Below are positions 1 to 64,000 of a stretch of DNA of 64,000 nt, piece after piece (position 1 is the stretch's first letter; each line of letters starts with the position of its first letter). The position numbers were made by a program, and so were the translations under genes. Origin of the DNA: Planctomycetia bacterium (GTDB lineage Bacteria > Planctomycetota > Planctomycetia > Gemmatales > HRBIN36); contig JAEUIE010000036.1 of NCBI GenBank assembly GCA_016795155.1, positions 62,001 through 126,000 of the forward strand, read 5' to 3'. Under the pieces are notes generated by a model. That model saw only the letters and a program-made list of their open reading frames with translations, was not told the origin of the DNA and ran no database searches.

Positions 1-2808
1 GGCATACCCGGCGATACCAAAAGTAGTATCCAGGGTTCCATTCGTATTCAACCGTGCCACGAGCATATCAGCAGCACCATCAATTCCTGTGCAATTACCC
101 ACCACAATAATCTTTCCATCCGACTGACGTGTTACTCCGAAGACACGCGCAGTAGTAGCTCCGGCAGGAAGGAACGATCCGTAACCGCTACCATTGAACG
201 AAGTGTCCAAAGCGCCGCTCGCTGTGTAGCGTGCCACCAGGAAGCCACCGGTACTATCGTTCAAAGAGAATCCCACAGCCACGATCTTGTCGTCTGGCTG
301 AACGACGAGATCATTAAAATAATTACTACTCCCACCAAAGGTGGACATGGTGTAACCGATGGCTTTACCCTGCGAGACAGTGCCAAATCCATTCTTTCCA
401 CTATCTAATGCACCAGCAGCTGTAAATCGCGCGACCAGGGCAGGATCTATGTTGGGTGTTGGGAGATTGGATTGACTTGCAATCACAACTTTCCCTGTAG
501 ACTGCAGTCCTACGGCATTTTTCGTCACCAAGAATTCATCATCAGGTCGAACATCAACCGTATTCCATCCCCCGCTGCCAAAACTGGAATCAAGCAAGCC
601 ATTTGTCGTAAATCGAGCAACCCCATGTTGCGTATTATCTAGACCGTACGTCGCAATAAAAGAAATCACCGCTTTTCCATCAGTTTGCAGCACGAGTCCT
701 GTGCCCCGTTCATTCAACGTACTGAGTGACGGGTTCAATATTCCACCGTTCCCATAGGTTGTATCCACACGGCCTTGGGTATCGTAACGACCGATGACAA
801 CTGCATTGTTAGCTGATCCCATGGCAACGATTTTTTGATCAGATGACTGAATTTTGACATCACTGTGACTTCCGAGCCAGTTATCTGCGACATAGGCCCC
901 ATCCTGTGGCCCAAACTGCGTCGGCGGGGCAACATACGTGGTGGCACTAGCAGTATTGCTGTAGTTGGAATCACCACCGAGACCAGTGGCTTTGACTCGA
1001 TAGGCATAGGTCGTCGATGCTTGCAGTCCGGAATCTGAATAACTTGTGTTTGTAGGATTCGCTATTAGTGTCCAGTTCGAGCCGCCATCGAATGATCGTT
1101 CCAGCTTATATCCGGTAGCATTCGTCACGCTATTCCAGGCAACGGAAATGCTATTCGACCAGGTAGCTGTTGCTGCCAGATTCCCGGGGGCATCGGGAAC
1201 AGTCGTGACACTGGCCTGGTTAGAATACGAAGAAACTTCACCTGCATTGAAGGCGCTGACACGATAATAGTAGGTGGTCCCTGAAATCGCTGTGATGTCC
1301 GAATAGCTGTTGCTATCGGCTGCCAGAGTCGCCAACGTAGTCCATTCAGGGCCGCCCGTTGTGCTTCGTTCCACAAGGTAGTTATCTTCGTTGTTAGCGT
1401 TATCAATCCAGCTTAGATTGACCTGGTTCGGGGTCATGGCACTAGCTACTAGATTCGTGGGGGTGGCAATCGTTGAAGGAACCGGAATAGTGCCGCTGAT
1501 GGAATACTTGCCGACATCGCCGTAGCTGCCATGGCTGGCTGCGACTAATACATAGTTGCCTGGCGTTACATTGTAGGTGACGGTGCGCTTAAATCCGAAG
1601 CTGACAGGATCACTGGAGGCCAGTAGGGCACCTTGAGAGCTGCGCAACTCCAGGCGAGTGTTAAGATTGCCTACGTCGTTGATAACATCAGCTGAGAGAT
1701 TCATCTCACCAGTAGCTGCAACTGTCAAGGTAAAGGAATCTTGATCAGTGAGCCGTTCGATATTGCCAGCGCCAGTCACTTCGCGGCCTGTCACGGTAAG
1801 CGGAGTGCTGCCCGGGATATCGTCGGCACGGTACCCAAAAGCGTTCGTCGCATTGGAGATGATCGCCATATCATCCTGATAAATATTCGCGCCGGTGGAT
1901 GACGTGCCGTACCACCACAGGCCACGTGTGGCATAGTAGCTGGTACCCATGATCGGCGCCCGACCGTCTCCCGGTCCATAGTAGTATTCGCTGATCTTGT
2001 TCCCCGAAGCATCGTATTGACTCTGATGTTGCAGACCAAAACTATGGCCTGCTTCATGGGAACTGGCATCGGCAGTGTACTTTGCCGCACCATTGCTCAG
2101 ATTGTCCGGAAAGACATAGGCTGTGTTCACAATCGAACTGGTGAAACTTCGGATGTAGGCAATGCCACCATACGATCCTCCCGTCCAGGCTCCATCTCCA
2201 CCGATTGCAACGCGAAGCGCAACGCCATTGGCAAAGCTGGGTGGTTCAACCGTGGTTACATTGATCTTAAATGGTGCATAATCCTCAGCCACGATGGTCC
2301 AGATATTACGAATGGTGTCGAGTTCGCTGTCGCTAAAAGTACTCGGATCATTGTCCTGATCGAAGACCGGCGTGGTGATATTCCGATAGCTTCCCCAGGC
2401 CGCGTCAAAATGGCCATTGAAGTCGAGATAGATTGAAGCGGTTGCGCTGGGGAAACTATTCAACACGGGGATGCTGCTCAGTGGATTGAGGGCGCCGCCC
2501 GAGCCGGAACCTGAGCTGCCCCCTGTGCCATCGCCTGCTGCCGGCGCAGGATCCCAGGTCAATTCGTACAACCTGCCACCCATGTTTTCCATGCGGCTGG
2601 TTACAGGAAGGTGTCGTGCATGATCGTCCTCCGGCGATCCGCTCACGCTCAACTGCTCCGATGGATCAACGTGGTCCGCCAGCAGTTGGATGTTGGTGGA
2701 TTGCGCTGGCACCCAGCGATCTTCCAGCATTTCCAGCTGTAGCGATAGCGAACGACGACGGGAGCGAGCCAGTGCTTGCCGATATGCTTGTCGAGAAAAG
2801 AACTTCAT
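1..2808 (-). CDS. Secreted metzincin-like protein with fibronectin III and delta-60 repeats (3' end outside window)
   Basis: The reading frame is open from the ATG at 2808 to the left edge, so about 936 residues are visible and the C-terminus is missing. The start is preceded by AAGGA seven bases upstream. The N-terminus is arginine-rich and carries LEMLEDRWVPA (residues 25-35), a motif common at the N-terminus of planctomycete extracellular proteins. HEAGHSFGLQH at 251-261 matches the HExxHxxGxxH zinc site of metzincin peptidases. Two fibronectin type III-like domains follow (about 449-540 and 540-624). From about 636 onward come delta-60 type repeats (DUF5122) with the signature LDTTFG/LDTSFN. 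The likely role is an exported peptidase or adhesin on a beta-propeller-like scaffold. The zinc site and repeats are seen directly; export and proteolytic activity are inferred. Confidence 0.88.
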   Translation of the reverse strand, partial: MKFFSRQAYRQALARSRRRSLSLQLEMLEDRWVPAQSTNIQLLADHVDPSEQLSVSGSPEDDHARHLPVTSRMENMGGRLYELTWDPAPAAGDGTGGSSGSGSGGALNPLSSIPVLNSFPSATASIYLDFNGHFDAAWGSYRNITTPVFDQDNDPSTFSDSELDTIRNIWTIVAEDYAPFKINVTTVEPPSFANGVALRVAIGGDGAWTGGSYGGIAYIRSFTSSIVNTAYVFPDNLSNGAAKYTADASSHEAGHSFGLQHQSQYDASGNKISEYYYGPGDGRAPIMGTSYYATRGLWWYGTSSTGANIYQDDMAIISNATNAFGYRADDIPGSTPLTVTGREVTGAGNIERLTDQDSFTLTVAATGEMNLSADVINDVGNLNTRLELRSSQGALLASSDPVSFGFKRTVTYNVTPGNYVLVAASHGSYGDVGKYSISGTIPVPSTIATPTNLVASAMTPNQVNLSWIDNANNEDNYLVERSTTGGPEWTTLATLAADSNSYSDITAISGTTYYYRVSAFNAGEVSSYSNQASVTTVPDAPGNLAATATWSNSISVAWNSVTNATGYKLERSFDGGSNWTLIANPTNTSYSDSGLQASTTYAYRVKATGLGGDSNYSNTASATTYVAPPTQFGPQDGAYVADNWLGSHSDVKIQSSDQKIVAMGSANNAVVIGRYDTQGRVDTTYGNGGILNPSLSTLNERGTGLVLQTDGKAVISFIATYGLDNTQHGVARFTTNGLLDSSFGSGGWNTVDVRPDDEFLVTKNAVGLQSTGKVVIASQSNLPTPNIDPALVARFTAAGALDSGKNGFGTVSQGKAIGYTMSTFGGSSNYFNDLVVQPDDKIVAVGFSLNDSTGGFLVARYTASGALDTSFNGSGYGSFLPAGATTARVFGVTRQSDGKIIVVGNCTGIDGAADMLVARLNTNGTLDTTFGIAGYA

Positions 2809-2810
2809 GA

Positions 2811-2984
2811 TCGTATCCTTGTGAGAGAGCCTGGCTTGCGATACGATAGAAACGCCAGACGTTCCGGGTGCGCAAACCGATCATCCGGAGCAGGCGCCGG
2901 CTGGTGAGATTCTTGCTTGGCGGCTGGGTCTCACTGGCCGTGTTTGTTAACTCTGAGCTTACACATTCTGGAATAAGAAACGAA
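2811..2984. other. Intergenic leader of the secreted protease
   Basis: This stretch separates the TPR fragment ending at 2985 from the secreted protein starting at 2808, both read leftward. It carries the AAGGA ribosome-binding site of the secreted protein. I see no convincing -35/-10 pair, no strong terminator and no repeat. Confidence 0.4.
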
Positions 2985-3470
2985 TCACTTCGACTTGGTG
3001 ATTTCCTCCTTGATGTTCATTAACTCAGCTGCTTCGGCACGGAAACGGCGAAGTTCTTCGTCCTTGGGCATGTTCTTGTCCATCCAAAGTACCGCCTTGT
3101 CGTACCACTTCCGGGCTTCGTCTTTGTGCCCTAGTTGCCAGTTGGCCATAGCGAGGAAAAACCAATTAAAGCTCTTGTGACTAGACATGAGATCAAGTGA
3201 CTTCTCCAGTGCGGTGACAGACCCTTTCCAGTCCCCCGTCCGGTAGAGTGCTGTGCCAAGAGTATTCAAGACTATTCCGTCATTTGGTGCTATTTCAACT
3301 ACCTTCCTGGCCAGTTCGACTGCCCGGTTTGGATTACGGAATTTTGTGTCAGGCCATGTGGCCAAGTACCAGGCCAAGTTGTTGAGAACCATCGGATTTT
3401 TGGGATTAAGTCGAATGGCTTCAGTGTAAGAAGCGTTGGCGACATCCATCAATCCCATTGCAGCATACAA
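2985..3470 (-). CDS. TPR tail fragment of a broken kinase-TPR gene
   Basis: This is the C-terminal TPR part of a planctomycete kinase-TPR protein and it has lost its frame connection to the kinase. It begins inside a TPR unit ([12 protein letters not shown]), continues with [17 protein letters not shown], and ends with a [15 protein letters not shown] tail. Comparable tails occur at the C-terminus of many Gemmataceae kinase-TPR proteins. The nominal ATG at 3470 lies inside the 3' end of the kinase fragment and there is no separate promoter. Translation as an independent protein is therefore doubtful. It is best read as the distal half of a pseudogene together with 3449-4321. Confidence 0.75.
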
Positions 3471-4321
3471 GGAGCCGCGCGCAACACTCCCAGCGAATAG
3501 ATATCGCTTCGGGTATCGACTCCCAGAGCATTCATCTCTGCCTGCTCGGGACTCATGTATTCCAGGGTGCCGACCATGGTTCCAAAATTGGTGAACAACG
3601 TGTGCTCGGACAGTTTCTGATCAATCGCCTTGGCGACACCGAAGTCGATGACTTTCGGCACCGGCTTGCCATCGTAGAGGGTGACCAGCACATTCGACGG
3701 CTTGATGTCCCGATGGAAGATGCCTTTCTGGTGTGCATGCTGAATCGCCTGGCACACCTGCACGAATAACTCCAGCCGTTCACGTGGTGTCAGGTGGTTG
3801 TCATCACAGTACTTAGTGATGGGTACGCCGTTGATCAGTTCCATGACGAAGTAGGGGCGGCCTGAATCAGTTGTCCCGCCATCAATCACCCGCGCAATGT
3901 TGACATGATCCATCATCGCGAGTGCTTGGCGTTCTGCTTCGAAGCGGGCGATGACCTGGCGACTGTCCATGCCCGGTTTGATGATCTTCAAGGCTACTTT
4001 GCGTTGAACCGGCTTCGTTTGCTCAGCCATGTAGACAACGCCCATGCCTCCTTCACCAATCTGCTGCAGGAGTTTGTAAGGGCCTATGATGGTGCCTGCA
4101 TGTTCATTGGCGGCATCGGAATCAACGGTTCTGACCAATTCTGAAGGAGGGGTTTCAAGAAAACTCTGATGTTCATCAAAGGCTTTGATCAAAGCCTGGA
4201 GATGTTGGAGAAGTGCGTGATCATCGCCACACTTTTCCCGAAGAAAAGCCTGCCGATCCTCGGGTGAGGTTATTCGCCTGGCAGCTTCAAAAATGGCCTG
4301 ATCATCAACGCTCACTGTCAT
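3449..4321 (-). CDS. Truncated Ser/Thr protein kinase (proximal half of broken kinase-TPR gene)
   Basis: A Hanks-type kinase of 290 residues with a glycine loop (GEGGMGVVY), the VALK lysine strand, the catalytic HRDIKPSN loop, DFGVAK and the SPEQAEMN activation-segment end. The sequence then runs DIYSLGVL and leaves the kinase family with ten unrelated residues before a stop. Helices after this point, the membrane anchor and most TPRs seen in the intact paralogue at 56989-59874 are absent. The break coincides with the start of out-of-frame TPR sequence. The gene lies about 105 bases downstream of an ECF sigma factor gene, the usual planctomycete pairing. The missing C-lobe makes an active kinase unlikely. 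Confidence 0.85.
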
Positions 4322-4426
4322 GGGATCACCTGTAAAAAATCTGAGGTAGATTCCACATTTCAGATATCAGTGCGAAATCTATTTCAGAATTCCCCGATGA
4401 AAGCGGAAATAATTCCAGAATTTCTG

Positions 4427-4999
4427 TCAGGGCGAAACGGTGTTGCTTTCCTGCAATCGAACATAGAGCCATGATTTGGCATAGGCCCAATCTGCATCGG
4501 CTGTGGATTCTGCAATACCGAGGGCAGAAGCGGTTTCTGCGATCGTTAAGCCTGCAAAATAACGAAGCTTGACGACCTCGGCTTGTCTTGGGTGCCGGGC
4601 AGTTAATTCATCAAGTGCTTCGTTAAGATCGAGCAGATCGAGATTTTGTTGAGATGAGAAAAGCTGCTTGTTATCAAGATCGACCTGGTGAAAGTGGCCA
4701 CCGCGCTTGAGGCTCTTTTTCTGCCTGGCGTTTTCGATCAGTATCCGCCGCATGGCTTCTGCCGCTGCAATAAAGAAGTGACCACGACTGTTCCAATTCT
4801 GAACTTGCTTGACATCTACCAAGCGAAGATAGGCTTCATGCACCAGGGCCGTGGCTTGCAGGGTGTGTCCAGGCTTTTCCTGGGCCAGTTGTGCAGCAGC
4901 AAGTTGCCTGAGTTCCTGATAAATCAAAGGCAACAGTTGCTCGGAAGCAAGCTGGTTGCCATGTTCAATATCAGAAAGAATGCGGGTGACCTGGCTCAT
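4427..4999 (-). CDS. ECF-type RNA polymerase sigma factor
   Basis: A 190-residue sigma-70 family factor of the ECF-like group often found beside Ser/Thr kinases in planctomycetes (TIGR02999 type). Region 2 is seen in LLPLIYQELRQLAA and in ALVHEAYLRLV through FFIAAAEAMRRIL. Region 4 is seen in VVKLRYFAGLTIAETASALGI, whose helix-turn-helix would read the -35 element. No anti-sigma domain is fused. The gene is read with the downstream kinase-TPR gene, which here is broken, so this factor may have lost its signalling partner. A near copy of the whole module lies at 56324-59874. Confidence 0.92.
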   Translation of the reverse strand: MSQVTRILSDIEHGNQLASEQLLPLIYQELRQLAAAQLAQEKPGHTLQATALVHEAYLRLVDVKQVQNWNSRGHFFIAAAEAMRRILIENARQKKSLKRGGHFHQVDLDNKQLFSSQQNLDLLDLNEALDELTARHPRQAEVVKLRYFAGLTIAETASALGIAESTADADWAYAKSWLYVRLQESNTVSP

Positions 5000-5045
5000 G
5001 CATGCACCAGCATAGCCAGTGCGTAGCAGGAAAGCAAATATTCAA

Positions 5046-6197
5046 TTACTTGGGCAATGCAGCAATGCGGATATTGCGGAAGCTTAAATCGGTGGTGGGG
5101 TCGTGACCCTGAATGCTCAAACAGCCAGCATCGTCTTTGCGGCCTCGTCGGGCACTTTTATTGACAGGGCGATTGTCGGTGAATTCAGCAGTCTGGTAAC
5201 CATTTACCCACACTGCGATGTGGTTGCCGTGCGCGATTACGGTCATGGTGTACCATTGGCGGTCCGTGGTGACAACAGTGCGGGCAGGGCAGTGGTGGTA
5301 GATGCCACCTGAACCGAAATCGATGGGCTTGTCACGATGATCCATCATACTTTCGATATCGCTGCGTTTAAACTTTTTAGACTGACGACCTGCTTTGACC
5401 TCAGCATCATCGCCCTTGAAAGTGAGACTGCCAGTGATGCTCGTACCATCTTTGAGCTTGACGGTGGTATTCCACTCGTTGCGTACCTGAGCTTCATATC
5501 CGGACCAGAATTCGCCGGGGAGAGAGCGGAAGAAAACGCCGCTGTTGAGATGATCACCATTGGAAATGATGTCCATCTGCAGTACGAAATCGTCCCATTG
5601 GTCAATAGTCTGAAGATCGCCGTTACCATCTTTGACATTCAGTTCACCATTACTGGTGACTGAGAACTTGGATTTCCTGCCGGGGATTTCTTTCCAACCG
5701 GACAAGTCTTTGCCATTGAAGATCGACTTGGCGCCGAGCGGCTTGAGGGTGATGCTCTTAATATGCAGCGTGGTGCCGGGATTGGTAGTGATGGTAATCG
5801 ACCCGGTTTTACTGTTGTTGGGCATGCCCAGGGTGAAGTCTTTGAACTCATTGCTGGGTGCTATGGTAGTTTCTTTTTTGCCGACCTGTTTATCGCCACA
5901 GGTAAACTGAAATCCACCCTCCTTGCCTTCCAATCGATAGCTCATGACAAATTCAAAAGATGCAAAATGTGTTGTCGAGGTGAGGCTGGCTTCTTGTTCG
6001 CCTCCCATTGTCAGCACGCCATTATTCAGTTTTGCATGGCCCACTGTCTTCCATCCGTAAGTGGACTTACCATCAAAAAGGGCAATCCAGCCTTCCTCGG
6101 CCTTCTTAGGTGTGATACCTGGAGGCAATGGTGCACCAGGAATATCGCAGGGCTGAGCAACAAGAAATATCAACGCCAGAAAAGCAAGTAGGAACAT
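5046..6197 (-). CDS. Secreted DUF1080 (3-keto-disaccharide hydrolase-type) protein with two lectin-like domains
   Basis: A 383-residue protein with a hydrophobic signal sequence (MFLLAFLALIFLVAQPC). It contains two related beta-sandwich modules: one opening at IALFDGKSTYGWKT (about 40-155) and a full DUF1080 domain opening at SIFNGKDLSGWKE (about 158-382). The family has a concanavalin-like fold. Planctomycetes carry many copies, and some family members act on glycosides, including 3-keto-disaccharides. Substrate cannot be read from this sequence. It stands alone between the ECF sigma gene and uvrB, with short spacers on both sides. Confidence 0.88.
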   Translation of the reverse strand: MFLLAFLALIFLVAQPCDIPGAPLPPGITPKKAEEGWIALFDGKSTYGWKTVGHAKLNNGVLTMGGEQEASLTSTTHFASFEFVMSYRLEGKEGGFQFTCGDKQVGKKETTIAPSNEFKDFTLGMPNNSKTGSITITTNPGTTLHIKSITLKPLGAKSIFNGKDLSGWKEIPGRKSKFSVTSNGELNVKDGNGDLQTIDQWDDFVLQMDIISNGDHLNSGVFFRSLPGEFWSGYEAQVRNEWNTTVKLKDGTSITGSLTFKGDDAEVKAGRQSKKFKRSDIESMMDHRDKPIDFGSGGIYHHCPARTVVTTDRQWYTMTVIAHGNHIAVWVNGYQTAEFTDNRPVNKSARRGRKDDAGCLSIQGHDPTTDLSFRNIRIAALPK

Positions 6198-6301
6198 GAT
6201 GGCAACTCTGGGGTAAATCAGAACCGGTGGGTTGGTTTCAAACTAAGACAGTTACATCCCAAAGGCTAGTGGCAAATTTCATGAGAAGGGTATCAGAGGG
6301 A

Positions 6302-8362
6302 CTAACCTCTGAATCCTTTTCGATTGCCGCCCCGTTTGTTTTTCTTCACCTGCGGACTCGCGACTTTCTCGCCACGCAGCTTGGCCATGCGGTCGCGAAG
6401 GGCTGCTGCTTTCTCAAACTCCAGCGATTCCGCAGCGGCCAGCATCTCGGCTTGCAACTGTTCGAGCAATGACTGCTTATCAACCACGGATTCATCTTCA
6501 TCGCCACCGGTTGCCAGGCTTTCAGCCATTTTGCGTGCCTGGATTTCTTCCTCAATGCCTGCACGAATGGCTTTCTTGATCGTCTCAGGTGTGATATTGT
6601 TTTCCTGATTATATTTGAGCTGTGCATCTCGCCTGCGATTAGTTTCGTCAATAGCACGCTGCATTGAATCAGTGACTTTGTCCGCGTACAGAATGACTTC
6701 CGCATTCACATTTCGGGCTGATCGACCAATAGTCTGAATGAGAGATGTTGTGCTACGGAGGAAGCCTTCCTTGTCAGCATCCATAATGCAGACCAGTGAA
6801 ACCTCGGGAAGATCGAGACCTTCACGAAGTAGATTCACGCCAACGAGTACATCAAAAGCACCTTCACGGAGTTCACGAAGAATCTGCCAGCGTTCGATCG
6901 CATCCAGTTCCGAGTGAAGCCACTTGGTTCTCAGCTTGGCATCACGCAGGTAATTCGCCAGGTCTTCAGCGAGCCGCTTGGTAAGTGTCGTAACCAGAAC
7001 CCTTTCACTTTTTTCCGCCCGGATTTTGCATTCTTTCACCAGGTCAGCTACCTGGCCCATAGCTGAGCGGATATGCAGCACCGGGTCAACCAGGCCGGTA
7101 GGCCGAATGATCTGTTCAACAATCTCACCACCAGCTCTGGCGAGTTCATAATCAGCAGGCGTTGCAGAGACAAACAGAATATTGGCTTCAAATTTCTCCC
7201 ATTCATCGAAGCGCAGGGGCCGATTATCCAGCGCGCTGGGCAGTCGAAATCCGTGCTCTACTAATGTAGTCTTGCGGCTAAAGTCCCCAGCAAACATCGC
7301 TCGAATTTGCGGCACCGTGACATGCGATTCATCAACAATCAGAAGAAAATCTTTGGGAAAGAAGCTGATCAGCGTATCGGGTGGTTCACCGGCTTGTCTG
7401 CCTGCAAGGTGACGTGAGTAATTTTCAATGCCTGGGCAATGGCCTGTTTCAAGCAGCATTTCAATGTCGTATCTGGTACGCGCTGCCAGCCGCTGGGCTT
7501 CCAGCAATTTCCCTTGTAGTTGAAACACTTTCAGTCGATCATCGAGTTCGTTACGAATCTTTTCAACCGCTGCACGTATACGATCATCCGGCGTGACAAA
7601 GTGTTTGGCAGGGTAAACATACGCTTCATCAATCGTCCGCAGCGTGTCGCCGCTGGTGGGATGGATCACGCTGATGCGTTCCACTTCGTCGCCAAAGAAC
7701 TCGATACGGTAAGCGAACTCTTCATAGGCCGGCCACACTTCAATCGTATCGCCCCGAACACGGAATTTGCCTCGAGTAAATGCGGTATCGTTGCGGTCGT
7801 ACTGAATGTCGACAAACTTGCGAAGCGCTTCATCTCGATCGGTCACCTGGCCGACTCGCAAGGGCACCATCATCGCGAGATAATCTTTGGGAGAACCCAG
7901 GCCATAGATACACGAAACACTGGCTACTACGACGGTATCCTGCCGGCTTACCAGTGAACTCGTAGCGGCCAATCGCAGACGATCAATTTCTTCATTGATG
8001 CTGGCATCTTTTTCAATGTAGATGTCGCGCTGTGGTATGTATGCTTCAGGCTGATAGTAATCGTAATAGCTGACGAAATAGCGAACAGCGTTGTTGGGGA
8101 AGAACTCCTTGAATTCGCCGTAAAGTTGTGCCGCCAGTGTTTTGTTGTGCGACATCACCAGGGTAGGCTTGTTGAGAGCCTTGATGACGTTGGCCATCGT
8201 GAAGGTTTTGCCCGAACCAGTGACGCCCAGGAGCACCTGTGCTCGCTGGCCGTTTTGGAAGTTCTGAACGAGTTTTTCAATAGCCTGCGGCTGATCGCCT
8301 GCAGGCGCATACGGGGCAACAACCTGATAGGGGGTTTGCATCAGGTTATTGTTGATAGGCAT
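6302..8362 (-). CDS. uvrB: Excinuclease ABC subunit B
   Basis: A full-length UvrB of 686 residues, the DNA-damage verification helicase-like subunit of nucleotide excision repair that takes DNA from UvrA and recruits UvrC. The Walker A motif GVTGSGKT lies at 46-53. The YDYYQPEAYIP beta-hairpin segment near 100 would insert between strands. The DESH Walker B is near residue 345 and the helicase motif QTIGRSARN lies further on. The C-terminal UVR motif (LEFEKAAALRDRM) that binds UvrC is present. The family's usual length is 660-700. The start is the ATG at 8362; an in-frame ATG at residue 8 is an alternative. No uvrA or uvrC is nearby. Confidence 0.97.
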   Translation of the reverse strand: MPINNNLMQTPYQVVAPYAPAGDQPQAIEKLVQNFQNGQRAQVLLGVTGSGKTFTMANVIKALNKPTLVMSHNKTLAAQLYGEFKEFFPNNAVRYFVSYYDYYQPEAYIPQRDIYIEKDASINEEIDRLRLAATSSLVSRQDTVVVASVSCIYGLGSPKDYLAMMVPLRVGQVTDRDEALRKFVDIQYDRNDTAFTRGKFRVRGDTIEVWPAYEEFAYRIEFFGDEVERISVIHPTSGDTLRTIDEAYVYPAKHFVTPDDRIRAAVEKIRNELDDRLKVFQLQGKLLEAQRLAARTRYDIEMLLETGHCPGIENYSRHLAGRQAGEPPDTLISFFPKDFLLIVDESHVTVPQIRAMFAGDFSRKTTLVEHGFRLPSALDNRPLRFDEWEKFEANILFVSATPADYELARAGGEIVEQIIRPTGLVDPVLHIRSAMGQVADLVKECKIRAEKSERVLVTTLTKRLAEDLANYLRDAKLRTKWLHSELDAIERWQILRELREGAFDVLVGVNLLREGLDLPEVSLVCIMDADKEGFLRSTTSLIQTIGRSARNVNAEVILYADKVTDSMQRAIDETNRRRDAQLKYNQENNITPETIKKAIRAGIEEEIQARKMAESLATGGDEDESVVDKQSLLEQLQAEMLAAAESLEFEKAAALRDRMAKLRGEKVASPQVKKNKRGGNRKGFRG

Positions 8363-8430
8363 GGATGCTGGTTCAAGTGAACAAATGCAAATTCATAAGA
8401 CTTGTACCGAACGAATATACTGCGAAGAGT

Positions 8431-9141
8431 TCAGGCCCCATTCGTGTTTTTCGCCACAATCAGAAACGGCCTTAACTTCTCCAGTGTTTTTTCCTTGATG
8501 CCCCGTATTCGCATCAAGTCTTCAACAGATTGGAAAGGTCCCTTCGATTCGCGATTTTCCAGAATACGTTCCGCCAGAGCTGGGCCAATGCCGGGCAGTG
8601 TCATCAGGTCTTCTTTCGTCGCTCGGTTCAGATCAATCTGTTTATTGGGTGGAGGTTTAGGAATGTACTGCTCAACTGCTGATGAAGTGTTTGCTTTACT
8701 TACAGATGGTGGTTTATCTGCTACCACCGTAGCAACAACGCGCAATCGCTCCAGCGTTGCCGGGCCAATTCCATGAACGTGTTTCAAATCTTCGAAGTGG
8801 GAAAACGGTCCATACTTTTCACGATGGTTTACGATCCTTGCAGCCAGATGTGGGCCAATGCCAGAGAGTTGCTGAAGCGTCGCGCTGTCTGCCTGGTTGA
8901 GATCGATACTTGGCGAAGCTTGTAAAATGGGCATGGGGGGCTGGCTCAGCTTCCACGCCGACTGAACAACAATCAAAGCGCAAATACCAAGCACAAATGC
9001 CAACGCATATTCCCAGGAACGTGGCCAGGTAAGCCAGGTGGGTAACCGCCAAGCTCTCAATGCAGATATATGTCCGGTAGGTTTAGCCTCACCTGCACCC
9101 GGCAATTCCGTTTTTCCATTCATTCGTTTGAGCCGAAGCAT
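8431..9141 (-). CDS. ComEA-like membrane-anchored DNA-binding protein with two helix-hairpin-helix domains
   Basis: A 236-residue protein with one transmembrane segment (about 44-62, YALAFVLGICALIVV) and two tandem ComEA-type helix-hairpin-helix domains. These open at IDLNQADSATLQQLSGIGP (about 79) and IDLNRATKEDLMTLPGIGP (about 168). Each has a GIGPxLAxRI hairpin that contacts the DNA backbone. ComEA proteins bind incoming DNA during natural transformation. Two domains rather than one, and the lack of comEC nearby, leave the role open between DNA uptake and envelope DNA binding. The ATG at 9141 lacks a clear ribosome-binding site; residue 7 is an alternative start. Confidence 0.85.
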   Translation of the reverse strand: MLRLKRMNGKTELPGAGEAKPTGHISALRAWRLPTWLTWPRSWEYALAFVLGICALIVVQSAWKLSQPPMPILQASPSIDLNQADSATLQQLSGIGPHLAARIVNHREKYGPFSHFEDLKHVHGIGPATLERLRVVATVVADKPPSVSKANTSSAVEQYIPKPPPNKQIDLNRATKEDLMTLPGIGPALAERILENRESKGPFQSVEDLMRIRGIKEKTLEKLRPFLIVAKNTNGA

Positions 9142-9260
9142 GCATTAAGACTAACTCAGAAGAACTCGATTCCCAAGAGATTTTTCAAGGAGTAGCGAAA
9201 ATGGTTTTTGGCATCACGGAAGGTGTATGCTAGACTACAACAACTCGAAGCAGCGGTTCT

Positions 9261-9527
9261 ATGAAGTACTTATCCCTATTCATCGTAACACTTTGCATCA
9301 ACCTTGCACTCTGTCAGTCGAGTGTCAAGGCCGCAGGTTGACGGGATGGCCAATGTGAAACAGTTGTTTCACCCGAAGAAATGCAACAAAGACAACAAAA
9401 CAAGATGCTGTTCTTCGGTGGGATAGGGATCGCTATCGTAGGAGCTGGGTTGTATCAGTTCTTCAAAGACGCCTGGACAGCCAGTTCGAATACCAGCCGA
9501 CAACGGCAGCCGTGGGATTTGCCATAA
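9261..9527 (+). CDS. Small signal-peptide/membrane protein with in-frame TGA (selenoprotein candidate or nonsense mutant)
   Basis: From the ATG at 9261 the frame encodes a secretion-signal-like N-terminus (MKYLSLFIVTLCINLALC) and then AAG before a TGA at 9339-9341 (codon 27). The same frame continues without another stop to TAA at 9525, giving RDGQCETVVSPEEM, a Q-rich stretch, a transmembrane segment (MLFFGGIGIAIVGAGLY) and a polar tail ending WDLP. Reading through gives 88 residues, with TGA in the position of a Cys or selenocysteine and a Cys five residues later. Alternatively two fragments of 26 and 48 residues result, the second starting at ATG 9381. No family is recognised. A hairpin at 9355-9372 fits bacterial SECIS geometry. 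Plain nonsense mutation from TGC or TGG is equally possible. Confidence 0.45.
9355..9372 (+). promoter_or_regulatory. SECIS-like hairpin after in-frame TGA
   Basis: Perfect 7-bp stem GTGAAAC/GTTTCAC closing a four-base loop AGTT. Twenty bases separate the TGA (9339-9341) from the loop, and the loop has G at its second position followed by T. Those are features described for bacterial SECIS elements. The hairpin is seen directly; its function is inferred, and short perfect hairpins also arise by chance. Confidence 0.35.
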
Positions 9528-9551
9528 CCATCAGTATCAATCGAGCCGCCC

Positions 9552-9986
9552 ATGCTGATACGCCTGGTACCTCTGGATGAAGCAGATTCGCTGCCAACCA
9601 TTATTGTTGACAGGCCCGTCATTCTGATCGGTCGACATCCGGAATGCGATGTTCAGATTCGGTCATCGAAGGTATCTCGAAAACATTGCTGCGTCGCTGA
9701 AGTCGAAGTCGATGGCTCCTCGATGCTCTGTGTTCGCGATCTCGATAGCACCAACGGCACGCGTATCAACGGCAACCTGGTTCAGGAAGGCAGGCTGAAG
9801 GAAGACGATGAGCTGACGATTGGTGCTTTTCGTTTCAAAGTAACCATTCAGCCTTTGAGCATCAGGGTAGGTGATCCGCTCGTTTCATGTGATTACCCGA
9901 TCCCTATTCTTGAAGCACCGTTTGATCACATCCTCGACAGCCCATCGAATGAACTGGACCCCGAGGATGAAACCGTGCAGAAGTGA
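9552..9986 (+). CDS. FHA domain protein
   Basis: A 144-residue protein made of one forkhead-associated domain plus an acidic tail. FHA hallmarks are IGRHPECDVQI (about 27-37), SSKVSRKHC with the conserved Ser-Arg-Lys-His (about 39-47), and DLDSTNGTRING (about 64-75). FHA domains bind phosphothreonine peptides, so this is a likely reader of the several Ser/Thr kinases in the neighbourhood. It has no signal peptide or membrane segment. It ends seven bases from the stop of the convergent PQQ-propeller gene. Confidence 0.92.
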   Translation: MLIRLVPLDEADSLPTIIVDRPVILIGRHPECDVQIRSSKVSRKHCCVAEVEVDGSSMLCVRDLDSTNGTRINGNLVQEGRLKEDDELTIGAFRFKVTIQPLSIRVGDPLVSCDYPIPILEAPFDHILDSPSNELDPEDETVQK

Positions 9987-9993
9987 TGCACGT

Positions 9994-11271
9994 TTACTGC
10001 TTATTACCAATGCAATAAAGTTTCTCATATCCCCGCAGGTAGATTTTTCCATTCGCAATAACAGGCGATGCTGAAATCTGATCGCTCAGTTTGTTGACAC
10101 TCAGTGATTCAAATGTCTTCCCGGCTTTAGTTACTGTTACGGTGCCATCACGTGCGGTGCAGAAAATCTTTCCATCAGCAAACACCGGTGAGGCACGGTA
10201 ACGCGCAGAATGGATTCGCTGGTTGTAGTATTCTTTCCCTGTTTCTGCATCAATGCAGATCAACACGCCGTTTTCACGACAGAGGTAAACAAGGCCTTCG
10301 TGAATGAGCGGACTAGGCACATCGGGTGTTTCACGCGTACGTCGCCATTGTTCATAGGGGCTGCCTGGGCCTACATTTCCCTGAGCACCAGGCTTCAAAC
10401 CAACCACCGGACCATTTTTGGCGGTAGGCACCACAATGAGATCTTCGGAACAGGCAGGCGAAGCAACGAAACGAAGGTAGGGGTTGTATTTCTCCTTCGG
10501 ATTTAAGCCACCTAATCGCCAGATTTCTCTGCCATCCTTCAGATCATGAGCGGTGGTGTAATCGTTGCCATGAACCACCAGGTAGGCATTGTCCCCCTTG
10601 TTCCACATGACTGCCGATGCATAGGAATGTTCATTTTCAGTATGGCCATCACTGGGTCGTTGGACCTTCCAGACATCCTTGCCATCAGCTGCATTCAGGC
10701 AGATAACAAACTGCCCATCGGTGTGAATCAGTTGCCAATAGAGTTTGTCCTGATGGAGCACCGGTGTTGAACTGATGCCAAACTGAATGTTGAATTTCCC
10801 GTAGCGTTCCTGGGCATCGAATTGCCAGACAACATTCCCATTCATGTCGAAACAGGTGAACTCGCCAGTGCCAACAAAAACATAGATATGTTTGCCGTTG
10901 GTAGAAGGGGATGCCGAAACGGAATTACCCTCGTCACCTCGTGCTCGCGATCCCTTTTTGGTTGACACCGGTTTCTCCCAGATGGATTTGCCGGTGTCGG
11001 CATCAATGCAAAGCAGCGAAGAAGTTCGATCCTTGTTTTCACTCACGACATAGAGTTTGTTTTCCCAGAGAACCGGCGTGGCTCCACCCATTCCAGGCAA
11101 AGGAACAGACCAAAGCATATTCTCAGTGGCATTCCAGGAAGCAGGCACCTTGACAGCCTGGCTGATTCCGTTTCCTGCTGGACCACGCCATTGCGGCCAT
11201 TGATCAGTGCCTGCAACAGTACCTGTGATCGCTATCAGTCCTAACAACATAAACAGACGTAGAGAAACCAT
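9994..11271 (-). CDS. Secreted PQQ-like beta-propeller protein
   Basis: A 425-residue protein with a signal peptide (LFMLLGLIAITGTVAG) followed by QWPQWRGPAGNGIS, the typical opening of planctomycete PQQ-like propellers. Repeats of the form CIDADTGKSIWEK, CLNAADGKDVWKV and CIDAETGKEYYN mark successive blades (WD40-like/BamB-like). No cytochrome c motif and no dehydrogenase catalytic residues are evident, so it is more likely a structural or binding propeller than a quinoprotein dehydrogenase. A second protein of this type lies at 33739-35067. Confidence 0.87.
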   Translation of the reverse strand: MVSLRLFMLLGLIAITGTVAGTDQWPQWRGPAGNGISQAVKVPASWNATENMLWSVPLPGMGGATPVLWENKLYVVSENKDRTSSLLCIDADTGKSIWEKPVSTKKGSRARGDEGNSVSASPSTNGKHIYVFVGTGEFTCFDMNGNVVWQFDAQERYGKFNIQFGISSTPVLHQDKLYWQLIHTDGQFVICLNAADGKDVWKVQRPSDGHTENEHSYASAVMWNKGDNAYLVVHGNDYTTAHDLKDGREIWRLGGLNPKEKYNPYLRFVASPACSEDLIVVPTAKNGPVVGLKPGAQGNVGPGSPYEQWRRTRETPDVPSPLIHEGLVYLCRENGVLICIDAETGKEYYNQRIHSARYRASPVFADGKIFCTARDGTVTVTKAGKTFESLSVNKLSDQISASPVIANGKIYLRGYEKLYCIGNKQ

Positions 11272-11486
11272 AGTGCTCTCGGTGATGTGTCTTGAGGGTA
11301 GGATGTACCACGGATACCGGCGAGTAATTGCTAATTTATCGAAGCAGGTGACCTTACTTCAAGTTCTGATGTTATTTCTATCATTCAGCATTCATATTCA
11401 GAAATAAAACCCTCTTGAAATCTTTACTTGCCAACCGTCCTCGAAAGTGGTTTACTCTGGCATACTAATTTCGGAAGGTATCTTGC

Positions 11487-12782
11487 ATGCGACGCGTATT
11501 CTTGCCGTTAATAGCAGCACTCATCATTGGAACCATCGCCTATTCTGCCGGGGCTTTGCGACAGGAACCATCTGCCCCATCTGATACCGGTACCAGAACT
11601 CCCTGGACATCACTGAATTACAACAATTCCGATGAGACCTTTCGATTTGCGGTAGTCAGCGACCGCACGGGCGGACACCGTGCCGAGATATTCTCCAAAG
11701 CCGTGGCACAATTGAATTTGATGCAGCCTGAGTTTGTCTTATCGGTAGGTGATCTGATTGAAGGATACAGCACCGATCAGCAAGCCATCGCCGGCATGTG
11801 GAATGAATTTGACAGCTACATCAGCAAATTGCAGATGCCATTCTTTCATGTGCCAGGCAACCATGATGTACCTAATCTGCCCATGATCAAGCACTGGAAA
11901 TCCAAGTTTGGCAAAATCTACTATCACTTCGTCTACAAAAACGTGCTGTTTCTCTGCTTGAACACGGAAGATTTTCCAGAAGGACAAAAGCAGGCTACAC
12001 GCATTTCACCAGAGCAGACTGCGTATTTTGCCAAAGTACTGGAAGAGAACAAGAACGTGCGATGGACGATTGTCTGTATGCATAAGCCTGTCTGGAATGC
12101 GACGAATGCAGATGAGATTGGTTTCATTGCGTTTGAAAAACTACTCCAGGACAGGCCCTATACGATGTTTGCAGGCCACATTCACCATTACCAGAAAGTG
12201 GTCAGGCATGGACGCAATTATTATCAACTCGCGACGACCGGTGGTGGCAGCAAGCTGCGTGGCATTCAGTACGGTGAATTCGATCACATCACCTGGGTGA
12301 CCATGAAAAAAGATGGTCCGGTGCTCGCCAATGTGCTTCTCAATGGCATTCTGCCTGAAGACCTGAGTGCGATACAGCCTGTTGCTGAGGAAAAGGGAGC
12401 GCCGATTCGAGATCGTAGGGAACTCGTTGCAGCATCAGGCAAAGTGCTTCTGAACGGTCAGCCCATTGAAAATGCAGAAGTAGTCTATTACTACCAGGTT
12501 CCACCCGAAGAACAGGCCAAAGTCAAAGGGCAGAAGCAGATCAGGGCCAGCGATGCGGTCACCAATGCTCAGGGTGAATTTACGTTAAGTACTTACAAGC
12601 TGTACGATGGTGCGCCACGTGGAGAATACATCATCACTGTGTTGCCATTTAAATCCAGAACAGGTCTGCCGGTCAATGCACCTGAGATCCCTGCTATCTA
12701 TACCAAACCGGCGACGTCACCACTCAAAACCACCATCAAGGATGGGCGGAATGAAATAACTCTGGATTTAAAGGCGCCATAG
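11487..12782 (+). CDS. Secreted calcineurin-like metallophosphoesterase
   Basis: A 431-residue protein with an N-terminal signal segment (PLIAALIIGTIAYSAGAL). Metal-site motifs run in order: FAVVSDRTGG, GDLIEG, GNHD, a later CMHKPVW, and GHIHH. The first motif has DRT instead of the common DxH, a known variant of this subfamily. After the catalytic domain (about 50-290) comes a carboxypeptidase-regulatory-like beta-sandwich (about 310-430, GKVLLNGQPIENAEVVYY). The likely role is a periplasmic or surface phosphoesterase of unknown substrate. GGAAGG at 11473 supports the ATG at 11487. Confidence 0.88.
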   Translation: MRRVFLPLIAALIIGTIAYSAGALRQEPSAPSDTGTRTPWTSLNYNNSDETFRFAVVSDRTGGHRAEIFSKAVAQLNLMQPEFVLSVGDLIEGYSTDQQAIAGMWNEFDSYISKLQMPFFHVPGNHDVPNLPMIKHWKSKFGKIYYHFVYKNVLFLCLNTEDFPEGQKQATRISPEQTAYFAKVLEENKNVRWTIVCMHKPVWNATNADEIGFIAFEKLLQDRPYTMFAGHIHHYQKVVRHGRNYYQLATTGGGSKLRGIQYGEFDHITWVTMKKDGPVLANVLLNGILPEDLSAIQPVAEEKGAPIRDRRELVAASGKVLLNGQPIENAEVVYYYQVPPEEQAKVKGQKQIRASDAVTNAQGEFTLSTYKLYDGAPRGEYIITVLPFKSRTGLPVNAPEIPAIYTKPATSPLKTTIKDGRNEITLDLKAP

Positions 12783-12833
12783 AGACCTGTGCATCAGAAA
12801 AATTCGGTGGACACGATAAAATAAACTGCGTGC

Positions 12834-12862
12834 TTTCGCAGAGCGATCAACTTCTGTATAGT
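12834..12862 (+). promoter_or_regulatory. Candidate promoter of rhomboid-like gene
   Basis: A weak -35 (TTTCGC, 12834-12839) and a good -10 (TATAGT, 12857-12862) are separated by 17 bases. Transcription would start near 12869, so a TTG at 12870 would be nearly leaderless; this favours the ATG at 12900 as the start of the next gene. Confidence 0.4.
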
Positions 12863-12899
12863 GTAGCACTTGGAATTGTTCAGTCTGGTTTGTGTATTC

Positions 12900-13823
12900 A
12901 TGGGTTACCAGGATCGCGATTACTTTAGAGATGAACGTCGGCCCTTTCTGGATTTGATTCGTTCCTCCAGAACATGTTGGGTCATCATTGTCGTTGCAGC
13001 ACTCTTTTATCTGCTGATTGCCTTCAGCGCTGACAGTTCGCAGCCGGTAGATGAGTACCTTCAGCTTGATTCCCAGGCCATGGTGAGCCCCTGGCAATGG
13101 TATCGCCTGTTCACTGCCGGTTTTGTGGATGATCAACCCTGGCACCTGGCGATTACGCTACTGTTGATCTGGCTCATCGGTCATGATCTGGAAGTTCAGG
13201 CTGGTTCACGTGAATTCATCAGTTTTGCATTAGTTTGTCTCGTAATCAGCAACCTGACGTTGCTGATGGTTTCCTGGTACATCCATCCAGTAAGGCATTT
13301 GCCTGCCTTTGGACTGACGGGTTTCTGTGTCGGTCTGTGGACTTGGGCAACGTGGGCTTCGCCTTATCATACCGTCAACCTGGCATTTATTCATATCCCG
13401 CGTTGGATTCTGTTTCTGTTGCTGATACTGCTGGAAGCATTTTTCTTCATGCAGTTTCAACCTGTTGCCCTTCGCCTGGCAGCATTGGTTCCACCCATGC
13501 TGCTGGCACTCATCTATGCTCAGTTCGATTTGAAACTGACCGAGTGGTACCAGACATTTTCAAGTTCAGCCAGATCGTCGCGGAAAGCTGTTGCTCATTC
13601 GGAAACTCGGAATCTGCAGGAAAAGAGAAGAGTGTTAACACGCGAAATGCAGTCTGCCTCAGAACGTAACAACACTGGAAACATGAAAATCGATGAACAA
13701 TTGGAAGCCAAGCTGGATGCAGTTCTTGAAAAGGTCAGTCAAAGTGGCATGCAGAGCCTCTCGGATAATGAGAAAAAGATTCTAAAAGATGCCAGTGAAA
13801 TCATGAAGAAACGCAAAAATTAG
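12900..13823 (+). CDS. Rhomboid-family-like membrane protein lacking the catalytic serine
   Basis: The start chosen is ATG 12900 (MGYQDRDYFRDE); an in-frame TTG at 12870 would add ten residues. The protein has about six membrane segments with rhomboid-like landmarks: WYRLFTAGFVDD then WHLAITLLLIWLIGHDLE. Where active rhomboids have GxSG, this protein reads FGLTGF, so no nucleophilic serine is present. After the membrane domain comes a charged linker and a C-terminal module (EQLEAKLDAVLEK through SLSDNEKKILKDAS) like the DUF6576 tail of many rhomboids. It is probably a non-proteolytic pseudo-rhomboid that binds membrane proteins. Confidence 0.75.
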   Translation: MGYQDRDYFRDERRPFLDLIRSSRTCWVIIVVAALFYLLIAFSADSSQPVDEYLQLDSQAMVSPWQWYRLFTAGFVDDQPWHLAITLLLIWLIGHDLEVQAGSREFISFALVCLVISNLTLLMVSWYIHPVRHLPAFGLTGFCVGLWTWATWASPYHTVNLAFIHIPRWILFLLLILLEAFFFMQFQPVALRLAALVPPMLLALIYAQFDLKLTEWYQTFSSSARSSRKAVAHSETRNLQEKRRVLTREMQSASERNNTGNMKIDEQLEAKLDAVLEKVSQSGMQSLSDNEKKILKDASEIMKKRKN

Positions 13824-13846
13824 TTAAGTTTTCAAAGAGGAGTATC

Positions 13847-13897
13847 GGTGGCACAGACATTCCTTTCTGTGCGCACAAACAAGACGACTGTGCCACC
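13847..13897. repeat. Intergenic inverted repeat with 10-base arms
   Basis: GGTGGCACAG at 13847-13856 is perfectly complementary to CTGTGCCACC at 13888-13897, with 31 bases between. The element lies in the convergent gap between the rhomboid-like gene and pdhB. It lacks a T-run, so it is not a standard intrinsic terminator. The form resembles dispersed intergenic repeats, but only one copy is visible in this window. Confidence 0.6.
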
Positions 13898-13958
13898 TGA
13901 TAAAGCTATGATTTTGAGATATTTTCTTACTCACCATGAAGTTTAGAAAAATCGCAAC

Positions 13959-14939
13959 CTAGAATTCTACCGTCTTGCGAATGGCAGCAAGAATGCGCGG
14001 GACGCTGGGCAGATAACCTGATTCACGTGCAAAGAACGGATAGGGAATGTCGTAACCACAGACCCGTGCAATCGGCGCTTCCAGATGAAGCAATGCATGA
14101 TCGTTGATACGGGAAATAATCTCAGAACCAACGCCACAGCTTTGCGGCGCTTCATGCACAATAACACAGCGACCTGTCTTTTTGACAGAATTGATAATCG
14201 TCTCGGTATCCATCGGCACAATGGACAAGAGATCAATCACTTCAACGGAAACTTTCAATTCGGATGCTGCCTTGTCAGCCGCCTCCAGACTTTCCTGCAG
14301 CATGGCACCGTAGCTGATGAGGGTGATATCCTTGCCTTCGTGAACCAGCTGGGCCTGGCCAAAGGGAATCGCTTCAGCGCCTTCAGGCACTTCTTCGCGA
14401 ATCGCACGATAAACCCGTTTTGGTTCCAGGTACATGACAGGATCAGGATCGCGAATGGCACTCAGCAGTAGGCCATGTGCATTGCGTGGCCCGGAGGGGA
14501 ACACCACTTTCAGTCCAGGCGACTGAACATAGAGTGCTTCTTCGGAATCGTTATGATGTTCGAGTGCCCTGATACCGCCACCAATCGGAGCACGCATGAC
14601 CATGGGAACATGGTAATGTCCCCAGGATCGGGTGCGATAGCGGGCTGCATGGCAGTTGAGTTGATGAAAACCGTTGTGCATGAAGCCGGAGAACTGGATT
14701 TCTGCAATGGGCTTGAGGCCTCCCAATGCCATGCCCAGTGCACAACCCAGGATGCCTGCCTCGGAAACAGGTGTATCAATCACACGCTTGTTGCCGAAGC
14801 GATCAAGAAGTCCTTCGGTGACACGAAAAACTCCACCCACCTGGGCAACATCTTCACCCAGAATAACCACCTTGTCATCACGCTCCATTTCTTCGTGGAG
14901 TGCTTGATTCAGGGCTTTAACCATATTGATGACAGGCAT
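13959..14939 (-). CDS. pdhB: Pyruvate dehydrogenase E1 component, beta subunit
   Basis: A 326-residue beta chain of the alpha2beta2-type E1 of 2-oxo-acid dehydrogenase complexes. With the alpha chain it decarboxylates pyruvate using thiamine diphosphate and passes the acetyl group to lipoyl-E2. Signatures: MVKALNQALHEEMERDDKVVILGEDV at the N-terminus (quoted in parts), GGVFRVTEGL, DTPVSEAGILGCALGMALGG, and the transketolase C-domain ending CGYDIPYPF. The glutamate of VSEAG is the expected TPP-activating residue. It lies 109 bases downstream of pdhA on the same strand. Branched-chain substrate specificity cannot be ruled out, but the alpha subunit and the E2/E3 nearby favour pyruvate. Confidence 0.94.
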   Translation of the reverse strand: MPVINMVKALNQALHEEMERDDKVVILGEDVAQVGGVFRVTEGLLDRFGNKRVIDTPVSEAGILGCALGMALGGLKPIAEIQFSGFMHNGFHQLNCHAARYRTRSWGHYHVPMVMRAPIGGGIRALEHHNDSEEALYVQSPGLKVVFPSGPRNAHGLLLSAIRDPDPVMYLEPKRVYRAIREEVPEGAEAIPFGQAQLVHEGKDITLISYGAMLQESLEAADKAASELKVSVEVIDLLSIVPMDTETIINSVKKTGRCVIVHEAPQSCGVGSEIISRINDHALLHLEAPIARVCGYDIPYPFFARESGYLPSVPRILAAIRKTVEF

Positions 14940-15006
14940 GATGCAATTCCGTGTGGTATCTGACGCGTTGCGATTATTCGATCAATTTCAAGGGGATAAT
15001 GAACAG

Positions 15007-15032
15007 GCCGGTTGCTGATGACAGTAACCGGC
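15007..15032 (-). other. Intercistronic hairpin between pdhA and pdhB
   Basis: A 10-base stem with one mismatch (GCCGGTTGCT, 15007-15016, against AGTAACCGGC, 15023-15032) and a six-base loop. It lies between the pdhA stop and the pdhB start. No T-run follows, so an mRNA-stability or weak attenuation role is more likely than termination. Confidence 0.4.
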
Positions 15033-15048
15033 ATGGTATGGAAGTTTT

Positions 15049-16140
15049 CTAGTGGTGCAGAGCTGCAACTTCCTCGGCGAACTCGAGTGCATGTTCCTTT
15101 TGCGCGACCAGATCCGGTGTCATCTCACTGTAAACATGGTCGAACATTTCATAAGGATTGATGGCCTGGAACTCTGCTTCTGCTTCACGAACAGCTTCCT
15201 CAATTTCGACAGCAATTTCCTGTTCCAGCTTGGTCTGCCAGGCTTCTGACCAGAGTTTTTTCTTTTCCATGTAAGCCTTGAAACGGATCATGGGGTCGCG
15301 AGGCTTCCAGACTTCCACCTCTTTTTCACTGCGGTAGCGTTTGGGATCGTCAGCGGTGGTATGAGCTCCCAGGCGGTAAGTAACACTTTCAATCAGCGTG
15401 GGACCTTCACCCTTCCGTGCGCGATCGAGTGCTTCCTTGCAGGCAACATAAGTGGCCATGAAATCATTGCCATCGACCTGTATGCCGGGGAAGCCGTAGC
15501 CGACTGCTTTTTGGGCCAGTGTTTCCGAGGCACATTGCGTGGTGCGAGGGACCGAAATGGCCCAGCCGTTGTTGATACAAACGAAGATGACCGGCAACTT
15601 GAAGATGCCGGCCATGTTACAGGCTTCGTGGAAGTCGCCCTCGGAGGAGCCACCATCCCCAAAAAATGTCAGGACCACTCCGGGCTTGTTCTGAATCTGA
15701 TTAGCCCAGGCCAAACCAGCACCATGCAGCGTCTGGCTGCCAATAGCAATGGGGATTGGCAGAATTTTGACTTCAGGCGGGAAGACATTCGCTTCTTCCA
15801 TTCCCATGAAGTATTGCAAAATATTCTTGATCGGGGCACCGCGATAGAACAATGCAGCAGTTTCACGGAAAGCGGGAACGATCGAGTCATCTTTGCCAAG
15901 TGCATATCCGTAACCCAGGCAACCTTCTTGCCCTTTCACACCCGGGAATGTTCCCATACGGCCCTGAGCCTGCAACTTATACATGCGGTCATCCACCATG
16001 CGGGCTTTCAGCATGGTGCGATAGAGTTCTTTCAAATCCTGATCAGGAATTTTTGGATCGAGTGCCGGGTCAACATTCCCGTCTTGATCCATGATTTGCA
16101 AATGCTCTATGGTGAATTGCTTCAGAGCGGTGCGTGGCAT
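15049..16140 (-). CDS. pdhA: Pyruvate dehydrogenase E1 component, alpha subunit
   Basis: A 363-residue alpha chain. The TPP-binding motif runs from GDGGSSEGDFHEA to CINNGWAIS. The phosphorylation-loop equivalent is YRLGAHTTADDPKRYR. The N-terminus contains LYRTMLKARMVDDRMYKLQAQGR, typical of bacterial E1alpha. It is transcribed first, followed by pdhB. The upstream 370 bases hold a GTATAC dyad that could be an operator. It diverges from the plus-strand E2/E3 genes. Confidence 0.95.
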   Translation of the reverse strand: MPRTALKQFTIEHLQIMDQDGNVDPALDPKIPDQDLKELYRTMLKARMVDDRMYKLQAQGRMGTFPGVKGQEGCLGYGYALGKDDSIVPAFRETAALFYRGAPIKNILQYFMGMEEANVFPPEVKILPIPIAIGSQTLHGAGLAWANQIQNKPGVVLTFFGDGGSSEGDFHEACNMAGIFKLPVIFVCINNGWAISVPRTTQCASETLAQKAVGYGFPGIQVDGNDFMATYVACKEALDRARKGEGPTLIESVTYRLGAHTTADDPKRYRSEKEVEVWKPRDPMIRFKAYMEKKKLWSEAWQTKLEQEIAVEIEEAVREAEAEFQAINPYEMFDHVYSEMTPDLVAQKEHALEFAEEVAALHH

Positions 16141-16510
16141 AGGTTCACTGTTCCCTTCTCGACCCTGGGAGAGGTTCGGCTGTTACGCCATCTCTACAAT
16201 ATCTGACAGGTATACCTGCACTCATGTAAGTATACGTCAGACAGTATTCAAGAGACTACTTTTTATCTCACAGAAATGCTTTTTATCCTAACCAGCACAG
16301 AAGAGCAACTCTTGCCGGTACATTCTGTCGTCAATCCTAAAGCAGGTACTTGACAAGACTTCATGAATAATACGTGCTGTGTACGAAAAGTCCGCACGAC
16401 CGTAACTGGTTCTTAGCAGGTAGCCAGTCTAATTTCATGGTTATCCAGCAAGACTCTAGCCTGAGGAATGCCAATAAGTTACGATACTTCCATCAACCAT
16501 TGAGGTTCCC
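16141..16510. other. Divergent intergenic region of pdhA and zinc-ribbon gene
   Basis: This 370-base gap carries upstream sequence for pdhA (left) and for the zinc-ribbon protein (right). It contains the dyad at 16203-16240. A TTGACA lies near 16351 but has no correctly spaced -10. A GAGG precedes the ATG at 16511. No open frame or RNA gene is evident. Confidence 0.45.
16203..16240. promoter_or_regulatory. Candidate operator upstream of pdhA
   Basis: CAGGTATACCTG (16207-16218) is a perfect 12-base palindrome. A second GTATAC lies at 16230-16235, and the whole is bracketed by CTGAC (16203-16207) and GTCAG (16236-16240). Two palindromic half-turn sites 63 or more bases upstream of the pdhA ATG fit a dimeric repressor or activator site. 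No cognate regulator is identified. Confidence 0.35.
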
Positions 16511-17365
16511 ATGATTCGAGTCGCTTGCCCAAAATGTGCCAAACCCTTGGGATTACCAGATAATGCTTCGGGTAAAAAAGTGAAATGCCCCAAGTGCCAG
16601 CAGGTTTTCCAGGCGCCATTGTCGAGCACAGCGACTGTTGCAGTTGGAAAAACAGCTGCGGAGATTGATGAAGCGACGCCTTATCTCATTCAGGAAGATA
16701 AGCCTTCACCGGAGCAGATAAAAAAATCAGCACAGGGCGAAGCAGTCGATCAGATGGTGGTAGATGCCAATCGTGTCAGACATCGAAATAAAGCTTGGGA
16801 ACTGGTTGGGTTACCTGCTAAATTCATCAAACGAGCAGCGTTAAGTGCCTGTATTTTCTGGGTATTTTTGTATCTGTTTCTTACTATGGTGATTGTACTA
16901 GCCAACCACAACATGGAAGCAGCGGAAAAAACGGAAGGCTTCATAAATACCGGTGGAATTAAATCACTTCCGCGATATCTGTTCGTTCAGGACGTGATTC
17001 CCATGCTGACACCGCAGAGACTGCCTCCACTGCCATTCTGGGGCATTATCACTGGTGGGTTAGTCGTTGCGTTGCTGGTCTATGGCCTGCAGTTAGCAGG
17101 TGCAGAATCGATGAAGAAACTGGAAAACTATCGGCTTTCAATGTTCTCCATGATTGTCGGTACGCTTTCGCTAAACCTCTTTGGCATATGGGGACTACTG
17201 ACGTTATTGAACAAAGACGTTCAATACGAATTCAGGGTTTCCAAGCGTCGTTCGGAAGGTAAATCAGGTGAAGAGCTCTACGAAGAAGAATTCGATGAGG
17301 ACGATGAAGACGAGGAGGATGAAGAAGTTGAAGACGATGAAGAAGAGGAAGACGAAGAGGATTAA
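16511..17365 (+). CDS. MJ0042-type zinc-ribbon membrane protein with acidic tail
   Basis: A 284-residue protein. The N-terminus is a zinc ribbon: MIRVACPKCAKPL then KVKCPKCQQVF, two CPxC knuckles as in the MJ0042 family. Membrane segments follow at about 115-137 (ALSACIFWVFLYLFLTMVIV), 177-198 and 214-236. The last 40 residues are almost entirely Asp and Glu. The zinc ribbon plus membrane arrangement is common in planctomycetes; the function is unknown. GAGG precedes the ATG. No link to pyruvate dehydrogenase is visible beyond position. Confidence 0.7.
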   Translation: MIRVACPKCAKPLGLPDNASGKKVKCPKCQQVFQAPLSSTATVAVGKTAAEIDEATPYLIQEDKPSPEQIKKSAQGEAVDQMVVDANRVRHRNKAWELVGLPAKFIKRAALSACIFWVFLYLFLTMVIVLANHNMEAAEKTEGFINTGGIKSLPRYLFVQDVIPMLTPQRLPPLPFWGIITGGLVVALLVYGLQLAGAESMKKLENYRLSMFSMIVGTLSLNLFGIWGLLTLLNKDVQYEFRVSKRRSEGKSGEELYEEEFDEDDEDEEDEEVEDDEEEEDEED

Positions 17366-17393
17366 TGAGGCTCAATGTTCTTCAAGAAGTTAT

Positions 17394-17420
17394 TTGACTC
17401 GCGTCTGGTGAACATATAAT
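17394..17420 (+). promoter_or_regulatory. Sigma-70-like promoter of the TIGR03067 gene
   Basis: TTGACT (17394-17399) and a perfect TATAAT (17415-17420) are separated by 15 bases, slightly short of the optimum. This is the best promoter match in the window. A start near 17427 would give a leader of about 68 bases before the GTG at 17495. Confidence 0.6.
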
Positions 17421-17494
17421 GTCCACAACTTTGCTGCATGTATCGGGCTGGTCTGCCCAGATAGTGCAGCGTACATTCAATAGGAGATTGTCAA

Positions 17495-17914
17495 GTGAAG
17501 TGGATCGCTACATTGTCATTGGCGCTGTTTGCACTTGGTTTTTCCATTGCCCAGGATGATAAAAAGAAAGACGAAGACAAGATTCAGGGTAAATGGGAAA
17601 TGACCAAGGGCGAAATGAATGGCGAAAGCCTGCCCGAAGATTTTGTGAAAGGATTTTCCCTGACGTTCACCAAGGGAAAGTTTGAAGCCAAGCTGGCTGA
17701 CGGTTCTGGTGAAGAAGGTGAATTCAAACTGGATAGCGCTGCCAAGCCACATGCAACTGCCTCCTTCACAGCTAACGGCGAGACCCGAAAGGGTATCTAC
17801 AAATGGGATGGCGACACTCTGCACATGTGTGTCAGTGACAAAGGTGGAGAACTGCCGAAGGAATTTGCTGGCAAAGACGGTCACTTGCTGTTTGTCCTGA
17901 AAAAAGCCAAGTAA
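17495..17914 (+). CDS. Secreted TIGR03067-domain protein
   Basis: A 139-residue exported protein with a signal peptide (LSLALFALGFSIAQ) and one TIGR03067 domain: KIQGKWEMTKGEMNGESLP at the start, FTKGKFEAK, then GIYKWDGDTLHMCVS. This family is concentrated in planctomycetes and related groups and has a lipocalin-like strand pattern, but no defined function. The GTG start is supported by AGGAG eight bases upstream and by a strong promoter. A terminator follows at 17943. Confidence 0.88.
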   Translation: MKWIATLSLALFALGFSIAQDDKKKDEDKIQGKWEMTKGEMNGESLPEDFVKGFSLTFTKGKFEAKLADGSGEEGEFKLDSAAKPHATASFTANGETRKGIYKWDGDTLHMCVSDKGGELPKEFAGKDGHLLFVLKKAK

Positions 17915-17942
17915 GTTTCCATTCGACCGGTGACATCATCAA

Positions 17943-17971
17943 CAGGCCACATGATCATTGCATGTGGCCTG
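17943..17971 (+). terminator. Intrinsic terminator after TIGR03067 gene
   Basis: An 11-bp perfect stem (CAGGCCACATG, 17943-17953, with CATGTGGCCTG, 17961-17971) and a seven-base loop, followed by GAAGCTTTT. The short T-run makes it a moderate terminator. Confidence 0.7.
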
Positions 17972-18124
17972 AAGCTTTTCCAGCAGTGCAAAGTGAATGA
18001 ACCCATTACAAATCTAACCTTATGGGCACATTGCTGCACGTTGCCCAGCACATCTACTTGAACCAGTGCGTCTGGTTCCTATCAAAACACTATCAGTGCA
18101 TGGCTTACCAGCAGGAATTTACAC

Positions 18125-19510
18125 ATGGCTCAAAAAGAGTTCAAGTTGCCCGACTTGGGTGAAGGTCTCAAAGAAGGCACACTCGTGGGATGGAAGGTCA
18201 AAGAAGGGGAGACTATAGCCTCGGAACAGGCGATTGCCGAAGTGGAAACCGATAAGGCAACCACAGAGCTTCCAAGTCCTTTTGCAGGTAAGGTAGTCAA
18301 GCTACACTACAAGCCCGGTGATGTAATTCCGGTAGGCCAGGTCATTCTTACAGTTGAAGTTGCTGGCAGTACGGCGCCTGCTGCCAAGACACCAGCCAAA
18401 CCTGCAGCCAAAGCAGCACCAGCCAAATCTCCAGTCGCTACCAAACCTGCCGCAGCAGAAATAAAATCACCAGCTCCTGCGGTTCCTGCAACACCCAAGG
18501 CTGCTTCTGCGCCCGCAGCTCCAGTTGTCGCACAAAAGACTTTGCCAGAAAGTTCCGCTGTACTCAATCCATCCACCATTCTGGCGGCACCGGCTACACG
18601 TAAACTCGCACGTGAAAAAGGTGTTGATCTGAAAAATGTTCGAGGCACCGGCCCTGGCGGTAGAATCACTCAGGAGGATGTCCTCTCGTTTGTCAGTGGT
18701 GGCGGGCGGGCCATGGATGATCTGATGGCTCCTATCGCAACGCATGGCGAAGGTGGTGGCCTGACATTCCCCCGACCCATGCTGCCTGACTTTTCAAGGT
18801 TTGGCGAATCAGAACGCAAGCCCGCTTCACCCATTCGCCGTCGTATCGTGCAGGCAATGACCATTTCATCTCAGGTCACCGCTGCGGTTACCTATACTGA
18901 TGAAGCAGACATCTCTGCCTTGGAAAAGTTTCGAAGCGATGCCAAAGACATCACCAAGGAACGAGGCATCAAGCTGACCAGTCTGGCAGTAGTGGCCAAG
19001 GCTTGCGCTGCTGCCTTGCAGCGGTTTCCTGATTTCAACGCCAGCTACGATGACGACAAGCAGGAAGTGGTCTACAAGAAGTATTATCACATCGGAATTG
19101 CCGTTGATTCACCCGCAGGGCTCCTGGTTCCAGTGTTGCGAAATGCTGACAGCCGACCCATCAGCGAACTGGCTGGTGAAATAGTTTCATTGGCGGAAGC
19201 CGCACGCACCGGCAAGATCCAGCGGGAGCAGATGCAGGGTGGCACCTTTACCATCACCAACATCGGCGTCATTGGCGGGTTGAGTTTTACGCCTGTCATT
19301 AACTGGCCTGAAGTAGCTATTCTGGGGCTTGGTCGTACGCAGGAACGCCTGGCATTCGATACTGATGGCAAAACCATCATAGCGAAGAAAATGATGCCAT
19401 TGTGTCTTACGTTTGATCATCGCTTGATCGACGGCGCTGCTGCTGCTCGCTTTGTCAACGCCATTAAAGAGTATCTGGAAAACCCGCTGTTGTTGCTGAT
19501 GGATGCCTGA
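18125..19510 (+). CDS. pdhC: Dihydrolipoamide acetyltransferase (E2) of pyruvate dehydrogenase
   Basis: A 461-residue E2 core subunit. One N-terminal lipoyl domain (1-80) carries the ETDKATTEL lipoylation lysine. An Ala/Pro/Lys linker (about 80-155) is followed by the peripheral-subunit-binding domain (ATRKLAREKGVDLKNVRGTG). The catalytic acyltransferase domain (about 235-461) ends with DHRLIDGAAAARF, matching the DHRxxDG active-site motif. E2 takes acetyl groups from E1 and makes acetyl-CoA. AGGAA precedes the ATG. It is followed 84 bases later by the E3 gene on the same strand. Confidence 0.94.
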   Translation: MAQKEFKLPDLGEGLKEGTLVGWKVKEGETIASEQAIAEVETDKATTELPSPFAGKVVKLHYKPGDVIPVGQVILTVEVAGSTAPAAKTPAKPAAKAAPAKSPVATKPAAAEIKSPAPAVPATPKAASAPAAPVVAQKTLPESSAVLNPSTILAAPATRKLAREKGVDLKNVRGTGPGGRITQEDVLSFVSGGGRAMDDLMAPIATHGEGGGLTFPRPMLPDFSRFGESERKPASPIRRRIVQAMTISSQVTAAVTYTDEADISALEKFRSDAKDITKERGIKLTSLAVVAKACAAALQRFPDFNASYDDDKQEVVYKKYYHIGIAVDSPAGLLVPVLRNADSRPISELAGEIVSLAEAARTGKIQREQMQGGTFTITNIGVIGGLSFTPVINWPEVAILGLGRTQERLAFDTDGKTIIAKKMMPLCLTFDHRLIDGAAAARFVNAIKEYLENPLLLLMDA

Positions 19511-19594
19511 TCTCTTGAAGTGTTCAAGTGGAATAATCACAATCGGGATGATGCTGCGCAGCGAACAGGGTGATTCTGTCAAAGGGAACGATTC

Positions 19595-21037
19595 ATGGTT
19601 ATCGGTGATTTCAAGGAACAGGTCGATGTGGTTGTGGTAGGCGGTGGGCCTGGCGGGTATGCAGCTGCCTTTCATGCTGCCGATCTCGGCCTCGATGTAG
19701 CCCTGGTGGAAGAAGATGCACGCCTGGGGGGCACCTGCCTGTTGCGAGGCTGCATACCCTCTAAAGCCATGATCACTGCAGCGGAAAAGTATCACCAGTT
19801 AGCCAGCCTGGAAAAAATGGGCATCTCCATTTCGGGCAAAGCCAGTTTCGACATCAAGAAGATGGCAGCATGGCGAGATAACGTACTCAAGGAATTGACC
19901 GGCGGCCTCGATGGTTTATCCAAGGCACGCAACATTCGACGTTTCGAGGGCAGGGGATACCTTTCGGGTCCGAATGAACTCAAGATTGCAGCTTCTGGAT
20001 CGTCTCTCAAAATCCAGTTCAATCGGGCAATCCTGGCCCTGGGCAGTCGGGTTTTGATGCCCAAGCCTTTTGTGCGTTCCGAACGCGTCATCACTTCGGA
20101 TGAAGCTACCAACATCGACTATCTGCCAGACAGCGTTCTGGTTGTGGGCGGTGGATACATTGGCATGGAACTCGGTGGCTGCTTTGCCTCACTGGGAAGC
20201 AAGGTTACAATTGTTGAAATGCTCGACCATCTGCTACCAGGCACCGATGCAGATATGACCCGTATCGTTCGAAAGCACATGGAAGCCAAGGGTGTACAAT
20301 TCCAGCTCGAAAGCAAGGTAACGGAAGTTACTCCAGGCAAGAACAGCGTGAAGGTGACAGTCCAGGCTAAAGATGGAACTGCCACGGTATCAGAATATGA
20401 TCGCGTACTGGTGTGTGTCGGCCGATCACCCAATACCGATGATTTTGGTCTGGAAGCTGTAGGTGTCAAAGTGGAAAAAGGTTTTATCAAGGTCAATGAA
20501 CAGTGCCAGACTTCAGTACCACATATTTTTGCCATTGGTGATTGCACTGGTCAGCCGATGCTGGCACATCGGGCACATCGTATGGGTGCCGTTGCCGCAG
20601 AGGTTCTTGCTGGAAAGAAATCTGCATTTGACAACCGTACTATCCCAGCGGTCATCTTCACCGATCCGGAAATTGCGTACTGTGGATTGTCGGAAGAGGA
20701 TGCCAAGGCCGCCGGGTATGAAGTATCCGTTGGCAAAATGTTTTTTGCCGCCAGTGGCCGAGCCAAATCGATGGATGCACAGGATGGCTTTGTCAAAGTG
20801 ATTGCTGATAAGAAGACCGATGTGATCCTGGGTGTGAGAATGGTTGGTCCACACGTTTCTGAAATGCTGGCAACAGCCACGATAGCCGTGGAAAACGCGT
20901 TAACCGTGGAGGATATTACAGCTACCATTCACGCGCATCCTACGCTGGCCGAGACCTTCCTGGAAGCAACTGAAGCGGTACATGGAATGGCAGTCCATGC
21001 AGCCAGACCTCGTACAGCAGCCAAGGCTGCTCATTGA
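19595..21037 (+). CDS. lpdA: Dihydrolipoyl dehydrogenase (E3)
   Basis: A 480-residue flavoprotein that reoxidises dihydrolipoamide on E2 and reduces NAD+. The FAD-binding site is GGGPGGYAAAFHAADLG. The redox-active disulfide is GGTCLLRGCIPSKAM. The NAD site is VVGGGYIGMELGG. The C-terminal interface motif HAHPTLAETFLEA provides the catalytic His-Glu pair. AAGGGA precedes the ATG. Together with E2 it forms the plus-strand half of the complex locus. Confidence 0.96.
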   Translation: MVIGDFKEQVDVVVVGGGPGGYAAAFHAADLGLDVALVEEDARLGGTCLLRGCIPSKAMITAAEKYHQLASLEKMGISISGKASFDIKKMAAWRDNVLKELTGGLDGLSKARNIRRFEGRGYLSGPNELKIAASGSSLKIQFNRAILALGSRVLMPKPFVRSERVITSDEATNIDYLPDSVLVVGGGYIGMELGGCFASLGSKVTIVEMLDHLLPGTDADMTRIVRKHMEAKGVQFQLESKVTEVTPGKNSVKVTVQAKDGTATVSEYDRVLVCVGRSPNTDDFGLEAVGVKVEKGFIKVNEQCQTSVPHIFAIGDCTGQPMLAHRAHRMGAVAAEVLAGKKSAFDNRTIPAVIFTDPEIAYCGLSEEDAKAAGYEVSVGKMFFAASGRAKSMDAQDGFVKVIADKKTDVILGVRMVGPHVSEMLATATIAVENALTVEDITATIHAHPTLAETFLEATEAVHGMAVHAARPRTAAKAAH

Positions 21038-21059
21038 TTGTTGAGCAACGGCTTAATTG

Positions 21060-22244
21060 CTATTTCAGCAAAAAGCCCAGCATGAACACCAGGGCCATGA
21101 GCAGCACCACATTCAGAACTACCGAGGCAATCAGCCAGGGTTTCAGAGGATTGACTAACTGAGGCAAAACTACAGTCGGGCTGCTGAGTTCTTCCTTGAT
21201 CGGCTTGGGTGCAGGAGTTGGTGAAGCCTGTTCTTCTGCTTCAATGATTTCCAGAAGTCGTGCCACGTTCATGGCGTCGGGCGGCCTGTCTTTCGGATCT
21301 TTCTTCATCATCCGTTCAATAAGCCGCGAAAGTTTCGTCGGCGTATGCGGACTGACTTCCTTGACCGTAGGCGCATCCTGTGTTGCCAGCTTGGAAATCA
21401 CATCGGCAACGGTTTCCCCGGGGAAGGGCAACTTGCCCGTGCATAAACGATAGAGCACAATGCCCAGACTGAAGAGATCGGAACGGGCATCCACTTTGCC
21501 GCTGGTTGCCTGTTCTGGCGACATGTAAAGCGGTGTTCCTACTATTACACCGTGACGAGTCAAACCCTGTGTTTGTTCCTGTAGGCGGGCCATACCGAAA
21601 TCAAGAATCTTCACACGGAACATTTTCCGGTCGCCCCCGGTAGGGTCAGCAAGTGTTTCCAGCCAGATGTTGCTGGGCTTGATATCCCGATGAATCAACT
21701 TCATGGCATGGGCAGCAGACAGCCCTTTGGCTATTTCCCGTCCTAACCGAGTGATCTGCATAATGGAAAACTGATGATTGGTCTTGAGCAGATGATCAAG
21801 AGTAAAGCCATTGAGCAGTTCCATGGCCAGGTAAGGAATGCCTTTATCCTCACCAACCGCATGTACCAGCGGAACGTGCGGGCTTTTGATCATGGCACAC
21901 AGGCGAGCTTCCCGCATGAATCGTTCTTTAACGATGTCGTCCTGAAGCCATTTCTTGTTAAGAACTTTCAGTGCTACCGGGCGATTGATAATATGATCGA
22001 CGGCTTCATAAACAGTACCTACACCACCAAAGCCGATAACCTTGATAATGCGATAAGGGCCAATTTGCTTGAGATCATCAGTAACATCAGTCGTGGAAGG
22101 TGGACGATTGGCAACTTCCATATCATTAATTACCATAGTCTTTGGCTTTTCCTGATGTGCTGTTCCTTCAACAGACATCTTGGTAGTGGTTTCCTGAGGC
22201 TCTTCTTTGGGATGCGTCATCGATTCTGTTCGATAAGTGGGCAA
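21060..22244 (-). CDS. Membrane-anchored Ser/Thr protein kinase
   Basis: A 394-residue Hanks-type kinase with [35 protein letters not shown] and MSPEQATSG, so all catalytic residues are present. The kinase domain covers about 65-325. A Pro-rich linker leads to one C-terminal membrane segment (about 370-393, VVLNVVLLMALVFMLGFLL), so there is no extracellular sensor domain and the kinase would face the cytoplasm. The longest frame begins with TTG at 22244; an ATG at 22220 gives MTHPKEE and is an alternative. It converges on lpdA and diverges from the ABC permease gene. Confidence 0.9.
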   Translation of the reverse strand: MPTYRTESMTHPKEEPQETTTKMSVEGTAHQEKPKTMVINDMEVANRPPSTTDVTDDLKQIGPYRIIKVIGFGGVGTVYEAVDHIINRPVALKVLNKKWLQDDIVKERFMREARLCAMIKSPHVPLVHAVGEDKGIPYLAMELLNGFTLDHLLKTNHQFSIMQITRLGREIAKGLSAAHAMKLIHRDIKPSNIWLETLADPTGGDRKMFRVKILDFGMARLQEQTQGLTRHGVIVGTPLYMSPEQATSGKVDARSDLFSLGIVLYRLCTGKLPFPGETVADVISKLATQDAPTVKEVSPHTPTKLSRLIERMMKKDPKDRPPDAMNVARLLEIIEAEEQASPTPAPKPIKEELSSPTVVLPQLVNPLKPWLIASVVLNVVLLMALVFMLGFLLK

Positions 22245-22435
22245 TCATCCATTTTTTTATATTACCATATTTGCAGGAATAAGCATAATATTATTATCAT
22301 TTGATCCAGTTTAACTCATGTTTCATTATTTTATCATTAATTTGCTTACACTTTAATTGCATTGCTCAGTTGGCGATGACTTCCTTGTGCAAAACAGTTA
22401 TTACTGAGCATCGAAACAGCTATTCAGGTTCAATC

Positions 22436-23968
22436 ATGTACAAATATGTACTTTGCTGGCGGTATCTATGGACACGGTATTTAGCGTTAGCCAGCATTAT
22501 CAGCGTGATGCTGGGGGTTGGAACCCTGGTGGTTGTTAACAGTGTCATGGCTGGTTTTTCGTCCAAACTGTTGAATCGATTTCGAGGCTTGCAGTCTGAT
22601 CTGGTCGTCAAATCCAGATCGATTTACGGATTCCATGATCTCCAAGCCAAGATGAATACGATCAGGCAACGGATGGGACCTAAAATTGCTGAAATCGCTC
22701 CAGTGATTGAAGCCTTTGCGTTAGCTCAGTACAAGCTGGATCGAAGCGACATAGTTATTAAGAAGCCAATCAAGGTGATCGGCATTGATCCCATCACGCG
22801 GGCGGCAACCAGCGACTTTGCCAACTGGCTGATGCATCCTGATAACAAGCAAGATCCGTCAAAGTGCTTTGATCTGCGTGGCGATGCACTCAAAGACTTT
22901 CAGAATTTTCATCAGAACTTCTGGCGAACGCCAACCTTGCCTCCCGGCATGATGCCTCCTGAACAAACTTCAAATGGATCGAGCATCATTCAGGTTCAGG
23001 GTGAGAATAAGCCGCAGAATCAGTTGCCACCGGCGCCAGCAGCAGGCAAGCCACCAGAGCTCCCTCCTGCAAAGATGTTCGGAGCAGTGGCAGGCTGGGG
23101 GTTGGCAACCATTCGTTCACCCAAATCGGTTAACGCTGATCCCAATAACCCCACTGCTGCCGATAGGATCATTCTTCATCCAGGCGATCTCGTCAAACTC
23201 ACGTTTTCGACAAGAGATGATATTGAAGGTCATGATGGTGGAACGCGGATGCAGACTTTCCATACAGCAGACTTCGTCGTGACCGATCTGTTTCGCAGCG
23301 ACATGAGCATGATCGATTCCATGGTCATTTTCGTCACGCTCGAAGATTTGCAGCAACTGCAGACCATGCACAACAGGGCAACATCACTCGAAATCAAACT
23401 GACTGATTATGATCGGGATATCAATCAGGTTCTTGCAGAGTTGCATACGCTGTTTCCTGAGACCTTTTACGAAGTAAAGACTTGGAAAGAAATCGGCGGC
23501 CCGGTCATCTCGGCCATAGCAGTGGAACGGTCGATTTTGAACGTGTTATTGTTCCTCATCATTGCTGTGGCAGGCTTTGGCATCCTGGCGATCTTTTACA
23601 TGATCGTCGTGGAAAAGACTCGCGACATCGGCATTTTGAAATCGCTTGGCGCCTCCAACTGGGGCATCATGGGTATATTTGTCAGTTACGGGTTGCTACT
23701 TGGTATCGTTGGCTCGGGGCTGGGCACACTTGGTGGAATCGCGTTCACCAATTACATCAATGAAATCGAAGGTGTCATTTCCAAGCTCAGTGGCCAGGAA
23801 GTGTTTCCACGCGATCTTTATTTCTTTGACAAGATTCCCGTGCAAATCAGCCCGTGGATGCTGCTGGGTGTAAACATCGGCGCCATTGCCATTGCAACCG
23901 CTGCCAGCGTGCTGCCTGCGATTCGTGCTGCCATGCTGCATCCCGTACGGGCGTTGCGGTTTGAATAG
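22436..23968 (+). CDS. FtsX-like ABC transporter permease (LolC/LolE type)
   Basis: About 511 residues from ATG 22436 (MYKYVLCWRYLWTRYLAL). The open frame extends upstream to 22301, but that part lacks family character. A first membrane segment (LASIISVMLGVGTLVVVNSVM) is followed by a large periplasmic domain with a Pro-rich low-complexity insert (about 170-215). Three C-terminal membrane segments follow (LLFLIIAVAGFGILAIFYMIV; GIFVSYGLLLGIVGSGLG; MLLGVNIGAIAIATAASVLP), ending LHPVRALRFE. This is the LolCDE/MacB permease layout, used for lipoprotein release or mechanotransmission. The ATPase gene follows 39 bases later. Confidence 0.88.
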   Translation: MYKYVLCWRYLWTRYLALASIISVMLGVGTLVVVNSVMAGFSSKLLNRFRGLQSDLVVKSRSIYGFHDLQAKMNTIRQRMGPKIAEIAPVIEAFALAQYKLDRSDIVIKKPIKVIGIDPITRAATSDFANWLMHPDNKQDPSKCFDLRGDALKDFQNFHQNFWRTPTLPPGMMPPEQTSNGSSIIQVQGENKPQNQLPPAPAAGKPPELPPAKMFGAVAGWGLATIRSPKSVNADPNNPTAADRIILHPGDLVKLTFSTRDDIEGHDGGTRMQTFHTADFVVTDLFRSDMSMIDSMVIFVTLEDLQQLQTMHNRATSLEIKLTDYDRDINQVLAELHTLFPETFYEVKTWKEIGGPVISAIAVERSILNVLLFLIIAVAGFGILAIFYMIVVEKTRDIGILKSLGASNWGIMGIFVSYGLLLGIVGSGLGTLGGIAFTNYINEIEGVISKLSGQEVFPRDLYFFDKIPVQISPWMLLGVNIGAIAIATAASVLPAIRAAMLHPVRALRFE

Positions 23969-24007
23969 ACTGCGGACTACCCAGACAATTTTTGAGAAGG
24001 CGAAACT

Positions 24008-24757
24008 GTGGAACATCTTTCAACAGTTGGATTGAAGAAAAGCTATCACAAGTACCGGATCGATATTCCGGTATTGCAGGGTGTTGACCTGGCGGTGGAG
24101 AAAGGTTCCTTTGTCAGCATTGTGGGAACATCCGGTTCCGGTAAGAGCACTCTGTTGCATCTCCTGGGAACTCTCGATAAGCCGGACGCTGGTGAAATCA
24201 GGCTGGAAGGCAGACGAATTGATAATCTGTCATTGCATGATCGAGATCATCTTCGCAACACGACGTTTGGATTTATTTTCCAGTTTTATCACCTGCTGCC
24301 AGAATTGACGGTGCTCGAAAACGTCTCAATCCCTGCCATGATCAGGCATTCAGCATTGGGTTGGCTGGGACGAAGCAAGACACTGAAAAAAGCTGCCCAA
24401 GCCATGCTCGAGCGTGTTGGCCTGGGGCATCGCCTGCGTCATAAACCACGCGAACTTTCTGGTGGCGAGATGCAGCGTGCAGCCATTGCCCGTGCCTTGA
24501 TTTCCCAGCCGCAGATTCTCCTGGCGGATGAACCAACAGGCAATCTCGATGCGGATACCGGTGGAGAAGTTTTGCGACTTCTTCAGGAACTCAATCGCGA
24601 GGAAGGGCTGACCATCATCATGGTGACCCATAACCGCGATATGGCCCAGCAGAGCGGTAAAGTGTTGCACATGATACGAGGTCAGCTCAAGAGTGAACCT
24701 GAGGGGGGACATCATGCCTCTTCAGGAATAGAAAGACTTAAACTGATGAGTGCCTGA
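24008..24757 (+). CDS. ABC transporter ATP-binding protein (LolD/MacB type)
   Basis: A 249-residue ATPase with Walker [11 protein letters not shown]-loop [18 protein letters not shown], signature [15 protein letters not shown], Walker [13 protein letters not shown] and switch MVTHNRD. The [11 protein letters not shown] and DEPTGNLD sequences are typical of the LolD/MacB/FtsE subfamily. The start is GTG 24008 after GAAGG. It pairs with the single permease upstream; one permease gene suggests a homodimeric permease rather than a LolC/LolE heterodimer. Confidence 0.93.
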
Positions 24758-24762
24758 AGGCC

Positions 24763-24796
24763 TGTCAGTGAAGAGTCTGAATCGAACTCACTGACA
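24763..24796 (+). other. Hairpin between ABC ATPase and ilvE
   Basis: TGTCAGTGA (24763-24771) is perfectly complementary to TCACTGACA (24788-24796), with a 16-base loop. No T-run follows and the ilvE ribosome-binding site (AGGGCG) begins shortly after. It could be an intercistronic stability element or an attenuator. Confidence 0.4.
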
Positions 24797-24811
24797 AGCA
24801 AGGGCGACACC

Positions 24812-25690
24812 ATGAAGGTCTACATCGACGGCAAATTCTACGACAAGAAAGATGCCAAGATTTCCGTGTATGATCACGGCTTACTCTACGGCGACGGAGT
24901 TTTTGAAGGCATCCGCGTCTACCATGGAAAAGTGTTCAAACTACGAGCACACGTGGAACGACTTTGCGACAGCGCGAAAGCCATTGGCATTAAATTGCCC
25001 TGGTCACAACGTGATATCGCGAAAGCCATTCTCGATACGGTCAAGAACAGCCCGGGATGTGAATACCTTCGTCCCATTATCACCCGTGGCGAAGGTGGTT
25101 TGGGGCTTGATCCACGCAAATGCGAAAAGCCATGCCTGATTGTGATTGCTGATACTATCAGCCTGTATCCCAAGGAATGCTACGACATTGGTTTGAACGT
25201 TGCTACTGTGGGAACCATGCGGAATCATCCAGCTGCCACGAATGCTCGTGTCAAATCGTTGAATTACCTGAACAACGTCATGGCACGCATGGAAGCAACG
25301 CTCAGCAATTGCCAGGAAGCCTTGATGCTGAACCATAAGGGTGAAGTATCAGAATGTTCTGGTGATAACATCTTCCTCGTAAAGGACGGCGAGCTGTATA
25401 CACCATCGATTGATGCAGGCATCCTGGATGGCATTACGCGCCGGTGCGTTATCAAACTCGCCAGGCATCATGGCATTACCGTCCACATCTGTGCTTTGTC
25501 CCGGTTTGATGTCTACATTGCCGACGAATGCTTCCTGACTGGAACCGCTGCAGAGATTGTTCCAGTAGCTACCGTTGATGGTCGCACCATTGGCACTGGA
25601 AAAGCTGGCCCGGTTACAAAAAAACTCCTGGGTGCCTACAAGGAATTAGTCACAGAGCCAGAAGACGAGTTGAGTACTATTCCTGGGTAA
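24812..25690 (+). CDS. ilvE: Branched-chain amino acid aminotransferase
   Basis: A 292-residue fold-type IV PLP aminotransferase that interconverts Leu/Ile/Val and their 2-oxo acids. Motifs: YDHGLLYGDGVFEGIRVY near the N-terminus, NARVKSLNYLNNVMAR with the PLP lysine, and SECSGDNIFLV. The C-terminal motif is ECFLTGTAAEIVPVATVDGR. Length and motifs match bacterial IlvE. It has its own ribosome-binding site and a strong terminator follows at 25714. Confidence 0.93.
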   Translation: MKVYIDGKFYDKKDAKISVYDHGLLYGDGVFEGIRVYHGKVFKLRAHVERLCDSAKAIGIKLPWSQRDIAKAILDTVKNSPGCEYLRPIITRGEGGLGLDPRKCEKPCLIVIADTISLYPKECYDIGLNVATVGTMRNHPAATNARVKSLNYLNNVMARMEATLSNCQEALMLNHKGEVSECSGDNIFLVKDGELYTPSIDAGILDGITRRCVIKLARHHGITVHICALSRFDVYIADECFLTGTAAEIVPVATVDGRTIGTGKAGPVTKKLLGAYKELVTEPEDELSTIPG

Positions 25691-25713
25691 AAAGTGTTTA
25701 ACTCACAATAGAT

Positions 25714-25746
25714 ACAGGCAGCCTTCAGGCTGCCTGTTATTTTTTA
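25714..25746. terminator. Strong intrinsic terminator after ilvE
   Basis: A 10-bp perfect GC-rich stem (ACAGGCAGCC, 25714-25723, with GGCTGCCTGT, 25728-25737) and tetraloop TTCA, then TATTTTTTAT. It terminates ilvE. On the minus strand its last base overlaps the stop codon of the convergent ceramidase-like gene. Confidence 0.88.
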
Positions 25747-27191
25747 TCTGCAGATAATTGACGAAACATATCGCAGATAATGGGGGCCATTTCCGGGCCA
25801 CAACTGTTTTCTTCGCCGTACTGATCTTTCTTTCTGCCATAACAGAACGGTGGCTTGCTATCCCACTGCCTTTTGGGAATGATGTAGCCAAGCTCGTCAT
25901 TTGCCAGTCCGAAGAGCATTTTGTGCCTGGCCTGCATGCTACCATAGATTGATGGCTCGACGGGTGCCTGCGGGAAATCTGCACCAGGATCAACAGGATC
26001 CTGCACTTTGCCAAACACCAGTTCCGGATAGATTTCGCCAGGGATGCAAGCTATCTGCACATCGCCTAGCGTAATCAGGCTGGTTTCGGTCACCATGCAA
26101 ATGTTGCCTGTAGAGTTACGAGCAGGCAATTTTTCTCCCGCCTGCAGCGGATTATCGTTCCAGCGGAACGCGTCGCGATCCAGGACTCCCAGGGTGCGTC
26201 CCATCTTGTAAAGCGGATTCGCGAGAGGTATGTAAAACTCCTGACGGTCGATTTTCAATGGCGTTAAAGATACCGGCACAGAAGCATCTACAGCACGTTC
26301 AGCTACTTTCGCCAATTGCTTGCCATACTCGATGGTCATCTCCAGCGAGTTGGCAGGCAGCAGTGTTCCCTGTTCATCACGCACCTTAAGGCCCAGCGTA
26401 GTCATCAAGCCACCAACGGTGCCGGTGAAGTATGCCACGGGGCAGCCATACTTCTTTTGCAAGGCTTCACAGCAGTAGCCAACGTAATCGGCGCTGATTT
26501 TGGTGTTCTTGTCAGCCAGGGTTTCAGGATGGCAATGCCAGTTGACGAGCAAGCCGTTGATCTGTCCCTGGGTATTTTCGAATTTGAGTACATAGAGATC
26601 TTCGTGAAACAAATACGGTTCACGTTTATCAACCAGTAGTTCCGGCGCTTTGCAGACACCAAAACGGGCTTGGGATTCAGCCAGCGATTTCTCAGCTTCC
26701 TTCACAGCCTGAATTACTTCCTGCTCAACCAGTTTCAGATACGCAGGATTGATGCCATTCTTAACAGGCGAAGGCCCCCACAAGCCAAGCGTATCTGGCC
26801 CTTCGTGGTTATGGGTGCTGCTGACAACGACGTGGGCATAGCCAGGTAGGGCGCCGCGAACATTCAGGGCATTGGGATAAAAGAAGCCCACGATATCAAC
26901 TGAGACCAGGGCAAGTTTGGAAGTGCCATCATCTAGCACAACCGCACGGGCAAACAGAGGGTCTTGTATGCCTGTCGCTACTCTATTCTGCCCAAACCCA
27001 GCCATGTAGACCGGTGGTTCACCAGGGCCAACCTTGGGTGTGATATCGCGCTTGGCGAAACCGACTTTAAGTACACCACTTACCTTATTTTCTGCAACTG
27101 GACTTGCTTCAGATTCAATCAAAAGCCTAGAGCAATAAACTGCCAAGGTGATAAGTGTCAGTGCGGAAACCGAGGCGAATATGCGGATCAT
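25737..27191 (-). CDS. Neutral/alkaline ceramidase-like secreted protein
   Basis: A 484-residue protein with a signal segment (ASVSALTLITLAVYCS) and the N-terminal domain of neutral ceramidases (PF04734): VGFAKRDITPKVG, AVVLDDGTSKLALVSVDIVG, then SSTHNHEGPDT and NWHCHPETL, which supply zinc-ligand histidines. Where neutral ceramidases carry the nucleophilic serine in a GDxSPN-type motif, this protein reads TGTVGGLMTTLG, so the usual serine is not evident. Family members hydrolyse ceramide amides. The altered motif suggests a different hydrolytic or binding role, as in many planctomycete paralogues. Confidence 0.82.
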   Translation of the reverse strand: MIRIFASVSALTLITLAVYCSRLLIESEASPVAENKVSGVLKVGFAKRDITPKVGPGEPPVYMAGFGQNRVATGIQDPLFARAVVLDDGTSKLALVSVDIVGFFYPNALNVRGALPGYAHVVVSSTHNHEGPDTLGLWGPSPVKNGINPAYLKLVEQEVIQAVKEAEKSLAESQARFGVCKAPELLVDKREPYLFHEDLYVLKFENTQGQINGLLVNWHCHPETLADKNTKISADYVGYCCEALQKKYGCPVAYFTGTVGGLMTTLGLKVRDEQGTLLPANSLEMTIEYGKQLAKVAERAVDASVPVSLTPLKIDRQEFYIPLANPLYKMGRTLGVLDRDAFRWNDNPLQAGEKLPARNSTGNICMVTETSLITLGDVQIACIPGEIYPELVFGKVQDPVDPGADFPQAPVEPSIYGSMQARHKMLFGLANDELGYIIPKRQWDSKPPFCYGRKKDQYGEENSCGPEMAPIICDMFRQLSADKK

Positions 27192-27263
27192 GTCAGTCGC
27201 TCTCCGTTATGATGTTCGATGCCATTGTAAGCCATAAGACAGTTGGATGCCATAATAGAGTTC

Positions 27264-27998
27264 ATGATGCTTCCTTCCCCTCGACATCTTATACCCGATT
27301 ATGGCCAGGCGACCCCTCGCAGGCATAGAGTGGTTATCTGGTCATCATTTGCCATCGGGATTATCTCCGTAGTTTGCTGGCGCGTTTCAGCTTCATTACC
27401 AGAATCGTTTGCCATCGTTTGTCCGTACATATGCATTGCATCTTTAATCGTAATTGCCATGTTCGAATTCCTGAAGCAGCGTTATCAACTAAAACTCTTC
27501 CGGATGAGAAAAGAGGTCGTTGATGCAGTCTTGCTGAAAGGCGAAGAGCAGGTTCTTGTGCTGTATTCGGGTCTTGGCTTCATAGTTTCCAGTCTGGCAC
27601 AGAAAATAACAACAGGCCGGGTAGTAGGCATCGATCCACGATATGCATCAAGCCAAAATGACATGGCTATTACCAATGCCGAAGAGAATGTCAGGCGAGA
27701 AGGTGTTGCTGAGAAGGTCGAACTTTACAGTGATGAGCTATCGCCCCTGCCACTTCCAGATAATCGCTTTGATGTTGTTGTGATGATGGAGACAGAAGCA
27801 TTGGCAATGAAACTAATCAATGCAGACGAGGTGATTCGTGTGATGAAATCGGGAGGAAAGTTGTACATCAATTACAACCCGGCAACAGAAGCTATCATTG
27901 CCACCATGCTGCTGCATGGGTTTTCGGAGCACTCCGAAGCGAGATTGGTGCATTCACCAGGCAACCCGATACTGCTGTTGTGCCTGCAGAAACAATAA
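27264..27998 (+). CDS. Membrane-associated SAM-dependent methyltransferase-like protein
   Basis: About 244 residues from ATG 27264 (a TTG at 27243 would add seven). Two membrane segments lie at the N-terminus (VVIWSSFAIGIISVVCW and FAIVCPYICIASLIVIAMF). A class I methyltransferase fold follows: motif I is atypical (VLVLYSGLGFIVSSLAQ instead of DxGxGxG), followed by VVGIDPRY, PLPLPDNRFDVVVMME and VMKSGGKLYINYNP. The arrangement resembles membrane-bound lipid or quinone methyltransferases. The degenerate glycine loop leaves SAM binding uncertain. Confidence 0.7.
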   Translation: MMLPSPRHLIPDYGQATPRRHRVVIWSSFAIGIISVVCWRVSASLPESFAIVCPYICIASLIVIAMFEFLKQRYQLKLFRMRKEVVDAVLLKGEEQVLVLYSGLGFIVSSLAQKITTGRVVGIDPRYASSQNDMAITNAEENVRREGVAEKVELYSDELSPLPLPDNRFDVVVMMETEALAMKLINADEVIRVMKSGGKLYINYNPATEAIIATMLLHGFSEHSEARLVHSPGNPILLLCLQKQ

Positions 27999-28027
27999 GA
28001 TAACGGAAGTAACCGCCGAGGAACGAA

Positions 28028-28192
28028 ATGGAAAACCAAGTGAAGCCACCACAAGGTGTCAGCGGGAAATGGATTGTGATGATCATCATTCCGGTGGTTA
28101 TCTTATCAGCCATCTGGCTGGCCTATAATCGCTGGAATTTCAAGCATCCCACCAGCCTGGCTACACCACCTGAAAATAAAACGGCACCATGA
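28028..28192 (+). CDS. 54-residue single-pass membrane protein
   Basis: A short gene 29 bases after the methyltransferase-like gene. GAGGAA five bases upstream of the ATG is one of the best ribosome-binding sites in the window. The protein has a polar N-terminus (MENQVKPPQGVSGKW), one transmembrane helix (IVMIIIPVVILSAIWLAY) and a polar tail. It ends directly against the stop of the convergent lipoprotein gene. No family recognised. The position suggests co-expression with the membrane methyltransferase. Confidence 0.65.
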   Translation: MENQVKPPQGVSGKWIVMIIIPVVILSAIWLAYNRWNFKHPTSLATPPENKTAP

Positions 28193-29368
28193 TCAGGATG
28201 TTTTGCGAACGACAGGTTTATTGCCTGGCGCCAGTCGCATATAGGGAGCGTAGGGGCCCAGTTTTTCTGTTCCATATACCCGTGCATAGTACATGAGAAG
28301 TCCATGCACTGCGTGATAAAGCGCTCCACCTTCCACTGGATCAAGCTGAACATCATAGACCAGTTTCGTCAGGTAGCTGGCCGCATCTTCCATCCAGGGT
28401 TCTCGAAGTTCCGAATCTCTGGCAGCCAGCGCAAGCCATTCGAAGGTATGGCCTGTGGTTGACATGCGCGTGCCGATATCCGACACATTGCCCTTCTTTA
28501 CCAGATAATTGGTAGAAAAAGAACCATCTTCGTTGCGGATGTTCTTAACAGTAGTCTTGTAAGTGTTGAGTTTGTCGTCTATGCGTTTCCAGATGCCAGT
28601 GAGCTTACCGCCGTTTTGCAGATGGACATTCAACGCCCACGACAGACCAAACAGGCGATGGGTGCCGCCGCACGCCAGAGGCAGTTGTCCAATCTTGACT
28701 GCTTCATCAGGATCCATGGGTGAATCGAGTTCGTAGCGAACCATATCTTCCAGCGTCAGTGATTCATTGAACTGATTGGTCCATGATACCTGTGTTCCTT
28801 CATATTCAGAGACTATTAGAATGGCCCAGGCTAGTTCCTGTTTGCGTGTGACACTGGCACGGAACTTGGAGTAATTGACAAAGTCTGAAAACTTGTAGTC
28901 TTTATCGTACACCTTGAAGGGAAGCGACAATGGTACTCCCCACTGTGCCATCTCCGCCACAAACTGGTCCTGGTGGCCTTGGGCGAAAAACATGTCGGGT
29001 GCTGCTGCAGTATAAACATCAAGCCCCTGGGAACGGATATCAAAACGTAAGCCAGGCATCTCGCCACCCATGCGGATGTAATCAAGCGCCTTGACCTTCT
29101 TGCCTGCTTTCTTGTCATTCAGCATCAGGTCAGGCCCCAGACCCAGAATACCGTGGAAAACTGTCCAGAAACCATGGGAGGGATCAAGCTCCCGCTTGGC
29201 GATCATCTGGATCGCTTCATACATGCGTTTTTCCAGAGGATCAGTCACCGGCCCGGTAGTGGTGGGGGCAGTTGCGGTATTCACCGGTGGTGGAGCAGGG
29301 GGGCATCCCGTTGAACTGAATGCCAGAACGACCAGTAGAACCGTAAGCACGTAGCCAGCCTGTCGCAT
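28193..29368 (-). CDS. Lipoprotein of unknown function
   Basis: Start chosen at ATG 29368 (MRQAGYVLTVLLVV), with GGAG upstream; the frame extends to an ATG at 29401. The N-terminus is a lipoprotein signal with lipobox FSSTGC, so the mature protein begins at that Cys and is anchored in a membrane. The mature part (about 370 residues) is largely helical with repeated aromatic and Trp-rich segments, such as ELDPSHGFWTVFHGILGLG, ACGGTHRLFGLSWAL and TGHTFEWLALAA. This suggests an alpha/alpha-toroid-like fold, which is an inference from pattern only. No catalytic motif is recognised. Confidence 0.75.
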   Translation of the reverse strand: MRQAGYVLTVLLVVLAFSSTGCPPAPPPVNTATAPTTTGPVTDPLEKRMYEAIQMIAKRELDPSHGFWTVFHGILGLGPDLMLNDKKAGKKVKALDYIRMGGEMPGLRFDIRSQGLDVYTAAAPDMFFAQGHQDQFVAEMAQWGVPLSLPFKVYDKDYKFSDFVNYSKFRASVTRKQELAWAILIVSEYEGTQVSWTNQFNESLTLEDMVRYELDSPMDPDEAVKIGQLPLACGGTHRLFGLSWALNVHLQNGGKLTGIWKRIDDKLNTYKTTVKNIRNEDGSFSTNYLVKKGNVSDIGTRMSTTGHTFEWLALAARDSELREPWMEDAASYLTKLVYDVQLDPVEGGALYHAVHGLLMYYARVYGTEKLGPYAPYMRLAPGNKPVVRKTS

Positions 29369-29440
29369 GGCGAATCCGCTCCTGGACAAGTTTTGTTTCA
29401 TTCGTGAATTACACTCTAACAGTATTATTGACCATAATGT

Positions 29441-30424
29441 TCATTTCACCAAACGCAGCAAGGGTGAAAGCAGCCGATTCCATTCTGCATCGGTCAGATA
29501 ACAAAGGCAAATAAGTAGAAAAATCGGTCCCAACAATGGAATCGGGTAGATGATCATGAGTCCTACGCATCCGACAACTGCACCGCCCAACAAAAGCCAA
29601 CGAAATACTCCCGTTTTCCAGGCAAAAGTCGGAAAGAAAATCTGCCACGCCAGTACCACATACGCCGCTAACGAGATCATGCTTAGATAGCTTGATGCCC
29701 GGCTCCTCAGGTCGTTGATGGCTTCGAGTGTCAGCGTGGAAGGTCGATGTGCCGGATACCAGAATGCCACGCCAGCCCACCATTCTGCCATCTGCAGTTT
29801 GTGCAGACCCATGATGCAGATGGCGAGTGCGAAATGCACCTGCATCAGTCGCAGCGCCAGATTGGCTGCATTACAGTTAGACTTTGAATCTTTCAGCGAA
29901 CGGCCGATCCAGTACGTGGTGGGAGCAAGCAGTTTTTCCAGCCAGGAACCATTCGTATCAGTGATATGCAGCAGGAGGTATCCAATCATCAGATAAAAGG
30001 AGACGATGCGGAATAACACATCCGTATCAATTTCGATGAGCGGATTGGCAGTAAACGAAACGACGATAAGCCACGTGAGCACACTGGTGATCCTGGTAAA
30101 GAATCCGAGTGTGAACAAGGCGACCACGACAATGCTGCCCCAATAGAAAGCCGATAAGGCTCCGGGACTGTCTGGAAGTACGTAGAGCAGCGACCAGTTC
30201 TGTCTGTCAACCATGTCTGAAGCAGTTCTGCCTGCCTCGGTGAAGGCCTGCTGATCAAACCATCCGTGATAGCTGAAAAAGTCGGTGAGGTAGCCCGAAA
30301 AGGGAAGCAACCAGCACAGAACGAGAATTCCAAAGAAGACGCGCAGAGCATGAAGCCCCAGCAGTTCGCGTCGGGCAAACCAGAATCTGACCCAGGCTGA
30401 ATACCAAGCTGTTGATTCGTTCAC
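29441..30424 (-). CDS. HTTM-domain membrane protein
   Basis: A 327-residue multi-pass protein of the HTTM family (horizontally transferred transmembrane domain, related to vitamin-K-dependent gamma-carboxylase membrane regions). Landmarks: LGLHALRVFFGILVLCWLL, FFSYHGWFDQQAF, LFTLGFFTRITSVLTWLIV, and LMQVHFALAICIMGLHKL. About eight hydrophobic segments are visible. Bacterial HTTM proteins have no settled function. Its start ATG overlaps the stop of the upstream gene by four bases (30421-30424), so the two are probably translationally coupled. Confidence 0.87.
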   Translation of the reverse strand: MNESTAWYSAWVRFWFARRELLGLHALRVFFGILVLCWLLPFSGYLTDFFSYHGWFDQQAFTEAGRTASDMVDRQNWSLLYVLPDSPGALSAFYWGSIVVVALFTLGFFTRITSVLTWLIVVSFTANPLIEIDTDVLFRIVSFYLMIGYLLLHITDTNGSWLEKLLAPTTYWIGRSLKDSKSNCNAANLALRLMQVHFALAICIMGLHKLQMAEWWAGVAFWYPAHRPSTLTLEAINDLRSRASSYLSMISLAAYVVLAWQIFFPTFAWKTGVFRWLLLGGAVVGCVGLMIIYPIPLLGPIFLLICLCYLTDAEWNRLLSPLLRLVK

Positions 30425-31173
30425 TGGGGGAGCACTCCATAGCTCGATTGAAACCTTCTGAGAACATCTGCAGTAGGTGCTTCATCCTCTACCAGCACCA
30501 TGGGCAGCACCGGTTCGTACCAGTAACGCACCAGCTCTACTTTGGGTTGTTCATATTGCCGTCCCAGGAACCGTGCAAACGATTTGGCAATCAGATACTG
30601 TGAGGCTGAAGGCGTCATGAAATTCTGATTGCGAGGAACCGCATTGGGGTTGTCAGATTTCAGCACCATGCGGTTATCCCCATCCGGGTGCCACCAGCGA
30701 ACATTCTCCAGAGTCTTTCCAGGTGCTGCGATGACAACACTTTGTGGTGGTGGCAAAGGCTCATCATTACCCAGTTGCTGTGCAAGCTGAACTTGTCGAT
30801 ATCGAATGGAGGACGGTGCTTCAGGATCGGGAAAACTCTTCTTGCTGATGACATTACCAGCAGCATCTCTGAATATGCCTTCAAAACTGATTTCGAGCGT
30901 TTCCTGCCGAATGGAACTGAAACGAAAACTGCTGTAAATCCTCAACAAACGCTGATATTGTTCCAGTAGATTGATGCCATTCACACTGAAACGCCCAATG
31001 CTGATTGCAAACTGGGGTGGTAATGCCTGCATATTGCCATTGGGAGTAGGCCAGGGGCCACTGGAAGTAAACAACGAAGTGTGCAAAGCACAAAACAAAT
31101 GGAAAATAATCAGCAGGCTGCCGATCACCATCACCCATCCAGGTGGGTAGGTTGAGCCATTCTCCCGGGGCAT
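30421..31173 (-). CDS. Single-pass membrane protein coupled to HTTM protein
   Basis: A 250-residue protein with AGGAG seven bases upstream of its ATG. One N-terminal membrane segment (VMVIGSLLIIFHLFCALHTSLF) is followed by an extracytoplasmic domain of about 215 residues. I do not recognise the domain. It begins with LPPQFAISIGRFSVNGIN and contains a basic TPSASQYLIAKSFARFLG helix. A four-base ATGA overlap with the HTTM gene makes a two-protein membrane complex the natural reading. Confidence 0.75.
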   Translation of the reverse strand: MPRENGSTYPPGWVMVIGSLLIIFHLFCALHTSLFTSSGPWPTPNGNMQALPPQFAISIGRFSVNGINLLEQYQRLLRIYSSFRFSSIRQETLEISFEGIFRDAAGNVISKKSFPDPEAPSSIRYRQVQLAQQLGNDEPLPPPQSVVIAAPGKTLENVRWWHPDGDNRMVLKSDNPNAVPRNQNFMTPSASQYLIAKSFARFLGRQYEQPKVELVRYWYEPVLPMVLVEDEAPTADVLRRFQSSYGVLPQ

Positions 31174-31258
31174 TCGCTATCTCCTGTGACGAATCACATT
31201 ATCTGGATAGCCGAATTTGCCATTTTCTGCAAGCCGGAGTGAAATAGAGACCTCTGGA

Positions 31259-32116
31259 TTAACTTTGCCGGTTAACGAAGTCTATGAATGCTCTTTGCAG
31301 GGCCAAAGTAAAGGCACCAGGCTTACCATTTCCAACCTGTTTTCCATTGATGGAACTGATGGGCAATATTTCCGCAGTAGTTCCCGTCAAAAACAGCTCC
31401 TGCAATCTGTCCACTTCCGTAATATGCAGGTGTTTTTCTGTTACAGGCAACTTGAGTTGGTGAATAAGCTGCACGGTAACCATGCGTGTGACACCGGGGA
31501 GAATGTCGGGCGATAACGGACCGGTGCGAATAATGCCATCCACCACTCCAAACAGACTGGACCGGGTGCCTTCTGTTATAGTGCCATCAGGCCTTACCAA
31601 AATAGCTTCTGAGGCCCCTTGTTCTTTACCTGCCTGAAATGCCAGCACGTTGCCAAGCAGATTCGTACTCTTCACATCACAACGGTGCCAGCGCAAGTCA
31701 GGCTGAGTGACTACTGCAATACCCGTGTGTCGCAACTCGCCGTAGGGATCTTTGAACGATTCAACAAACAGAAACTCGGTAGGCACTGTACCAGAAGGCG
31801 GAAAGGCATGTGACCGTGTAGGGCCAGCGCCACGTGTAATCTGAATATAAAGAAACGCTTCGTCGAATGGCCCCGCGGCAATGGTATCTTTGATGCGTTG
31901 TCGCAATCGCGATAAATCTATTGGGCCGATCCTCAATTCCGATAGACTTCGTTCCAGCCTTGCCATGTGCAGATCAAGAAAGCGAGGTTTACCATCAACA
32001 ACGTGCAGGCCTTCATATACCGCATCACCAAAGAGAAAGCCTCGATCAAGGACGGAAACTTTTGCTTCCGCAAGTGGTTGAATAACACCATGAAGATTAG
32101 CCAATGCAGCAGGCAT
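31259..32116 (-). CDS. Class IV aminotransferase, D-amino-acid-transaminase-like
   Basis: A 285-residue fold-type IV PLP enzyme, distinct from the IlvE at 24812. The N-terminal motif is VSVLDRGFLFGDAVYEGLHVV. The PLP lysine lies in RCDVKSTNLLGNVLAFQAG, and KSTNLLGNVLA is closer to D-amino-acid transaminases than to IlvE. The C-terminal motif is LFLTGTTAEILPISSINGK. Likely reaction: transfer of an amino group between a D-amino acid (for example D-Ala/D-Glu for peptidoglycan) and a 2-oxo acid. Aminodeoxychorismate lyase is a less likely alternative. Nine bases separate it from hpt upstream. Confidence 0.86.
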   Translation of the reverse strand: MPAALANLHGVIQPLAEAKVSVLDRGFLFGDAVYEGLHVVDGKPRFLDLHMARLERSLSELRIGPIDLSRLRQRIKDTIAAGPFDEAFLYIQITRGAGPTRSHAFPPSGTVPTEFLFVESFKDPYGELRHTGIAVVTQPDLRWHRCDVKSTNLLGNVLAFQAGKEQGASEAILVRPDGTITEGTRSSLFGVVDGIIRTGPLSPDILPGVTRMVTVQLIHQLKLPVTEKHLHITEVDRLQELFLTGTTAEILPISSINGKQVGNGKPGAFTLALQRAFIDFVNRQS

Positions 32117-32125
32117 GGTTACCTT

Positions 32126-32704
32126 TCAGCTTTTGAATGCATTTTCCATCACCGCTTCGGTGATTACTTCAGGATGATGAGCTAGATGCAATTTGGTCTC
32201 ATCCAGAATACCGATGTAAGGCAACTGGCGATAATCATCATTGAAATCGAGGCCGTAGCCAATCACGAAAGCATCAGGTATTTCGAAGCCGGTGTAATCG
32301 GGTTCAAACGGGATTTCCTGCCTGCCCCGTTTGCGGAGCAGCACAGCGACTTTCAACGAAGCAGGCTCCTGGCCACGCAGGAATGAGACGACGCCAGACA
32401 ACGTCCGTGCGGTATCCAGAATATCATCAAGCAGGATAACATGTCGCCCATTGACATCGGGAACTAATCCAGGAAGGATTTCCAGATGTCCCGGCCTGGT
32501 AGTGGAGCCTCGATAGCTGGAAGCTCGCAGGAACCCGATACGGGTGGGTACTTTTAACGCTCGCAGCAGGTCTGCCATGAACATCAGGCTGCCGTTAAGT
32601 ATTCCAATGAGGGTGATGGGTTCTGATCCGAAATCGAGGGCGATTTCCTGTGCCATCTGCTCAATGCGTTTCTGAATTTGCTCAGCAGTAAGGAGTACCT
32701 GCAT
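32126..32704 (-). CDS. hpt: Hypoxanthine phosphoribosyltransferase
   Basis: About 192 residues from ATG 32704, preceded by AGGAA; the frame extends to a TTG at 32725. Purine-salvage enzyme that joins hypoxanthine or guanine with PRPP. The substrate-loop glycine motif is LIGILNGSLMFMADLLRAL. The PRPP-binding motif is HVILLDDILDTARTLSG. The base-binding end is PDAFVIGYGLDFNDDYRQLPYIG. Length is normal for the family. It forms a likely two-gene unit with the downstream aminotransferase. Confidence 0.95.
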   Translation of the reverse strand: MQVLLTAEQIQKRIEQMAQEIALDFGSEPITLIGILNGSLMFMADLLRALKVPTRIGFLRASSYRGSTTRPGHLEILPGLVPDVNGRHVILLDDILDTARTLSGVVSFLRGQEPASLKVAVLLRKRGRQEIPFEPDYTGFEIPDAFVIGYGLDFNDDYRQLPYIGILDETKLHLAHHPEVITEAVMENAFKS

Positions 32705-32794
32705 ATCCAATTCCTGTGGAGGCAACTTTCCCTCATGATATCAATCGAAGGAAGAGTCACATAGAATGAAGAGAGTAATCCCGGGAGTAACACT

Positions 32795-33727
32795 ATGACC
32801 ACGCCGGACCCGTTGCCGCTGCTGACCGCCAAGCTGGTGGAAACCTATTCCGCATCAGGTATTGCCAGCCATCTGGGGCAGCATCCCATGCCCAGCCGGG
32901 AGGCGATTCGTGGCGTACTCGACGACTTGTTCGAACTGGTGTATCCAGGCTATACGCGTCGACAGAACCTGCACCTCGGCAATATCACATATCACGTTGG
33001 TGATTTGCTGGATGGCCTTCATGATCGTTTATCCAGGCAAATCAGTCGGGCACTGCGGCACGATCCTCATTGCCCGGAGTCTTCAGAGGATGTGGAACAG
33101 ATTGCCAAACAGCGGGCACACCAGTATCTGAGCAAATTGCCTGCTATTCGAAAATCACTGGAGCAGGATGTGCAGGCAGCTATGGATGGTGACCCGGCTG
33201 CAACGAGTACCGCTGAGATTGTCTTCTGTTATCCGGGCCTCTATGCGATTACGGTATACCGTCTTTCGCATGCGCTACTGCAGTTGAAAGTACCTCTGAT
33301 CCCCCGCATGATGGCAGAATACTCCCACAGCCAGACGGGCATTGACATCCATCCTGCAGCCTCGATAGGTCCCCGGTTTTTCATCGATCATGGTACCGGT
33401 GTTGTCATTGGCGCCACCTGCATCATAGGCCAGAACGTTACGCTCTATCAGGGTGTAACCCTGGGTGCCTACAACTTCCCCCGTGATGATGCGGGCAATC
33501 TGATTCGCACTACCAAGCGGCATCCAACGCTCGAAGACCATGTCATAGTTTATGCAAATGCTTCAGTCCTGGGTGGCGATACGACAGTGGGGCATCACAG
33601 CATCATCGGTTCCAATGTCCGGTTGTCCCATTCCGTGGCGCCTTATTCCAGCGTGATCATCGGCGAGCCATCGCTTCGCATTCGCACGAAGAATCAACCC
33701 AACGACAATCTGCAATTCGATATCTAA
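32795..33727 (+). CDS. cysE: Serine O-acetyltransferase (EpsC/CysE type)
   Basis: A 310-residue acetyltransferase that makes O-acetylserine for cysteine synthesis. An N-terminal helical domain (1-150) precedes a left-handed beta-helix of hexapeptide repeats. The catalytic region is SHSQTGIDIHPAASIG and FIDHGTGVVIGATCIIG, with the His-Asp pair expected in this family. The variant with a long internal insert (AYNFPRDDAGNLIRTTKRHP) fits the EpsC subtype. It diverges from hpt and is followed 11 bases later by a PQQ-propeller gene. Confidence 0.92.
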   Translation: MTTPDPLPLLTAKLVETYSASGIASHLGQHPMPSREAIRGVLDDLFELVYPGYTRRQNLHLGNITYHVGDLLDGLHDRLSRQISRALRHDPHCPESSEDVEQIAKQRAHQYLSKLPAIRKSLEQDVQAAMDGDPAATSTAEIVFCYPGLYAITVYRLSHALLQLKVPLIPRMMAEYSHSQTGIDIHPAASIGPRFFIDHGTGVVIGATCIIGQNVTLYQGVTLGAYNFPRDDAGNLIRTTKRHPTLEDHVIVYANASVLGGDTTVGHHSIIGSNVRLSHSVAPYSSVIIGEPSLRIRTKNQPNDNLQFDI

Positions 33728-33738
33728 CGAGAGGCAAC

Positions 33739-35067
33739 ATGTTTACATTGCTTTGCTCCATAATGCTGGTTGGCACGCTGGAAGGCCAGGATTGGCCCCA
33801 ATGGCTGGGGCCACAGCGTGATGCCATCTGGCGTGATACTGGAATCATCGAACGGTTCCCTGAGTCAGGCTTGAAAGCCAGGTGGCGTGTTCCTGTCGGT
33901 AGTGGCTACGCCGGTCCAGCTGTTACCGATGGCAAAGTCTACATCAATGATCGTTCGCTCAAGTCTGGTACCACTAAGCCTAAGAGTGATTTTTCACGAG
34001 TTGGTTTACCCGGCAAGGAAGCCATTCGCTGCTTGGATGCTGCCACTGGCAAAGAGCTTTGGAAGCACGAGTATGATTGCACGTACGATATCAGCTATGC
34101 TGCCGGGCCTCGTTGCACGCCGATCGTAAAGGATAAGAAGGTATACTCACTCGGAGCCATGGGTGATCTGCTCTGCCTGGATGCCGAAAAGGGCACAGTA
34201 CTCTGGTCAAAATCATTCCCGAAAGAGTACGGCGTGAAAAGTCCGATGTGGGGTTGGTCTGCATCACCTTTGCTCGATGGCAATAAGCTCATCTGTATCG
34301 TGGGTGGCAAGGATAGTGTCGCAGTTGCTTTCAATAATGATACCGGTAAGGAACTCTGGCGAGCGTTGACCGCTGCAGAACCAGGGTATTGCCCGCCGGT
34401 GATTTACACCCTGGGTGGAGTCAGGCAACTCATCATCTGGCATCCGGAATCGGTGAATGGCATGAATCCGGAGACCGGCGATGTCTATTGGACTCAGCCT
34501 TTCAAGATTCAAGCTGGATTAAGCGTGCCGATGCCAAAAGCCTTACCCGGAGACCGCCTGTTTATTACGGCATTCTACAACGGCCCGATGATGCTGAAAA
34601 TTGAACCGGGGGAAAAGCCGAAAGCATCACTACTCTGGAAGGGCAAGAGCAACAGTGAAGTTCGCACCGATGGCTTGCATTCCATCATGCCAACGCCCTT
34701 TATCATGGATGGTCACATTTACGGCATCTGCAGTCATGGCCAGTTGCGTTGTCTCAAGGTCGATACCGGTGAAAGGGTTTGGGAATCGATGAAAGCTGCT
34801 GAAGCAGGACGCATGGCTCGTTGGGCCAATGCTTTCCTGGTTTTTCACGAGGAATCAAAGCAGTTCTTCATCTTCAACGAGAAAGGCAACCTGATCATTG
34901 CACGGTTGTCACCAAACGGATACGAAGAAATCGGCAAATGCAACCTGCTCGAACCTACGCAGGTAGCTAATGGCAGAGATATCGTCTGGACGCATCCTGC
35001 ATTTGCCTACCGCTGCATCTTTGTCAGAAACGACAAGGAAATCGTCTGCTACTCGCTGGCGAAATAA
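33739..35067 (+). CDS. Secreted PQQ-like beta-propeller protein
   Basis: A 442-residue propeller protein with a short signal segment (LLCSIMLVGTLEG) and the start DWPQWLGPQRDAIW. Blade motifs: CLDAATGKELWKHEY, CLDAEKGTVLWSKSF, NNDTGKELWRAL and CLKVDTGERVWESM. It is similar in type to the protein at 9994-11271. No catalytic or heme motif. GAGAGG precedes the ATG. It is adjacent to cysE without an evident functional link. Confidence 0.87.
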   Translation: MFTLLCSIMLVGTLEGQDWPQWLGPQRDAIWRDTGIIERFPESGLKARWRVPVGSGYAGPAVTDGKVYINDRSLKSGTTKPKSDFSRVGLPGKEAIRCLDAATGKELWKHEYDCTYDISYAAGPRCTPIVKDKKVYSLGAMGDLLCLDAEKGTVLWSKSFPKEYGVKSPMWGWSASPLLDGNKLICIVGGKDSVAVAFNNDTGKELWRALTAAEPGYCPPVIYTLGGVRQLIIWHPESVNGMNPETGDVYWTQPFKIQAGLSVPMPKALPGDRLFITAFYNGPMMLKIEPGEKPKASLLWKGKSNSEVRTDGLHSIMPTPFIMDGHIYGICSHGQLRCLKVDTGERVWESMKAAEAGRMARWANAFLVFHEESKQFFIFNEKGNLIIARLSPNGYEEIGKCNLLEPTQVANGRDIVWTHPAFAYRCIFVRNDKEIVCYSLAK

Positions 35068-35072
35068 AAAGA

Positions 35073-35105
35073 AACAAGGCTCATCATGGTTCGATGAGCC
35101 TTGTT
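35073..35105. terminator. Hairpin terminator between convergent genes
   Basis: A 13-bp perfect stem (AACAAGGCTCATC, 35073-35085, with GATGAGCCTTGTT, 35093-35105) and a seven-base loop, located between the PQQ propeller and the convergent gene ending at 35130. T-rich flanks on both sides make it usable in either direction. Confidence 0.8.
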
Positions 35106-35129
35106 CGTGTTTGAATGAATTTGCGTCGA

Positions 35130-36470
35130 TCACTTAGTGCCGCCCGTTGTCTGTAGCGTGGGCAGGCTGACCGTCTTCACCAGCGACAGATCACGACCAG
35201 CCAGTTTTGCTGCCTGCTCGGTTTCCACTGTAAAGGACAACAATACCTGGTCGCCTCGCGGCCCAGCTACTGCATACACCACTTGCTGCATCGGCAGATC
35301 ACTGGCAGTTCCCGTGGTGGAGACCTTGCCAATCCAGAAGCCTGGGGCAGCATCCACGTTGGCCTTCTCAATGACTTTCTCAAGCTGGTATCCCGGAGCC
35401 TGCTGGATGAGTTTCTCGATTTCATCGAGACTCATGTGCTCACCCGGTTTCATCTGCTGATAGGGATTCAAGTTCATCTGAGCGATCAATTCGCCACGAT
35501 CCAGCAGACGCATGACAACTTGTTTCTCATTCTTGGAGACAACGCCCCACTGGCGATCATAGTGGAACGCAAACCGATTGTTGGCATCGCGGAACTCCAG
35601 CATCAAGAGCGCTGCTGGTGGCTGAGCAGCAATGGTGGCTGCCTTGCCATCCGTCACTTCCGTGAGAGCCAGACCATGCTTCCAGGTGGCTGTCACTTCG
35701 GTTTCGATTTCGCAAGCGGGATTGAGAGGCCCCTGATCCTTGTTTTCACGGTATCGCCAGGTGCATCCAGTGAACTTTTTGGTTTCCAGACTGTAAACCA
35801 GTCCTGCAGCCAGTGATGCCTTCAGAGTTGCACCTTTCAGGATTCCTTCGAGTTCGCCAGTCAATGTTACGACAGCATGGTTTCGTTCGATCTTTTCCAG
35901 TTTGCATTCCAACTTGCTGGAAATCACCGCATCCACACCAGCCAGCGACTGGGCAACAGGGATGGAAACATCCCACTTCTCGCCAATTGCTACTTCCTTA
36001 TTGGGTAACAGGCCATGCAGAGCCAGCACATCGAGATGCTCAGCAGTAATTTCCAGTTCTTCATCGGTCAGTGGCCCAACCGGTGAGTAGGTTATGGTGG
36101 GGCTGTCTACACTGGTATGGGCAGCGATGAAGCGGCGATCGCTGCGTAGCGTTTTGGTCAGCGATTTGTCTTGCAGGGTGATATCGGCTTTGGCAGTATT
36201 ATAAAACCGGCCAACACTGGTGGGCTTGCCTTCACTGACGGTCAGCACTCGTTCTTCAAATTCGTGCTTGGCGCCAGCCTTGAGGTCAAGCCCTACTACC
36301 TTGTCGCCATCGCGCAGTTTGATCTTGCCAGTGAGTTTCATGTCGAGGGCCAGATGCCAGCCATCACCTGGCTTCATTTCGTTTTTCAGCAGGACTTTAT
36401 CCTGGGCATAATTCAGAGAAGTGATACTCAATAACAGCAGCAGTGCAGCCGTTTTCCGTAATCCGCGCAT
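35130..36470 (-). CDS. Secreted protein of unknown function
   Basis: About 446 residues from ATG 36470, with AGGG upstream; a TTG at 36491 is in frame. A clear signal peptide (KTAALLLLLSITSLNYAQ) is followed by a beta-rich domain. The first part (about 25-270) has alternating polar/hydrophobic strands typical of lipid-binding or outer-membrane-associated folds. The second part (about 280-446) contains FRDANNRFAFHYDRQWGVV and EQVVMRLLDRGELIAQMNL. I do not recognise a family. It is isolated from neighbours on its strand. Confidence 0.7.
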   Translation of the reverse strand: MRGLRKTAALLLLLSITSLNYAQDKVLLKNEMKPGDGWHLALDMKLTGKIKLRDGDKVVGLDLKAGAKHEFEERVLTVSEGKPTSVGRFYNTAKADITLQDKSLTKTLRSDRRFIAAHTSVDSPTITYSPVGPLTDEELEITAEHLDVLALHGLLPNKEVAIGEKWDVSIPVAQSLAGVDAVISSKLECKLEKIERNHAVVTLTGELEGILKGATLKASLAAGLVYSLETKKFTGCTWRYRENKDQGPLNPACEIETEVTATWKHGLALTEVTDGKAATIAAQPPAALLMLEFRDANNRFAFHYDRQWGVVSKNEKQVVMRLLDRGELIAQMNLNPYQQMKPGEHMSLDEIEKLIQQAPGYQLEKVIEKANVDAAPGFWIGKVSTTGTASDLPMQQVVYAVAGPRGDQVLLSFTVETEQAAKLAGRDLSLVKTVSLPTLQTTGGTK

Positions 36471-36538
36471 GGTGTGATCCCTCACGTTCAAGTAACGTGG
36501 GGAAGATACCGTGAATGGTAAAAAGGGTCAACGCGAGT

Positions 36539-37114
36539 CTATTTGGAACGCGTGGTGATCTGTTGGTAGTGTTCTTTGAACCACTGCATTGGCGGGTCGG
36601 AGAGATCGCCTATTGTTTGCCATTCAGATTCTATGTAGGAAAGGTTGAGTTTTTCGCTGAAACCGGCAATCAGTGCCTGAATATCAGATTTATCATTATC
36701 CCGAAATGCAATGAGTTTGAGCAGGACCATGGATTCCGGCGTTGCCACAGAGATGGGCTTGCTCTTCCATATCACTTCCTTGGCAGTTTCGATTACATGT
36801 TGGTACAACGCCAAAGGAGGGTTCAGCCAATCGATTCGATAACCATCAAAATGGAGCACTAACACTTTGTCCTGTGTCCAGGCTCGGATGGCTTGGGATT
36901 GATCAAGTTCAAAACCTTGCTGATTCAATTCATCAAGCAAACCCGGGAGTGAAATCTGCGGGATCTGCACAATGAAATCAATATCCTTGGTGAAACGTGC
37001 GTGTCCAAGGTAACTGAGGGCGACCCCGCCAATCAGTGCATATTTTATCTTTCGTTTCTCAAAGGCTGCACACTGGATATCCAGTGCATCAAACAGTTTG
37101 GCTGAAATCGTCAT
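36539..37114 (-). CDS. AbiEii-like/DUF6036-type nucleotidyltransferase
   Basis: 191 residues from ATG 37114 (MTISAKLFDALD). The longer frame reaching 37231 overlaps the upstream gene and is not needed. The fold is a minimal nucleotidyltransferase: YALIGGVALSYLGHARFTKD then DIDFIV gives the GG-x(n)-DxD metal site. TPESMVLLKLIAFRDNDKSD is a second conserved block seen in AbiEii-type proteins. Such proteins act as toxins or as tRNA/protein modifiers. It overlaps the small gene 37089-37352 by 26 bases, a typical arrangement of a toxin-antitoxin pair. Confidence 0.75.
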   Translation of the reverse strand: MTISAKLFDALDIQCAAFEKRKIKYALIGGVALSYLGHARFTKDIDFIVQIPQISLPGLLDELNQQGFELDQSQAIRAWTQDKVLVLHFDGYRIDWLNPPLALYQHVIETAKEVIWKSKPISVATPESMVLLKLIAFRDNDKSDIQALIAGFSEKLNLSYIESEWQTIGDLSDPPMQWFKEHYQQITTRSK

Positions 37115-37352
37115 GCCAATGGCTCTTCTTGCTGTTGAACAGGCGTTGATGCGCCTGTTGCCATGCCAGTTCGTTCTTTTCACGGGCTTGTTCTTCGATG
37201 TGCTTGTTTGGCGACAATTCAATAAGCTCAAGTCCCGTTTGAATCATGTCGGCCAGTATTTCAAACTTGCGATCCACCGAAAACTGGTTGAACCTTGCCA
37301 TTTCTTCACGGATGACGTCATATTGATTGGGAAAGCGGATAAGCTGCTGCAT
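37089..37352 (-). CDS. Small helical protein paired with nucleotidyltransferase
   Basis: 87 residues from ATG 37352 (MQQLIRFPNQYDVI); an in-frame start at 37409 is possible. The protein is mostly helical and charged (VDRKFEILADMIQTGLEL; IEEQAREKNELAWQQAHQRL) with no DNA-binding motif that I recognise. It is translated immediately before the nucleotidyltransferase with a 26-base overlap. Position and size fit an antitoxin or chaperone partner; no direct evidence for that activity. Confidence 0.6.
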   Translation of the reverse strand: MQQLIRFPNQYDVIREEMARFNQFSVDRKFEILADMIQTGLELIELSPNKHIEEQAREKNELAWQQAHQRLFNSKKSHWHDDFSQTV

Positions 37353-37434
37353 ACGCCAATTCCGAGTAAGCTGATACAAAATCATACCGTTGTTTGAGTT
37401 GAATTTCAATTGCTGCTAAAGTTGCATCAGAACG

Positions 37435-39840
37435 TTACACATCCAGATTACGAACCTCTAAAGCATGCCGTTCGATGAACTCCCGTCGGGGTTCCACCTT
37501 GTCGCCCATCAGAATGCGGAACATTTCATCCGCCTTGATGGCATCTTCCAGCTTGACCTTCAGTAGCGTTCGCTTTTCCGGATCAAGCGTGGTATCCCAG
37601 AGTTCTTCTGGGTTCATTTCTCCCAATCCCTTGAACCGCGTGATCGACATGCCTTTTTCACCAAACAGGCGAATCTGTTCCGGCATGAATCGCAGATCGG
37701 TCAGCGAGCGTGTAATGTCGCCATTTTCCAGAGAATATCGTGGAGGAGGCTCAACGCCGGCAACCGCTGGCGGGGTAATCAGACAATCAATGCCCAGACC
37801 AAAATCTTTCAACTTTTCGGCATGTCGCATCAATGCTTTCACTTCATGCAGTTCCTGGAGTTCAGCAGCGGGAAGGTCAGGCTTCGCAGCTGTCTCGGCC
37901 TGGATATAGGCTTCTGCCTCTGGTAAAGTCTTGAACCAGCTTTCCTTGCCGCCGAAGAACACCCGACACGAAGGCAGAACACCTTGTTGTGCATGTTTCA
38001 GCAATTGGGGAAGCGTTACGCCTTTGCGTTCCAGCGTGTTGACGGGAGTTTCCAGTGCATGAAGCACGCTAAGGAGCGGTTTCAACTGTTCGCCCGCCAG
38101 TGATTTGCTGTTTTCGATTTTCAGCGAGGTACCATTAACACCTCGATCCAATAACTCTCTATCCATCATTTCCTTGGTTTGAACGTAGCGTGTCTGTTTT
38201 TTCTGAATCACGCGATAGAGTGGTGGCTGGGCAAGATAAATATGTCCTTCGCTCACCATGAGGGGCATCTGGCGGTACAGAAACGTCAGTATCAGGGTGC
38301 GAATGTGGCTGCCGTCAACATCGGCATCGGTGAGCAGGATAATCTTGCCATAGTTGCGTTTGGAGGTGTCTTCCGCCTGGCCAATGTCGGTACCGACAGC
38401 GGCAATAATGTTGCAGATTTCTTCGTTGGCCAGCATTTTGTCGATACGGGCTTTTTCAACGTTGAGAATTTTTCCACGAAGTGGAAGTACAGCCTGGTAA
38501 TAACTGTCGCGACCACCATCTGCTGAGCCACCTGCCGAGTCACCTTCCACGAGGAATATCTCACATTCATCGCGGTTTTTGCTGCGACAATCCATCAGCT
38601 TGCCAGGCAGGCCGCCACTGTTCAGAATGTTTTTGGTTTTGCGAACCAACTGCCGGGCTTTGGCTGCAGCTTCACGTGCCTCAGCAGCCAGGATTACTTT
38701 TTGTACGATCTTCTTGGCGATGGCGGGGTTTTCTTCCAGGAACCTGCCCAGTTTTTCTCCTACCACGCTGGCCACGATTCCTTCAATTTCTGCTGTGGTC
38801 AGTTTTTCCTTTGCCTGGTTGTTGTACTGCGGATGAGGGGCACGGAGGTTGATGATGGCGGTCAGCCCTTCGCGAAAATCATCACCTTGAAGGTTCATGC
38901 TTTCCTTAACCATACCCTGCTTGGAAGCATAGTTGCCAATAGTACGTGTTAGCGCCGTACGCAAGCCTGAGACATGTGTGCCACCGCCAGAGTTATGGAT
39001 GTTGTTGGAATAGCCTCGAATACGTTCTGCTTCAGCGGTGATGTACTGCAGCGCAGCCTGTACATCTACGCCATCGCGTGAATCATTGACGTATACTGCC
39101 GGATGCAGAGCGTCATCCGTACGGTTCATCCAGGCGAGATAATCAACGATGCCACCTTCATAGAGGAATGATTCTTCACGCCCTTCCACCCGTTCATCTT
39201 TCAGCTTGATGCAAAGCCCGGGGTTGAGAAATGCCAGTTCTCGCAGGCGGCTTTCGATCGTATCGTAGTTGAATTCGCAATTCGGGAAGAAAGGTGGTTC
39301 AGGATCAGGACGGAAGGTGATTTTCGTACCAGTTCCCTGTGTAGCGCCCAGTTCCTGAATGGGAGTGCTGGGTACACCGCGTTCGTAATCCTGCTGATAC
39401 AATTTGTCGTTACGGCGGACTTGAACTGTGGTCCATTCGGAAAGTGCATTGACGGCTTTGATGCCCATTCCATGCAAGCCACCCGAAATCTTGTAGCTGT
39501 CCTTGTTGAACTTGCCACCCGCGCCTACTTCGCACATGACCAGTTCAAGCGTTGGCCTGTTGTACTCCGGGTGAATGTTAACAGGGATGCCTCGGCCATC
39601 GTCTTCAATGCTGATGCTGCCATCGACATGGATGGATACGCTGATGTTCTTGCAATATCCCGCCATAGCTTCATCAATGGAATTATGAATGACTTCATAA
39701 AAGAGATGGTGCATGCCTGCTTCAGATGAAGCCCCAATGTACATACCCGGATTCTGCCGGATATGGGCTGCATTCTTCAGAACTTGAATATTGCTTTCAT
39801 CGTAAACTTGACCGTTAGAAACTGGAGGCACTTCAGCCAT
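37435..39840 (-). CDS. gyrB: DNA gyrase subunit B
   Basis: An 801-residue type II topoisomerase ATPase subunit. GHKL ATPase motifs: YEVIHNSIDEAMAGYC, DDGRGIPVNIH and GGLHGMGIKAVNALSEW. The TOPRIM domain starts at VEGDSAGGSADGGRD and includes TDADVDGSHIRTL. The C-terminus ends with VEPRREFIERHALEVRNLDV, typical of GyrB rather than ParE. GGGTGAG precedes the ATG. No gyrA, recF or dnaN lies next to it, so it is not in the classical origin-proximal cluster. Confidence 0.96.
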   Translation of the reverse strand: MAEVPPVSNGQVYDESNIQVLKNAAHIRQNPGMYIGASSEAGMHHLFYEVIHNSIDEAMAGYCKNISVSIHVDGSISIEDDGRGIPVNIHPEYNRPTLELVMCEVGAGGKFNKDSYKISGGLHGMGIKAVNALSEWTTVQVRRNDKLYQQDYERGVPSTPIQELGATQGTGTKITFRPDPEPPFFPNCEFNYDTIESRLRELAFLNPGLCIKLKDERVEGREESFLYEGGIVDYLAWMNRTDDALHPAVYVNDSRDGVDVQAALQYITAEAERIRGYSNNIHNSGGGTHVSGLRTALTRTIGNYASKQGMVKESMNLQGDDFREGLTAIINLRAPHPQYNNQAKEKLTTAEIEGIVASVVGEKLGRFLEENPAIAKKIVQKVILAAEAREAAAKARQLVRKTKNILNSGGLPGKLMDCRSKNRDECEIFLVEGDSAGGSADGGRDSYYQAVLPLRGKILNVEKARIDKMLANEEICNIIAAVGTDIGQAEDTSKRNYGKIILLTDADVDGSHIRTLILTFLYRQMPLMVSEGHIYLAQPPLYRVIQKKQTRYVQTKEMMDRELLDRGVNGTSLKIENSKSLAGEQLKPLLSVLHALETPVNTLERKGVTLPQLLKHAQQGVLPSCRVFFGGKESWFKTLPEAEAYIQAETAAKPDLPAAELQELHEVKALMRHAEKLKDFGLGIDCLITPPAVAGVEPPPRYSLENGDITRSLTDLRFMPEQIRLFGEKGMSITRFKGLGEMNPEELWDTTLDPEKRTLLKVKLEDAIKADEMFRILMGDKVEPRREFIERHALEVRNLDV

Positions 39841-40068
39841 TACTCACCCTTTTCTGGTCGCATATTTGAGTTACTAGCAGCTTCATTGAAGCACACCATA
39901 TTCTATCCAAACAAGCTGATTAGACGATGATAAACGAAGATAATTCCTGCGTTTATTGAATACATAAGTCATTGATAATTAAAGACTTGCGATTCTGACG
40001 TTAACCGTGGTCTATCGCTTGCATTGACACTGCCATTTAAACACATGTTCGTCGAAATTGAACGGCGA
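39841..40068. other. gyrB upstream region
   Basis: This 228-base gap lies between the ABC-2 permease stop and the gyrB start, both on the minus strand. It is AT-rich near 39900-39990 and holds the gyrB ribosome-binding site. No clear promoter pair, DnaA-box cluster or open frame is evident. Confidence 0.4.
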
Positions 40069-40914
40069 TTACCCACCAAAAGCACTGTATCTCTTCAAGC
40101 CTCGTAGGTAGAAAATGCGGGCGAAAATCATGCAGCCAACGGCCCAACCCGTGCCGATGAGTAATCCTCGAATCAGGTCCCAACCTTCAATTTTGTTGAG
40201 GAAAACCATGGCTGGAAAGTATGCCAGGTATTGGAAAGGCAACAGTTTTAATCCTTCAGCCCAACCCGTGGGTAACAAATCGAGTGGGAACATATGTCCC
40301 GAAACGAAGAAATTGATGGTGTTGATGATGTAAAGCAGAGAGGAAACTTCCAGCATCCAGAAACCGATGCAACCCATGCAGATTTCAAAGAAGAACCCAA
40401 TGGCAAATCCCAGGAGGAGTGCAAACACGTAGGCACACAACTGCCAGCCCCACGGACCAGTATCGAAGTAGCTGTACGCTAATCCAAAGATGATGGCATA
40501 CGGTGGAACCGCAGTAATGATGTAGGCAATTTTGTGAGCAATGCGGTATGCCAGCAACCAGCCAATCATATCCAGAGGCTGAACGAGATATTTCTTGAGG
40601 TCACCCTGTCTGATGTCTCTCGCGATGCCATTCGAGAGGCCAGGCATGGAGGAGAACATCCTGCTGACATGCACCAGCAGCAGGTAGGCAATCATTTCAT
40701 TGAAGCGAAAGTCAGATAATTTCTCGGTGCCTGCTCCCCTGTAAATGGCTGTCCACAGCAGAATCGTGGTTAACATCGGCAGGAAACGGAGCAGGGTGCC
40801 GAAGAAAAAATCGCCCCGATATGCCAGTCTTTCAATCAGAGCAGTTCGGCAGATATTGGTATACTTGGCCAATACCTGCAGTGGAGACAACACGGGGATT
40901 CCTGATGTCTGCAT
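40069..40914 (-). CDS. ABC-2 type (DUF990 family) permease
   Basis: 281 residues from the ATG at 40914, which shares one base with the stop of the preceding gene (TGATG). About six membrane segments are visible, including FLPMLTTILLWTAIYRG, ICMGCIGFWMLEVSSLLYII and GLLIGTGWAVGCMIFA. The signature ARDIRQGDLKKYLVQPLDMIG is typical of the ABC-2 family PF06182. Such permeases usually need a separate ATPase; none lies nearby. Exported substrate unknown. Confidence 0.86.
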   Translation of the reverse strand: MQTSGIPVLSPLQVLAKYTNICRTALIERLAYRGDFFFGTLLRFLPMLTTILLWTAIYRGAGTEKLSDFRFNEMIAYLLLVHVSRMFSSMPGLSNGIARDIRQGDLKKYLVQPLDMIGWLLAYRIAHKIAYIITAVPPYAIIFGLAYSYFDTGPWGWQLCAYVFALLLGFAIGFFFEICMGCIGFWMLEVSSLLYIINTINFFVSGHMFPLDLLPTGWAEGLKLLPFQYLAYFPAMVFLNKIEGWDLIRGLLIGTGWAVGCMIFARIFYLRGLKRYSAFGG

Positions 40915-41498
40915 CACGGATGATATCCAACGACCAGGGATGATTCCTGCTTGATGTATTGCATGACCATCTGCAATTGCAGCTCTTTATCAGGTTTTTT
41001 GCCACCTCGGTTGATTTTAGTATCTTTCGCTACAAACCGGTTGCCCAGCCATTCGAACATATCGTAAATGGTAGGTTCATTTTCCATGGATCGCATGCGA
41101 TCCATCAGGCTGCCCGGCGCAGGTAACTGTTGATGCTGATGCCGGGGATTCATGGAGATGGCGAGCCAGCAGCGAATGACGCGCCAGCCGAAACGATGCC
41201 AGATCAGTTTTTCGTCGAGAACTCCCCGGTTCACTTGTGAAGCAAGCATATCGTAAAAGGCGAGTACCGGGTGATAGCCCGACAAGGCATTTTCAGTGGA
41301 ATGCAGATGCTCATTGATCCGAATGGCAAATTCCTTGCGAGCCAGGATCATGCCTGGCTCACCAAACTTCGATTCCAGGGCCAGCAGGAGATTGGCAGAA
41401 TTCAGTTGCCGGGCGCGGCGCGTCTGGTAGAAGATGCCGCCCAACCCGACAATGGCGACAAGAGCATTAGCCCAGGCTGCCCACGATCCAAAATCCAT
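40914..41498 (-). CDS. DUF4760-like single-pass membrane protein
   Basis: 194 residues from ATG 41498, one base after the guaA stop; a TTG at 41513 is in frame. An N-terminal membrane segment (WAAWANALVAIVGLGGIFY) is followed by a cytoplasmic helical domain (ARQLNSANLLLALESKF; FAIRINEHLHSTENAL; WRVIRCWLAIS). This resembles DUF4760, whose function is unknown. The near-zero spacing from guaA and the shared base with the ABC-2 permease make a three-gene coupled unit. Confidence 0.65.
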   Translation of the reverse strand: MDFGSWAAWANALVAIVGLGGIFYQTRRARQLNSANLLLALESKFGEPGMILARKEFAIRINEHLHSTENALSGYHPVLAFYDMLASQVNRGVLDEKLIWHRFGWRVIRCWLAISMNPRHQHQQLPAPGSLMDRMRSMENEPTIYDMFEWLGNRFVAKDTKINRGGKKPDKELQLQMVMQYIKQESSLVVGYHP

Positions 41499-41499
41499 G

Positions 41500-43053
41500 T
41501 TATTCCCATTCAATGGTGGCCGGTGGCTTGCTGCTGATATCGTAAGCCACGCGGTTCACTCCGCGTACTTCGTTGATGATGCGTGTAGATACTTTGCTGA
41601 GAAATTCATGCGGTAAATGTGCCCAGTCTGCTGTCATGAAATCATCTGTTTTGACCGCACGCAAGGCAACGACGCTGTCATACGTTCGTCCATCTCCCAT
41701 CACACCAACGGTTTGTACCGGCAGCAGTACCGCAAAGGCCTGTGAGACTTCACGATACAAGTGGGCCTTGTGCAGTTCATCCAGAAAGATGGCATCTGCC
41801 TGGCGAAGGATATTCAACTTTGCTTCTTCGACTGCGCCCAGGCAGCGAACCGCCAGCCCTGGACCAGGGAATGGATGCCTCCAGACCATGGATTCAGGCA
41901 ATCCAAGTTCAAGTCCCATGGCACGGACTTCATCCTTGAACAAATCGCGAAGTGGTTCAATCAGTTCAAACCCTAATTGTTCAGGCAATCCGCCTACATT
42001 GTGGTGGGTTTTTATGGTAGCTGCTGGACCGTCTGCTGCTGCACCACTTTCGATGACATCCGGGTAAAGGGTGCCCTGTGCCAGGAATCTGGCGCCTTGT
42101 ATATTTTTAGCTTCCTTTTGGAAGACATCGATAAAGATATGTCCGATCAGCTTACGTTTCTGTTGCGGATCGGTCACACCTTTCAAGGCATTCAAGAATT
42201 GTTCTCTGGCATCGACAACATGCAGATCAGCTTTGAAATGATTTTCAAAAGTCTCGCGAACGGATTCCACTTCACCGGCACGCAGCAGGCCGTTGTTCAC
42301 AAAGATGCAAGCCACCTGTGTGCCGGCAGCCTTGATCAAGAGTGCAGCGACTACTGCAGAATCAACACCACCTGATAACCCGCAGATGACTCGGTCATTT
42401 CCAATGCGTGTTTTCAATTCATCAATGGTTTCACGGACAAATGACTGCATTTTCCATTGACCGGTGCATCCACATATCTGATATAAGAAGTTCTTCAGCA
42501 GGATGCTGCCCAGTGGTGTGTGACTTACTTCGGGATGAAATTGCAAACCATAGACCGGTTTGGTTTGGTGTTGCACTGCTGCAATCGGGCACGTGGAGGT
42601 GGAGGCCAGTGGAGTGAACAACCCACCGGCATCAATCACCTGATCGCCATGACTCATCCAGACGGTAGTTTCCTGGGGCAGGCCGGCCATCAGTGGATGA
42701 TCAGTTTTCTGTATCTGCAGATGAGCTCGCCCAAACTCCCGTTCTTTGGCTGGCTTGACCTGTCCACCCAGCAAATGACAGGTTAATTGCATCCCATAGC
42801 ACAATCCGAGAATGGGAATGCCCAGATCAAAGATGGCTGGATCGCACGTCGGTGCACCTTGATCGTAAACACTATGGGGGCTACCAGAGAGAATGATTCC
42901 CGTCGGCGCCAGTTCTTTTACGCGTGATGCAGGCAGGTCAGCACGAACAATCTGAGCGAAGACATGAAGTTCCCTTACCCGTCGTGCAATTAACTGCACA
43001 TATTGGGCTCCGAAATCAAAAATCAGGATGCGTTCATCGTGGTGAATACTCAT
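41500..43053 (-). CDS. guaA: GMP synthase (glutamine-hydrolysing)
   Basis: A 517-residue enzyme converting XMP to GMP with glutamine and ATP. The class I glutamine amidotransferase domain (1-195) has the nucleophile in ILGLCYGMQ and the His-Glu of [10 protein letters not shown]. The ATP-pyrophosphatase domain starts with [15 protein letters not shown]. The C-terminal dimerisation domain ends [18 protein letters not shown]. Full length. It is the first gene of the coupled set with the DUF4760-like and ABC-2 genes. Confidence 0.97.
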
Positions 43054-43136
43054 TTCACTATTCTAGCAATCAAAAATGGTAACAGGTGTCTGTAATACTG
43101 GAAGCTATCTAACGTATGAGTTGAAAGTAAAACGAA

Positions 43137-43160
43137 AACACCAGCCCGCAGGCTGGTGTT
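43137..43160 (-). terminator. Intrinsic terminator after 43180-44487 gene
   Basis: A 10-bp perfect stem (AACACCAGCC, 43137-43146, with GGCTGGTGTT, 43151-43160) and a tetraloop. On the minus strand it is followed by TTCGTTTTAC, giving a T-rich tail. It isolates the upstream membrane-protein gene from guaA. Confidence 0.8.
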
Positions 43161-43179
43161 GATTGAAAAAGACATGACA

Positions 43180-44487
43180 TCATCCTGCCAGGCGGATATC
43201 CATTACAGGGCCTTTGAGTTTCCGTTTATTTGGACTCGTGAACATCCAGATGATCGCTGCCAGGGCTAGAAAGAACAGTGGCAGAATGAGATCTCCAAAC
43301 GCCCAGCCTTTGGGAAAGTCGATGAAAAAGCGGTAGAGTAACCGGTTGACAGGTTCCAGGTAGTACATGGCAATAGCCATCAAACGCTGAGTGCCCCACT
43401 CCTGTCTGCAATCGCCCGTTATCTCATATTCCCGCTGGGCGGTCAGCATGGTTCCGAAAGCATTGAGAGATTCTGTTTTTACCAGCTTGGTGGGATAGCC
43501 TGCTTGCTCCAGCAGGTTGCGAGTCCAGGCCCAGATGGCGTCTTCACCCCTTCGCACGATACCGGCAGGAGCTTCAGCGTTTGGCTTTGCTTCAGATTCT
43601 GGAAGGTTTTGACTCCCTCCGCTGAGAGTTGTTCCACTGCTCGAAGTTGGTCGCGTTCCGGCAGTTTCGGTTGGAGCATTTTTTTCAGGAGGGGGTTGTT
43701 CCTTTTTATCTGCATTTTTTTCAGACTCCTGATTTATGAGCAGCATGGTTAGATAGGCTGCAGAGGGAAACTGAAAAGCAGTTTTTTCCTTATCGTTCTT
43801 TGCCGGTTGTTTTTCGGGTGACTTATTCTTCTCAGGGCTTTCGTTTGTATTCTTTTCGGGAGCAGTCTTCACAGGTGCTGTGGATGGTGGCGGACGTCTG
43901 CCACGCAAGATTGACTGAAGTGGCGGGGCTTTGATTTCTGGCTTATCCGTGAAGGTCGGAACGGGAAGATAATGGATCAGGAATGGCAACAGTAATGCAA
44001 AAACAACCAGAAGCTTAGCCAATGTGCCACGATTGGCTTTCATCGGCAGTGCGATTTCACTTACCTTGCGGCCTTGTGAAAGAAACTCCACCTTGGCGCC
44101 AAGCAGCTTACCTGTCATGAGAGGCTGAACAACGAAATGTGCTTCTCCACCTGAAATAGCCATGATGACATGGGGCGGAGTGACAAGTGCTCCAGGGACT
44201 GTTAACTGTACCACGATAGGTGGATCAAATCCGCCTGAAAGTGTTTGCGGTTTGAAAGCTTCTGCTTCACCACTGACGGAAGTCAGTGTAATTTTCAGTG
44301 GATGCAGTTTTCCAACTCGCATCCGGCTTGAATATCGGACGATGGGAGTTCGCAGATATTGCTGTGATGTCTGCAGACGCGGTTGTTCGCCTCCACCTAC
44401 TCGAACACCCCCTGGCGTGGGGGGGGCCGAAGGAGGCTGGTAGGATGGTCCGGCCATCGGGCCGCGGGGTACTGGTTTCTGTTGCAT
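43180..44487 (-). CDS. Pro-rich membrane protein of unknown function
   Basis: 435 residues from ATG 44487, with GGAAG upstream. The N-terminus is Pro/Gly-rich (residues 1-45). A beta-rich domain (about 45-160) precedes a membrane segment (LAKLLVVFALLLPFLIHYL), a long Lys/Glu/Pro low-complexity stretch (about 195-300), a small helical domain, and a second membrane segment (LILPLFFLALAAIIWMF). A run of eight C residues (44419-44426 on the plus strand as G) encodes Ala-Pro-Pro near residue 22. No family recognised. Confidence 0.65.
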   Translation of the reverse strand: MQQKPVPRGPMAGPSYQPPSAPPTPGGVRVGGGEQPRLQTSQQYLRTPIVRYSSRMRVGKLHPLKITLTSVSGEAEAFKPQTLSGGFDPPIVVQLTVPGALVTPPHVIMAISGGEAHFVVQPLMTGKLLGAKVEFLSQGRKVSEIALPMKANRGTLAKLLVVFALLLPFLIHYLPVPTFTDKPEIKAPPLQSILRGRRPPPSTAPVKTAPEKNTNESPEKNKSPEKQPAKNDKEKTAFQFPSAAYLTMLLINQESEKNADKKEQPPPEKNAPTETAGTRPTSSSGTTLSGGSQNLPESEAKPNAEAPAGIVRRGEDAIWAWTRNLLEQAGYPTKLVKTESLNAFGTMLTAQREYEITGDCRQEWGTQRLMAIAMYYLEPVNRLLYRFFIDFPKGWAFGDLILPLFFLALAAIIWMFTSPNKRKLKGPVMDIRLAG

Positions 44488-44629
44488 GGCAACTTCCAAA
44501 TCGTGAAGCCTGAGATGTTCTTACTTTAGCTCAAGGCACGCGAGGTTACCACCACTACTGAAACTTTTCATTGAGAATCATAAAAGCTCGAAGTTCATTG
44601 AACTGCATCTTGTCGCATAGCAGCGCAGT

Positions 44630-45715
44630 TTAATGAGGTATCGGCTGACCTAGATTGGCACGCAGTGGTTTCCAGCCAGGGGGGGCAGAAGTTGGCATTG
44701 ACGGTGTTGCGTCAACAGGTGACCACGGACGATCCAGTGAAACTGCTGTTTGTGCTGGTGTGCTGCTGCTCAACTCGTCACCTGGATTATTGCCACGAAT
44801 GACTGCGCTGGTACCTGTTCGAGTGCCGCTGACTGCTGACACATTATTTCGCGTATCAACACGGGCAGCCTGGGATTGGCTGGAATTATTGCTGTTGTTG
44901 CTGGCAACCAGTGTGGTGGACTTGCCAGGATGATCCTGGAGCAGTGCTTGCGGGTTGCACCAGGAGAGCATCCATTTCAGCCAGACTTGTTCGAGTTGTT
45001 CGATATTGCGTAACCCATAATGCTTATTTAATGCGCGGTCCCAACCTATCTGTGGCTGGATGCCATCGGCAAGGAAATCAAGAAAAGCTCTTTTGTTACT
45101 TGACTCGACCAGGAATCGAACCACCGAGTATCCTTCGGCATACAGCGTAATGACATCTTCACCGGTTCGCGGATAGGTCATCATGGTCATCAGGGTTCGC
45201 AGGCGATATGCCTGATTTCCCTGTGCCAGGTAACGACGAATCAGATCATCATGTTTTTTGCGTTCATGATCATCTTCCGAAAGCACCGAACCACCTTCAT
45301 CGGCCCAGCGGGGCAGAGGCTGGCGGAACTTGTAGGCAAAGACGGTATGTGTGATTTCGTGAGGCAGCACACTGTTGACAATGCGCTCCAGCGAACCTGA
45401 AACCAGCATACGTTGATCGAGAATCGCGCCGTTATCAAAAGCAAATGTCGTTTCGCCTGAGGAGCCACTGGGGGTAACTTGAACTGTTAGTGGGCATTTC
45501 TTGCCCCAGGGTGGCATCTCGCGGCCCAGCCACTCCATGGCTTTTTCTCGTCGCCAGCGTTCTGCATACTCGCCCACTTTCTGGGCGATCTGCTGATTCG
45601 GCGCGTTGACCACAAAATTGGCTGTGACAAATTCACCAGCACCATAGGCGGGTTGAACAAAGACGTTCCACACCACCAACAGGCCGAGAATGATGTTAAA
45701 CTGGCGAAGAATCAT
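44630..45715 (-). CDS. Secreted HExxH peptidase-like (gluzincin/peptidase MA-like) protein
   Basis: About 361 residues from ATG 45715; the frame extends to 45811 without family character. A signal peptide (FNIILGLLVVWNVFVQPAYG) is followed by a metallopeptidase-like domain with NSVLPHEITHTVFAY, a canonical HExxH zinc motif. PRWADEGGSVLSE follows about 20 residues later and could supply the Glu third ligand, as in peptidase MA-like families. The last 90 residues are Ser/Thr/Pro-rich and low in complexity. It is probably an exported zinc peptidase. Confidence 0.78.
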   Translation of the reverse strand: MILRQFNIILGLLVVWNVFVQPAYGAGEFVTANFVVNAPNQQIAQKVGEYAERWRREKAMEWLGREMPPWGKKCPLTVQVTPSGSSGETTFAFDNGAILDQRMLVSGSLERIVNSVLPHEITHTVFAYKFRQPLPRWADEGGSVLSEDDHERKKHDDLIRRYLAQGNQAYRLRTLMTMMTYPRTGEDVITLYAEGYSVVRFLVESSNKRAFLDFLADGIQPQIGWDRALNKHYGLRNIEQLEQVWLKWMLSWCNPQALLQDHPGKSTTLVASNNSNNSSQSQAARVDTRNNVSAVSGTRTGTSAVIRGNNPGDELSSSTPAQTAVSLDRPWSPVDATPSMPTSAPPGWKPLRANLGQPIPH

Positions 45716-46038
45716 GAGCTGTTCCAATCCCTGGAGTGCGCAAGGCACACAGTCAACACCATTCTTCCCGCAAACGGAAGGCCAAGCTACTTCAGTTGCT
45801 GCCAGGCGCACCGATTTATTTGCCGTAGTGTCAGACCTGTACGGTAGTTACGACAAACTAGACTGGTGAAACCTTTTCGGTCAGGTAAACTGTTCCTGCT
45901 GGGGATTTTGTAAATCCTTCCTTTTACAGCAGGTGCTTCTTACAAAACATCGTCGATAGCTCGATGAGGAAACGAGTCTGGCTATGAAAATGAAGAATAA
46001 TGATCTTGACCTGTGTGGCAGAACTCTTGCAGGTATCA
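45716..46038. other. 323-base intergenic region
   Basis: Holds the upstream region of the peptidase-like gene and the trailing region of the SGNH-like gene. Short frames here have no recognisable product. No terminator-grade hairpin or repeat was seen. Confidence 0.4.
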
Positions 46039-47202
46039 TCATTCCTTCTTTTGCACTTTCCAATCCGCCGGAAGATGCTCGAAAATCTGTTGAGCATACA
46101 GCGGTACGCCCTGTTGATTGAAGTGATAGACAGGATCGCCTTTCAAATAATACTGTTCATAATTGTTGCCTAATGCCTTCCGCAAATCATCGGTTGCATT
46201 GTAGTAGTGCAGATTCTTTTCCCTGGCAATTTTCTCAACTGCATGAAATACCAGTTGATTAGGTGTCGGTTTTTCTTTGGTACCCTGTAGATGAAACGGA
46301 TTAGGATGACACACCCACAGCACGCGCTGCCCTGTTCCAACCTGCTGGATCAAGACATCTGCCAATTCTCGCAGATTGTTTTCAAACAGCAGAACTGCAT
46401 CGCGGTATTTTTCGTTCACATTTTCAGATTGATCGCTGATGGATTCACAGACCTGGTCGGAAATGCGATTGGTTTTGCCTGCATCCATTTTGGGATATGC
46501 AAAACGGGTGTGATACAGTTTATGCACCAGTCGGCAGGTGTAGAGCCAGTGCTGCTTGGCATCCAGAAATCCCTGGATGAAGAAAGCATAGCCGGGTGTG
46601 GAACGCACTCGGACTATTTTTCCCTGTTCATCACGCTCGACCAGGTTGCGATAGCGGAAGGCATCATCTCCCATATCGGTGTTGTCAATTACGACCACCA
46701 CCATATCAGGCTTCACCACGGGAAGAATCTTCCTGGCCTGCACCACAAAGATACTGGGCGAATAGGAATAGTACCCGGCATTAAAGGGAATCATGGGAAT
46801 GCCAGCATCCCGATAACGTGACCAGATTTGCCAGGGTATCTCTGCTTCCTTGCCATAGCCCTGCATGAACGAATCACCCATGAACAGCATTCTCCAGGCA
46901 CGACGATCATCCTGGGCCGATTTCGGAATGCGATCAAAACTATACTGGATGATTCCATTTTCATCGTAAGGCCAGGTGGCCAGATGTTCGGGACGATGAT
47001 TCAATTCTTCAGAAACAATGCCCGGATGTATCTCAGCCATGTTCAGATCAAACCAGGGCCCCAGTTTCTGCTGCAAACGCAATCCGATTTCCAGCAGCAG
47101 TAATCCGAACAAGATCGAAAACAGCAGTTTCCAGAGTACATGAACGGGCTTTTTACGTTGGCGAGATGAATAGGGAGAAGCAGGAGGTACGGATGCACTC
47201 AT
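46039..47202 (-). CDS. SGNH/GDSL hydrolase-like membrane-anchored protein
   Basis: About 387 residues from ATG 47202. One N-terminal membrane segment (WKLLFSILFGLLLLEIGLRL) anchors an extracytoplasmic domain. SGNH-type blocks are visible: LFMGDSFMQGYG (nucleophile Ser of block I), PFNAGYYSYSP (Asn of block III), and DPVYHFNQQGVPLYAQ, whose Asp and His fit block V. Members deacylate or deacetylate polysaccharides or lipids. Substrate is not evident. No neighbouring exopolysaccharide genes are present. Confidence 0.8.
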   Translation of the reverse strand: MSASVPPASPYSSRQRKKPVHVLWKLLFSILFGLLLLEIGLRLQQKLGPWFDLNMAEIHPGIVSEELNHRPEHLATWPYDENGIIQYSFDRIPKSAQDDRRAWRMLFMGDSFMQGYGKEAEIPWQIWSRYRDAGIPMIPFNAGYYSYSPSIFVVQARKILPVVKPDMVVVVIDNTDMGDDAFRYRNLVERDEQGKIVRVRSTPGYAFFIQGFLDAKQHWLYTCRLVHKLYHTRFAYPKMDAGKTNRISDQVCESISDQSENVNEKYRDAVLLFENNLRELADVLIQQVGTGQRVLWVCHPNPFHLQGTKEKPTPNQLVFHAVEKIAREKNLHYYNATDDLRKALGNNYEQYYLKGDPVYHFNQQGVPLYAQQIFEHLPADWKVQKKE

Positions 47203-47252
47203 GATCAAATATCTAGCCGTATGGATAACTTTCTCATTCTATATGCTGAGTA

Positions 47253-48569
47253 CTATTTTCGATTCGGAACTCCTCCGGGCGGGCTTCCCCAGGCTCCGCC
47301 ACTGCTGTAGGGAAACAGCGACTTCACCGGTGGTGGAGCAGGGGAATCTTCACTGAGTGCTTCCAGGGCTACATTGGGAATACGGTTAAACGCAATCCGC
47401 ATCGGTGCTCGTTGCAACACGTTGTGCAGGCCACCAAAGTAAGCACCTTGAATGCCAAATTTCTGATTCACTTCGTCCATGGTTTTGGAAAGAGCCAGCA
47501 GATTGCGATCCTGCGGGAACAGGTGTTCGGGAATCTGTCGTGCATCAACTACATCACCCAGAACCACGCCTACTTTCAGAATTTTTCCAGCAGGCTTGCG
47601 CCAGTAAAGATGATGCAGTAGCTTGAGCAGAGTAGGGGTATCAGCCGTGGGATCAATGCGGCGACGCAACCCCCAACCATCCTGTCCCAGGAAATCGAGA
47701 TGAACGGTAATTGACTGGGCTTTGAGATGATCATGCCGTAGCCGCATCGCTGCCTTGTACAACATGCGCTGCAGAACCGCCCAAGCATCGGTGTCGCACC
47801 GAAGTTGCGGAGGCAGCACATGGGAATGGCCTACCGAACTTCGTCGTGTCGGTACCTCTTCAATATCTTCGCCTCGGAGTGCATAATACCATCGACTGCC
47901 CAGCACGCTGCTTCCCCACAGCAGGCACAACTCCCGCTTGGATAACTGGCAGAGTTGCCGAATGGAAACCAGCCCCTGCTTGTTCAGCCGCTTACGCATC
48001 CGTCTGCCGATGCCGGGTAAATCTTCCAGGTGCAGTGACTCCAGCATGCCGGGAAGTTCCTGTTTTTCGATCATGGTCAAACCGTCGGGCTTCTGCATGT
48101 CAGCAGCGACTTTGGCCAGCATGACATTGGGCCCGATCCCGATGGAACAACGCAGCGTCTCTCCCAGGGTTTGCCGAATGGTTCCCTTGATTTCCAGGGC
48201 CAGGTTGCGGGCTTTGCCTGGTTCACGCTCTTCTCCCAGAAGTCGACACGCCATCTCATCTATCGACATGACCTTATCGACATGCACAACCTTCTCTACA
48301 GCATCCACAATCTGATGGTGAAGCTCAACATACCGTCGTGGTTGGGCCTGTACGACGATGATTTCCGGACACAACTGTCTGGCTTCACGTATTCCGGTTC
48401 CGGTTTTCACACCCCGCTTCTTGGCTTCGTAACTGGCAGCTATGCAGCAACTCGTTTCAGCCAGAACCGGAGCAACAGCTACTGGCTTGCCACGCAGCGA
48501 AGGGTTATCATGCTGCTCCACTGAAGCAAAATAGGCGTTCATATCAATGAACAGGTAACGCAGCGACAT
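47253..48569 (-). CDS. Y-family DNA polymerase (DinB/Pol IV-like)
   Basis: 438 residues from ATG 48569, with GGAGC six bases upstream. Catalytic palm carboxylates are present in LFIDMNAYFASVEQ and VMSIDEMACRLLG. The helix-hairpin-helix thumb is LHLEDLPGIGRRMRKRLN. The little-finger region includes RSSVGHSHVLPP. These proteins carry out error-prone bypass of damaged bases. The C-terminal 60 residues are Pro-rich and lack a clear beta-clamp motif. Direct repeats in the upstream region (48653-48709) may hold its regulator site. No imuA-like partner is adjacent. Confidence 0.88.
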   Translation of the reverse strand: MSLRYLFIDMNAYFASVEQHDNPSLRGKPVAVAPVLAETSCCIAASYEAKKRGVKTGTGIREARQLCPEIIVVQAQPRRYVELHHQIVDAVEKVVHVDKVMSIDEMACRLLGEEREPGKARNLALEIKGTIRQTLGETLRCSIGIGPNVMLAKVAADMQKPDGLTMIEKQELPGMLESLHLEDLPGIGRRMRKRLNKQGLVSIRQLCQLSKRELCLLWGSSVLGSRWYYALRGEDIEEVPTRRSSVGHSHVLPPQLRCDTDAWAVLQRMLYKAAMRLRHDHLKAQSITVHLDFLGQDGWGLRRRIDPTADTPTLLKLLHHLYWRKPAGKILKVGVVLGDVVDARQIPEHLFPQDRNLLALSKTMDEVNQKFGIQGAYFGGLHNVLQRAPMRIAFNRIPNVALEALSEDSPAPPPVKSLFPYSSGGAWGSPPGGVPNRK

Positions 48570-48900
48570 GAGGAAGCTCCCCTGATGCGAATGATCCTCA
48601 CGAACTCTTAGCACAGAGAATCTACTCTACCAGCACCTATCGAAACGGTACAAGTGTACAGTTAAAGGAATTTTTCGAAAATGAACAAAATACAGTTAAA
48701 TAGTGTACATATTTATAAATTTGCGAATGTTTATAGCTAAATGGCCGCTTCATTAAGTCTGGAATTCCGATTACTTTCAAGCCACAGAGTGATAAAAGTG
48801 GTTACTGTTCTCTAAACCCGCATGTGTTTTTCCAGCTTTTCGCTACAAACAGCAGTTTCGGAGCTAAACTAAGGCAGACCTGTCGCCTTTGGTCTTTTCC
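48570..48900. other. Divergent AT-rich intergenic region of polymerase and kinase genes
   Basis: This 331-base gap contains the promoter regions of both divergent genes and the repeated AGTGTACA/TACAGTTAAA motifs at 48653-48709. The core (48660-48740) is notably AT-rich. No open frame of note. Confidence 0.45.
48653..48709. promoter_or_regulatory. Repeated motifs, candidate operator
   Basis: AGTGTACA occurs at 48653-48660 and 48702-48709. TACAGTTAAA occurs at 48657-48666 and 48691-48700. The TGTACA core is palindromic. Two sites about 49 bases apart, between a DNA-damage-type polymerase and a kinase, fit binding of a dimeric regulator; its identity is unknown. Confidence 0.4.
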
Positions 48901-50136
48901 ATGCAGGCCATGTTCGCTGATCTCACTCATCCCAGTCGCGACCAACTTCGTTCGTTTGTTGCGAACAAGCTGGATCAGGCAGAAATGGCTCTGATCAGGA
49001 ATCACCTGCGCATCTGCCATGGCTGTCAGGACATCTTGCAACGAATGAATGTCGAGAGTGATCCGGTTTCCGATACTTACAATATCGCACAGGACACCCT
49101 CGATACCGGAAGTAAACCGATCATTCCGTTGGATGCGACGGCGGCACTGGCTGAATTGCCCCTGGTGCTGGCCAATCATCCGCGGTTTAACATCATCAAT
49201 ATGCTCGGTTCCGGCAGTATGGGAACTGTCTACCGGGCTATGGATCAAGTGACTGGGCAATTTGTCGCCATCAAAGTACTGCAGGCCATGGATGCTCAGA
49301 GTTTCCAGAGATTCAGGCGTGAGATGGAACTTCTCACCAAGCTCAATCATCCCAATCTTGTCTCTTTGTATGATGCTGACCTGGCGGGTGAGACACCTTA
49401 CCTGGTGATGGAATGCGTGGAAGGCATCAGCCTGGACAGGTTGATTACCCGGCAGGGTATTTTCCGTGTACCCGATGCCTGTGAAATCGTCTACCAGGTG
49501 GCATCAGGCCTGGAGCACGCACACAGCAAGAATGTCATTCACCGGGATATTAAGCCATCCAACATCATGGTCACACCTACCGGGCAGGTGAAACTGCTCG
49601 ACTGGGGGCTGGCACGTATCTGGGATGGTGTGCAGAGTAGTCACCAGGATATTAACATTACCGTTGCTCACCAGACTGTAGGCACACCCGATTACATTGC
49701 ACCGGAACAACTGGAAGACAGCAGAACGGTTGATGCCCGTGCCGACATTTACAGTTTAGGCGGAACGTTGTTTACCCTTCTGACAGGCAAAGCCCCCCGA
49801 GACTGGCGAACGGGTAATGTTGTTGCTTACCAGTGGCTACAACGACCCGATGTGACCGTCAGCGCCATTCGGGCTGATACGAAAAGTCCGTTGCGAAAAA
49901 TTCTCATCCGCATGCTCGAATTGCAACGTGATAAGCGCATTAATTCTACATCAGATTTGCTGGAATACCTGAAGCCTTTTTGCAAGGATGCAGATCTGAA
50001 GGCACTGATCGCTAATGATCGCCCCTACCATCCACTCGATTCTGCTCAGGCTGGTATCATTCACTACATCATGCTGGCCGTGATAGTCATTCTCATCGGC
50101 GCATCGCTGATCATAGCCTGGCTTAAACAGCGCTAA
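48901..50136 (+). CDS. Ser/Thr protein kinase with N-terminal zinc-finger-like segment
   Basis: About 411 residues from ATG 48901 (a TTG at 48889 is in frame). The N-terminus has NHLRICHGCQDIL, an H-x3-C-x2-C pattern like the zf-HC2 anti-sigma zinc finger. The kinase domain (about 95-360) has [36 protein letters not shown] (DWG instead of DFG) and IAPEQLED. A C-terminal membrane segment (YIMLAVIVILIGASLIIAWL) ends the protein. The fusion suggests a kinase that also binds an ECF sigma or another protein through the zinc finger. The stop overlaps that of the convergent gene. Confidence 0.87.
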   Translation: MQAMFADLTHPSRDQLRSFVANKLDQAEMALIRNHLRICHGCQDILQRMNVESDPVSDTYNIAQDTLDTGSKPIIPLDATAALAELPLVLANHPRFNIINMLGSGSMGTVYRAMDQVTGQFVAIKVLQAMDAQSFQRFRREMELLTKLNHPNLVSLYDADLAGETPYLVMECVEGISLDRLITRQGIFRVPDACEIVYQVASGLEHAHSKNVIHRDIKPSNIMVTPTGQVKLLDWGLARIWDGVQSSHQDINITVAHQTVGTPDYIAPEQLEDSRTVDARADIYSLGGTLFTLLTGKAPRDWRTGNVVAYQWLQRPDVTVSAIRADTKSPLRKILIRMLELQRDKRINSTSDLLEYLKPFCKDADLKALIANDRPYHPLDSAQAGIIHYIMLAVIVILIGASLIIAWLKQR

Positions 50137-51011
50137 GTCAGTTCGAGAATCTTGTCCATCCTTCGGCTGATATCCATCAGCTCTTTTTTACCGCCACCTG
50201 GAACTTCTGCCGTGGCCCAACTGTTGTAGCCTACTTCTTCGCAGGCCTGGAGGATGGCTGGCCAGTTCTCACTGCCCTCACCGATCTTGACCCATTTGCG
50301 ATCATGGTGATAACCTTTGAAATCGAGCTTCAGCATGCGCTTGCCTAGTTTGCGAATCCATTCTTCAGATGGCACGCCATACTTCATCATGTTGGATGCA
50401 TCAAAGTAAGCTCCCACCCAGGGAGACTGGAATTGATCCACGTATTTGATAAGCATTTCCGGGGTTGTCAGGAAGTCGTTCCATACCACTTCGATGGCTA
50501 TTTTGATGTTCAGCTTTTCCGCCAGGGGGAGCACTTTTTTGATTTCCGCCGTCGAGCGCTCCCAGCACTGATCAAAGTTTTCCGTTTCCTTGTTCTTCAC
50601 TGCACCCGGAACGAGCAGACAGGTGTCAGCTTCATAAAATTTTGCATCATTCATCGCTATTTTGAGAGCTTCCAAGCCCTGGGCTCTTACCTCAGGATTG
50701 GGGTCAGACAGTCGCTTGTTCCAGTGAACCGAATCGATGGTGCCATGAATGACAATGCCGGTTTTATCCCGCGCCTGCACCATTTCCGTGCGATCCAGTT
50801 CATTGGGAGAATCAATCTCGACACCCATGAACCCGCATTTTTTGGCCAGTTCAAAACGCTCCATAATGCTTGGGGCTTTGATCATGCTGAATTTTACAGC
50901 TTTCTTCAGACGCACTTTTCTTGTTGGTGCCGACATCAGCGGTAAGTTGATCGAACCAGCGAGGACACCAGCCAGGCTGGTTTGAAGTAATCTGCGTCGT
51001 AACATGTTCAT
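50133..51011 (-). CDS. Tat-exported sugar phosphate isomerase/epimerase-like protein
   Basis: A 292-residue TIM-barrel protein of the xylose-isomerase-like (AP endonuclease family 2) group. The N-terminus MNMLRRRLLQTSLAGVLAGS is a twin-arginine-type signal. Barrel elements include MGVEIDSPNEL, ALKIAMNDAKFYEADTCLLV, IKIAIEVVWNDFL and WVGAYFDASNMMKYG. The Glu, Asp and His metal ligands of this group lie in these strands. Sugar substrate cannot be predicted. GGAG precedes the ATG. Confidence 0.86.
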   Translation of the reverse strand: MNMLRRRLLQTSLAGVLAGSINLPLMSAPTRKVRLKKAVKFSMIKAPSIMERFELAKKCGFMGVEIDSPNELDRTEMVQARDKTGIVIHGTIDSVHWNKRLSDPNPEVRAQGLEALKIAMNDAKFYEADTCLLVPGAVKNKETENFDQCWERSTAEIKKVLPLAEKLNIKIAIEVVWNDFLTTPEMLIKYVDQFQSPWVGAYFDASNMMKYGVPSEEWIRKLGKRMLKLDFKGYHHDRKWVKIGEGSENWPAILQACEEVGYNSWATAEVPGGGKKELMDISRRMDKILELT

Positions 51012-51044
51012 GGTGGAACTCCGTCGAATGAATGCGGTTGGAAA

Positions 51045-54000
51045 TTACTTACCTGCGGGTTTCTTGTCAGCCGAATCTGAAAAGATTCCGGGGATTTTCT
51101 TCTGCTCCAGCAGTTCATTGTACCGTTTGACGTCATCGGTGATGACCTGCTTCAGCGATGAGAGTTCGGCATCAATCTGTCGAACGATTTCCTTTTTATA
51201 CTCGATGGTGGAGTCAGTTGGTCGATTGTCGCCGAACCCCGCATTACCGGCGAGGGCTGCCAGCTTGTTGTTCAGACGAATAGGGAAATTGAGCAAGTCC
51301 TGCGAGCTTTTCGCTTTGGTCTGATAAAGCGTTTCTTCAATGGCAGTCAAACGCTTTTCAATGACTTTGCCCAGTTCGAGAATGTTGCTGACATCAGGCT
51401 TATCCTTGATGCGTTTGTTGATGCCGGAAATCTGCTCGCGGATATCACGCAGTTGCTTGATACCGGTATGTGTTTCTGTCAGCTTGTCACGCACTTCCAG
51501 TAGATATTGGAACTGTGCCAGGTAATCTTCCTGACTGGCAGAACTGCGTGGATCAGGCTTCACCTCGAACGCAGTGGTTTGTTCGAGATCGCCGGTCTTG
51601 ATGCGAACCTGATACTTGCCAGGCGGCGCTTTGGGGCCAGTTAAACTTCCCCAGATGATCATTCCGGTAAACCCTTCTGCATCAGCATAGCGCAGATTCC
51701 AGACAAAGCGATTCATGCCTGCCTTTACCTGTATTTTCTCTGCTGGCTTTTCTGCAGTGGTGCTGTACTTCCGGATCAGTGCGCCAGACTGATCAAGGAT
51801 TTCAACGGTGACGGCCTTCTTTTCATCAGGTTTGTCTTTGAGATAGTAATAGATGACAGCACCGGAAGGTGGATTCTGACCAGCCAGCCGAGCCTGGGGT
51901 GGACCGTCATCACCACCAAACCCACCACCACCGGGTAAACGCAGGGCAGGGCGGGGCTTAAGCAGATGAATTCCCTTGTCAGCGATATCATTGGAATGCT
52001 GATGCAGTGGAGTCAGATCATCGAGCACCCAGAATGAACGCCCTTGTGTTGCGACAACAAGGTCATCATTCTTAAGAGCCAGATCGGTAATCGGCACAAT
52101 AGGCAGGTTTAACTGAAACGACTGCCAGCTTGCACCATCATCAAAGGAAACATACATGCCTGATTCTGTGCCTGCATAGAGAAGCCCAGCACGCTTGCTG
52201 TCAGCACGAATGACTCGCGTGAAATGATCATCCTTGATCCCATTGACGATACGAGTCCAGGTTTTGCCATAATCAGTTGTCTTGTAGAGATACGGTTTGA
52301 AATCATCGAGTTTGTAACGGGTGGCAGCCACATACAAACCACCTTTTTCGGTGGGATGTATTTCAATGCTGTTGATCTGGCTCCATTCGGGAAGATCAGG
52401 AGGAGTTACCTTGCTCCACGATTTGCCAGCATCGCGAGAAAGTTGCAGCACGCCATCATCGGTGCCTGCCCACAGAACGCCTTTCTCATGTGGTGATTCC
52501 AATGCTGCAAAAATGGTGCAGTAGTATTCAACTGAGGTGTTATCTTTGGTGATGGGTCCACCCGAGGGGCCTTGCTTCGATTTATCGTTGCGAGTGAGAT
52601 CAGGGCTGATGGCCTGCCAGGTCTGTCCTTCGTTGGTCGTCTTAAACAGCACATTGCCTGCTGCATAAAGAGTCTTGGAATCGTGAGGGGAGAAGAATAT
52701 TGGGAAATTCCACTGGAACCGGTATTTCAAATCGGCAGCGCCATGCCCGATGGGATTGTCAGGCCAGACGTTGATCATGCGGACTTCCTTGGTTTTGTGA
52801 TTCACCCGAGTCAGAAATCCGCCGTAAGAACCGCCATACACGATATCAGGGTTATCTGGATTGACTGCGATGTGCCCGCTTTCGCCACCCGCGGTTGATT
52901 CCCAATCATTGTCGGTGATGCTGAATCCATCACTCCGGCTGGCAATGCGAACCGTCGAGTTATCCTGCTGTGCACCATAAATGCGGTAGGGGAAGTGATT
53001 GTCCGTTGTCACTCGATAAAACTGTGCCGTGGGCTGATTCTGATAAGTACTCCAGGCGGCACCAGCATTGGTGGTGACCTGAGCGCCGCCATCATCTGCC
53101 ACGATCATGCGACTCGGCTCCTGCGGATCGATCCACAGATCGTGATGATCTCCGTGTGGCGTTGGTATTCCTTTGAAAGTTCTGCCTCCGTCGGTAGATC
53201 GCAAAAAGTCTACATTGACGACAAAGACTTCATCCAGATTTTTGGGATGTGCATAGATGCGGGTGTAATACCAGGCTCGTTGCCTGAGGTTGCGGTCTTC
53301 ACTGGTGCGTGACCAATTCAGGCCGCCATCATCGGTGCGGAATACACCGCCATCATCTGCTTCGATGATGGCCCACATGCGATCGGAGTTAACTGGTGAG
53401 ACAGTAATTCCAATGATGCCTACCGTGGCTTTGGGCAACCCTTTGCTCCGCGTAATTTCCTTCCAGGTATCTCCACCATCGGTGCTTTTCCATAACCCCG
53501 ATCCATCGCCGCCGCTTTCCAGGCTGTAAGCTGTTCGCTTGATGCGCCAGGTAGTTGCGAACAGAATGCGTGGATTATTCGGATCAAGTAACAGATCAAC
53601 CGCACCCACTTCTTCATTCACAAAGAGTATATTCTGCCAGGTTGTTCCTCCATCCTTGCTGCGAAATATGCCACGCTGTTTATTGGGGCCGTACAGGTGA
53701 CCCATGGCAGCAACATACAAGATGTCTGGATTGGTCGGATGAATTCTGATGCGTGAAATATGTCTGCTGTCTTCCAGACCAATAGACTTCCATGTTTTGC
53801 CTGCATCAGTTGAACGCCACATGCCGTATCCATGCGAGACGTTGCCTCGCACGGTTTTTTCGCCACCACCCACGTAGATGACATTGTGATCAGATTCGCT
53901 GACAGCCACTGCACCAATGGAACCGCCAAAGAAGCCATCCGAAATGTTCATCCAACTGGTGCCGGCATCGGTGGTTCGCCAGACGCCGCCCCCCACGCTC

Positions 54001-54218
54001 CCGAAATAGAAGAGCATTGGTTTGCCAGGTACACCCGTGACTGCTGCAGAACGACCACCTCGGTACGGCCCTATCGAGCGGTATTTCATCGCCTGAAACG
54101 GCTTGACCTTGTCTTGTTCATCAGTCGGCGCTTGTGCTTCGAGTGCGGGTAGTATGGAAAGAACAACTGCCAGCACACATGCTGCCTTGAGAATCCAGTG
54201 CATCGATGCAGACTCCAT
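51045..54218 (-). CDS. Large secreted BNR/sortilin-like beta-propeller protein
   Basis: A 1057-residue protein with a signal peptide (KAACVLAVVLSILPALEA). It opens with MKYRSIGPYRGGRSAAVTGV and then carries many BNR/Asp-box type repeats (STDAGKTWKSI, SKDGGTTWQNI, TDDGGLNWSRT, TNEGQTWQAI, SRDAGKSWSKV). These form two VPS10/sortilin-like or glycosidase-like propellers over about 40-720. A beta-sandwich follows, and a helical end closes the protein. Such proteins are frequent in planctomycetes and are annotated only as WD40/YVTN/BNR-like. Starts at 54218 and 54203 are both acceptable; the second has GGAG upstream. Confidence 0.87.
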   Translation of the reverse strand: MESASMHWILKAACVLAVVLSILPALEAQAPTDEQDKVKPFQAMKYRSIGPYRGGRSAAVTGVPGKPMLFYFGSVGGGVWRTTDAGTSWMNISDGFFGGSIGAVAVSESDHNVIYVGGGEKTVRGNVSHGYGMWRSTDAGKTWKSIGLEDSRHISRIRIHPTNPDILYVAAMGHLYGPNKQRGIFRSKDGGTTWQNILFVNEEVGAVDLLLDPNNPRILFATTWRIKRTAYSLESGGDGSGLWKSTDGGDTWKEITRSKGLPKATVGIIGITVSPVNSDRMWAIIEADDGGVFRTDDGGLNWSRTSEDRNLRQRAWYYTRIYAHPKNLDEVFVVNVDFLRSTDGGRTFKGIPTPHGDHHDLWIDPQEPSRMIVADDGGAQVTTNAGAAWSTYQNQPTAQFYRVTTDNHFPYRIYGAQQDNSTVRIASRSDGFSITDNDWESTAGGESGHIAVNPDNPDIVYGGSYGGFLTRVNHKTKEVRMINVWPDNPIGHGAADLKYRFQWNFPIFFSPHDSKTLYAAGNVLFKTTNEGQTWQAISPDLTRNDKSKQGPSGGPITKDNTSVEYYCTIFAALESPHEKGVLWAGTDDGVLQLSRDAGKSWSKVTPPDLPEWSQINSIEIHPTEKGGLYVAATRYKLDDFKPYLYKTTDYGKTWTRIVNGIKDDHFTRVIRADSKRAGLLYAGTESGMYVSFDDGASWQSFQLNLPIVPITDLALKNDDLVVATQGRSFWVLDDLTPLHQHSNDIADKGIHLLKPRPALRLPGGGGFGGDDGPPQARLAGQNPPSGAVIYYYLKDKPDEKKAVTVEILDQSGALIRKYSTTAEKPAEKIQVKAGMNRFVWNLRYADAEGFTGMIIWGSLTGPKAPPGKYQVRIKTGDLEQTTAFEVKPDPRSSASQEDYLAQFQYLLEVRDKLTETHTGIKQLRDIREQISGINKRIKDKPDVSNILELGKVIEKRLTAIEETLYQTKAKSSQDLLNFPIRLNNKLAALAGNAGFGDNRPTDSTIEYKKEIVRQIDAELSSLKQVITDDVKRYNELLEQKKIPGIFSDSADKKPAGK

Positions 54219-54412
54219 GGTGTATCAACACCTTGCAGAGTATCTATCATCAGAGTCAAAAGCCACTGGAATCTTCACACATGTCAAAACTGGCATGAAC
54301 CGAATGGAGTCAGGCAAATTACTCACATCAGGAATCGAATTACATCGCAAAGTATGGAGAAAGGCGATAGTATTTTCTCCAACTATCAACTGAATGATAC
54401 CTGGGGTGAAAC

Positions 54413-54649
54413 ATGAAACGTATCAGTACTCTGCTTTCCGTAGTGTTGCTTGTAGTCATGGTGATTTTCGCCATACAGAACCTTGAATCTGTTGACGTGC
54501 AGTTTCTGGTGTTTTCCTTATCCATGCCTAAAATCCTGTTGATTCTCCTTGTTTATCTGCTTGGCATGGTCAGTGGCTGGGGATTGATTGATGTGCTCAA
54601 GAAAGCTTTTCAGAATCTTTCTTCCAAGCCAATTGAACCAACCAAGTAG
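54413..54649 (+). CDS. LapA-like (DUF1049) small membrane protein
   Basis: A 78-residue protein with two hydrophobic segments (LLSVVLLVVMVIFAIQNLE and ILLILLVYLLGMVSGWGLI). The pattern FAIQNLESVDVQFLVFSL between them is characteristic of the LapA/DUF1049 family. LapA proteins sit in the inner membrane and are linked to envelope lipopolysaccharide assembly in proteobacteria. GGGGTGA precedes the ATG. It is followed 18 bases later by the next gene. Confidence 0.82.
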   Translation: MKRISTLLSVVLLVVMVIFAIQNLESVDVQFLVFSLSMPKILLILLVYLLGMVSGWGLIDVLKKAFQNLSSKPIEPTK

Positions 54650-54667
54650 TCTGCTCTGGAGCATGAG

Positions 54668-55501
54668 ATGAAGCTCATTTCACCTGTTTCAATCAGGTTG
54701 TTTCTACCTGCATTTCTCCTGATGGCATGGCTGCAGAATCCCCTCGCTGCGCAGCCATCATCCGCATTCGCATATCAGCCTGGGAAGGTGACTCCTGGTA
54801 CCCTGGTGCAGTATGTCAAATCAAACTTGGATGGATCCAAGCCATCTTTGATTACCATGTATATTGCTGATGCTGACTGTATCGAAGTTTATAAGAGTGA
54901 AAAAGGTCTGATCGATGCTGCTGATGTCATTGCACGTATGGATTGGTCACGTTTCAGCTTTGCACATCTGGATGGCGGTGTGGTGACCAGATCAGGCAAG
55001 CGTGAATCACGTGCCACGGTTACCCTGGAAAAAGACAAGTTGCTGGTAAAAATCGGAACAGTTAGCGATGAATTAACGGTTAGCGTATTTCCGGTGCATG
55101 TCTACAACTTCGATTTAATGTCTCTTAATGTGACCTTGCCATACCTGAAAAACCCCGCATTCGATTTTCAGTTTTCCATAGTCGAACCCACTTTTCGCAG
55201 CAGTCCACCACTGGTAGAAGATCGTGGATCGGTACTCGCCAAATATGTAAAAGCGGAGAAATTTGATGGCATTGATACCTGGCGCTATGAGGTTCGTGGA
55301 AAAGGAATGAAAGACCAACTTTCGCAACTGTGGATCAACCAGTCTGATGGTTTCCTACAGAAATGGGAGTCACCTGTGCCTAATAATCCTGGTTGGAACA
55401 GCCTCAAGCTGGTTCGCCAAAGCCAAGGCAAAATGAACAGAGATGAATGGAACGAATATAAGAAATCGAATATCGGGACCGGTATGCCCGCCCAAAAATA
55501 G
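54668..55501 (+). CDS. Secreted protein of unknown function
   Basis: A 277-residue exported protein with a signal peptide (LFLPAFLLMAWLQNPLAAQ). The mature part is beta-rich: GTLVQYVKSNLDGSKPSLIT, CIEVYKSEKGLIDAADVIA and TVTLEKDKLLVKIGTVSDEL. It closes with WINQSDGFLQKWESPVPNN. I do not recognise the family. Close spacing suggests co-transcription with the LapA-like gene. Confidence 0.65.
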   Translation: MKLISPVSIRLFLPAFLLMAWLQNPLAAQPSSAFAYQPGKVTPGTLVQYVKSNLDGSKPSLITMYIADADCIEVYKSEKGLIDAADVIARMDWSRFSFAHLDGGVVTRSGKRESRATVTLEKDKLLVKIGTVSDELTVSVFPVHVYNFDLMSLNVTLPYLKNPAFDFQFSIVEPTFRSSPPLVEDRGSVLAKYVKAEKFDGIDTWRYEVRGKGMKDQLSQLWINQSDGFLQKWESPVPNNPGWNSLKLVRQSQGKMNRDEWNEYKKSNIGTGMPAQK

Positions 55502-55660
55502 TCTTGAAAAATTCGTTATTATTAGTCACCCGCGTCAGCACGTCACATTTTCAAAAATTCCAGACTTATTTTGGCGCGATCACTCAACCGATTTCGCAGG
55601 TTACTTTGAAAGCTATGAGCCCGGTTTCTTGAACACGCTCATTTTTTGTGGAGAGCCAAA
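55502..55660. other. Gap upstream of the caspase-fold-like gene
   Basis: A 159-base gap carrying the GGAG ribosome-binding site (7 bases before ATG 55661). No confident -35/-10 pair or terminator is visible, so read-through from the upstream gene cannot be excluded. Confidence 0.4.
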
Positions 55661-56254
55661 ATGAACAGCAATCAAGTGCTATATGTCGCTTCAACTCGCG
55701 ATTTCGTTCCAGTCTCTGAAATGCAGTCTCAGCCTGGCAAAGTTCTGGTTCTTGATGAGAAATTCCCCACAGCAGCCCCTCTGGTGGAAGCCATTGCAAC
55801 CGAAATGGCCAATCTTGTAGGAGCGACAGGTCAGATTAAGCTGCTGAGTTTTCAATGTCATGGCTTTCCAGGGGGCCTTGAGCTTTACAGCGAACCCATT
55901 GCCGGTGGATATAACCAGTCTGGCGGATCAACCTCCAACGGTTCGCCTTATCGACATCTGGTGGCGTCTAACGTTCACAAGCTTGCAGCGTTCCGTCCGT
56001 GCATGGACCCATCTGGAGTGTGTGAACTCCATTCCTGTAACACCGCGGCAGCCAGTGGACCAACAGTGAGTGCGCCGCCTGGCAAAGACAATGCACGCAA
56101 GCCTGCTGCCAATACTTCATCAATTGGCACGAACTTCATGCAGGCTCTCGCTAACATGCTGGGAGTACCTGTTCGGGCAGCAGTGAAAATTCAGGGTGGA
56201 GATACCATGGTCGGTTGGGATGGCCCGACTGTCACTATTCAGCCAGTCAAGTAA
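55661..56254 (+). CDS. Caspase-fold-like (DUF4347-type) His/Cys protein
   Basis: 197 residues from ATG 55661. The predicted strand IKLLSFQCHGFPGGLELYS ends in a His-Gly, and the strand VCELHSCNTAAASG carries a Cys. This order and spacing match the catalytic His/Cys dyad of caspase-fold peptidases and are closest to DUF4347, which reads SHGsPGsL and YGCNVA. The end FMQALANMLGVPVRAAVKI also fits DUF4347. There is no signal peptide, unlike most DUF4347 proteins, so it would act in the cytoplasm. It lies 69 bases upstream of an ECF sigma gene in the same direction. Peptidase activity is inferred. Confidence 0.7.
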   Translation: MNSNQVLYVASTRDFVPVSEMQSQPGKVLVLDEKFPTAAPLVEAIATEMANLVGATGQIKLLSFQCHGFPGGLELYSEPIAGGYNQSGGSTSNGSPYRHLVASNVHKLAAFRPCMDPSGVCELHSCNTAAASGPTVSAPPGKDNARKPAANTSSIGTNFMQALANMLGVPVRAAVKIQGGDTMVGWDGPTVTIQPVK

Positions 56255-56323
56255 CACGAATTCATATGGACCTTACCATCATTGATGCTGGCAATGTAGT
56301 GTCATGGCAGTTAGGCTAGGTGA

Positions 56324-56923
56324 ATGACTGACGTAACCAGAATACTTCAGGCGATGGAGCGTGGCGAGCCACAGGCTATGGAGCAACTGTTGCCGCTGGT
56401 CTATGAGGAGTTGCGTCAATTGGCAGCAATGAAGATGGCGAGGGAGCAACCTGGACAGACGTTGCAGCCGACGGCGCTGGTGCACGAGGCATGGTTGAGA
56501 CTGATGAAATCACCGCTAGCCGAACACCCCTCACCCCCAACCCCTCTCCCACCTGGAGAGAATGCAGAAAACGGGGATAAGCGCCGTTATTTCTTTGCAG
56601 CAGCTGCAGAGGCGATGCGACGAATTCTGGTCGAGCGGTATCGGCAAAAGCAGAGTTTGAAACGAGGAGCCGGAGCAGACAAGCAATCAGCGGATGACAT
56701 CTCACTCAAGCAGGCTGATCATATTCTGGATGTGCACGAGGCGCTGGATGGTCTCCATGCTGTAGATCCTGTTGCAGCAGAGCTGGTGAAATTGCGTTAT
56801 TTTGCTGGTTGTACCCATGCCGAGGCAGCTGCAGTGCTCGATTTACCTCTGCGAAGTGCTGACCGGTTGTGGTCGTTTGCACGAGCTTGGCTGTTTCGTG
56901 ATCTTTCTGAACATTCAGAATAA
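56324..56923 (+). CDS. ECF-type RNA polymerase sigma factor with inserted Pro-rich segment
   Basis: A 199-residue ECF-like sigma factor of the same group as 4427-4999. Shared blocks: LLPLVYEELRQLAAMKMARE, ALVHEAWLRL, FFAAAAEAMRRILVE, and region 4 VKLRYFAGCTHAEAAAVLDL. Between region 2 blocks it has an extra HPSPPTPLPPGENAENG that is absent from the paralogue. The DNA encoding it looks like a dispersed repeat. The downstream kinase-TPR gene starts 65 bases later, so this is the intact version of the sigma-kinase module. Confidence 0.92.
   Translation: MTDVTRILQAMERGEPQAMEQLLPLVYEELRQLAAMKMAREQPGQTLQPTALVHEAWLRLMKSPLAEHPSPPTPLPPGENAENGDKRRYFFAAAAEAMRRILVERYRQKQSLKRGAGADKQSADDISLKQADHILDVHEALDGLHAVDPVAAELVKLRYFAGCTHAEAAAVLDLPLRSADRLWSFARAWLFRDLSEHSE
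56521..56572 (+). repeat. Repeat-like insert inside ECF sigma gene
   Basis: Pyrimidine-rich DNA (CCCCTCACCCCCAACCCCTC) followed by a hairpin CTCTCC (56544-56549) / GGAGAG (56555-56560). Sequences of this type are common as dispersed intergenic repeats in several bacterial groups and encode PLPPGE-like peptides when in frame. It interrupts the region aligned to the paralogue without breaking the frame. Confidence 0.55.
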
Positions 56924-56988
56924 TTACTGGCGCACGATTGCAGTCGATTTCCCATGGCAGGATGAAGTCCCGGTGTGAGGTCATATCC

Positions 56989-59874
56989 ATGTCCGAACGA
57001 GATATTTTTCTGCAAGCCATCGATCTGACTGATGAAGCCCGGTATGCTTTTCTCGAAAAAGCCTGCGGGACAGATGCCGAACTGCGTCGTAAGGTCGAAG
57101 CCCTGTTTGCAGCACATGAACAAGCAGGAAACTTTCTGTCGCAACCTGCCTTGGAAGCCACCGGTGTGTTCAGTCATGGTGAAAATGGCACTGTATTTAA
57201 ACGGATACCTGCAGAAGCAGATCATATGCCAGGAGAGGTGCTGGCTGGTCGATACAAGTTACTGGAACAGATCGGCTTCGGTGGCATGGGGACGGTCTAT
57301 GTTGCTGAGCAGTCGCAACCTGTCCGTCGCAAAGTAGCAGTCAAGATCATCAAGATGGGTATGGACACCGGCCAGGTGCTGGCACGGTTTGAACAGGAAC
57401 GACAGGCGCTGGCGCTGATGGATCACCCCAACATTGCCAAGGTGCTCGATGGCGGGATGACGGAAGATCACCGACCTTTCTTTGTGATGGAATATGTCAA
57501 AGGCGATCCACTCAATGATTTCTGCGATCGCGAACAACTGACAGTGAAACAACGGCTGGAATTGTTCATCCAGATTTGCCATGCGGTGCAACATGCCCAT
57601 CAGAAAGGCGTGATTCACCGCGATTTGAAGCCGGGGAATATCCTGGTATGCCTGTATGATGGCAAGCCGGTGCCCAAGGTGATTGACTTTGGCCTGGCCA
57701 AGGCTCTGCATCAGCCATTGACAGACCTTACACTTCATACCGGACACGACATGGTGCTGGGAACGCCGCTGTACATGAGTCCGGAGCAGGCAGAAGTGAA
57801 TAATGTTGATGTGGATACGCGTACGGACATCTACGCACTGGGTGTGATTCTCTACGAGTTATTAACGGGCACGACACCACTCGAAAAGCAGAGATTCAAG
57901 CAGGCAGCATGGGATGAAGTGCTGCGAATTATTCGTGAGGAAGATCCACCCAAGCCCAGCACCAAGCTGAGTGAGAGCAACCAGTTGGCCAGCCTGTCGG
58001 CTCAGCGCAAACTGGAACCCAGGCAATTGACCCAGTTGCTCTCGGGCGATCTTGATTGGATTGTGATGAAGGCTCTGGAAAAAGACCGCAGCCGTCGGTA
58101 TGAGACTGCCAACGGTTTTGCGATGGACGTACAGCGTTACCTGGCAGACGAACCGGTGAGTGCGGGGCCACCCAGTGCGGGATATCGGCTGCGGAAGTTC
58201 GTGAAACGCAATAGGGGCAAGGTGCTGGCAGCAACTCTGGTTCTGCTGGCATTATTACTGGGAATGGCTGGTACTCTCATTGGCTTCGTGCGGGCAGAAC
58301 GGCTGCGGCAGGAAGCTGAAAGCGCACGCGCCCAGGAAGAACAACAGCGACGAAAAGCAGTCAGCGAGCAGCAACGTGCGGAGGAAGGAGAAAAACGAGC
58401 AGAAACCGCCAGGAAACGTGCTGAAGAACAGACAGCCATTACGCAGGCTGTCAACGAATTCCTGCGGGATGACCTGATCGGGCAGGCCGATACTGATGAG
58501 CAGGCCCGCGCCGGTCAAAAGCCAAATCGGGAAGTCTCGGTGCGTGTGCTGCTGGATCGTGCTGCCCAGCATGTGGGAGAAAAATTTGCGGAAAAGCCAG
58601 CTATCGAAGCTGCAGTTCGGCAAACCATTGGCGAGACGTATCGCAAGCTGGGCCGCCGCGAGGAAGGGTTGCCCCATCTTGTACGATCACTGGAACTGTT
58701 TCGCAAGCTAAACTCACCTGACGACCGAGAAACGCTGCAAGTCATGAACAACCTGGCCCTGATGTACAAGGACATGGCTCGGTATGCAGAGTCGGAAGCA
58801 CTGTTCAACGAAGCACTGGCGGGTTACCAGCGTGTCTATGGGGAAGAATCGAACCCAACGCAAACGGTGGCTAGTAATCTGGCATCCCTGTATCAACACC
58901 TGGACAAGTTTGAGCAAGCTGAAAAACTGAGGCGTCGCCGTTTTGAGATCATGTGCCGCATCAACGGAGAGGATCATGAATTGACCGTGATCGCTTGCCA
59001 CAATCTGGCTGATGTACTTCGCGACCAAAAGAAACTGGAGGAGGCATTACCGTTGACAAAACGTGCCTTGGAAGGATTTCGCAACTGCTATGGTCCGGAT
59101 CATTCAGGCACCATGTCTGCGATGAACAACCTGGCTGTGCTTTACACGCAGATGAACCACCCTGAACTGGCTGAGCCTATCATGCTCGAATTGCTCGCAA
59201 GCCGACGACGCGTGCAGGGAGACGACCATCCTCGCACCATTACTGCCATGGGAAACCTAGCTGCAGTCTACACCACCATGCAGCGTTACACGGATGCCCA
59301 GCCCATTCTTCAGGATGCCTTAGCACGCAGCAGAAAGGTGGAGGGAGAAGACCACCCAATCACGATTCAACTACTGGGCAACTATACCAGTCTGTTACCC
59401 AAACTGAATCGTTATCAGGAATGCGAGCCACTGTTGCGTGAGTACCACGACAAACAACAGCGTCGGCATGGAGCAGAATCCCAACCCACCATCGCAAGCT
59501 TGATAAACCTGGGTAATTGCCTGTTGTATACCGGGAAATTGGAAGAAGCCGAGAAACTGCTGCGCCAAGGCGCAACGAAACTGAAAAAGCTGACACCTGA
59601 TCATTGGAATGTTTTCCGTGCTCAATATCTGCTGGGTGCAGTTCTACTCGAACAAAAGAAATATGCCGAAGCCGAGCTGTTCTTGATCACTGGATACAAC
59701 GGAATGAAATCGCGGGAGAAAGCGATTCCCGACAGGGACAAATCTTTCATCAACAATGCCATTGACCGGCTTATCAAACTTTACACCGAGATCAACAAAT
59801 CCGAAGAGGTCATGAAGTGGCAAAAGGAGAAAGAGAATTTGAAAAAAAGGATACTCCCCAATGCAAAGTCGTAG
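56989..59874 (+). CDS. Membrane-anchored Ser/Thr protein kinase with TPR domain
   Basis: 961 residues from ATG 56989 (MSERDIFLQAIDL), with GAGG eight bases upstream; a TTG at 56938 is in frame but unlikely. The kinase domain (about 85-360) has GFGGMGTVYVAEQ, VAVKIIKMG, HRDLKPGNIL, DFGLAKA and MSPEQAEVN. A membrane segment (VLAATLVLLALLLGMAGTLI, about 411-433) and a charged coiled coil (about 437-490) follow. Then come about ten tetratricopeptide repeats (about 518-940, for example MNNLALMYKDMARYAESEAL). TPRs outside the membrane probably sense or bind ligands. This is the intact counterpart of the broken gene 2985-4321. Confidence 0.94.
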   Translation: MSERDIFLQAIDLTDEARYAFLEKACGTDAELRRKVEALFAAHEQAGNFLSQPALEATGVFSHGENGTVFKRIPAEADHMPGEVLAGRYKLLEQIGFGGMGTVYVAEQSQPVRRKVAVKIIKMGMDTGQVLARFEQERQALALMDHPNIAKVLDGGMTEDHRPFFVMEYVKGDPLNDFCDREQLTVKQRLELFIQICHAVQHAHQKGVIHRDLKPGNILVCLYDGKPVPKVIDFGLAKALHQPLTDLTLHTGHDMVLGTPLYMSPEQAEVNNVDVDTRTDIYALGVILYELLTGTTPLEKQRFKQAAWDEVLRIIREEDPPKPSTKLSESNQLASLSAQRKLEPRQLTQLLSGDLDWIVMKALEKDRSRRYETANGFAMDVQRYLADEPVSAGPPSAGYRLRKFVKRNRGKVLAATLVLLALLLGMAGTLIGFVRAERLRQEAESARAQEEQQRRKAVSEQQRAEEGEKRAETARKRAEEQTAITQAVNEFLRDDLIGQADTDEQARAGQKPNREVSVRVLLDRAAQHVGEKFAEKPAIEAAVRQTIGETYRKLGRREEGLPHLVRSLELFRKLNSPDDRETLQVMNNLALMYKDMARYAESEALFNEALAGYQRVYGEESNPTQTVASNLASLYQHLDKFEQAEKLRRRRFEIMCRINGEDHELTVIACHNLADVLRDQKKLEEALPLTKRALEGFRNCYGPDHSGTMSAMNNLAVLYTQMNHPELAEPIMLELLASRRRVQGDDHPRTITAMGNLAAVYTTMQRYTDAQPILQDALARSRKVEGEDHPITIQLLGNYTSLLPKLNRYQECEPLLREYHDKQQRRHGAESQPTIASLINLGNCLLYTGKLEEAEKLLRQGATKLKKLTPDHWNVFRAQYLLGAVLLEQKKYAEAELFLITGYNGMKSREKAIPDRDKSFINNAIDRLIKLYTEINKSEEVMKWQKEKENLKKRILPNAKS

Positions 59875-59913
59875 GGGTATACAACATTTGTGATCAGATT
59901 AGGCAAGGACAAG

Positions 59914-60002
59914 CGGAGAGGGCGGGATTCGAACCCGCGGTAGGGTTTGACCCCTACGCCGCTTTAGCAAAGCGGTGCTTTCGACCACTCAGCCACCTCT
60001 CC
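59914..60002 (-). tRNA. tRNA-Ser (GCT)
   Basis: An 89-base class II tRNA. The acceptor stem pairs GGAGAGG (59996-60002, minus strand) with CCTCTCC (59915-59921), discriminator G. The T arm is GCGGGTTCGAATCCCGC, a long variable arm pairs TAGGG with CCCTA, and the anticodon loop TTGCTAA gives anticodon GCT. CCA is not encoded. It lies seven bases downstream of tRNA-Lys. Confidence 0.96.
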
Positions 60003-60009
60003 CGAGAGA

Positions 60010-60082
60010 TGGGGACGCAGGGACTCGAACCCTGAACCAATAGATTAAAAGTCTACTGCTCTGCCAGTTGAGCTACGTCCCC
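60010..60082 (-). tRNA. tRNA-Lys (TTT)
   Basis: A 73-base tRNA. The acceptor stem pairs GGGGACG (60076-60082, minus strand) with CGTCCCC, discriminator A. The anticodon loop CTTTTAA gives TTT. The T arm is CAGGGTTCGAGTCCCTG. CCA is not encoded. It is first in a two-tRNA unit. Confidence 0.96.
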
Positions 60083-60097
60083 GCAGTCTCAGTCGAA

Positions 60098-60125
60098 AAG
60101 ATACAAGACTTTTCTCAGGAAACAA
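60098..60125 (-). promoter_or_regulatory. Candidate promoter of the tRNA pair
   Basis: On the minus strand TTGTTT (60120-60125) and TATCTT (60098-60103) are separated by 16 bases. The site lies 15 bases upstream of tRNA-Lys, and both tRNAs would share the transcript. Confidence 0.45.
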
Positions 60126-60193
60126 GTCACACCCAAACGACTTTTTTATCTCTGTACGACCCGTAATTGCCACAATTGGTTCACTTTATTCAA

Positions 60194-61528
60194 TCAAGAT
60201 GGATGATAAAGCTGGCGAATTTCGCCGACCAGGAATACCGACCCGGTGGCTACCACAATTTCATCGCTACTCGCCTGATTCGCCAGATATTTCCAGGCCT
60301 GCGTTGCTGGCTCGACGACTGTTCCGCCAACACCACCAATATCATGCCACAGACCAAGTAGTTCACGCGGATCTGCTCCGCGACTGCTACTCGAATAGCG
60401 TGTAAAGACAATCTGCTTGACCTTCCCTTTCAGCAACTTCAGCATCTCACGAATTTGTTTGTCCTTGGAAACTGCAAAGAGCAGTTGTAAACCAGGAGCT
60501 TGCAATGAATCGAGCCAACGTAACAAAACACCGATGGATGCTTCATTGTGGGCTGCATCGAGAATAAGCCAAGGCTTCTCACCCACGATTTCCAGTCGCC
60601 CTGGAATGATCGCTTTGACCATGCCCTGTTGATAGGCTTCTAAAGAGAGTTTTGCCTGTGGCTCCAGCAGATGAAGTGTTTGCAGTGCAATTACCGCGTT
60701 GTCTGCCTGGTGCTTACCCCAGAGAGATAGTTCACACCAGGGGGAAAGAGTCGTTTGCCCCAGCCACATGACTTTGGGTTTAATGTTCTGACGAATGTCC
60801 CCCGGCCAACACATGCCATCAAACTCAGAATCAAGTCGATAGAGCGGGGCCTCCTGTTCCTTCGCTACTCTTTCGATGACTGCTGCGGGGCCTGGTTCAC
60901 GCACTCCCGAAACCACCGGCCGCCCTCGCTTGATGATCCCGGCCTTTTCAAAGGCAATCTTTTCAACCGTGTCCCCCAGTTGTTCAATATGATCCAGACT
61001 GATGCTCGTGATGACCGACACTTCCGGCATCACCACATTGGTTGCATCGAAACGACCACCCATGCCCACTTCCAGCACCGCATAATCGACCTTCTGTTGT
61101 GCGAAATGAAGCATCCCCACCGCGGTGATGATCTCGAAAAAAGTCGGTGGCATTTCTTTGCGGTGTTCCACTTCATCGCAGGCTTCAGCAACCATCCGCA
61201 TGCATTGGATCATACTGGATTGATCAATAGGCTGGCTGTTGATCTGTATTCTTTCCTCCACACGCACCAGGTGAGGAGAGGTGTAAAGACCTACGCGATA
61301 ACCAGCCTCTTGCAAAACACTGGCGATCATCGTCGCCGTGGAACCCTTGCCCTTAGTGCCGGTAATATGAATGGAACGGAACGCCTCGTGCGGGTTGCCC
61401 AGCAACTGCAACATCAGCCGCATGCGATCCAGTTTCAGCAGGCGAACATCCTGTGGCATGCCGATCTTTTCATAGTTGATTCGGCTATTCCAGAAGGCGA
61501 CGGCCTGTTCGTAGGTTTCAATCGGCAT
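60194..61528 (-). CDS. folC: Bifunctional folylpolyglutamate synthase/dihydrofolate synthase
   Basis: A 444-residue Mur-ligase-family enzyme that adds glutamates to folates. The P-loop is HITGTKGKGSTATMIASVL. The FolC signature is TSPHLVRVEERIQIN. The metal-binding region is SLDHIEQLGDTVEKIAFEKAG. The C-terminal ligase domain contains WLILDAAHNEASIGVLL. Length is normal. It reads toward the tRNA unit and diverges from the lactate-racemase-domain gene. Confidence 0.95.
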   Translation of the reverse strand: MPIETYEQAVAFWNSRINYEKIGMPQDVRLLKLDRMRLMLQLLGNPHEAFRSIHITGTKGKGSTATMIASVLQEAGYRVGLYTSPHLVRVEERIQINSQPIDQSSMIQCMRMVAEACDEVEHRKEMPPTFFEIITAVGMLHFAQQKVDYAVLEVGMGGRFDATNVVMPEVSVITSISLDHIEQLGDTVEKIAFEKAGIIKRGRPVVSGVREPGPAAVIERVAKEQEAPLYRLDSEFDGMCWPGDIRQNIKPKVMWLGQTTLSPWCELSLWGKHQADNAVIALQTLHLLEPQAKLSLEAYQQGMVKAIIPGRLEIVGEKPWLILDAAHNEASIGVLLRWLDSLQAPGLQLLFAVSKDKQIREMLKLLKGKVKQIVFTRYSSSSRGADPRELLGLWHDIGGVGGTVVEPATQAWKYLANQASSDEIVVATGSVFLVGEIRQLYHPS

Positions 61529-61588
61529 GATTCAGAGTATAGTAGTTCCTATCCTGTCGATGATATCGTGATGTATCCCTGGTGACAC

Positions 61589-62908
61589 ATGTCTCTGGAA
61601 AAAGTAGATCAAATTCAGTTGTACCCTGTCAAGCAAGTTCGAAAACAGCGACTTGTTACGGACATTGCGGGAACGGTAACGCAGGAACTGAAAAAATCGA
61701 AACGCCTGCAGGCACTTCCCACAGGCAGTCGGATTGCCATCGCGGTTGGCAGCCGAGGCATCAATCACTTGTCGACCTATGTACTCTCGACAGTGACTAC
61801 GCTCAAAAGGATGGGCCATCAGCCTTTCATTGTCGCTGCGATGGGTTCGCATGGTGGAGCTACATCAGAAGGACAGCGTGAATTACTGGCTCATTATGGC
61901 ATCCATGAAAATGCCATGGGTGTGCCGGTGCTCAGTGATATGGATGTCGAACAAATAGGAGTCAATCAATCGGGCATACCCGTCTATTGGGACAGGAACG
62001 CCCTGGCTGCTGACGGCGTTTTTACTATTTCGAGAATCAAACCCCATACTGATTTTCATGGCACTTATGAAAGCGGTATCGTCAAAATGCTGGTTATCGG
62101 GCTGGGCAAGCAGCCGGGTGCTTCGGTGCATCATGTGTATGGCGTGCGAGGCTTACGGGACTTCATCCCGCAATCAGTGGAAGTTGTTCTGCAAAAGACC
62201 AAGTTCCTGGCAGGCCTGGCGATCGTGGAAAATGCCGATGACGAGCCTGGCTGCATTGAACTGATTGATCGGGATGATCTGCTGGTTAAGGAGCCAGGCC
62301 TGTTGTCCCTGGCTCGTGCCTGGATGGCTCAATTGCCTTTCCAGCAACTCGATCTGCTGATCATCGGCGAGTGTGGCAAGAACTACTCCGGCACCGGCAT
62401 GGATGTCAACGTGTTGGGTCGGCAGATGCTCGAAGGTGTACCCGATCTCCTTAAACCCAACATCACCCGTATCTGTCTACTCGATCTTTCAGAGGAAACC
62501 GAAGGCAACGCAACAGGCGTAGGCATTGCAGATCTGACAACAACACGCATAGTCAAGAAGATCGATAAGCATAAGTCAGACATGAATTGTCTGACGAGTT
62601 GTTGCCTGCTCCGGTCCAAAATTCCGATAGATCTTCCTGGTGATCGTGAGTGCATTGCCCAGGGAATGGCCACGTGCTGGCAACCTGATCTGGCAAAGTT
62701 GAAGCTGGCCTTTATTCCCAACACACTGGAACTGGCACATATCTGGGCAACTGCTGCCGCCCTGGAGCAGTTGAAGAGTAACAAGGAAGTGGAGATTGGC
62801 ACGACTACTAGAACATTGCCATGGACCGCTGACGGGCGAGTTGAACAGGCGATTCTTTTTCCAAATAGTACACAAGGAAAGCGGCATCAAGTGCTGCGCG
62901 CGAAGTAA
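61589..62908 (+). CDS. Lactate-racemase-domain (LarA N-terminal-like, DUF2088) protein
   Basis: A 439-residue protein with the N-terminal LarA fold (PF09861): RIAIAVGSRGINHLSTY, FIVAAMGSHGGATSEGQ, RIKPHTDFHGTYESGIVKM and LGKQPGASVHH. Nickel-pincer lactate racemases use a related fold, but larB/larC/larE-type cofactor genes are not nearby. The family contains many racemases with other 2-hydroxyacid substrates. The end of the gene is followed by the repeat array at 62943. Specific substrate unknown. Confidence 0.84.
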   Translation: MSLEKVDQIQLYPVKQVRKQRLVTDIAGTVTQELKKSKRLQALPTGSRIAIAVGSRGINHLSTYVLSTVTTLKRMGHQPFIVAAMGSHGGATSEGQRELLAHYGIHENAMGVPVLSDMDVEQIGVNQSGIPVYWDRNALAADGVFTISRIKPHTDFHGTYESGIVKMLVIGLGKQPGASVHHVYGVRGLRDFIPQSVEVVLQKTKFLAGLAIVENADDEPGCIELIDRDDLLVKEPGLLSLARAWMAQLPFQQLDLLIIGECGKNYSGTGMDVNVLGRQMLEGVPDLLKPNITRICLLDLSEETEGNATGVGIADLTTTRIVKKIDKHKSDMNCLTSCCLLRSKIPIDLPGDRECIAQGMATCWQPDLAKLKLAFIPNTLELAHIWATAAALEQLKSNKEVEIGTTTRTLPWTADGRVEQAILFPNSTQGKRHQVLRAK

Positions 62909-62942
62909 GCGGCGGTGACTCCGTCTCAAACACTGCAACCCC

Positions 62943-62966
62943 CCGCTTACTGCGTGCGCGGCTCTT
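62943..62966 (+). repeat. REP-like repeat, copy 1
   Basis: A 24-base unit beginning CCGCTTACTG and ending GCGCGGCTCTT. It is identical to 63617-63640 and occurs inverted with two changes at 63510-63533. It lies between the lactate-racemase-domain gene and the transposase remnant. Confidence 0.75.
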
Positions 62967-62970
62967 GGTG

Positions 62971-63481
62971 CTACTTCGTGCGTGGCTCTTCGTACCAGGC
63001 CATACGAGTGCCCTGTTCATCCAGGGTATACCGTATTCTCTCTTCCACTTTTTCCTCGCTGAAAAGATGTCTCGTGCTGCCGTGCCGGGTCCATCGTTTC
63101 CGTTCAGCACTGTCAAACCCGGCATTATTCAGATTCTTGGAGGCACGCCCCTTCAAGTCGCTCATAATGCGGTCCGGGTTGCCTTCCCCGCTGAGCACCA
63201 CATGCACATGGTTGCTCCGTACATGCTGCCGCCCATAACTGCCAGCCTCGTTCCTTCGCCAGTTCCACGAATGCCTGGCAGACGATCTCCCGTTCCTGCG
63301 GACTCATCACAAAAGCTGGTTGTGTCATCGCGACGCGAGCCCAACGTTCCCGCTGCGGATCCGGCTCCACAAATGGCGTTCCGTATTCGTTATGCTCTCG
63401 ATCTACCGATCCCTTCCCCTTCGCGCTGCCAGGAAGCCAGGTTCCATATGTCGAGAACGTAATGAAATACGCCAACGCCAT
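62971..63481 (-). pseudogene. Frameshifted REP-associated (IS200-like Y1) transposase
   Basis: From ATG 63481 the first part reads ALAYFITFSTYGTWLPG, an IS200/REP-transposase N-terminus, up to GWQLWAA. One extra base near 63226 shifts the frame; the other frame then gives HVRSNHVHVVLSG, which holds the HxH metal motif, and continues through RIMSDLKGRASKN to RYTLDEQG, whose Tyr is the likely nucleophile. It ends EEPRTK. Corrected, the protein would have about 170 residues. It is a single-strand transposase of the RAYT type and is flanked by its probable target repeats. The break makes it inactive unless the extra base is a sequencing error. Confidence 0.82.
62972..62990 (+). repeat. REP-like repeat, degenerate partial copy
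   Basis: TACTTCGTGCGTGGCTCTT matches the distal 19 bases of copy 1 with three differences. It overlaps the 3' end of the transposase remnant, where it encodes the EEPRTK tail. Confidence 0.55.
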
Positions 63482-63509
63482 AAATTACTCCAAATTCCGA
63501 ATCAACCTA

Positions 63510-63533
63510 AAGAGCCGCGCACATAGTAAGCGG
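63510..63533 (-). repeat. REP-like repeat, inverted copy
   Basis: The minus-strand 24-base unit matches copy 1 at 22 of 24 positions (AT in place of GC near the middle). With the copy at 63617 it forms an inverted pair separated by 83 bases, a REPIN-like layout. Confidence 0.75.
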
Positions 63534-63616
63534 TCTTGACTTAAACTGTAACACTGTAGCACACAACAAACGGTTTGCCATTTATCGGAAGTATTGTATT
63601 TTCTCACCTAACCCAA

Positions 63617-63640
63617 CCGCTTACTGCGTGCGCGGCTCTT
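63617..63640 (+). repeat. REP-like repeat, copy 3
   Basis: Exact 24-base match to copy 1 (62943-62966), in the same orientation, on the other side of the transposase remnant. The remaining 63482-63706 sequence has no gene and no other feature that I can see. Confidence 0.75.
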
Positions 63641-63706
63641 TGTCGTATCTCATTTCATGAACTGTTCGTAACATAACTTTTCAAACTTCTGACCACAGGT
63701 TCACCC

Positions 63707-64000
63707 ATGCGTCTCGCCACTCTACAAACTCCTCAAGGCCCTCGTGCGGTCCTTCGTTACCAGGATTACTACTTCGATATCAATGATGCAGAGCCGACAC
63801 TGCCTAACTCGGTTCGAGAGTGGATTGCCGGCGGCTCGGAATTGTATCGCAAGATCATCGAGGTGGCCAAGCGGCAAGGCACACCCATGTCTCCGGTGAA
63901 AGATGCCAGCTATCATGCCCCCATTCTCGATCCACAAAAGATCATCTGCATTGGACTCAACTACAGCGATCATGCCAAGGAACAGAACCTGCAGCCACCC
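63707..64000 (+). CDS. Fumarylacetoacetate hydrolase family protein (5' part)
   Basis: The first 98 residues of a gene cut by the right edge, beginning MRLATLQTPQGPRAVLRYQD. The family N-terminal region is followed by PQKIICIGLNYSDHAKEQ, the entry to the FAH catalytic domain (IGLNYxxHAxE), in which the His is a conserved residue. Members cleave carbon-carbon bonds of 1,3-diketo acids or decarboxylate oxaloacetate. Specificity lies in the missing part. Confidence 0.88.
   Translation, partial: MRLATLQTPQGPRAVLRYQDYYFDINDAEPTLPNSVREWIAGGSELYRKIIEVAKRQGTPMSPVKDASYHAPILDPQKIICIGLNYSDHAKEQNLQPP

Follow-up and report, generated by a model that had tools for sequence, protein, structure and literature searches.

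A small membrane selenoprotein family, apparently undescribed, in the planctomycete order Gemmatales

Introduction

Small membrane proteins that carry selenocysteine (Sec) are familiar from eukaryotes: SelK and SelS are small single-span membrane selenoproteins in which Sec lies near the C-terminus, in a flexible end on the cytoplasmic side. In bacteria the insertion of Sec depends on a hairpin (SECIS) located downstream of an in-frame UGA; that of Escherichia coli fdhF contains a bulged U17. The fdhF hairpin is small, lies directly after the UGA, and is bound by SelB; its loop presents G23 and U24 (PMC8659212). Published rules for bacterial SECIS (bSECIS) elements specify a loop of 3-9 nt with G among its first two bases, a stem of 4-16 bp, a loop 16-37 nt after the UGA and a minimum free energy (MFE) at or below -7.5 (PMC13188914).

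A 2026 catalogue covers 119 prokaryotic selenoprotein families, among them small, domainless hypothetical proteins with a conserved UGA and a SECIS (OS_HP3, GOS_B, DG, DW, DF and the CC/Se motif); it holds no family of the kind described here and mentions neither Planctomycetes nor Gemmata (PMC13188914). A 2016 analysis of planctomycete selenoproteins reports Sec machinery in G. obscuriglobus, and the selenoprotein passages of its main text name no such protein. Elsewhere in the open literature (subscription papers and preprints being outside its scope) nothing was found on such a family. Here we describe a small gene with an in-frame TGA whose homologues point to an apparently undescribed family of membrane selenoproteins.

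Results

A short frame interrupted by TGA

The window (the whole 64,000-nucleotide stretch of planctomycete DNA analysed) contains a frame that runs from ATG 9261 to TAA 9525-9527 and is interrupted by TGA at codon 27 (9339-9341). These coordinates, and the frame obtained by reading through the TGA, are exactly those given in a first-pass annotation, as re-reading of the sequence confirmed. The features of the locus are as follows.

9261..9527, + strand: putative selenoprotein gene, 88 codons plus TAA (open reading frame and homologues)
9261..9335, + strand: signal-peptide region, codons 1-25 (predicted from hydropathy and (-3,-1) residue counts)
9339..9341, + strand: TGA, codon 27, very probably read as Sec (28 of 29 members share the TGA in the alignment; the other has Cys)
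9342..9345, + strand: CGGG beside the UGA, predicted to form a lower stem with CCCG at the hairpin's base (RNA fold)
9354..9356, + strand: TGT, Cys 32, partner Cys of a U-x4-C pair (alignments, spacing counts)
9355..9372, + strand: SECIS hairpin GUGAAAC[AGUU]GUUUCAC, apical loop 9362-9365, GUU being Val codon 35 (homologue comparison)
9408..9464, + strand: predicted transmembrane helix, residues 50-68 (hydropathy; a model of low confidence, pLDDT 62, has a helix at 38-81)
9498..9524, + strand: conserved C-terminal motif R-x-R-x-P-W-[ED], here RQRQPWDLP (alignments)

With TGA translated as U, the product is an 88-residue protein, MKYLSLFIVTLCINLALCQSSVKAAGURDGQCETVVSPEEMQQRQQNKMLFFGGIGIAIVGAGLYQFFKDAWTASSNTSRQRQPWDLP. 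From N- to C-terminus it comprises a predicted signal peptide, Sec (within AAGURDGQC), Cys, a predicted transmembrane helix and an Arg-rich tail ending in RQRQPWDLP.

The TGA is conserved among homologues

A pattern search of GTDB contigs returned no close relatives of the window protein, and whole-genome profile searches were needed. A BLAST-type search of 100 related genomes yielded 11 relatives of the read-through product, 10 of them with an internal TGA; profiles built from the relatives were then run against the order (102 genomes), a class sample (398) and a phylum sample (392), giving 29 solid members, all from the single order Gemmatales. By contig identity, Gemmata sp. IIL30 is among the member genomes, and this is what identifies the order. 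Neither convincing members nor Cys homologues were found beyond the order in the class and phylum samples. Weak profile hits (E 1e-3 to 1e-2, and those of the phylum search) look like signal-peptide or helix noise and were set aside.

The read-through product thus has 28 homologues in Gemmata's order, spanning 19 genera and two families with the window's own counted. The aligned in-frame TGA is retained in 28 of the 29 members; in the remaining one (G069, sequence AG-C-CRGRC) it is replaced by Cys, and TGG or an unrelated codon is never found. This count, which answers the suggestion that homologues be compared at codon 27, leaves out one doubtful weak match (G080, locus L067, G080:C62:4180-4473). 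That gene has a signal peptide, a membrane helix and a REKEPWER end, carries neither Sec nor Cys at the site, and may be a descendant that has lost Sec or may have no relation to the family; two genes that G045 also possesses are found close by, in a different order.

Identity to the window protein is often only 20-30% (20-35% in many members), and the most conserved point of the alignment is the Sec position, together with the nearby Cys and the C-terminal P-W-[E/D]. In the part after the TGA, the close pair G020/G056 differs by eight synonymous changes and one non-synonymous change (dN 0.006, dS 0.187); the signal of selection is weaker in a second close pair, G045/G028 (dN 0.04, dS 0.13). 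The frame stays open as far as the PWE/D end, and that dN is below dS in close pairs argues that the sequence following the TGA is maintained as protein under purifying selection.

A single TGA in a small unannotated frame would, in one genome, look just like a pseudogene in which a Cys or Trp codon has mutated to TGA, or like a sequencing error; nonsense mutation was the plain alternative named at first. The occurrence of TGA at the same codon in 28 species of 19 genera, in independent assemblies, excludes it, and both the selection seen after the TGA and the compensated hairpin described below speak against it; we put its chance at practically nil.

A covarying hairpin follows the TGA

The hairpin in the window begins 13 nt after the TGA, its loop begins 20 nt after it, and its seven pairs are perfect: the position, the AGTT loop and both spacings had been given correctly at the outset. 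A 62-nt stretch of the window folds with an MFE of -9.1 kcal/mol. With its AGUU loop, 7-bp stem, 20-nt spacing and this MFE, the hairpin agrees with the published bSECIS model, a positive answer to the SECIS check proposed at the outset. Taken alone, however, the fold is not unusual relative to shuffled sequences (z -0.14; P=0.056 for synonymous-codon shuffles), and Rfam contains no family matching the region. Since the window hairpin alone does not exceed chance, the case for a SECIS depends on the comparison of homologues.

A tetraloop of the form R-G-U-Y (GGUC, AGUU or GGUU) is found at the homologous place in 26 of the 28 TGA members, nearly always on a stem of 5-7 bp; the loops of the other two are AGGU and CGUG. 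Measured from the TGA, or from the second one in genes that have two, the loop lies 20-38 nt downstream; the range reflects length changes between Sec and the hairpin, while the reading phase is constant and GUY is a Val codon. Nine members have a spacing of 38 nt and so exceed the published range of 16-37 by a single base (PMC13188914). Stem sequences vary widely (GUGAAAC/GUUUCAC, CGGGCU/AGCCCG, AACGGC/GCCGUU, CGAGCC/GGCUUG and others). Nevertheless, when the hairpins of 27 members (18 distinct) were aligned, 94.4% of cells were paired, compensatory changes were present at all six pairs (30 such cells), and no slid register was as good. In 500 shuffles the real alignment was never equalled for pairing, for covariation score or for the count of compensatory cells, although the members are related by descent and such statistics overstate their independence. 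When synonymous codons were shuffled with the protein kept, all 27 hairpins were stronger than the shuffle mean (mean z -1.5; the combined value is approximate for the same reason).

In the Cys homologue the hairpin is lost: the homologous stem is interrupted and the best structure reaches -1.2 kcal/mol, as against -4 to -14 in Sec members. The loss bears on a further explanation, namely that TGA here codes for a standard amino acid, through a reassigned code or through SelB-independent read-through to Trp. In favour of such a reading, the frame is uninterrupted both before and after the TGA. But TGA terminates some of these same genes (G083, G010), which speaks against a simple reassignment of the code; where TGA is replaced, it is by Cys and never by Trp; and the hairpin is conserved where TGA is present, gone where Cys replaces it, and accompanied by Sec machinery. 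We regard decoding as an ordinary amino acid as very improbable indeed.

Three members (G045, L043/L092; G028, L061/L093; G076, L039/L088) have two in-frame TGAs, at both Sec/Cys positions. Each has a single AGUU hairpin, placed exactly 20 nt from the second TGA, whose loop is 47-50 nt from the first; there is no start codon between the TGAs and no conforming hairpin for the first. If both TGAs are read as Sec, a single SECIS would reach beyond the accepted range.

Selenocysteine machinery in the genome and the order

All four components whose presence was to be checked are found in the genome from which the window comes: selA (564 bits), selB (402 bits), selD (365 bits) and tRNA-Sec (70.7 bits). 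selA adjoins selB (G000:C59), tRNA-Sec lies on G000:C5 and selD on G000:C12. The selD gene (L101, G000:C12:77743-78672) has an in-frame TGA of its own, in the motif CAGUAGK, followed at 33 nt by a conforming SECIS-like hairpin, CGCAG[GUA]CUGCG; judged by its sequence, the SelD protein encoded here also contains Sec.

Across the 102 genomes of the order, a tRNA-Sec match is present in 89 and selB in 86, and every one of the 28 TGA members comes from a genome with at least one of the two, selB or a strong tRNA-Sec match. This co-occurrence is consistent with Sec use but is no proof by itself, because the Sec trait is common in the order. In some genomes (G032, G034 and G041) the search found neither selB nor tRNA-Sec; one of these, G034, is 10.1 Mb and 100% complete, which suggests that the Sec trait has been lost in some genomes of an otherwise Sec-using order.

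A probably exported protein with Sec predicted near its mature N-terminus

Counting back from Sec, position -4 is Ala in 21 of 28 members and position -2 is Ala or Gly in 26. An A-x-A followed by a small residue and Sec matches the (-3,-1) rule for cleavage by signal peptidase I. On this pattern the mature chain is predicted to have Sec at about its second position or, in the window protein, perhaps at its third. A lipoprotein (lipobox) reading of A-G-U was rejected, the position three before Sec being mostly not hydrophobic. In most members a Cys or a second Sec follows 3-10 residues after Sec at a spacing that varies; exceptionally, Cys comes directly after Sec (one member) or directly before it (two). 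This head is followed by a variable linker that contains the SECIS, a single hydrophobic helix, and a tail, basic in most members, with R-x-R-x-P-W-[E/D]. The signal peptide and the positive-inside rule together suggest a topology with Sec outside and the tail inside.

A single-sequence AlphaFold model of the window protein shows, at low confidence, two helices, the signal helix and one long helix; this arrangement, and the lack of any domain match, led us to reject a thioredoxin fold around UxxC. Twelve members scanned against NCBIfam and Pfam profiles gave no match (best E 0.004-1, the listed scores being far below the cut-offs), and the PDB contains no relative.

Genomic neighbourhood

The window gene is surrounded by genes for UvrB, a helix-hairpin-helix protein, an FHA protein, a PQQ-propeller protein and a metallophosphoesterase. 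The FHA gene lies 24 nt downstream and is not conserved beside homologues; indeed no neighbour is shared among members beyond close relatives, and the surroundings offer no functional clue. A promoter-like match at 9208-9236 is no better than expected by chance. Elsewhere in the window (2985-4321, - strand), a Ser/Thr protein kinase frame (3449-4321) stops matching its domain at position 186 of 263, and its out-of-frame tail overlaps a TPR-repeat-like frame (2985-3470) in another frame; it looks like a kinase-TPR gene that has been broken by frameshift or deletion, or misassembled.

The neighbourhood is relevant to the possibility that the gene is a selenium-controlled switch, in which UGA mostly stops translation, the short product or leader is what matters, and read-through acts as a sensor. 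In its favour, the part before the TGA is nothing but a signal peptide, and some members have two TGAs. However, no conserved downstream gene is there to be regulated, and the Cys, transmembrane helix and PWE/D tail beyond the TGA are conserved under purifying selection; a switch is therefore improbable.

Discussion

The first-pass annotation proposed a new, very small selenoprotein, and this proposal draws support from the TGA/Cys pattern of the homologues, the covarying hairpin and the Sec machinery of the genome. We give a probability of about 95% to the following reading: SelB with Sec-tRNA would recode UGA 27, directed by the hairpin whose R-G-U-Y loop lies 20 nt downstream (20-38 in relatives), and translation would run on through the Cys, the transmembrane helix and the conserved PWE/D tail. 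The signal peptide would then export the protein and be cleaved one or two residues before Sec, leaving a protein that spans the membrane once, its Sec/Cys pair outside and its short basic tail in the cytoplasm; we consider this course of events likely on the evidence of the residue patterns.

What the exported pair does is a more tentative matter. At a little under even odds, the Sec-Cys (or Sec-Sec) pair would form a membrane-tethered periplasmic redox site, cycling between selenol/thiol and selenenylsulfide, the likeliest task being reduction of peroxides or disulfides, or delivery of reducing equivalents to a partner that the PWE tail would bind. This role rests on the general chemistry of Sec, because the genes have neither conserved neighbours nor a homologue of known function; a redox role outside the membrane is favoured by the near-absence of Cys forms and by the pairing of Sec with Cys. 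The main alternative, likewise drawn from chemistry, is that the protein is a genuine selenoprotein whose Sec/Cys head binds a metal (through the N-terminal amine, Sec and Cys) or mercury. A mature chain that has Sec at roughly its second position and, in most members, a Cys 1-7 residues later recalls the nickel hook of Ni superoxide dismutase, a four-helix bundle with the mature N-terminus His-Cys-x3-Cys. Yet the spacing ranges from adjacent to 7, position 1 is not His, and no metal-related neighbours are conserved; metal binding is unlikely, and membership of the Ni superoxide dismutase family was rejected for want of His1 and on grounds of variable spacing, size and architecture.

The family shares with other bacterial selenoproteins the in-frame UGA, the downstream hairpin with G-U in its loop, the SelA/SelB/SelD/tRNA-Sec machinery, a Cys homologue and a partner Cys (UxxC or Ux4C). 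It is unlike them in being dominated by Sec (28 Sec to 1 Cys), in having no known domain, in being a very small exported membrane protein, and in its nine 38-nt loops and the three genes in which a single hairpin accompanies two UGAs. Its SECIS resembles that of fdhF in size, position and loop G-U, but has an R-G-U-Y tetraloop whose R and Y covary, mostly as G/C or A/U. None of the NCBIfam models of the small hypothetical proteins in the catalogue matches any of the 12 scanned members. SelK and SelS are likewise small single-span proteins with Sec in a flexible end, but in the Gemmatales family Sec would lie at the mature N-terminus, outside; there is no relation in sequence and the likeness is one of analogy.

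Whether the family is almost exclusively a Sec family, with Sec as the second mature residue providing a membrane-tethered periplasmic selenol, and with variants in which the one SECIS, 20 nt after the second UGA, acts in addition on a UGA that precedes its loop by 47-50 nt, beyond the accepted bacterial range, we hold to be an even call. Such proteins have probably been missed: they are very short, are cut at the UGA by gene callers, and lack the usual pool of Cys homologues. The covarying hairpins constitute a natural data set on the planctomycete SECIS, with an R-G-U-Y loop, a free stem, a spacing of 20-38 nt and loss of the structure upon change to Cys. The near-exceptionless use of Sec in so tiny an exported protein points to a job that Cys does poorly, set in the cell envelope of bacteria known for their unusual membranes.
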